This document shows, piece by piece, positions 1 to 23,198 of a stretch of 23,198 nt of DNA. Each line of letters begins with the position of its first letter. The first letter of the stretch is position 1. The translations under genes were made by a program, and so were the position numbers. Under the pieces are notes generated by a model, which saw only the letters and a list, made by a program, of their open reading frames with translations, was not told where the DNA came from and did not search any database. The DNA comes from a virus: IMG/VR virus record IMGVR_UViG_3300018481_000002, positions 1 to 23,198 of that record; one strand, given 5' to 3'.

Positions 1-486
1 AACCCGTTCAACGCGGTCGCTACCTTCACGGCCTTCCGTGACGCTGCACCGCCCGAGCCGGTGATCCTGCACCGCGACCGGACTTCCATCTCCTACACCG
101 CCATCGAGACGTTCTCTCACGAACAGTCCAACGATGACACTGGAGGCGGCTACTACCCGGGCAAGAAGCAGGTCATCAAGCCGACCACGGACCTGGTCAG
201 CAACCTCCTTCTGGAGTGCTGCCCAGTGACGGAAGAAGACTTCCTTCACATGGCGGCCGGGAAGTTCGGGGTGTCACTACCGACTATTAAGCCGTACTTT
301 TTCGACGCCATGAGCCGTGGTGACTTTGAACGGACGTCTGGAAAGCCGCCGATCATCAAGTTCAAGTACGAGCCTGAGCCTGAGCAGACGTGGGAGGCGG
401 AGCACAACCTGCCTGAGCGTCGCCTGCCTGATGGTGCGACGGTGGATGATGTGGAGCTCTTCGAAGCTGCATCGGAACTCGTCTGA
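1..486 (+). CDS. C-terminal part of an unidentified protein with a winged-helix-like end (5' truncated by window)
   Basis: The frame is open from base 1, so the true start lies to the left; the GTG at 61 is in frame but has no reason to be the start. About residues 75-125 of the visible part read as a compact helical domain (TTDLVSNLLLEC, then VTEEDFLHMAAGKFGVS, then IKPYFFDAMSRGDFERT), which resembles a winged-helix or replication-protein C-terminus. The tail is acidic. The stop TGA at 484-486 overlaps the ATG of the next tiny gene by one base, so the two are probably translationally coupled and cotranscribed with the sigma factor. A role in DNA replication or regulation is only an inference; I do not recognise the family. 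Confidence 0.7.
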   Translation, partial: NPFNAVATFTAFRDAAPPEPVILHRDRTSISYTAIETFSHEQSNDDTGGGYYPGKKQVIKPTTDLVSNLLLECCPVTEEDFLHMAAGKFGVSLPTIKPYFFDAMSRGDFERTSGKPPIIKFKYEPEPEQTWEAEHNLPERRLPDGATVDDVELFEAASELV

Positions 487-572
487 TGTGTGACTGCAAG
501 CGTCACTGGGACCTGAGCCAGCCTTGCACATGCCCGTGCTCGCACACCGACCATGGTGACGGGCGAACATGA
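486..572 (+). CDS. 28-residue Cys/His mini-protein, doubly coupled
   Basis: This short gene fills the gap between its neighbours exactly. Its ATG (486-488) overlaps the preceding stop as TGATG, and its stop (570-572) overlaps the sigma-factor ATG as ATGA. The product starts MCDCKRH and contains CTCPCSHTDH, giving five Cys and several His in 28 residues, a pattern that would suit one bound zinc ion. Such overlaps at both ends are hard to get by chance and are typical of real phage genes. Function is unknown. It could act as a small zinc-finger modulator, or it could serve mainly to couple translation between its neighbours. Confidence 0.6.
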   Translation: MCDCKRHWDLSQPCTCPCSHTDHGDGRT

Positions 573-1141
573 TCAGCGACGGCTACGGCGATGAGTCTGA
601 GTTCGAGTCCTACGTACGGGACCGCGAACCTTTGCTGCGTATCCAGGCGTACGAGCGGATCCACCCTGACAACGTCCCCGATGCCGTCAACGAGGCCCGC
701 TACACCATCTGGGAGGTACTCCAGAAGCGTCCTGACGCTCCACCGGAGTACGTGCGGGCGGCGGCGAAGACACGCATCACCGAGGTCTCCATGCGGGGCA
801 ACTGGCTGGGTCAACCCAGTCAACGGGGAAAGCCTTCAGTTGACCCGCTCCGGCGTGCTGACAGGGACTCGTTCGATGACCCTGACTTCCTAGTCGAGGC
901 GTCTGCACCGGAGATTCTGGACACTCTGGAGTTGGCTTACCACGAGGGGCAGATACTGGAAGCGATCCGGACTCTTCCCAGGCGGCACCAGGAGTACGTA
1001 GTGTTGCGATTCTGGGGTGGTTGGACGCACGCAGAGCTAGCTCCGTTGATGGGTGTGAAGACCAACAACATGGCCCGGATGTGGACTGAGACGATCAAGC
1101 CGCTGCTGGCGGAGAGGTTGGCGCATCTTGCTGAGGTGTGA
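569..1141 (+). CDS. ECF-like RNA polymerase sigma factor
   Basis: The 190-residue product has the layout of a small sigma-70 family protein. Residues about 25-72 (AYERIHPDNVPDAVNEARYTIW...PEYVRAAAKTRI) match a region 2-like helical part. Residues about 128-183 (ILEAIRTLPRRHQEYVVLRFWGGWTHAELAPLMGVKTNNMARMW) match region 4, including the LP..H.EYVVLRF helix and an HTH that would contact a -35 element. The ATG overlaps the stop of the 28-residue gene. A strong terminator hairpin begins 8 bases after the stop. The likely role is to redirect host RNA polymerase to phage promoters, perhaps for late genes. Region 2 is weaker than region 4, so an anti-sigma or HTH regulator is the alternative. Confidence 0.75.
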   Translation: MISDGYGDESEFESYVRDREPLLRIQAYERIHPDNVPDAVNEARYTIWEVLQKRPDAPPEYVRAAAKTRITEVSMRGNWLGQPSQRGKPSVDPLRRADRDSFDDPDFLVEASAPEILDTLELAYHEGQILEAIRTLPRRHQEYVVLRFWGGWTHAELAPLMGVKTNNMARMWTETIKPLLAERLAHLAEV

Positions 1142-1148
1142 AAGCGCT

Positions 1149-1183
1149 AGACCCCGGCAGCCCGCCATAGGCTGCCGGGGTCT
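1149..1183 (+). terminator. Perfect 14-bp stem terminator after the sigma factor
   Basis: AGACCCCGGCAGCC (1149-1162) pairs without mismatch with GGCTGCCGGGGTCT (1170-1183) around a 7-base loop. It lies 8 bases after the sigma-factor stop. There is no long T run, as is common in actinobacterial terminators. It separates the sigma-factor unit from what follows. Confidence 0.8.
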
Positions 1184-1240
1184 GACTCACGGAGCATCTC
1201 GACCTCCGTCAAAACCGGTGCTCAACGTGAGTCGCGCGTT

Positions 1241-1255
1241 TCTCCACTCACCAGG
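1241..1255 (+). repeat. 15-bp direct repeat, left copy
   Basis: TCTCCACTCACCAGG here is repeated exactly at 1808-1822. The two copies lie on either side of the tail-fibre-like gene at 1344-1679. Confidence 0.65.
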
Positions 1256-1307
1256 GCAAAAACTATCAGACGTCCGTCTGTTTCTGGAAGTGTCCAGTTA
1301 CGGCGTG

Positions 1308-1319
1308 TTGTACGTACAA
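1308..1319. promoter_or_regulatory. 12-bp perfect palindrome upstream of the gene at 1344
   Basis: TTGTACGTACAA is a perfect palindrome ending 24 bases before the ATG of the next gene, a usual place for an operator. A near-palindromic AGACG-TC-CGTCT lies about 40 bases upstream. No clear sigma-70 -35/-10 pair is visible, so the promoter could depend on another sigma factor. Binding is inferred only. Confidence 0.3.
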
Positions 1320-1343
1320 AATTCAAGGCCCTAGGAGGCACTG

Positions 1344-1679
1344 ATGACACACCCGAAGTTCAAGTCCCCGGCAGAGCAGATGGCATGGGTCAAGTCCCAG
1401 AAGGCCGGGAAGGACTGGCAGTCGTACGTCACCCTCACCACCTCTGACCCCAGGCAGTGGATCACCAACGGCACTCCGTACACGAACACGACGACCGTCC
1501 CGTACACCTCATCGGGGGTCTCCTGGTCCACCGCAGGTGGCGGGACCATCACCCACGGGATGATCTACGACGCAGCGTCCCCCGGTAACGCGATCACGTT
1601 CGACATCGACCCAGTGACGCTCGCCTCGGGTGACGAGTTCACGATGACCGTCGACGGCTTCGACATCAGCACCATCTAG
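1344..1679 (+). CDS. Short phage tail-fibre-like structural protein
   Basis: The 111-residue product is preceded by a perfect AGGAGG (1333-1338), five bases before the ATG. Its second half (about residues 60-111) contains VSWSTAGGGTITHGMIYDA and then FDIDPVTLASGDEFTMTVDG. This matches the C-terminal pattern of a common small phage tail-fibre or decoration family, in which TITH..IYDA is followed by strands and a 'gd.l....g' end. The gene at 5312-5677 is a fuller relative. It stands alone, away from the main tail block, with hairpins on both sides and a 15-bp direct repeat around it, like an acquired moron gene. The family role is virion structure; the exact role is unknown. Confidence 0.6.
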   Translation: MTHPKFKSPAEQMAWVKSQKAGKDWQSYVTLTTSDPRQWITNGTPYTNTTTVPYTSSGVSWSTAGGGTITHGMIYDAASPGNAITFDIDPVTLASGDEFTMTVDGFDISTI

Positions 1680-1696
1680 TTTCTCTGTTCTCCGTC

Positions 1697-1715
1697 CGGG
1701 GTTGAGGCGTCCCCG
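1697..1715 (+). terminator. Weak hairpin after the gene at 1344
   Basis: CGGGG (1697-1701) pairs with CCCCG (1711-1715) around a 9-base loop, 18 bases after the stop codon. There is no T run. It is a possible terminator of the single-gene unit. Confidence 0.3.
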
Positions 1716-1807
1716 TTACCCGCATCTCGCCGGAGTAGTTGGCCGGTCTAACCCAGGTCAGAGCTGGTTGTAGCCCCTTGCCGGTTGGGCCCCGGCCATG
1801 TGAAGGA

Positions 1808-1822
1808 TCTCCACTCACCAGG
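1808..1822 (+). repeat. 15-bp direct repeat, right copy
   Basis: This is an exact copy of 1241-1255 in the same orientation, 567 bases downstream. The pair brackets the tail-fibre-like gene. Confidence 0.65.
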
Positions 1823-1894
1823 ATGTCGCGCACGAGGGCGGGAAGATGGCCGCGCGTTCAAAAGACGCGAGAGGATGATGGGAAACCTGGGGGT

Positions 1895-1912
1895 CTGGGG
1901 GCGAAGCCCCCG
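1895..1912 (+). terminator. GC-rich hairpin with GAA loop
   Basis: CTGGGGGC and GCCCCCGG form an 8-bp stem (one T-G pair) around GAA. GGGGGCGAAGCCCCC hairpins are very common between genes in actinobacterial chromosomes, so this may be a host-type terminator or extragenic palindrome. It lies about 80 bases before the next gene. Confidence 0.5.
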
Positions 1913-1992
1913 GTTAGCCCGCCGCAGGCGATGTCCTCCAACACGCCGAGACGGTCGTGCACCTGATCGATTTCGGATGTATGTTCTAACCC

Positions 1993-2178
1993 ATGACCAT
2001 GACTCCAGAAGACAGACGCAGCAGGCTGCACGGGATGCAGGAGATCCAAGATCCGTTGCGCATCGAAGCGCTCAACATGGCCCTGAGATACAGCGAGGCC
2101 GGTGGCCACTCCCCAACAGACACCGTTGTGGAGACAGCAGAGAAGTTCTACACCTTCCTGAAGGGCGGGAAACCGTGA
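1993..2178 (+). CDS. Small hypothetical protein (61 aa)
   Basis: The product is mostly helical and charged (TPEDRRSRLHGMQEIQDPLRIEALNM, then TVVETAEKFYTFLKGGKP), with no Cys and no membrane segment. A second ATG (1999) lies two codons in. Its stop overlaps the GTG of the next gene as GTGA, and it opens a run of coupled small genes. C-terminal helices of the form 'vv.tA.kFy.FL.gg' are frequent in small phage proteins, but I cannot assign a family. Confidence 0.6.
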   Translation: MTMTPEDRRSRLHGMQEIQDPLRIEALNMALRYSEAGGHSPTDTVVETAEKFYTFLKGGKP

Positions 2179-2456
2179 GTAACAGGGTTGAGTTTCATAA
2201 GGACGCGTCCGGTGACTGGAGGTGGAGGTACGTCTCAGGGAACAACCGGATCATGGCCACCTCAGGAGAGGGCTACAACAACCGCGAAGACTGCATCAAC
2301 AGCTGCCAGATCGTTCTGGACGCGTATCTGGGAACCCTGGGAGACGTAGCAGGGGAGACCGTAGAGGTCCTGACGCCGATGGCTACCAGGATGCCCCTGA
2401 TGGTGGAATGGGTGGACCGTCCTGAGAAGGACGAACCGCCCGAGAAGCCTCAGTGA
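2175..2456 (+). CDS. DUF1508 (YegP-like) domain protein
   Basis: The 93-residue product starts at a GTG that overlaps the previous stop (GTGA). Residues 5-45 read VEFHKDASGDWRWRYVSGNNRI, then MATSGEGYNNREDCINSC. This matches the DUF1508 pattern (F..YkD..GeWRWR...gNg.iiA.SgEGY.....c...i), an alpha/beta fold found in bacterial YegP and in many phages. The C-terminal half departs from the family and ends in an acidic, Pro-rich tail (EKDEPPEKPQ). The longer open frame upstream (from 1785) is Arg-rich and not convincing, so the GTG at 2175 is chosen. The biochemical role of the family is not established. Confidence 0.75.
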   Translation: MSNRVEFHKDASGDWRWRYVSGNNRIMATSGEGYNNREDCINSCQIVLDAYLGTLGDVAGETVEVLTPMATRMPLMVEWVDRPEKDEPPEKPQ

Positions 2457-2526
2457 GTGGCTTCGTCCTCGGACTCGCTTCGCTCGCCCTGCGGGCGTGC
2501 ACCCCTCCCTTCGTGAAGGAAAAAAG

Positions 2527-2745
2527 ATGATCGAAACCCTAGATACCAGGCGTGCAGTCCTGAAGGACGTTGTGTCGGCTAGGCAGGCCTTGCAGGCGTC
2601 CCAGGACCAGTACGCGGCGGCTCTGATCGCTGCCAGTGACGCGGGGATCAGCAACGTGAAGATCGCTCGGGAGCTCAAGCTCTCGGAGACAGCTATTCGG
2701 TTTCACCTCAAGCGTCTCCGTGAGAAGAGTGAGAAGCGGGCGTGA
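2527..2745 (+). CDS. Small helix-turn-helix protein (72 aa)
   Basis: The ATG at 2527 is preceded by GAAGGA at 2516-2521; the in-frame GTG at 2497 has no good ribosome binding site. The N-terminal half is a long helix (RRAVLKDVVSARQALQAS). Residues about 42-66 (AGISNVKIARELKLSETAIR plus FHLKRL) form a clear helix-turn-helix of the 'i..iA..l..s...v...l.r' type. It is therefore a probable DNA-binding protein, either a regulator or a small architectural factor. Its stop overlaps the next GTG start (GTGA). The 70 bases upstream hold a short CGCCC/GGGCG hairpin (2484-2496). Confidence 0.7.
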   Translation: MIETLDTRRAVLKDVVSARQALQASQDQYAAALIAASDAGISNVKIARELKLSETAIRFHLKRLREKSEKRA

Positions 2746-3116
2746 CAGAAACAGACGAGCGTCAGAACCTCCCAGATGTGGTCCACAAGACCGCCCAAGC
2801 GCTAGAAGTCCCAGTCGCCGAGTTCGAGGGCGAGTTCATTCGCACGATGAACGGGAAACTTCCGGCGATCACCTTGGACATGCCGGTCGGCTACAAGCGT
2901 GGGACACACCTGAAGTTGGAACTGGAGGTACGTGTACGGGATGTGTCCGTCACCGCTGACAAGAACGACGAACTGACACGTGTCCACGTGTTCTCCCTGG
3001 AGGAAGTGAAACTTCTCGGGGTCTACACAGCCGATGAACTAGACCCAGGCGTAGGCGGGAACGCTGCTGTCGGGGCCCAAGATGAAGGAGAAGAAGATGG
3101 GATCAACGAATTCTGA
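2742..3116 (+). CDS. Conserved-looking phage hypothetical protein (124 aa)
   Basis: The GTG start overlaps the preceding stop. The central part (about residues 38-92) is rich in beta strands: LPAITLDMPVGYKRGTHLKL, then LEVRVRDVSV and TRVHVFSLEEVKLLG. The C-terminus is acidic (DEGEEDGINEF). There is no catalytic motif, signal peptide or membrane segment. The layout of an early strand-rich domain and acidic tail recurs in small phage proteins of unknown role. The last 20 bases overlap the start of the next gene. Confidence 0.65.
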   Translation: MTETDERQNLPDVVHKTAQALEVPVAEFEGEFIRTMNGKLPAITLDMPVGYKRGTHLKLELEVRVRDVSVTADKNDELTRVHVFSLEEVKLLGVYTADELDPGVGGNAAVGAQDEGEEDGINEF

Positions 3117-3396
3117 GAGGGCCGTGGAGGCGTTCGACTCGCTTCCAGCCGACAGTGAGGGCGAGAAGGACTATGAGGTTGGTCCTGCCAGAGTGGAGAC
3201 AGTGAACAACTTCGCCTCCTACCAGCGACCTGACTTCGCTGAGGTCCGGCTGTACATCGAGATCCCTGGCCAACGGGAGATCGAGATCGCTGACCGGGTC
3301 CCCATGGATCAGTTCGACATGGGACAGCTGGAAGAGCTGATCCGTGTCGTCACCAAGATGGGACTACTCCGCTTCTCGGACGTTGCCCAGAGGTGA
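3097..3396 (+). CDS. Hypothetical protein (99 aa)
   Basis: The ATG at 3097 follows AAGGAG (3085-3090) with a six-base gap, a better start than the in-frame ATG at 3082, which itself forms part of that site. The product is acidic. Its core is RPDFAEVRLYIEIPGQREIE, then IADRVPMDQFDMGQLEELIRVVTKMGLLRF, suggesting two strands and a C-terminal helix. The gene overlaps its upstream neighbour by 20 bases and its stop overlaps the GTG of the HNH gene. Function unknown. Confidence 0.65.
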   Translation: MGSTNSERAVEAFDSLPADSEGEKDYEVGPARVETVNNFASYQRPDFAEVRLYIEIPGQREIEIADRVPMDQFDMGQLEELIRVVTKMGLLRFSDVAQR

Positions 3397-3761
3397 AGTA
3401 CACCGGCCTGTCCGATGGGCTGCGCCGGGACATCAACGAACGCGACGGGAACCGATGTAGATGGTGTGGGTCCACCAACCAGGGAGTGGACCACCACCAC
3501 ATCGAGTACCGGAAGGGCGCATCCCATGATGTTCTGGAGAACCTGGTCAGCCTCTGTCGTCCCTGCCACGGTTTTGTGCATGGGACTCCCCGTCCATCTG
3601 GTGAGCGGATCAGCAAGGACGTTGCGCAGCAGGTGCTGTTCTGGGTCGTCTCCAACAGTGGCCGAGTCGGAACCAGCCGCTACCGGGCCCTCAAGCGGCG
3701 GTTTGTTCTGGAAGGTCTATGTCGCCACGGTCAGAAAAAGGACACATGCCCGTACTGCTAG
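3393..3761 (+). CDS. HNH endonuclease with C-terminal Cys/His knuckle
   Basis: The 122-residue product has a full HNH fold: C22-x2-C25 (CRWC), the catalytic D33-H34-H35-H36 strand (VDHHHIEY), N50 in the LENLVSLC segment, C55-x2-C58-H59, and H63. The four Cys would hold the structural zinc, and the DHH..N..H set would bind the catalytic metal for DNA cleavage. A second Cys/His group at the end (C110-R-H112 and C119-P-Y-C122) looks like an extra zinc knuckle. Small phage HNH proteins may support packaging or act as homing nucleases. This one is far from any visible terminase and overlaps a LAGLIDADG-type gene, so a homing or free-standing role is plausible. The start is GTG, overlapping the previous stop. 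Confidence 0.88.
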   Translation: MKYTGLSDGLRRDINERDGNRCRWCGSTNQGVDHHHIEYRKGASHDVLENLVSLCRPCHGFVHGTPRPSGERISKDVAQQVLFWVVSNSGRVGTSRYRALKRRFVLEGLCRHGQKKDTCPYC

Positions 3762-4204
3762 ATGAACCCACTCTGGCGTACCTGGCAGGCGTGCTGGACT
3801 ACGAAGGGGTGATCCGGGTCAGGGAGCTCCCCACTGGGACACAGATCCCGTACGTCGGGCTCAGTGGGTCGAACGCACCGATGCTGGCCCTGTTCGCGAA
3901 GCACACCGGGACCCGCTCTGTGGTCACCCGCAGGAAGTACGTGAAGGCCGGGTGCAACGAACACTGCAAGGAGAAGCACGTCCACGTGCAGTCGGTGTCG
4001 GGTCGATGGTCTGTGACTGGCGCGAAGGCGACCGTGCTGCTGTGGAACGTCCAGCCCTACGTACGATTTCAGACGGGTGTCCTTTCTGAGGCCCTAGCGG
4101 TTGGACTCAGGGCACCGTTCAAGAACGCAACGGTCGAGAAGATGCGTGAACTCGGTTGGGACGTACCAAACGCACGCAAACTGAAGCTAATAGAAGCTAA
4201 CTAG
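3746..4204 (+). CDS. LAGLIDADG-type homing endonuclease-like protein
   Basis: Residues 10-24 (LAYLAGVLDYEGVIRV) match the LAGLIDADG helix, with acidic D18 and E20 in the usual places. There is one copy only, so the protein would act as a dimer. The later stretch RWSVTGAKATVLLWNVQPYV matches the typical 'W.v.g..a...L..l.PY' part of the fold. ATG 3746 has AAGGA three bases upstream and gives the usual short N-terminus; ATG 3719 is an in-frame alternative with GGAAGG. Either start overlaps the end of the HNH gene. A CNEHC pair may add a zinc site. The likely function is site-specific DNA cleavage that spreads the gene or marks a competitor; activity is unproven. Confidence 0.75.
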   Translation: MPVLLDEPTLAYLAGVLDYEGVIRVRELPTGTQIPYVGLSGSNAPMLALFAKHTGTRSVVTRRKYVKAGCNEHCKEKHVHVQSVSGRWSVTGAKATVLLWNVQPYVRFQTGVLSEALAVGLRAPFKNATVEKMRELGWDVPNARKLKLIEAN

Positions 4205-4213
4205 GTACGAACT

Positions 4214-4234
4214 TCCCTGGTGTTGAACTAGGGA
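4214..4234 (+). terminator. 8-bp hairpin between the nuclease genes and the tail block
   Basis: TCCCTGGT (4214-4221) pairs with ACTAGGGA (4227-4234), with one G-T pair and loop GTTGA. It lies 10 bases after the LAGLIDADG stop and 22 bases before the next start. No T run follows, so termination is uncertain. Confidence 0.4.
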
Positions 4235-4256
4235 CAGGCAGCGCCGAAACTCATGG

Positions 4257-4712
4257 GTGACGGCAGCTCCGAAGAATCTCACGATCGAGCAAGGATCCAC
4301 CTTCGTGTGGGGCATGACCTTGCTGGATGTGGAGATCGACGTCGACGGCACAGAGACCGTCATCGGACCTCGCGACCTCACCGGCTACTCCGCCAGGATG
4401 CAGATTCGGCAGAAGCAGGGTGCTGAGATCCAGATCGACGCCAACACCACGAACGAGAAGATCGTCCTCGGTCGGGTTGCGTATGGCGACGACCCTGGTG
4501 ACGACGACCCTTCAAACGGGCGTCTGATGGTGGTCTTCACCGACGAAGAGTCCGATGTCTTCACGATCAAGAAGGGCGTCTACGACCTGGAGATCGTGGA
4601 CCCAGTCCCATCTCCTGCCGGGTACACCACCCGTATCGCCCAGGGCACCGTCACGATCAGCCCGAACATCACCCAGATCTTGCCGCCTACCGGCAACGAC
4701 GAGGTGCTCTGA
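4257..4712 (+). CDS. Minor tail or virion structural protein
   Basis: The 151-residue product begins with KNLTIEQGSTFVWGMTL and continues to DLTGYSARMQIRQKQGAE. This closely follows a widespread phage pattern ('i.qG.tf...l...d..g.p.dLtGYsarmqiR') in small beta-rich proteins encoded within tail-fibre or baseplate regions. The middle has an acidic loop (GDDPGDDDPSNG), and the end is again strand-rich (VYDLEIVDPVPSPAGYTTRI). The GTG start is placed where the conserved domain begins; the ATG at 4253 is in another frame. Its stop overlaps the next ATG (TGATG). It opens the virion block of eight same-strand genes. The role is inferred from family and position. Confidence 0.7.
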   Translation: MTAAPKNLTIEQGSTFVWGMTLLDVEIDVDGTETVIGPRDLTGYSARMQIRQKQGAEIQIDANTTNEKIVLGRVAYGDDPGDDDPSNGRLMVVFTDEESDVFTIKKGVYDLEIVDPVPSPAGYTTRIAQGTVTISPNITQILPPTGNDEVL

Positions 4713-4984
4713 TGGCTGAAGCTCTCAGGGTTCTGTTCGACCAGCCCACCTGGAAGGTGGTGTTTGATGTCGAGCCTGTTGTCCTCACATATGAACAGGT
4801 GTCTGAATCGCCTGCTCCTGAGGAGTACACCCCGACCGTAGCCCTAGCTGTGGCTATTGATAGCGGTCCCCGAGGAAGAACTGGGGATCGAGGTCCTGCC
4901 GGTGTCGTCGTTATCGACGCCGACGAGACGGTCCCTCCACCCGACACACCGGTCGGGACTGTCGTCTACCAACTGATCAACTGA
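4712..4984 (+). CDS. Small virion-block protein with short collagen-like stretch (90 aa)
   Basis: The ATG overlaps the previous stop. The N-terminal half is plain (DQPTWKVVFDVEPVVLTYEQ). A short run of Gly-X-Y triplets (GPRGRTGDRGPAG) follows at about residues 52-64, as often seen in phage tail-fibre and other trimeric virion proteins. The end (VPPPDTPVGTVVYQLIN) resembles short tail-associated segments. It could be a trimeric connector between fibre parts, but four triplets are too few to prove a collagen helix. Confidence 0.6.
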   Translation: MAEALRVLFDQPTWKVVFDVEPVVLTYEQVSESPAPEEYTPTVALAVAIDSGPRGRTGDRGPAGVVVIDADETVPPPDTPVGTVVYQLIN

Positions 4985-4993
4985 GGAGAAGCA

Positions 4994-5296
4994 ATGGCTA
5001 TCAAGATCACCCCGGGCAGCATCGAGTCGACTGGACATGTCCTCCTGACTGGCCCCATCACCGGAAGCGTGGAGTTGGAAGACGGCACCGTCGTCGACGT
5101 GACTCCAGGATTCATCGAGGTTGACCCCGACCTTGCCGACGAGATCGCCGACAAGATCGGCCAACGGTATGCAGCGGAGGGTCATCCCGATGATGTCGAA
5201 CTCGACCCTGAGACCGGTGAAATGGTCCAGCGAGAGTTCGTGTACGTCACGCCCGAAGAGCTCGCCAACTCCGGCGACGACACCAAGAAGAAGTAA
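4994..5296 (+). CDS. Virion-block hypothetical protein (100 aa)
   Basis: The ATG is preceded by GAGGAG at 4983-4988. The N-terminus (MAIKITPGSIESTGHVLLTG) leads into a strand-rich part with VELEDGTVVDVTPGFIEV. An acidic helix (DPDLADEIADKIGQRYAAEG) and a Lys end (DDTKKK) follow. No known catalytic motif is present. Its place between two tail-type genes, with no large gaps, suggests a minor structural or assembly role; this is inference from context. Confidence 0.6.
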   Translation: MAIKITPGSIESTGHVLLTGPITGSVELEDGTVVDVTPGFIEVDPDLADEIADKIGQRYAAEGHPDDVELDPETGEMVQREFVYVTPEELANSGDDTKKK

Positions 5297-5311
5297 GGAT
5301 AGGTATCTGAA

Positions 5312-5677
5312 ATGGCTCTCGCCTCTGTTACTGCCACGAACCAGGCCCTCAACGGCTTGGACGCGAGTGGTACCCCGACCAACCTGATGACCCACGTGTC
5401 GCTGCACACGGCGACCACGTCCACCACGGGTGCCGCCGAGGCTACCGGTGGCGGTTACGCCCGTCAGGCGTGCTCGTGGAACGCCGCGTCATCTGGTTCG
5501 AAGACGAACTCTTCGGCCTTGACGTTCACCACGTCTGGCGGCTCCGCGCACACCCACTTCGGCACCTGGTCGGCTTCGACCTCGGGCACCTTCGGCATCG
5601 GTGGCGCTCTGACGTCCTCGGTGACGGCTGTGACCATCACCGTTGCTGCTGGCGCACTCACGCTGTCTGCTTCTTGA
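5312..5677 (+). CDS. Phage tail-fibre family protein
   Basis: The 121-residue product carries, in order, MTHVSLHTATTSTTGAAE, GGGYARQACSWNAASSGSKT, SSALTFTTSGG, THFGTWSASTSGTFGIGGAL. This is the characteristic order of a common small phage tail-fibre or receptor-region family ('vsLHTadP..tGa.E..GGgYaRqa..w.aAs.gs..n...l.F...gg..t..g.w....gg.f...g.L'). It is Thr/Ser/Gly rich and probably all beta. The start has GGAT about 14 bases upstream, a weak ribosome binding site. The gene at 1344 carries a shorter related form. It is expected in the virion. Confidence 0.75.
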   Translation: MALASVTATNQALNGLDASGTPTNLMTHVSLHTATTSTTGAAEATGGGYARQACSWNAASSGSKTNSSALTFTTSGGSAHTHFGTWSASTSGTFGIGGALTSSVTAVTITVAAGALTLSAS

Positions 5678-5704
5678 TTTAGACGCACGTTCTAAGGAGG
5701 GGTG

Positions 5705-6325
5705 GTGGCCGACACCAAGTACAGCGCGCTGTCTGCGGCGTCGGCTTTGACCGGTGCTGAGGAGCTCGGCGTCAACCAGGGTGGAGTGTCGAAGAAGACC
5801 ACCACGGCGGACATCGCCGCCATCGGCGGGCCCACCACGGTCACGAAGGTGATGACGGCCACCCAGTCCAACAACACGACCACCCCAGCCGCCATCACCG
5901 AGTTCACGACGTCGCTTGACCCAGGGACCTACGAGGTCAAGGTGACGCTCATCTGGCAGGCCACAGGGGCGGCCACCACCGGGGCAGGCTTCTTCATCAA
6001 CTGCTCCGGTGGAACGGTCACGAAGAACGTCGGCCACGTCTACACCACCACCACCGGCACGACGGCGACGACCGGTGTCGCTGACCAGGCGACGGTGGCG
6101 GCCACCTTCCAGATGATCGAGGCTCGGGCCTGGCGAGCCAACAACACCGACCCAGGACCGTTCGCGGGTGTCGACACGCAGAGCGCTGACCAGCTTGCGA
6201 TCCTGGAGGCGGTGGTGGTCGTGACCAGCACGACCTCGATGCAGATCATGTTCGACAGCGAGGTGGCCTCATCCGCCATCGTCATGCAGATCGGCTCGAT
6301 CTTGAAGGTCATCGAGGCGGCATGA
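5705..6325 (+). CDS. Tail-fibre-like structural protein (206 aa)
   Basis: Two GTG codons stand in tandem (5702 and 5705). AAGGAGG (5694-5700) sits four bases before the second, which I choose. The N-terminus (KYSALSAASALTGAEELGVN followed by QGGVSKKTTTADIAA) is a typical phage fibre start of the form 'sLp.at.ltg.e.v.v.Q.g..kktt..di'. The rest is a Thr/Ala-rich beta domain (DPGTYEVKVTLIWQATGAAT, then a repeating TTTTGTTATTG loop), similar to C1q- or TNF-like jelly-roll ends of fibres. The stop overlaps an ATG (ATGA at 6322) that opens a frame ended by an amber codon. Confidence 0.7.
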   Translation: MADTKYSALSAASALTGAEELGVNQGGVSKKTTTADIAAIGGPTTVTKVMTATQSNNTTTPAAITEFTTSLDPGTYEVKVTLIWQATGAATTGAGFFINCSGGTVTKNVGHVYTTTTGTTATTGVADQATVAATFQMIEARAWRANNTDPGPFAGVDTQSADQLAILEAVVVVTSTTSMQIMFDSEVASSAIVMQIGSILKVIEAA

Positions 6326-6354
6326 TCACGCCCATCGTTGTCCGTACGGTGTAG
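6322..6354 (+). other. 10-codon frame ended by in-frame TAG just before the next tail gene
   Basis: ATG 6322 overlaps the previous stop (ATGA) and reads MITPIVVRTV, then TAG at 6352-6354, then CCC and GTG 6358 in the same frame. Without the TAG, the next tail gene would start here with perfect coupling. It may be a nonsense mutation with restart at GTG 6358, a readthrough site, or a small leader peptide. Confidence 0.5.
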
Positions 6355-6357
6355 CCC

Positions 6358-7194
6358 GTGGCTACCCCGCCGACTTTCGTCGGGTGGTACACGTCGGCAA
6401 TCTGGTCCACCGCTGGCGGCGCGACGACGCGCACTACTACGTACTCTGGTCAAGCAGGCGACCGGATTGCTCTAGTCTTTGCCGCCGAGAACGCAGACTT
6501 CAACTTGGTCTCAATCGCCAACGATGGGGCGGCTCTGACGTGGACTCCGCAGGAAGTCCACGATCCCGGTGCTGCTGATCGACCATACGCGGGTATCTAC
6601 AGCTCCACGCTGGACACCACCCGCACCATCGTCGTCACGATTACCAAGAGCGGTCCCACGATGGAATGGGGCCTGGGCCTGTCCGTCTGGCGCGACTCCG
6701 ACGGATTCGGAGTCTCCGAGAAGGCCGACAACGCAGGTCTATCTGGGCAGCCAGCACTGACTATGGTCACCCAGCCGAACTCTGCTGTGGTGGCCGTCAA
6801 CTCAGACTGGAATGCCACCTCTGGATCCCGCACCTACCGCAACCCCTACACGTCCTCCGCCGTAGAGGACCTCTACGGCGGCACCATCGGCCTCCAGTAT
6901 GCGGTTGAGGTGTTCCACTACGCCGACACTGCCGCTGGTGGGTCTGATGTCATCGGTCTTACCGCACCGTCGACACAGCGATACGGAATCGTCGGCCTCG
7001 AAATCCTCGGTACCTCCACCCCTCTCGACCCAGGGTGGGGCAAGTACCTCCTGGAGGATGGGAGTGGCTACTACGAGATGGAAGGCACCACTGACGACTA
7101 CCTGCTCGACACTGCAGCGGCCGACCCTAACGGTCCTCGACCAAGGAATGTCTTCAAAAGTAACCCTGCATTGAACAGGTCTTTCAACTACTAG
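6358..7194 (+). CDS. Minor tail or fibre protein (278 aa)
   Basis: The product is a beta-rich protein with TYSGQAGDRIALVFAAENAD, ALTWTPQEVHDPGAADRPYA, TTRTIVVTITKSGPTMEWGL and FHYADTAAGGSDVIGLTAPS. This layout of an adhesion-like beta sandwich is common in phage fibre proteins. The C-terminus changes to GKYLLEDGSGYYEMEGTTDD and NVFKSNPALNRSFNY, possibly a small attachment motif. The GTG start has no clear ribosome binding site and lies three bases after an in-frame TAG, so expression may depend on restart or readthrough. AGGAG at its end serves the next gene. Confidence 0.7.
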   Translation: MATPPTFVGWYTSAIWSTAGGATTRTTTYSGQAGDRIALVFAAENADFNLVSIANDGAALTWTPQEVHDPGAADRPYAGIYSSTLDTTRTIVVTITKSGPTMEWGLGLSVWRDSDGFGVSEKADNAGLSGQPALTMVTQPNSAVVAVNSDWNATSGSRTYRNPYTSSAVEDLYGGTIGLQYAVEVFHYADTAAGGSDVIGLTAPSTQRYGIVGLEILGTSTPLDPGWGKYLLEDGSGYYEMEGTTDDYLLDTAAADPNGPRPRNVFKSNPALNRSFNY

Positions 7195-7203
7195 GAGAAG
7201 GTA

Positions 7204-7686
7204 ATGGCCAGCACAAGTGAAAGAATGTATGTAGTCCGGTCGGGAACGTCGGCTACAAACTCAACAACGGTCGCTCTGACTGCTGCTACCGCCAAGACGG
7301 TCGTGGGAGTGTTCGGTACGGCTGGCACGTCGATCTGCCTGAAGAGGGTGCGAGTGTCGTTCGCGTCGATCACCGCAACTGATGTGCCTGCGCTGGTGGA
7401 GGTCGGGATCACGACGGCTGCTGGAACTGTGGGCACATCGTTCACGCCAGTTCAGATGGTCGGCCATACCTTGGCTTCGGCGTGTTCGGCGGGCTACAAC
7501 TACTCCGGCGAGCCGACCTACAACCGGATTCTTGAGTCGACCTACGTGCCGGTCAACAACGGGCTCATGGAGTGGTGGTACCCGCTCGGTGAGGAGCCTC
7601 AGTGTGACCTCAGCCAGGGTCTTGGGATCCGGATCACCTCCCCTCAGGCTCAGAACTGCTTCGCTTCCCTGATCTACTCCGAGTGA
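7204..7686 (+). CDS. Virion-block structural protein (160 aa)
   Basis: AGGAGAAGG ends three bases before the ATG, and the gene follows the previous stop by nine bases. The product begins MASTSERMYVVRSGTSATNS and has an early strand-rich core (TTVALTAATAKTVVGVFGTA, CLKRVRVSFASITATDVPAL). It closes with the aromatic region NGLMEWWYPLGEEPQCDLSQ and IRITSPQAQNC. This pattern recurs in small virion-associated proteins encoded near tail fibres in actinophages, where it is expected to form a beta sandwich. The exact place in the virion is unknown. The next gene, the giant repeat protein, starts eight bases after its stop. Confidence 0.65.
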   Translation: MASTSERMYVVRSGTSATNSTTVALTAATAKTVVGVFGTAGTSICLKRVRVSFASITATDVPALVEVGITTAAGTVGTSFTPVQMVGHTLASACSAGYNYSGEPTYNRILESTYVPVNNGLMEWWYPLGEEPQCDLSQGLGIRITSPQAQNCFASLIYSE

Positions 7687-7694
7687 GGTAGCCG

Positions 7695-10600
7695 ATGGCT
7701 CGTTGGGGTCGGTCTTCGCCGATCCAGGCGAAGGTCGTACGGAAGCCCGCACCGCATGTTCCTTTGGCGGCGACCGGGACCGCTTCGCTGACCCTTTCGG
7801 GATCCGCGAAGCCCAGCATCCCGCTTTCCTTGGTGCCGAGCGATCTGTCGTCTGCAACCTGGCAGATCAACGGGATCGGTGCGTCACAGACGAGCACACG
7901 ACTGTCGTTTACCGAAGGCGGCGACGGTGCCGCGTTGGACACAAACTTCGAGGTGTGGAGCCTCGATGAGTCGCGGTTCTTTGCCAAGTTTGTTGATGTT
8001 CCTTCTATTGGTAGTGCCGTCATGGAGTTGTACGACGACACGGGCGACGCGCAGGTCATGTTCCAGGTCCACGACGATGCCATCTTGGAGGTCTGGAACG
8101 CCACTGGTCCGCTGACTTCGGTTGGGTGGGATCGAGCCAAGCCGTACCTGTCGATCCGTGAGACAGGCGGAACGATCTACTGGGAGCGCAGCCCGTCCGG
8201 GCAGCCCGGCACCTGGGAGACGGTTCATTCGACCGCCTCGATCGGACCGGTGCACTACCTTTGGAGCCCGTCGTTCCACGCCATCGGCTTGCCGTTCGTC
8301 GGCTTCTTCTGGGTCGAAGACGTCAACACTCCAGGTGCTGGTGGCGGCGCTGCCTCGGGTACAGGAAGCCTGACTCTCTCGGGTACTGGTGGCGCATCTG
8401 GACAGGTGTCTGGAACTGGCTCACTGTCCTTGTCGGGGACGGGTACCCCGCGAGCCGTAGCCGCTGCGACCGCTTCGTTGACGCTTTCCGGTACGGGAAC
8501 AGCGAGATCTCCAGCTGTCGGAACTGGATCTCTGTCTCTCTCCGCCACTGGTGGAGCGCGGGCGACGCTCGCTGGATCTGGATCCCTGTCTCTTTCCGCT
8601 GCCGTGGGGACAGGTGTAGCGGCAGTCTCTACCGGATCTGGATCCCTGTCTCTTTCTGGGTCTGGTGCAACAACCAGTCCTGCGGCGGCTACCGCATCCC
8701 TCGCCTTGGCGGGCACAGGTACCGCTGGTCACGCCACCTCAGGTACCGCTAGCCTTTCCCTCGCCGGATCCGGTGCCGCTGCATCCCCGACCACGGCGTC
8801 TGGTTCGCTTTCGCTGACCGGGTCCGGCGCTACTGCTGCTCGGGCCGTAGCGACAGGTTCCATCACCTTCTCGGCAACCGGTACCGCCCGCGCTACGGGT
8901 ATCGCAACTGCTGCCCTGACTTTGACGGGCACTGGTGTCACTGCCGCTGCTGCCGCCGCTTCGGCGTCGCTGACCCTGTCTGGGGCCGGGTTCGCGTCCG
9001 CCCTGATGGATGGTGGTGCTGCCGCCTGGATCGACCTCTTCGCGACAGCGGACACGAGTGTTCCTTCTGTTGCGACCGGATCGCTGACCCTGGACGCGAG
9101 CGGTAGGGGTACATACGAACCCGAGATTGTCGCCTACAGCGGCACCTTCGACACGGACTTGAGTGGGACAACTCATGGTGGTTCCGTCACCCATGACGGC
9201 ACTGTGGGTCGATCTGGGGTCGGTTCGGCCAGGGTGGATGAGTCCTCCATCTACTCGTCTTACCCCGCTTACGCCGTAGTGCCGGGGCGTAGGTATCAAC
9301 TGACGGCCTGGGCCAAGGGTGACGGGACGCCTGGGCAGACCGCCTACTTCGAGAGCTACTACCTCAACTCGTCAGCGTTCGACATCACGGCGTCCCTCCG
9401 GAGCGACGAACAAGAAGTCTCCGATACTGAGTGGACGCTGCTCACTGTCGACATGGGTCTGGTGCCTGCCGCAGCCGTCTATGTCTACTGGTACTTCGAA
9501 ACCGGCTCCGGAGTCGTATGGCTCGATGACGTTCGCGTCGTTGCGGTAGAGGAACTCGCGGTATCCGGAGACATCGATGGGTCCGGAACAACCGGTACGG
9601 CCAGCCTGACTCTGAGTGCAACCGGAACGGCTGAAGATGGCTCGCTGGAAGCAACAGGCACCGCGTCTCTGACCTTGAGCGGTTCCGGCGCACCGGTTTC
9701 AACGGGCGTCGGAACCGGTAGCCTGTCCCTCTCTGCGACTGGCACGGCGACTGTTCCGAACACAGCGACTGGTTCGCTGACACTGAGCGCAACTGGGACC
9801 GCTCAAGCGGCCACTACAGGATCCGCATCGCTGACCCTTTCGGGGACTGCCGGAGCCGGGTACGGCACCTCGGGCACCGCCTCACTCTCACTTTCGGGTA
9901 CTGGTGCTGCATCTGGACAGCCGTCCGGTACCGGTTCTCTCACGCTTACCGGTACCGGCCAGACCTCAACGGTTGTAACCGGGTCCGGATCTCTGACACT
10001 TTCTGGTTCAGCAGTCGCAGGCTACGCAGCCAGTGGCACCGGGTCGATCACCCTCAGCGGCACGGGATCCACATCTGGACAGGTGTCTGGAACCGGTTCG
10101 CTCACCTTGTCCGGTGCCGGTGCAGTATCCGCGACGGCTTCAGGCACCGGTTCGCTGACTTTGTCTGGTGCAGCTGTCGCTGGCCATGCCATCACCGGCA
10201 GTGCCGCACTGACCCTCAGCGGTACAGGCACCGCTGCAACCGTCGCCACCGGATCGGGAAGCCTCACACTCTCCGGAACGGGCGCAGGCACCACCCCCAC
10301 GACGGCGACCGCCAGCCTCACACTCTCCGGTACAGGGGCCACGGCGGCACCACAGGTAGGCACCGGCAACCTGACCCTGAGCGGGTCCGGCGCAGCGGGG
10401 TACGGAACCACCGGAACCGCATCGATCACCCTCTCCGGTGCCGGTAACGGATCTGGACGTGCGTCTGCAACGGCATCCCTGACCCTGGATGGCTCTGCTG
10501 AGCCTGAAACGGTCGTAACTGGGACTGGAGCTCTGCAGCTCACAGGAACTGGAGGAGCGGGGTACGGGACCCAGGCGACCGGCTCCCTCACCCTCTCCGG

Positions 10601-11876
10601 TGCTGGCGCTGTAGCCGCTGCAAGCGCCGCAACCGCCGAGATCGACCTCACGGGTAGCGGTTCGATCACTAGTGTCGCCGTTGACGGTCAGGGCGAACTG
10701 AACCTGTCGGCGTACTCCGGTACCGCCATCGCCATCGAAGGCACCGGCAGCATCACCCTCTCCGCCTCCGGTGACGAGGCGCAGGCAGCCCCCGAGGGCA
10801 CCGCAACCCTGGAACTGTCCGGCCAAGGCGCAGGCACGACCGTAGGTGCTGGGTCCGCAACCCTTGACCTGTCCGGATCGGCGGCTGTCAGGGCAGAAGG
10901 GTCCGCGTCCGGTTCGTTGTCACTGTCCGGGTCTGCCGGAGTATCCGCACCCACAGACGCAACCGCGTCGATCACCCTGACCGGATCCGCCAGCCTTGAG
11001 GGCTACTCGGCCGCATCAGGACAGGGATCGCTCACGCTCAGTGGTTCCGGCACGGCAGGGGCGTCCGCTACTGGACAGGCATCCATTTCGCTGTCTGGCC
11101 AGGGCGCAACCGCTACGACATCAGCCGGAACCGGCAGCATCAGCCTGCAAGGAAGCAGTCTTGTCGCTGGAAGAGCGGACGCATCCGGGTCACTGACCTT
11201 GAGCGGGTCCGCTGGTGTCAGCGCACGCGCGGTCGCTTCCGGTTCGATGGACCTGTCCGCTACCGGAACAGCAGTCCCCATCTTCGGTGTGATGGGAACG
11301 GGCAGCCTGAGCCTGAGCGGTACCGGTGGCGCGACCATCCAGACAGTCGGGTCCGCTTCTCTGTCCCTGAACGGAACAGGGCAGACCCGCACCCCGGTCA
11401 CAGGGTCCGGCGCGTTGAACCTGTCCGGAACAGGACAGGGACGCGCCCGCGCCGATGCCACAGCGGACATCAACCTGCTCGCCAGCGCCGGGGTGAGCGG
11501 ACGCATGGCCGCGAGCGGCAGCATCGTCCTCTCCGGTGACAGCGCTGTCGAAGTGGTCGTCACCGGGTCCGGCAGCATCACCTTGTCGGGCTCGGCAGCC
11601 GGTGAACAGGCAGACCGTCCCGCTGAAGGGCAGGCGAACCTGCTGCTCTTCGCGGCTTCAACAGCACAGGCTGCGTTTGCTGGTTTGGCAGACCTGTCCC
11701 TCAACGGGTACGCGCTTGTTGACGACGCGCACAAGGTGTGGACGGGCACGGGTTACCGTGACGCGGTCCTGCGTGGAACCTGGACTGGTTCCATTCCCGA
11801 TCCCTACTTGGCTGTGCGGATCCTGGGGCCGTACAACGGCACCACAGTCGACGAGGTCGAGATCGACTTCGTCTGA
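7695..11876 (+). CDS. Giant repeat virion protein: lectin-like domain, about 53 copies of an 18-residue beta repeat, inserted CBM-like domain
   Basis: The 1393-residue product has five parts. A basic N-terminus includes one repeat at about residues 27-37. Residues about 45-212 form a concanavalin-like beta sandwich (TWQINGIGASQTSTRLSF through PSFHAIGLPFVGFFWVEDV). A first block of GTGSLTLSGTG-type repeats spans about residues 220-470. Residues about 471-620 form an inserted jelly roll resembling a carbohydrate-binding module (RRYQLTAWAKGDG, TEWTLLTVDM, GSGVVWLDDVRVV). A second repeat block spans about 634-1345, and a non-repetitive cap (residues 1345-1393) ends in VDEVEIDFV. I count about 53 units of 17-20 residues by eye. 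It is the last gene of the virion block, so a long fibre or host-binding spike is the best inference. There are no Cys residues in the repeats. Confidence 0.8.
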   Translation: MARWGRSSPIQAKVVRKPAPHVPLAATGTASLTLSGSAKPSIPLSLVPSDLSSATWQINGIGASQTSTRLSFTEGGDGAALDTNFEVWSLDESRFFAKFVDVPSIGSAVMELYDDTGDAQVMFQVHDDAILEVWNATGPLTSVGWDRAKPYLSIRETGGTIYWERSPSGQPGTWETVHSTASIGPVHYLWSPSFHAIGLPFVGFFWVEDVNTPGAGGGAASGTGSLTLSGTGGASGQVSGTGSLSLSGTGTPRAVAAATASLTLSGTGTARSPAVGTGSLSLSATGGARATLAGSGSLSLSAAVGTGVAAVSTGSGSLSLSGSGATTSPAAATASLALAGTGTAGHATSGTASLSLAGSGAAASPTTASGSLSLTGSGATAARAVATGSITFSATGTARATGIATAALTLTGTGVTAAAAAASASLTLSGAGFASALMDGGAAAWIDLFATADTSVPSVATGSLTLDASGRGTYEPEIVAYSGTFDTDLSGTTHGGSVTHDGTVGRSGVGSARVDESSIYSSYPAYAVVPGRRYQLTAWAKGDGTPGQTAYFESYYLNSSAFDITASLRSDEQEVSDTEWTLLTVDMGLVPAAAVYVYWYFETGSGVVWLDDVRVVAVEELAVSGDIDGSGTTGTASLTLSATGTAEDGSLEATGTASLTLSGSGAPVSTGVGTGSLSLSATGTATVPNTATGSLTLSATGTAQAATTGSASLTLSGTAGAGYGTSGTASLSLSGTGAASGQPSGTGSLTLTGTGQTSTVVTGSGSLTLSGSAVAGYAASGTGSITLSGTGSTSGQVSGTGSLTLSGAGAVSATASGTGSLTLSGAAVAGHAITGSAALTLSGTGTAATVATGSGSLTLSGTGAGTTPTTATASLTLSGTGATAAPQVGTGNLTLSGSGAAGYGTTGTASITLSGAGNGSGRASATASLTLDGSAEPETVVTGTGALQLTGTGGAGYGTQATGSLTLSGAGAVAAASAATAEIDLTGSGSITSVAVDGQGELNLSAYSGTAIAIEGTGSITLSASGDEAQAAPEGTATLELSGQGAGTTVGAGSATLDLSGSAAVRAEGSASGSLSLSGSAGVSAPTDATASITLTGSASLEGYSAASGQGSLTLSGSGTAGASATGQASISLSGQGATATTSAGTGSISLQGSSLVAGRADASGSLTLSGSAGVSARAVASGSMDLSATGTAVPIFGVMGTGSLSLSGTGGATIQTVGSASLSLNGTGQTRTPVTGSGALNLSGTGQGRARADATADINLLASAGVSGRMAASGSIVLSGDSAVEVVVTGSGSITLSGSAAGEQADRPAEGQANLLLFAASTAQAAFAGLADLSLNGYALVDDAHKVWTGTGYRDAVLRGTWTGSIPDPYLAVRILGPYNGTTVDEVEIDFV
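8353..9105 (+). repeat. First block of 54-bp coding repeats (about 12-13 units)
   Basis: Each unit encodes a variant of G-T-G-S-L-S-L-S-G-T-G plus a variable 7-9 residue linker. Synonymous codons differ widely, so DNA identity is low except in places: GGATCTGGATCCCTGTCTCT followed by TTC is exact at 8574-8596 and 8634-8656. Confidence 0.85.
9592..11720 (+). repeat. Second block of 54-bp coding repeats (about 39 units) with a three-unit higher-order pattern
   Basis: The units continue after the inserted domain. In part of the block the linkers cycle in threes: an AGYG- or AGHA-type linker, then an SGQ-type or similar, then a TVVT-type or similar (clearest from about 9840 to 10600). Part of the array therefore probably grew by copying of three-unit segments. 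ATCTGGACAGGTGTCTGGAA recurs near 8395 and 10073. Confidence 0.75.
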
Positions 11877-11926
11877 ATGGACCCTGCGGCGGTGCCCCTC
11901 ATTCAGGCTTAAGAGGAGGGCAGCCC

Positions 11927-12067
11927 ACGAACCTGTCCTCTACCGCGACAGGGTCCAACGCACAGCAAATCTGGGATCTCATGCGTGTTTCCCAACGAGC
12001 CGCAGAACCCTCCCGGGCTAGGCGGTTGTTGGTACTTCGATGCATGGCCAATGGGCGAATCAGCTAG
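11927..12067 (+). CDS. Possible small ORF with ACG first codon (46 aa) or remnant
   Basis: GAGGAGGG (11913-11920) stands at ideal spacing before ACG (11927), and the frame stays open to TAG at 12065. The translation looks protein-like (STATGSNAQQIWDLMRVSQR, then ARRLLVLRCMANGRIS). An internal ATG (11981) would give 28 residues. It may be a real gene with a rare ACG start, or a gene whose ATG mutated to ACG. No family recognised. Confidence 0.3.
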   Translation, partial: TNLSSTATGSNAQQIWDLMRVSQRAAEPSRARRLLVLRCMANGRIS

Positions 12068-12151
12068 TGCACTCACTGCATTACACACATTGCCTCTATG
12101 CAGTCAGCGCCTACGGTCCAGCGTGGATCTTTAAGTGCCGGTTCCGAGGGT

Positions 12152-12197
12152 GGACGTGGCGGGTGTCGCTCCCGCGTCGGCGCTTAGCCTCACGTCC
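12152..12197. other. Three-way-junction fold downstream of both convergent units
   Basis: GGACGTG (12152-12158) pairs with CACGTCC (12191-12197). Directly stacked inside is GCGGG/CCCGC (12159-12163 with 12171-12175) around a 7-base loop, and a third small arm GGC/GCC (12179-12181 with 12187-12189). It lies 10 bases after the minus-strand unit's last stop. A bidirectional terminator or a processed RNA end are options. It lacks the conserved T-loop and D-loop of a tRNA. Confidence 0.4.
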
Positions 12198-12206
12198 TAC
12201 CGTTCA

Positions 12207-12527
12207 TCAGGCTGGAGGCTCCTCGAAGAGAGCCATTTCCAGCCATGCGTCGACCGTCCTCACGGGACGGCCAGTGTCGTTGGCGACGTACGTCTCCAGT
12301 CTCGCTCCTCGCGAGTCCTCGTAGCCGTCCAGGACAGCCACACCTTCGGAGTTGAGCACGTCGATGACACCTAGTTCTCGATACTTCTCTTGGGTCAGTC
12401 CTTCCTGCTGTCGGGTTGGGTTCAACACTTCAAACCCAGCAGCCGTCAGCACTCTCTCGGCCCGGTTGAACGCTTTGAAGTTCAGCCCAGCTCGACCTGA
12501 CATAGGTCCGGCGATGTAGAGGATCAT
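12207..12527 (-). CDS. DUF4406 / nucleoside 2-deoxyribosyltransferase-like protein
   Basis: The 106-residue product starts MILYIAGPMSG, the hallmark 'iYiAGPM.G' of DUF4406, followed by NFKAFNRAERVLTAAGFEV and LNP. Later VIDVLNSEGVAVLDGYEDS and then GARLETYVANDTGRPV match the conserved 'D...l..cd.v.lL.gw..S.GA..E...A...g.pv' segment. E78 is the probable catalytic Glu by analogy with deoxyribosyltransferases. The ATG overlaps the preceding stop as TGATG, so the long in-frame N-terminal extension is rejected. Two stops in tandem (TGATGA) end the frame. Members may act on nucleosides or nucleotide-derived molecules; activity here is not shown. It is the last gene of the minus-strand unit. Confidence 0.8.
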   Translation of the reverse strand: MILYIAGPMSGRAGLNFKAFNRAERVLTAAGFEVLNPTRQQEGLTQEKYRELGVIDVLNSEGVAVLDGYEDSRGARLETYVANDTGRPVRTVDAWLEMALFEEPPA

Positions 12528-13969
12528 CAGAGGCAGACGTTGTAGCGCCGCTCGTAGTCCCAGTCCCAGCCGCCACCGTCGTCGCAGTACTCGTACCCGT
12601 TCGGGTCGTAGCACGTCACTTGACCCGGTGCTCCACAGTTGGACGGAGGTGGGTTGTCACCTCCACCGCCAGTGGGCGGCTCAGGGCAGACGTAGTAGCC
12701 GAGAGCTGCGTCATAGACCATCTCGCTGTCCTCACAGGCAGCGGGCGGGTCCTCCGGGTAGTTCGGCGTACAGCCACCGCTGAACCCACAGCCCGTGTTC
12801 GGACCGGCCACGAACGGGTTGCCATTCGTGTCCTCGCACCGACGGTCCACCGGGTCCCAGGTTCGGTAGGGAGCAGGCGCGTACGTGGTGCAGTTCGGCG
12901 TGTAGCAGTTGACCGGAGAGATCGCGTCCCGGATCTGCCCGTTGGTGCACGGCTGCAAGTTGCACATGCCGTGGTTCCACACACCCCACTGGCAGTTCGG
13001 GAACGTCTCCGGTGCCACACAGGACAGGCCGTAGAACCACTTGTAGCCCGGCGCGCACTGCGTCCACGAGTAGTACTCGCAGCCACCGAGAGTGGGGCAG
13101 CCCTGAGCGTCGTAGGTGACCACCGGACGCACCGACGGATCACCGAGATACGGCGGAATGGGTCCGTCGTCCACGATATTTGCGTCGCTGAAGTTGGCTT
13201 CAGGTCCGCCGTACCACCCGCCGATGTTCGTGTCCGAGCGCGGGTTGATGTAGGCGATGCGGTTGCCGTCCTCGGTGACGGAGTCGAACGACATCGGGTC
13301 GGCGTTGGACTTCATCCAGAACTCGGTGGTCCAGCGAGCCGGAAGGACGTTCCGAACCACGCGATACCAGACACGCTCCTCCTTGGGAACGCGGTACTCG
13401 CGGCACACACCACCACCACTACCGGGGCCTGTGCCGTCCTCTGCCTTGGGGACGAAGAACGCAACGTGGGGGCCAGGGGTTGGAGATCGAGGGTAGTCGC
13501 GCATCTTCTTGTCGTCGGTGAGCCAGGTGACGAAGTGCACGCCCTGGAATGAGCCGGGCTGGCCCTCGGCGCTGTGGAGGTGGCAGTACTTGAACCGGAA
13601 CGGTTTGAACTTGTCCGGCTTGTCGCCGTTGGGGCAGTACCGGTAGAACATGGTGTCGCCAGCCATGAGGTACGCCTCCATCTCCAGGTAGCCGTTTGGG
13701 ACGTTGGAGGCGGGCACGATGTAGTCATACTTCGAGTTGGAACCCCGAGTGTGGTACTTGTTGATCCGCTTCGACATGCACTCCTTCCAGGTACTGGTCG
13801 AAGCTCCACCAGTGGCGAGATCACCCGATGGCCCGGAGTTGTCGGTGCCGGTGCGCGAGGCAGCGGTCTGCTCTTCCGAGTCGATGCCTTCTGCGTTGGC
13901 CGTTGTTGCGACGCCGAACAGCACGAAGCAGGTCGCGAGCGCTGTGAACAGCGCTGTAAGCCGTCTCAT
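12527..13969 (-). CDS. Secreted Cys-rich protein (480 aa), unknown function
   Basis: Residues 1-26 are a clear Sec signal peptide: MRR, then a hydrophobic core (ALFTALATCFVLFGVA), then cleavage after ANA. The mature part has 22 Cys. Four are spread over residues 64-189 in a globular N-terminal domain (WYRVVRNVLPARWTTEF, SDTNIGGWYGGPEANFSD). Eighteen are packed into residues 291-479, in a Pro/Gly/Asn-rich region (QGCPTLGGC, CQWGVWNHGMC, CGFSGGC) that suggests several small disulphide-linked modules. It would be folded outside the cytoplasm. The ATG overlaps the stop of a membrane protein gene and its own stop overlaps the DUF4406 ATG. It has no lytic motif that I recognise. Lysogenic conversion, superinfection exclusion or a virion surface role are inferences. 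Confidence 0.7.
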   Translation of the reverse strand: MRRLTALFTALATCFVLFGVATTANAEGIDSEEQTAASRTGTDNSGPSGDLATGGASTSTWKECMSKRINKYHTRGSNSKYDYIVPASNVPNGYLEMEAYLMAGDTMFYRYCPNGDKPDKFKPFRFKYCHLHSAEGQPGSFQGVHFVTWLTDDKKMRDYPRSPTPGPHVAFFVPKAEDGTGPGSGGGVCREYRVPKEERVWYRVVRNVLPARWTTEFWMKSNADPMSFDSVTEDGNRIAYINPRSDTNIGGWYGGPEANFSDANIVDDGPIPPYLGDPSVRPVVTYDAQGCPTLGGCEYYSWTQCAPGYKWFYGLSCVAPETFPNCQWGVWNHGMCNLQPCTNGQIRDAISPVNCYTPNCTTYAPAPYRTWDPVDRRCEDTNGNPFVAGPNTGCGFSGGCTPNYPEDPPAACEDSEMVYDAALGYYVCPEPPTGGGGDNPPPSNCGAPGQVTCYDPNGYEYCDDGGGWDWDYERRYNVCL

Positions 13970-14145
13970 AGCTTTGGTCCCCCCCTATTCTCCTTCGTTA
14001 CCCGTGCAACGAAGGTCTCTTTCGCGCTCCACGAATCCGAGCGCAACTCCCTCGCGCTATCTGAGCGCGTCGAAGTTTTGTACACGTAGAACACGTAGGC
14101 ACCAACGATCACGATCCACGCGGCGATGACTACATAGCCGAGCAT
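13966..14145 (-). CDS. Small single-pass membrane protein (59 aa)
   Basis: Residues 2-22 (LGYVVIAAWIVIVGAYVFYVY) form one transmembrane helix. A charged cytoplasm-type tail follows (KTSTRSDSARELRSDSWSAK, then RVTKENRGGPKL). The ATG at 14145 overlaps the phosphoesterase stop (TGATG) and is preferred to the GTG three codons upstream. Its stop overlaps the ATG of the secreted Cys-rich gene (ATGA), so the two are probably made together. It might anchor or assist that protein, or be a holin-like protein; one helix and the context do not decide. Confidence 0.65.
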   Translation of the reverse strand: MLGYVVIAAWIVIVGAYVFYVYKTSTRSDSARELRSDSWSAKETFVARVTKENRGGPKL

Positions 14146-14894
14146 CAGAACCACACCGGTTCAAGGGTGTCGAGGTTCAGCAACGCGAGGCAACCACGTC
14201 TCCCGTTGCAGTCCAGCGCCAGGAAACGAGTCCCGTTTCTGAACTCCTCGGTGTCGTCGGCGACGTGGTAGTGGCCGTGAGCGAAGATGCTCGGACGGAC
14301 TCCCTCCCACGCCTGGTCCATCATCTTGCGACCAGCAGCCGCGTACGCCAGCTCCGTCAAACTCCAGCCCATCGGGTTGGTAGCAAGGATGTGGCGCACC
14401 TTCAGGGTGCTGTCAGCGGGAGCGTCGTGGGCGAGCATGACGTCAGCGAACCCACCTTCCACGGTCTTCTTGACTTCCTCTGGGGTGATCAGTTCTCCGT
14501 TGGGCCACCAGTCGACTCCAGCGACACGGCCCATGTAGTCGATGCTGGGTGCACCGCCTAGACCCACGAACGTGCGCCCACCTTGTTCCCAACGGTGCCC
14601 GCGAGGGATCAGGGCAACGTGTGGACGAATCCACTGGAGCCCATCGTCACTGACTGGGACATCCCAGATCTGGTCGTAGTCGTCGTGGTTGCCAGGCACA
14701 GCCCAGATCTCCACGTCCAACTCGATACACAGGGCTTCCAGACCATCGAGGAACTGGACGCCACTTGGACCAGGCCAGACGCCGAGGTCACCAAGCTGGT
14801 AGATCCTGGTGGCACCGTTGTCGACTAGCGCCTCGCAGGCGAGTCGTGCCGATGGCAGGTGCTTGTGCCAGTCACCGGCTAGTCCGACGTACAT
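14145..14894 (-). CDS. Calcineurin-like metallophosphoesterase
   Basis: All core motifs of the metallophosphoesterase fold are present: D8-W-H10 (GDWH), G35-D36 (GDLG), G68-N69-H70-D71 (GNHDD), H156-D157 (HDAP), and G207-H208-Y-H210 (HGHYH). These bind two metal ions for phosphate ester cleavage. The length (249 residues) is normal. The start at 14894 follows GAGGAGG and overlaps the upstream stop (TGATG); the longer upstream extension is rejected. The substrate could be a nucleic acid end, a cyclic nucleotide or a protein phosphate. Phage enzymes of this type serve in DNA metabolism or in removing host signals; the sequence does not tell which. Confidence 0.88.
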   Translation of the reverse strand: MYVGLAGDWHKHLPSARLACEALVDNGATRIYQLGDLGVWPGPSGVQFLDGLEALCIELDVEIWAVPGNHDDYDQIWDVPVSDDGLQWIRPHVALIPRGHRWEQGGRTFVGLGGAPSIDYMGRVAGVDWWPNGELITPEEVKKTVEGGFADVMLAHDAPADSTLKVRHILATNPMGWSLTELAYAAAGRKMMDQAWEGVRPSIFAHGHYHVADDTEEFRNGTRFLALDCNGRRGCLALLNLDTLEPVWF

Positions 14895-15100
14895 CACTCC
14901 TCCTCTCTGCTCAGCCAGTCGCGAATCTTCTCCAACATCCGAGTGTCCGAGACGTTCCACACGTCCCTGGCCACACCGTGGTCGGTGCGTCCCAGGTTGA
15001 CGACCAGCTGGCCGAGACGCTGGTCCGGGTAGGCACGCCACAGAGCTTCCAGTTCACCCAGGATGAGCCCGATCTCCATCTGGCGGGTGTCGTCGGTCAT
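14894..15100 (-). CDS. Small conserved phage protein (68 aa)
   Basis: The product is helical, with the core EIGLILGELEALWRAYPDQR, LGQLVVNL and DVWNVSDTRMLEKIRDWL. This resembles a short family with 'l...W...Pd.RLgQLv.N........d.f...D...l..i..wl', seen in phages and bacteria. The function of that family is not known to me. The ATG overlaps the previous stop (ATGA), and its own stop overlaps the phosphoesterase ATG. Confidence 0.65.
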   Translation of the reverse strand: MTDDTRQMEIGLILGELEALWRAYPDQRLGQLVVNLGRTDHGVARDVWNVSDTRMLEKIRDWLSREEE

Positions 15101-15744
15101 GGCCTGAACTCCTTCTCAACGACGAACTTCCCCAGCTTCGCAACCTCCTGTTGTGCCAGCACCTGCCCGAGACTGAACCCTTCCCCGTACATGGCAGTGT
15201 CATAGGACACCGCCGACTGCATCTTCACCGGCCTGCCCTCCTGGACTGCGAGCACCTGTCCGAAGACACCCCACAGTTCGTAGTCCAGGACCTTCAGAAT
15301 CCTGTAGCCGTTCGTCTTCAGGTGGGGACACAGTTGCAGAGCCAGGTCGATGCACTCTGCACAGGTTGGTGCCTGCAAGGTGATGGGTGTGTCAGCGTCC
15401 ACGTACTCGATGGAGTCATCCAGAACTGGCACCAACCAAGGGATGGGTCGGTCAAGGATCTTCTTCCCACACACCTGACACAGACACTTCCTCATGGCTG
15501 CACGCTGGCGGTACGTGGAGACGTTCTTGAACTCCGGGTGCCCGTTCCTACCGAGCCCCTCTCGTTGCCACAGAAGGTCACCTTCACGGGTCTCGTTCCC
15601 GTCTGGGTAGACGAGGCTGAAACCCTTGGAGGTGCGGATGATGTCGTACTTGAATCTGTCCTTCGACGTCTCGCCCGACCAGCGGGTGATCCAGGGGACA
15701 GGCTTCCCCTTGTAGGAGGGCAGATCACTCACTGGGGTTGTCAT
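15097..15744 (-). CDS. Zinc-ribbon-type conserved phage protein (215 aa)
   Basis: The N-terminal part (about residues 11-60) is strand-rich (YKGKPVPWITRWSGE, DIIRTSKGFSLVYPDG). Two Cys groups follow: C87-x-C89-x2-C92 (CLCQVCG) and C128-x2-C131 with C139 and H141. Together they could bind one or two zinc ions. The C-terminal part has WGVFGQVLAVQEGRPVKMQS and ends in helices. ATG 15744 is chosen because the conserved-looking part starts there; the upstream Cys-rich extension from 15789 lies over the neighbour in another frame. It overlaps the upstream gene by 20 bases. Function unknown; binding of nucleic acid is an inference. Confidence 0.65.
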   Translation of the reverse strand: MTTPVSDLPSYKGKPVPWITRWSGETSKDRFKYDIIRTSKGFSLVYPDGNETREGDLLWQREGLGRNGHPEFKNVSTYRQRAAMRKCLCQVCGKKILDRPIPWLVPVLDDSIEYVDADTPITLQAPTCAECIDLALQLCPHLKTNGYRILKVLDYELWGVFGQVLAVQEGRPVKMQSAVSYDTAMYGEGFSLGQVLAQQEVAKLGKFVVEKEFRP

Positions 15745-16012
15745 CCCACTCCCTCCGCAACTCCTCCAGGAACAGTCGGTCGTACACACCTGGGTAGAGG
15801 TTCTTCAGACGTGTCAATGCACGTCCCCGGGCCTTCAGCTGCCTGTTCCTGGTGCTCATCGAAGGTGGGTTCCTGGCGTGATACTCCCGCAAGTAGTCGT
15901 TCCAGGCGTCCTTGCACTTCCGACAGGCTGTCTCCCCTCGGTGCCTGTGAGCGGAGTATCCACCAGTGGTGCCGTGGTTGATCGGCTTAGTTGTTTTCGT
16001 CTTCGTCGCCAC
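15725..16012 (-). CDS. HGTxxGY-type Cys/His protein (95 aa)
   Basis: Residues 13-45 (HGTTGGYSAHRHRGETACRK then CKDAWNDYLREYHAR) carry a compact motif HGT-x2-GY-x(n)-C-x2-C followed by a helix. The same module appears twice in the gene at 19282-19581. The His and Cys residues would suit a small zinc site. The C-terminal part is a basic helix pair (RQLKARGRALTRLKNL, LFLEELRREW). The GTG start overlaps the end of the integrase gene by 26 bases. Small proteins of this type are common in actinophages; role unknown, DNA or RNA binding likely. Confidence 0.65.
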   Translation of the reverse strand: MATKTKTTKPINHGTTGGYSAHRHRGETACRKCKDAWNDYLREYHARNPPSMSTRNRQLKARGRALTRLKNLYPGVYDRLFLEELRREWDDNPSE

Positions 16013-16991
16013 TGTTGTCGCCTCTCGTGAGCTGGCTGATGAGCGGGTTGATCACCTTGTCGTGGGACTCCTTCAACTTGGGGTCGTTGACCCTGGAGTA
16101 AGCCATGGTCTGCGCCCTCTGTGTGTGGCCCATCATCTTCATGATCCGTTCCACCGGCACGTCGTTGTCGAGCATTTTTGTCCCGAACGAATCACGCAGC
16201 CGGTGTGGGTTGATAGTCACCCCGGCACGCTGGCCGAGTTCAGTCACGATCTTCCGGACCATGTCTTCGCTCAGGGTCTGCCCGTTGGAGTCGATGAACA
16301 GGGAATCCTGGCCCGGTAGGGCCTTCTTCGCCCGCTGGATCAGCCAACGGTTGACGACCTGCTTCATCTCGTCCGCGTAGGGCAACACCTTGGTGCCACC
16401 ACCCTTGTTGCGGGCGGTCACGAACTCCTGACGCATGTCCATACCTGTGACAGTGAGCGCCCGGAGTTCGTGGATCCTCAGCCCCCACCCGTACAGCAGG
16501 ACCAGGATGGCCTCGCGACGGTGGTAGAAGAACGGGGAGATCGAGAACGCTGTCCGACGATGTGCATCGAACAGCGCCGCGATCTCCTCATCCTCCAACG
16601 GCTTCGGAACCTTCTTCGAGTAGCCGATGCGGATACGCACCCAAGGGTTCCTAGTGATGTGCTCGACCTCAGCGAGCCAGTTGATCCAGGTCCGGATGTA
16701 CTTCATGGTCTGCTGCCGGTAGGACAGAGCCAACGGTTGGCCGTCTGCCTTGGTCGCATTCAGGAGGTACGCCTGGAACCTGAGGATGTGTGCGCGTTCC
16801 ATCTCCTCTGGGTGCTTGATGTTCTCGGACTCCGCGAACATCGCGAAGTGTGCGAGCCCAACCTTGCAGGCCTTGATGTACCCGTCGCTGACCCCGTCGA
16901 CTGCGAGGTTGTCGAGGTACTCCTGCATGTGCGGGAGGGGCTTCCAAGGCAGCGCCTTCGGTGACTTGCCCCCGAACAGGGGCTTAGGCAC
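15987..16991 (-). CDS. int: Tyrosine recombinase (phage integrase)
   Basis: The 334-residue product has an N-terminal core-binding domain (about 18-112) with a SAM-like helical bundle, and a catalytic domain with the full set of active residues: R172 (GWGLRIHEL), K196 or K201 (NKGGGTK), H263-x2-R266 (NPHRLRDSFG), H289 (MMGHTQ), and nucleophile Y298 (MAYSRV). It would integrate and excise the phage at an att site, or resolve multimers. The GTG start overlaps the preceding stop (TAGTG) with GGAGGAG just before it. It lies inside a long same-strand unit, not next to a clear attP, which is less usual. Confidence 0.93.
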   Translation of the reverse strand: MPKPLFGGKSPKALPWKPLPHMQEYLDNLAVDGVSDGYIKACKVGLAHFAMFAESENIKHPEEMERAHILRFQAYLLNATKADGQPLALSYRQQTMKYIRTWINWLAEVEHITRNPWVRIRIGYSKKVPKPLEDEEIAALFDAHRRTAFSISPFFYHRREAILVLLYGWGLRIHELRALTVTGMDMRQEFVTARNKGGGTKVLPYADEMKQVVNRWLIQRAKKALPGQDSLFIDSNGQTLSEDMVRKIVTELGQRAGVTINPHRLRDSFGTKMLDNDVPVERIMKMMGHTQRAQTMAYSRVNDPKLKESHDKVINPLISQLTRGDNSGDEDENN

Positions 16992-17218
16992 TACTCCTCC
17001 TTGCGCGGAGGCTCAGGGATCTCCAGCGTGAAACCGCCATCTTCCTTGTGAGTGATCCGCGCTCCAGTAGCAGGGTCCACGAAGGTTCCGTCGACAGCGA
17101 GTGCCGTCTCGACCTCCTTGTGCCTCTTCTCCACCTCAGCCATGAACTCGGGGTCTTCCAGGGCACCCATCAGGAGCTTGGTGATCTCCGCGATGGTTGG
17201 CCCCTGGCCCTCGGACAT
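16991..17218 (-). CDS. Small acidic protein upstream of integrase (75 aa)
   Basis: The ATG lies one base after the upstream stop. The product starts with a helix (TIAEITKLLMGALEDPEFMA EVEKRHKEV by halves) and ends with a small strand segment (GTFVDPATGARITHKEDGGF). It resembles short phage proteins with unknown role; a place just before the integrase is typical of excisionases, but no HTH is visible. The much longer in-frame extension is a shadow of the next gene and is rejected. Confidence 0.6.
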   Translation of the reverse strand: MSEGQGPTIAEITKLLMGALEDPEFMAEVEKRHKEVETALAVDGTFVDPATGARITHKEDGGFTLEIPEPPRKEE

Positions 17219-17219
17219 G

Positions 17220-17708
17220 TCAGCGCCCAGAGTTGCGGGCGGACCCGGCGAGCTTCTCCAGGGCGCGGCGGTACTGCTCCTCCTGGACGATGTTCTTCGG
17301 CTTGACACCACGCGGGACACCCTTGATCTGGTAGCCCTGCGGGTACTCGTAGACCTGGCGGGTCTTGTCGAGACCGAACCCGCTGTGGCTGTAGAGCTCC
17401 TTGCGGCGGGTCTCGCAGCGTATGCACACGAGGACTCGGGTGATCTGCTGGATGCCCTTGAACGCGGCGACGTGGAAGTCGGTGTGGACCTTCCAGGCGT
17501 GACGCATGTCGCGGCAGTCGAGCCAGGCGTCGGAGATCCCGACGATGGCGGAGGCGAGCTTGGCGGCTGCCTTCGCGTCACGCTGGTACCGACGGGGTGT
17601 AGCAGCCTTCTTGATCGCCGGAAGCGACGTCATGTCAGGCGTTGCAGCGACCGTCCGCTTGGCGGGACGGCTCGATGCGGTACGACGGGTACGAGTTGCT
17701 GTAGCCAC
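17220..17708 (-). CDS. Conserved phage Cys/His protein (162 aa)
   Basis: The N-terminal 45 residues are basic and Ala/Thr-rich (TRTRRTASSRPAKRTVAATP), probably disordered and nucleic-acid binding. The middle has W62-L-D-C65-R-D-M-R-H70-A-W, then RVLVCIRCETRRKELY with C95 and C98. RQVYEYPQGYQIKGVP follows. This order ('W..C...gHaW....CxxC.t.r......R.Y.YP.GY') recurs in actinophage proteins. GTG 17708 avoids overlap and follows a purine-rich GAGAAAGAGA; ATG 17750 is the alternative. A zinc-binding role on DNA or RNA is inferred. Confidence 0.65.
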   Translation of the reverse strand: MATATRTRRTASSRPAKRTVAATPDMTSLPAIKKAATPRRYQRDAKAAAKLASAIVGISDAWLDCRDMRHAWKVHTDFHVAAFKGIQQITRVLVCIRCETRRKELYSHSGFGLDKTRQVYEYPQGYQIKGVPRGVKPKNIVQEEQYRRALEKLAGSARNSGR

Positions 17709-17722
17709 TGTGTTCTCTTTCT

Positions 17723-18073
17723 CTAGGTGAGTGCTTTGTAGGTCGTGCATCCTGAACGGAATGCCTGGTGGACTATGCGGATCTGCTCGCGTCCGGCGAG
17801 CTTCGCCGCTTCCTTGTTGGGGCTGGCGTCCAACCAGGCGGACACGACCAGATCTTGTTCAAGTTCCATGAGGGCACGCTGTAGGAGCGCGTCCCACTTC
17901 TCTTGGAGGATCAGGTCGTGACAGGTGTTGCAGACGTACCAAACTTCGTCTTGGTACCAGGGAACGTCGTGTTCGCGGGCCTCCTCGATGGAGGGGTACT
18001 GGTTCGGCGTGGTCCATGCCCAGAAGGGGTGTGGCCTGCCACATAGGTCGCAGGTGCCGAACTCGCTGCTCAA
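17723..18073 (-). CDS. Zinc-knuckle HNH-like small protein with TTG start (116 aa)
   Basis: The TTG at 18073 is preceded by AAGGAG, and no nearby ATG or GTG fits better. Residues 8-11 (CDLC) and a second pair (CNTCHDL) about 40 residues later form a four-Cys site like the zinc part of HNH proteins. The DHH/N/H catalytic set is not clear, so cleavage is not claimed. The C-terminal half is helical with acidic stretches (ALMELEQDLVVSAWL). It lies after a 66-base gap. Confidence 0.6.
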   Translation of the reverse strand: MSSEFGTCDLCGRPHPFWAWTTPNQYPSIEEAREHDVPWYQDEVWYVCNTCHDLILQEKWDALLQRALMELEQDLVVSAWLDASPNKEAAKLAGREQIRIVHQAFRSGCTTYKALT

Positions 18074-18139
18074 CGGGCTCCTTGGGATACGTGACGGTGG
18101 GACATGTGAGGAACTCTAACCAGACAACACCCGCCTCGT

Positions 18140-18547
18140 CTATATGTTCGTTCGATTTTTCTTGTGTTGGAGCTTCTCGATCGTCTTGATTGCACGCTCA
18201 TCCGGGTCCTTGACCCCGCTTAGACCATGCTCAGCAGCCTCCTTGCCTGTACCAAACAAAGGAACAGGCGACACGTACGCATGCGTCGCATCAAGGTCCT
18301 CAGGCGTCATGTGACCAAACGCAGCGGACAGGCGGAGCCCAAGGTTCTGCCCCATGTCGTGACACCCCACCCACCCCGAGCACAGGTGCCCGTTGTTCTG
18401 GTGGCAGCCGAACACTCTCGTCGGCTGGTCGGGGGTGTCGTTGTCGTATGCCGGGAGGCGCTCGTACTCCTCCTCATGCCAGACGCCGCTGGGTACGTCG
18501 CGCCGGTACGGACAAGAACCACACGGGTTCTTCGCCGGAGCCTTCAC
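18140..18547 (-). CDS. DUF6283-type Cys-rich protein (135 aa)
   Basis: The GTG at 18547 overlaps the preceding stop (GTGA) and begins just before the conserved part. C9-G-S-C12-P-Y-R-R-D-V-P-S-G-V-W is followed by F-G-C48-H49-Q, C56, G-W-V-G-C62-H63. This matches the DUF6283 pattern 'pC..CPyr.d.psGvw....y..l..y......f.Ch.......C.GW..ch', probably a metal site. The longer GTG 18571 start is less likely. The C-terminus is basic (KLQHKKNRTNI). Function of this family is not known. Confidence 0.75.
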   Translation of the reverse strand: MKAPAKNPCGSCPYRRDVPSGVWHEEEYERLPAYDNDTPDQPTRVFGCHQNNGHLCSGWVGCHDMGQNLGLRLSAAFGHMTPEDLDATHAYVSPVPLFGTGKEAAEHGLSGVKDPDERAIKTIEKLQHKKNRTNI

Positions 18548-19011
18548 CAGCGCACTTCCGCATTCAGCCACTTGTCCAAAGTGTCACGCAGTCGCTGCAC
18601 CTGAGCCCGGTCCAACACCACATCAGCCTGTCCGGAGAGCATGCCGTGGTAGGTCGACGGGTCTTCACCTACAGAGAGGCGCAAATAGTCGACCAACTCC
18701 CCCGAGTCGTCGATGTTTCCCCGCGCGTCGGGGTGACAGTGGTCTGGGATGGCGGACGCCATGACGTACCCACCCCTGGTGTCGTCCTCGGAGGGGTTCA
18801 CGTGACTCCCCTGGTACACGTAGGGGGCCTTGTCCTCAGGGGAACAGGTGCAAGGCTTGCTCGCATCGAAGTCCCACCAGGCTTCATCTTCCAAGGTGAA
18901 AGCTTCGGGGGAAGACCTAGGTCCCCCTTCTGGTCGTCGGGTCCAGCGATCGCATGTCCCTGGTTCATGATTGTCGTCGTCTATGTGCAGCCAGGTGCTG
19001 TAGATACTCAC
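18544..19011 (-). CDS. Conserved actinophage-type hypothetical protein (155 aa)
   Basis: The GTG overlaps the upstream stop (GTGA), which decides the start over the longer frame. The product has STWLHIDDDNHEPGTCDRW, KPCTCSPEDKAPYVYQGSHV, then DDTRGGYVMASAIPDHCHPD, YLRLSVGE, and VVLDRAQVQRLRDTLDKWL. This is the order of a conserved family in actinobacteria and their phages ('i...l..ddeh...c..w....c.C....p..YqGSHv.ps..d.RGG...la.Ip.h....WLRLSv....vvLdr.qv..lrd.l..wl'). The role is not known; it is likely a regulatory or DNA-related factor. The last residues overlap the DUF6283 gene. Confidence 0.7.
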   Translation of the reverse strand: MSIYSTWLHIDDDNHEPGTCDRWTRRPEGGPRSSPEAFTLEDEAWWDFDASKPCTCSPEDKAPYVYQGSHVNPSEDDTRGGYVMASAIPDHCHPDARGNIDDSGELVDYLRLSVGEDPSTYHGMLSGQADVVLDRAQVQRLRDTLDKWLNAEVRW

Positions 19012-19295
19012 GGTTCTACCGGGTAGACGGGGTACACAGTGACCTCCCAAGGGGTGTCGTGTTCACCCAGATTTCTGTTGACGGACTCGTTGTGCGTGTC
19101 GGCCCACTCGAACGCCTCGACCATGTTCAGGAAGGGGCCGTTGAAGTAGTGGCGGTCGATGTCACGGTCGTAGGTGTTCACGATCCACGCCGACGCGTTC
19201 TCCGTCTCCGCGTAGTCCTGTTGGGCGACCAAGTCGTTCAACCAGTTCCTCGCGAACTCCATACGACGGTTGTGGTCCTCCTCAGGGGTTGTCAC
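19008..19295 (-). CDS. Hypothetical protein (95 aa)
   Basis: GTG 19295 (TTPEEDHNRRMEFARNWLND) is chosen; the longer frame reaches into the upstream gene in another frame. The sequence is acidic and helical at first, then has SAWIVNTYDRDIDRHYFNGP and WADTHNESVNR. It ends with a strand (WEVTVYPVYPVEP). No catalytic motif is seen. It overlaps the upstream gene by 14 bases and the downstream gene by four. Confidence 0.6.
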   Translation of the reverse strand: MTTPEEDHNRRMEFARNWLNDLVAQQDYAETENASAWIVNTYDRDIDRHYFNGPFLNMVEAFEWADTHNESVNRNLGEHDTPWEVTVYPVYPVEP

Positions 19296-19581
19296 GGCGG
19301 TGTCTCCACTCCTTGTGGGCGATGCGGTGAGCATTCCGACAGTCGTCGCATGAACAGCTGTAGTTGTTGTAGCCGTTCTCGGTGCCGTGAGGGATTAGAT
19401 CCCAAGGGGTCATCGCGAGCCGGTCACGGTACTCGGCTTGCCGGTCGCTGTTGGCTCTTGAACATCGTGTGCAACGGCAGCCAAGGTTGGTGTATCCGTT
19501 GTTGGTGCCGTGCCTCGGGTCGGTCTTGTCCGCTCTGAACAGTTGCTTGGTCAGCTCATAGCTGTGGCTACGCTTCGCCAT
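19282..19581 (-). CDS. Tandem HGTxxGY Cys/His protein (99 aa)
   Basis: The product carries two copies of one module: HGTNNGYTNLGCRCTRCSRA (about residues 24-43), then HGTENGYNNYSCSCDDCRNA (about 65-84). Each is followed by a charged helix. Each copy has one His and three Cys, suited to a single zinc ion. A related single copy is found in the gene at 15725-16012. GGGAG is seven bases before the ATG. The start overlaps the upstream gene by 14 bases. Nucleic acid binding is the likely role, by analogy with other tandem zinc modules; this is inference. Confidence 0.7.
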   Translation of the reverse strand: MAKRSHSYELTKQLFRADKTDPRHGTNNGYTNLGCRCTRCSRANSDRQAEYRDRLAMTPWDLIPHGTENGYNNYSCSCDDCRNAHRIAHKEWRHRRDNP

Positions 19582-19792
19582 CCTTCAACTCCCATCGACT
19601 GATCAGGTACTCCCTGGTGGCGAAGCCGTTTGAGTTCTTCTTCGCCTTCCACCAAGGACCATCGGTCTTCTGTCCACCCTCTGTCCAGGTCACCGGGCCG
19701 AGAGCAGCCTGCGCAAGTTCCAACTTGCCGAAGACACCCAGAAGCTCGCCCGTGTCGTACGGAATTATCTCTTCAAGGACGTAGACGTACAT
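19568..19792 (-). CDS. Small conserved phage protein (74 aa)
   Basis: AGGAG is five bases before the ATG. The product starts MYVYVLEEIIPYDTGELLGV, then FGKLELAQAAL, and ends TREYLISRWELKDGEA. The pattern 'vyvl.......g..lgvf.slelAq.a' is common in short phage proteins of unknown role (alpha/beta fold). It is the first gene after the structured gap at 19793-19930, so its expression could be controlled there. Confidence 0.65.
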   Translation of the reverse strand: MYVYVLEEIIPYDTGELLGVFGKLELAQAALGPVTWTEGGQKTDGPWWKAKKNSNGFATREYLISRWELKDGEA

Positions 19793-19809
19793 GGTTTCTC
19801 CTATCTACA

Positions 19810-19926
19810 CGCGGCGCGGGCGCAGGTACTAGCTCGCCGCATCCCAGGGCCAGAAAGGTCAAGGAACCCCGGGCGGGGTCATGGCGGTCCTTCGGATCAT
19901 GCCCTTCCGTTGACGCCCGCGCCGCG
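19810..19926 (-). ncRNA. Candidate structured RNA or regulatory element framed by a 13-bp inverted repeat
   Basis: CGCGGCGCGGGCG (19810-19822) is the exact reverse complement of 19914-19926, 91 bases apart. Read on the minus strand, the inside contains AAGGA...TCCTT closing a further ACCCC/GGGGT hairpin, so the RNA could fold as one closed, branched unit. A 13-codon frame (ATG 19900, stop at 19859) lies within. It sits in the largest gap of the minus-strand unit, just before the gene at 19792. It could be a terminator, leader, attenuator or small RNA. No known riboswitch or ribozyme core was recognised. Confidence 0.4.
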
Positions 19927-19930
19927 CTGC

Positions 19931-20215
19931 TTACTGGGTTATCCCCAGGCTGGTCATGACGTCTGCGATCTCTTCATCGGTGGGTGGAGGACATTCGAGG
20001 TCGATCTCCACCACGTACCAGGTGTTTCCGGACTCGACGCCCTTGCACCTCCAGATCAAAGGAGGCTGGCCATCGAACCGCTCCGTCAGTTCGATCAGTT
20101 CAACCACTTCGCCGGTCTCGAATCGGTGCTGCCAGTCGGCCTTGTCACCCGTCACGATGACGTGATCGCCAACCTTGAACCCCTTCTTCGACACTTGCTG
20201 AACTTGCTGAGTCAT
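19931..20215 (-). CDS. SH3-barrel-like protein, paralogue of the next gene (94 aa)
   Basis: The ATG at 20215 follows GGAGGGAG. The product has KVGDHVIVTGDKADWQHRFE, TGEVVELIEL, PPLIWRCKGVESGNTWYVVE, then PPTDEEIADVMTSLG. The gene directly upstream shows the same order (HDTAIVTGDTARWGHNYEPG, VVWEAL-like strand, WYVAEQDL, PPTDDEIAEVLASI). The 'GD.v.vtGD' start and strand order resemble a small SH3 or KOW-type barrel. The two are adjacent tandem paralogues. Function unknown. Confidence 0.65.
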   Translation of the reverse strand: MTQQVQQVSKKGFKVGDHVIVTGDKADWQHRFETGEVVELIELTERFDGQPPLIWRCKGVESGNTWYVVEIDLECPPPTDEEIADVMTSLGITQ

Positions 20216-20217
20216 CG

Positions 20218-20523
20218 TCAACTCCCTCCACGAATGCTTGCCAACACCTCGGCGATCTCATCGTCAGTCGGTGGAACCCATGCGTGTTTCAGATCCTGCT
20301 CGGCCACGTACCAGGAGCGGTCATGGTCCAGCGTTAAGGCCTCCCAGATGACGAGAGTTTCCTCGTGCCCGTGACTTTCCAGGATCGGGTTTTGAAGCTC
20401 CACCTCAACACCAGGCTCGTAGTTGTGACCCCAACGTGCGGTGTCACCAGTGACGATCGCGGTGTCGTGCTCCTGGAAGTTGCTGACCTCTAAAGCTTCG
20501 AAGTGGGTTCTGCTCTTGGACAT
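20218..20523 (-). CDS. SH3-barrel-like protein, paralogue of the preceding gene (101 aa)
   Basis: AGGAG stands six bases before the ATG. The matching landmarks with its neighbour are TAIVTGDTARWGH, the Trp before the WYV strand, WYVAEQDL and PPTDDEIAEVLASI. Identity appears moderate, so the duplication is not recent. It overlaps the HTH gene upstream by 34 bases. The family is not known to me. Confidence 0.65.
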   Translation of the reverse strand: MSKSRTHFEALEVSNFQEHDTAIVTGDTARWGHNYEPGVEVELQNPILESHGHEETLVIWEALTLDHDRSWYVAEQDLKHAWVPPTDDEIAEVLASIRGGS

Positions 20524-20678
20524 GACTTGCTCCTAGCGATCCGCTTCTCCAACGTCTTCTTCGAGACGCCCATCCGCTTGGCGATCTGAGCCAGCGAGAG
20601 GCCGCTCCCCCGGAGGAACTCAAGGTTCTCCAAGAAAGCGGCCTCTCTGTGGCTGGACCAGTCAGGCTGAGCCGTCAC
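20490..20678 (-). CDS. Small helix-turn-helix protein (62 aa)
   Basis: GTG 20678 is chosen, as the upstream part of the longer frame is a shadow of the neighbour. Residues about 13-45 (REAAFLENLEFLRGSGLSLA then QIAKRMGVSKKTLEKRIARS) form a clear helix-turn-helix of the 'G.sl.qIA.rmGvs..tl.kri' type. It would bind DNA as a small regulator. The C-terminus is basic. It overlaps the upstream gene by 17 bases and the downstream gene by 34. Confidence 0.7.
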   Translation of the reverse strand: MTAQPDWSSHREAAFLENLEFLRGSGLSLAQIAKRMGVSKKTLEKRIARSKSCPRAEPTSKL

Positions 20679-20868
20679 TGGACGACATCTCAGCGACCTT
20701 CTCCGGCTCCACGGCCTCTTTGACCTCCAGGATGGTCCCGTAGGAGGCAAGCAACCGCTTGACCTCCTCCATCTCCCCTTGGTCAACCGCGAGCTTCGTG
20801 AGTCGGCTTACCTCACGGTCGAACTGCTTCCACCAGCCTTCACTGGCCGGTCTCACTTGGCGTGTCAT
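20662..20868 (-). CDS. Hypothetical helical protein (68 aa)
   Basis: The ATG overlaps the upstream stop (ATGA) with GGAGGAG close upstream. The product is mostly one long helix (EGWWKQFDREVSRLTKLAVD, EMEEVKRLLASYGTILEVKE), possibly a coiled coil, and ends in an acidic and Ser-rich tail. No motif is recognised. The overlap with the HTH gene downstream suggests joint expression. Confidence 0.6.
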   Translation of the reverse strand: MTRQVRPASEGWWKQFDREVSRLTKLAVDQGEMEEVKRLLASYGTILEVKEAVEPEKVAEMSSSDGSA

Positions 20869-21173
20869 GACTCCTCCTTCTCGATCTTCGTGATTATGGA
20901 CGATCGTCTGAACCTCTCGAACAGGTCCGGCATCTCCGGGTCGTCGAACCAGATAAACGATTGCCCGCCTATCTCAGGCCATTTTTCAACCCGTGTGATC
21001 GGATGAGGTCGACCGTCGTACAGGAATGGCCCGGCATGACTGTCCGGTCCAGGCCTGCGTTCGTACGTCATGGCGTCCAGGTCCCACAGGTGGGTGCTTC
21101 CTTGGGTGGTCACCAACCATCTGCCGGTCATGTCCTCCGTCAGACGTTCAACCGTTGCCACGTCAGGCGACAT
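20865..21173 (-). CDS. Conserved phage-type hypothetical protein (102 aa)
   Basis: The product has TGRWLVTTQGSTHLWDLDAM, TYERRPGPDSHAGPF and then HPITRVEKWPEIGGQSFIWF. The pattern 'w.v.T..S.h..DLd..t..R.PG' appears in small actinophage proteins, probably a beta barrel. A basic C-terminus follows (RFRRSSIITKIEKEES). The ATG lies within the end of the RuvB-like gene (11-base overlap). Its role is unknown. Confidence 0.65.
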   Translation of the reverse strand: MSPDVATVERLTEDMTGRWLVTTQGSTHLWDLDAMTYERRPGPDSHAGPFLYDGRPHPITRVEKWPEIGGQSFIWFDDPEMPDLFERFRRSSIITKIEKEES

Positions 21174-22332
21174 CGGTAACTCCCTTCCCTACAGAGATGA
21201 ACTCCTCCGCCCGAGCAATCCCAGACGGAGTCAGACGACGACCCCGAGGGGTCCGGTCAACCAGCCCGCGTTCCACCAGGAAACGCTCCACCCGACCGAT
21301 GCCCTGCTTGGTCTCACGCAGGATCTGCTGGATCGCAGCCTCACCCACGATGTACTCCACGCTGCCGTCCTTGGTCTCACGACCGAAGTACTGACGCATC
21401 GCAGTCAGGTAGTGGATGTGCGTCCTGGTCAACCCATCCGGCTCCACCTCCAAGAACTCCAACAGTTCATCGGGTGTCGGGTTTCGCTTCAACGCCTTCG
21501 CCATCGCACGGCACGCCAGCACCATCTCCTCGATGATGCGAGGTGTCCCACGGCAAGCGTCAGCGATCGCGAACGCCGTCCGGTCCTCCACTTCAGCTAG
21601 GGCCCGGTGCCGGTCCGCGAAGGTGATCGCGATCCGACCCAGGTCCGTCAAGGAGTACGCCCCGAAGTACGGCTTGATCTTGAACCGGTCCAACACGGTG
21701 TCAGGGAGCGTGTCCTTGTCCGTGGTGGCACCGATGATCGTGATGTCGTCCAACGGAACCGCCTCCCCGTTGGGGAGGTACGCCACCCGGTCCTCCAACA
21801 CCTTGAGCAGGATCTCTGCCCCACGCTTCCCACTGTCGGCGAGCTTGTGGATCTCGTCGATGAACAGGATGTCCTTGTCGCGCAGCTGAGTGGCTGCCTC
21901 GACCAGCGTGTACATGTTGAACGGAGGAACCAGTTCGATGATCTTCACGCCCATGGTCTTGGCGATCAGACGTGCCATCGTGGTCTTGCCGACACCCGGA
22001 TACCCGGACGCCAACAGGATGTGCGGAAGAGCCTCGTCCATCTCCTTCGCCGCCTGGATGTACACCATCAACTGCCGCTTCAACGGCTCTTGGCCGATGT
22101 AGTCCTCCCAGTCGTCGGGCATCTGCACAGTGGCGAAGTCCAGGTGGTTGATCGGGGAGATCCCCGGCTGATCCTCATCACTGTGTACATGAACATCGAT
22201 CTGCGTCGGTTCTATGTTCTGGATCGCCCGCACGATCTGTGCGGCTTGGCGGTCCTGACCGTGCCGGAACAGGGCGTACCCGGTTCCGAGCATCATGGCG
22301 TCGGTTGCGTCGAACTCGTCAAAATCACTCAC
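21163..22332 (-). CDS. RuvB-like AAA+ ATPase (Holliday junction helicase family)
   Basis: The 389-residue product starts at GTG after AAGGAGG. An N-terminal extension (about 1-70) without family match precedes YIGQEPLKRQL, the usual RuvB opening. Then come Walker A (GYPGVGKTT, 110-118), Walker B (ILFIDEIHKL, 155-164), sensor 1 (GATTD, 201-205), an arginine-finger-type DRFKI (215-219) and sensor 2 (RGTPR, 261-265). The C-terminal winged helix ends RFLVERGLVDRTPRGRRL. RuvB pumps DNA at branched junctions with RuvA. No RuvA or RuvC is seen here, so it may use host RuvA or act in phage recombination or replication. The start region is unlike that of host RuvB. Confidence 0.85.
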   Translation of the reverse strand: MSDFDEFDATDAMMLGTGYALFRHGQDRQAAQIVRAIQNIEPTQIDVHVHSDEDQPGISPINHLDFATVQMPDDWEDYIGQEPLKRQLMVYIQAAKEMDEALPHILLASGYPGVGKTTMARLIAKTMGVKIIELVPPFNMYTLVEAATQLRDKDILFIDEIHKLADSGKRGAEILLKVLEDRVAYLPNGEAVPLDDITIIGATTDKDTLPDTVLDRFKIKPYFGAYSLTDLGRIAITFADRHRALAEVEDRTAFAIADACRGTPRIIEEMVLACRAMAKALKRNPTPDELLEFLEVEPDGLTRTHIHYLTAMRQYFGRETKDGSVEYIVGEAAIQQILRETKQGIGRVERFLVERGLVDRTPRGRRLTPSGIARAEEFISVGKGVTDVA

Positions 22333-22362
22333 ATTGGCCTCCTTGGGCCTGAGTTACGCATC

Positions 22363-22914
22363 CTACTCCAGGATCTCGTCGAACACCGGTACTTCCTGCT
22401 CCGGTGCTCCCTCCACCAGCTCACCCAGACGGTTGCCGTGGGCTCGCATGATGCCCCGACGGTTCTCCTGATCCACACCCTCATGACGAGACGCGTAGTA
22501 GAAGACACCGTCGACCATCTGCCCGTTCTTCTTCGCCTTCTTCAACATCTTCGGGTCGAACATGTTCTCCGTCGTGTCATCACCGAGACCAACCTTCGTC
22601 TTCCGAACGAAGAAGAACCAGGTCGCCTCCACCCGTCGCGCCTCCTTGGCGAGACGAGTCAGATAGTCCCCGAGCGACTCGTGATCCTCCGGCGTATGCA
22701 ACCAGCAGGTGGTGGCGTTGGCCAGGACCGCGATCGGGTTGATCTCACCATCGGCTGCCAAGAAGGCGAACCGGGTGCTCTCGATGTGCCGCTCTACAAA
22801 CTCGGCGAACGCATCCTCCCCCACGTTGGGGGTTTGAACGTCCGTCGAAAACAGTCCAGCAAAATCGTCTGGTTCCAGCTCGTCGAAGATTCCGGAGAAC
22901 TCATCGTTGTCCAT
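22363..22914 (-). CDS. Hypothetical protein (183 aa)
   Basis: ATG 22914 follows AGAGGAGA at good spacing. GTG 22956, which overlaps the upstream stop (GTGA), is the alternative. The N-terminus is acidic (DNDEFSGIFDELEPDDFAGL). The middle has FAEFVERHIESTRFAFLAAD, EINPIAVLANATTCWLHTPE and RRVEATWFFFVRKTKV, which suggests a mixed alpha/beta domain. A helix with MLKKAKKNGQMVDGVFYYAS follows. I do not recognise the family. It sits directly upstream of the RuvB-like gene, so a link to recombination or replication is possible. Confidence 0.6.
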   Translation of the reverse strand: MDNDEFSGIFDELEPDDFAGLFSTDVQTPNVGEDAFAEFVERHIESTRFAFLAADGEINPIAVLANATTCWLHTPEDHESLGDYLTRLAKEARRVEATWFFFVRKTKVGLGDDTTENMFDPKMLKKAKKNGQMVDGVFYYASRHEGVDQENRRGIMRAHGNRLGELVEGAPEQEVPVFDEILE

Positions 22915-22952
22915 GTGTCTCCTCTCGTTGGCCTTGTGGGCCACGATCGACG

Positions 22953-23180
22953 TCACTCGGGTGGAGCGACATCAACCTTCTTGCGACGTGCGTCCACCTG
23001 TCGGCGGGCAGCGTTGCTGAGTGTTCGGTGTAGCCAAAGCATCACTGGCGTGTCCCCCGCTGCTTCCTCGAACAGTGAAGCCTCATCCCCATCAAAGCGC
23101 AGGCGAAGACGGACAGATCCGTCATCCTCCCGGGCGAAGAAGTTGGGGGAGTGCTTCTTCCTGGGCTTCGCTTCAGTCAT
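22953..23180 (-). CDS. Small ribbon-helix-helix-like protein (75 aa)
   Basis: The product has a basic N-terminus (KPRKKHSPNFFAR) followed by a strand (VRLRLRFDGDEASLFEEAAG) and a helix (VMLWLHRTLSNAARRQVDAR). This strand-helix-helix order resembles Arc or CopG-type ribbon-helix-helix proteins and would suit a small DNA-binding regulator. The first gene of the minus-strand unit seen in this window; the promoter lies to the right of it or outside. Confidence 0.55.
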   Translation of the reverse strand: MTEAKPRKKHSPNFFAREDDGSVRLRLRFDGDEASLFEEAAGDTPVMLWLHRTLSNAARRQVDARRKKVDVAPPE

Positions 23181-23198
23181 CGGTTCCTCAGTCTTCGT

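What the first reader, a model, noticed from the sequence alone, without database searches (positions are those of the whole stretch)
7695..11876. Giant fibre-like protein with about 53 copies of an 18-residue beta repeat and a three-unit higher-order pattern
Seen: the gene at the end of the virion block encodes about 53 units of the type GTGSLTLSGTG plus a variable linker, split into two blocks by a jelly-roll insert and preceded by a lectin-like domain. In the second block the linkers cycle in threes (AGYG, SGQ, TVVT types). Codons for the same residues vary strongly, as if recombination between copies were selected against. Known: phage fibre proteins often carry beta repeats and sugar-binding domains. 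Inference: it is a very long, Cys-free, glycine-rich surface fibre that binds the host envelope, and its copy number may vary between relatives. I know of no described protein with this repeat.
Basis: partly seen in the sequence, partly recalled or inferred. Interest (0 to 1): 0.75.

Follow-up and report, generated by a model that had tools for sequence, protein, structure and literature searches.

The report
Phage adhesin with 18-residue beta stalk
The gene is real and encodes a large phage attachment protein whose stalk is built from 54 short repeating segments; the same kind of stalk, gained and lost one segment at a time and almost always next to a small known phage-fibre gene, turns up in many unrelated phages, so it looks like an exchangeable, length-adjustable arm for holding on to bacteria.

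Summary
Observation partly confirmed. Window 7695-11876 (+) is one intact 1393-aa, Cys-free ORF with 54 copies of an 18-residue unit (1 + 14 + 39; 43 exactly 18 aa). Even columns are small/apolar, odd columns Ser/Thr; lag-18 identity is 0.37 against at most 0.18 in shuffles. The three-unit cycle is not significant. Codons are flatter than in neighbouring genes, but copies share more DNA than synonymous shuffles predict, so 'selected against recombination' is not supported.

Best explanation: a virion adhesin whose array is a two-strands-per-unit beta stalk carrying weakly recognisable sugar-binding domains, working with the PF23140 (phage GP4 gp80-type) fibre gene at 5312-5677. AF2 on six in-register units gave pLDDT 75 (two of five models); structural neighbours are beta-solenoids, none significant. 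Of 17 viral loci with a gp80 relative and more than 1 kb downstream, 14 have an 18-residue array downstream on the same strand (10 of 13 without seed loci), against 2 of 2287 control ORFs, both this phage's own. Arrays differ between relatives by exactly 18 and 36 residues. The sister phage has unrelated fibre genes there. Cultured Microbacterium and Gordonia phages have 20-22-residue analogues after gp80. A new variant of a known kind.

The parts
7695..11876 (+). giant repeat-array adhesin, 1393 aa, Cys-free
7785..7838 (+). solitary N-terminal repeat unit (aa 31-48)
7839..8339 (+). N-terminal globular domain (about aa 49-215), possibly ConA/LamG-like; weak phrog_14065 match (7e-5) to aa 141-184
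8367..9134 (+). array block 1, 14 units (aa 225-480)
9135..9602 (+). globular insert (about aa 481-636), sub-threshold CBM_4_9 match; phrog_3493 minor tail protein E=0.0016
9603..11744 (+). array block 2, 39 units (aa 637-1350)
11745..11873 (+). C-terminal end domain (about 43 aa)
5312..5677 (+). gp80-type fibre protein (PF23140, 50.8 bits against cut-off 27; PDB 8jou E=0.009); 66-74% identical in unrelated array-bearing phages
4994..5296 (+). small protein with a 'GHVLLTGPI' motif, immediately upstream of gp80 here and in other cassettes
6358..7194 (+). separate gene whose product is homologous to the N-terminal domain fused to the array in L075 (31% over 236 aa, E=1e-18)
5702..6325 (+). small gene between gp80 and the adhesin
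7204..7686 (+). 160-aa gene directly upstream of the adhesin (8 bases between its stop and the adhesin's ATG)
4257..4712 (+). phrog_1084 protein, conserved in sister phage G001 and marking the syntenic fibre locus

Best explanation
The protein is a virion-borne adhesin of a 147.7-kb tailed phage. The 18-residue units form a regular beta stalk, most likely a beta-solenoid with one unit per coil and two strands per unit, small and leucine residues inward and Ser/Thr outward. The stalk spaces and displays globular domains (an N-terminal domain and a CBM-like insert) that bind host envelope sugars. It belongs to a modular fibre cassette with the GP4 gp80-type fibre protein encoded 2 kb upstream, which probably links it to the particle. 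The array changes length by gain and loss of whole units, and the cassette moves between unrelated phages. Shown: the repeat, carried domains in relatives, the gp80 association, unit-sized indels, the cassette in unrelated backbones, its absence from the sister phage. Inferred: solenoid fold, contact with gp80, sugar binding, presence in the virion.
For: Repeat and alternation. AF2 on six in-register units: pLDDT 75.4, pTM 0.67, about two strands per unit. Foldseek PDB list is mostly beta-solenoids (FapC, CsgA, ice-binding proteins, bactofilin), none at E<=0.001; top viral model TM 0.80, E=0.005. gp80 relatives: 14 of 17 testable loci have an array downstream, 10 of 13 without the seed loci; controls 2 of 2287 ORFs, both G000's own. 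gp80 is 66-74% identical where backbones share next to nothing else detectable. L075 against L066: gaps of exactly 18 and 36 aa. Carried domains: LamG in L079 and L121, GDPD in L109, Gly_rich_2 in L120. Second array with Fn3 in the same phage at 138287-139927. A protein of GP4 structure 8JOU is described as a fibril joining an adhesin to the tail collar (PMC13243795).
Against: Only two of five AF2 models are confident; a 10-unit run with a gappier alignment gave pLDDT 43.7. No PDB fold match is significant. The N-domain has no Pfam family and the insert is below cut-off. No virion proteomics. The sister phage and the other terminase relatives searched show no array (many are fragments), so it is accessory.
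Confidence: 0.65

Rival explanations
1. The array is the shaft of a homotrimeric fibre (triple beta-spiral or triple beta-helix, as in adenovirus or T4-type fibres), the units of three chains interlocking.
For: Phage fibres are usually trimers (general knowledge); an alternating L-x-L with a Gly turn also suits triple beta-spirals; single-chain AF2 of 10 units fails.
Against: Six in-register units fold as one chain in two of five models; no trimeric shaft among the Foldseek matches listed.
Confidence: 0.25
2. The array is a flexible, mostly disordered Gly/Ser/Thr/Ala linker between binding domains.
For: Low-complexity composition; three of five AF2 models at pLDDT 40 or below.
Against: Period conserved at 18 across distant phages, Leu or Phe at column 4 in all 43 exact units, strict even/odd alternation, indels of whole units.
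Confidence: 0.12
3. The array is a relative of the DUF2807 'head GIN' adhesin beta-helix of bacteria.
For: Weak recurrent Pfam hits (5 of 13 rows, best E=0.14) and a weak profile hit to 3pet (E=0.098).
Against: hhalign to a DUF2807 alignment: probability 0.16%, no better than the reversed array.
Confidence: 0.03

Closest known systems
GP4 fibre I module (gp80, PF23140, PDB 8JOU) of Ralstonia podophage GP4
   Same: The cassette contains a PF23140 gene; in GP4 a protein of PDB 8JOU forms a fibril joining an adhesin to the tail collar (PMC13243795).
   Different: The array adhesin itself matches no PDB sequence at E<=1; the host phage is large and encodes a tape-measure protein.
LSH1 gp34-gp36 extra structural module (PMC13243795)
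   Same: Accessory adhesin with poorly predicted beta-helical spacer plus an 8JOU-like fibril gene; present in only half of related phages.
   Different: No 18-residue GTGSLTLSG array is described there; the carried domain is a lyase-like beta-helix.
Cultured actinophage adhesins after gp80: Microbacterium phages Magritte gp27 and Dewdrop gp66, Gordonia phages Suerte gp28, Upyo gp27, Kuwabara gp32
   Same: Encoded next to or almost next to a gp80-type gene, repeat-built, two carry GDPD domains.
   Different: Repeat period about 20-22 residues and different motif; annotated hypothetical or minor tail protein.
Curli CsgA / FapC beta-solenoids
   Same: Short Gly-rich repeats with two strands per unit; appear in the Foldseek list.
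   Different: No significant match in fold or sequence; no Curlin repeat match in Pfam.

Membership tests
PF23140 (GP4 gp80 fibre I), for gene 5312-5677 | profile match above curated cut-off | tested here: met
   50.8 bits against 27; PDB 8jou_a E=0.0089
CBM_4_9 (PF02018), for the insert | profile match above curated cut-off | tested here: not met
   21.2 bits against 25.9, E=4e-4
Concanavalin/LamG, for the N-domain | Laminin_G profile match | tested here: not met
   none at E<=1; clear Laminin_G_3 in relatives L079 and L121
DUF2807 head GIN beta-helix | profile-profile similarity above a reversed control | tested here: not met
   score 13.4 against 13.7 for the reversed array
Curlin-type beta-solenoid | Curlin repeat profile match | tested here: not met
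   Curlin repeat not among the Pfam matches of the protein or of 13 array stretches
Curlin-type beta-solenoid | strand-turn-strand coil per repeat | tested here: inconclusive
   AF2 two of five models; Foldseek not significant
Triple beta-spiral fibre shaft | homotrimer with interlocked strands | not testable with these tools
   no multimer prediction available

The most novel reading that the evidence does not exclude
An undescribed family of single-chain beta-solenoid stalks in phages, with the 18-residue coil as the unit of length, moving between unrelated phages as a cassette with gp80 and swapping sugar-binding or envelope-cleaving domains; its outward Ser/Thr ladders, which recall ice-binding solenoids, may themselves bind polysaccharide.
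Probability: 0.25. Interest if true: 0.65.

Novelty: new variant of a known kind. Interest (0 to 1): 0.5.

Why it matters
It gives a sequence signature for a class of phage adhesins that sequence searches miss: low-complexity filtering probably hides the arrays, and tblastn with the intact protein found nothing in 50,697 phage records. It also predicts a physical partner (the gp80-type fibre gene). Because unit number changes in whole steps, it offers a testable case of a phage tuning the reach of its attachment arm, and cultured actinophages with analogous gp80-adhesin pairs exist.

Tried and rejected
tblastn of the whole protein, N-domain and insert against named phages: no match. The search for related loci with whole protein, N-domain, insert and the second array protein's N-part: nothing confirmed. 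Genome collection: three pattern hits; the motif scan showed no array ORF at them. DUF2807 homology: rejected by reversed control. Three-unit higher-order repeat: not significant. Anti-recombination codon choice: sharing is above, not below, expectation. First AF2 run (10 units, gappy alignment): no confident fold. Homology of gene 7204-7686 with the L079 gene before its array: E=0.11, not supported. tblastn with the window's gp80 protein against named phages: none; the divergent L123 homologue opened the link to named actinophages.

Full report
What is there. The ORF at 7695-11876 (+) is intact and encodes 1393 aa without Cys. It starts with one lone unit (aa 31), then a globular domain, a 14-unit block (aa 225-480), a globular insert, a 39-unit block (aa 637-1350) and a short end domain. 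The 54 cores include 43 units of exactly 18 residues. The column pattern is S-[LI]-T-L-S-G-T-G-variable(7)-[GA]-[TS]-[GA]; even columns are 88% small/apolar, odd columns 24%, the pattern of a beta strand with two unlike faces. Lag-18 identity in block 2 is far above shuffles.

Permuting the 18 consecutive exact units of block 2 gives no significant three-unit period in the linkers (p=0.14 at lag 3, 0.71 corrected) and only a marginal one over whole units (0.07 corrected). Codon usage in the array is flatter than in neighbouring genes, with A-ending Gly/Ala/Thr/Val codons at 0.24 against 0.03-0.10 in the terminase and three other tail genes, and 0.12 in the protein's own non-array parts. The second array of this phage shows the same shift (0.21 against 0.07); in L075 and L079 the arrays have lower third-position GC, with a smaller or no rise in A-ending codons over the same protein's other parts. 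But identical codons and shared k-mers between copies are above, not below, synonymous shuffles, so there is no sign of selection against homology; what is seen fits residual common origin. Why the codons are flat is unexplained; relief from very high GC is one guess.

Where else it occurs. G000 is a 147,685-base virus record whose two ends carry the same reading frame, suggesting a terminal repeat. It has a second array gene, 138287-139927, Fn3 plus about 11 units, at the end of the main tail module, and one unit in 136617-137348. A three-unit DNA pattern finds six stretches in 2.9 million viral contigs, and three in the genome collection of which none proved to be an array ORF. The sister phage G001 (terminase 75% identical) keeps the neighbour gene phrog_1084 but has unrelated fibre genes at the locus; none of 26 terminase relatives has a two-unit pattern, though many of these records are fragments. 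L075/L076, L066 and L079 are one other lineage and L077 a third; G000, L075, L079 and L077 share the 4994-type gene, the gp80-type gene (66-74% identity) and the array, and next to nothing else detectable in the stretches held. The L066 and L078 fragments show no gp80 match. In L075 the domain that is the separate gene 6358-7194 here is fused to the array.

Link to gp80. Searching viral contigs with the gp80 alignment gave 21 loci. Four end within 0.9 kb. In 14 of the other 17 a protein with at least five chained units lies downstream on the same strand; 10 of 13 if the seed loci L103, L105, L107 and L112 are set aside. The same test on 2287 control ORFs finds only the two G000 arrays. Five cases found only by this criterion were then read by eye. 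Payload domains differ: LamG, GDPD, Gly_rich_2. Arrays hold from about 6 to 54 units in these proteins, and L075 against L066 shows gaps of exactly 18 and 36 residues, direct evidence of whole-unit gain or loss.

Named phages. A divergent gp80 relative matches 711 phage records, mostly Mycobacterium and Gordonia. Of 12 inspected, none has the strict 18-residue array, but in Magritte, Dewdrop, Suerte, Upyo and Kuwabara the gene directly or almost directly after gp80 is a repeat protein with period about 20-22, two of them with GDPD domains. In mycobacteriophages such as PhelpsODU the gene upstream is a repeat-bearing minor tail protein. So the broad kind, gp80 fibre gene plus repeat-built adhesin, exists in cultured phages.

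Fold. With six in-register units AF2 gives about two strands per unit at pLDDT 75, in two of five models. Foldseek lists mostly beta-solenoids without significance; the best viral model has TM 0.80, E=0.005. A longer run with a gappier alignment failed. I hold the solenoid at about 55-60%, a trimeric shaft at about 25%. Solenoid geometry (about 0.48 nm per coil, general knowledge) would make the two blocks about 7 and 19 nm long.

Function. PF23140 is the GP4 fibre I family; a protein of the GP4 8JOU structure is described as a fibril between adhesin and tail collar, and LSH1 has a comparable three-gene accessory module with poorly predicted beta-helical spacers (PMC13243795). I infer that the array protein is the adhesin of such a module. 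Virion incorporation, contact with gp80 and sugar binding were not tested.

Noticed in passing
G000:138287-139927 (L007:16287-17927): Second array protein in the same phage: Fn3 domain plus about 11 units of the same repeat, at the end of the main tail module.
   Followed up: partly
G000:49245-50123 and 30461-31318: Ku-like and ATP-dependent DNA-ligase-like ORFs, judged by eye from the translation only.
   Followed up: no
window 569-1141: Sigma-70 region 4 protein (PF08281, 29.5 bits), possibly a phage sigma factor.
   Followed up: no
window 3393-3761: HNH endonuclease (phrog_7370 E=5e-12), with a homologue in sister phage G001.
   Followed up: no
window 12527-13969 (-): 480-aa Cys-rich protein with an apparent signal peptide and no family match, near the adhesin on the opposite strand.
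   Followed up: no
L079:4630-5508 and L075:6416-9322: GH16-type glycosidase and DMFA2_C/PKD protein encoded near the arrays, possible envelope-acting enzymes.
   Followed up: partly
arrays in the window and L007; L075 and L079 in part: Lower third-position GC in array codons than in most neighbouring genes; reason unknown.
   Followed up: partly
G000 ends (window 1-249 and 147044-147682): Same reading frame at both ends of the record, suggesting a terminal repeat or circular map.
   Followed up: no
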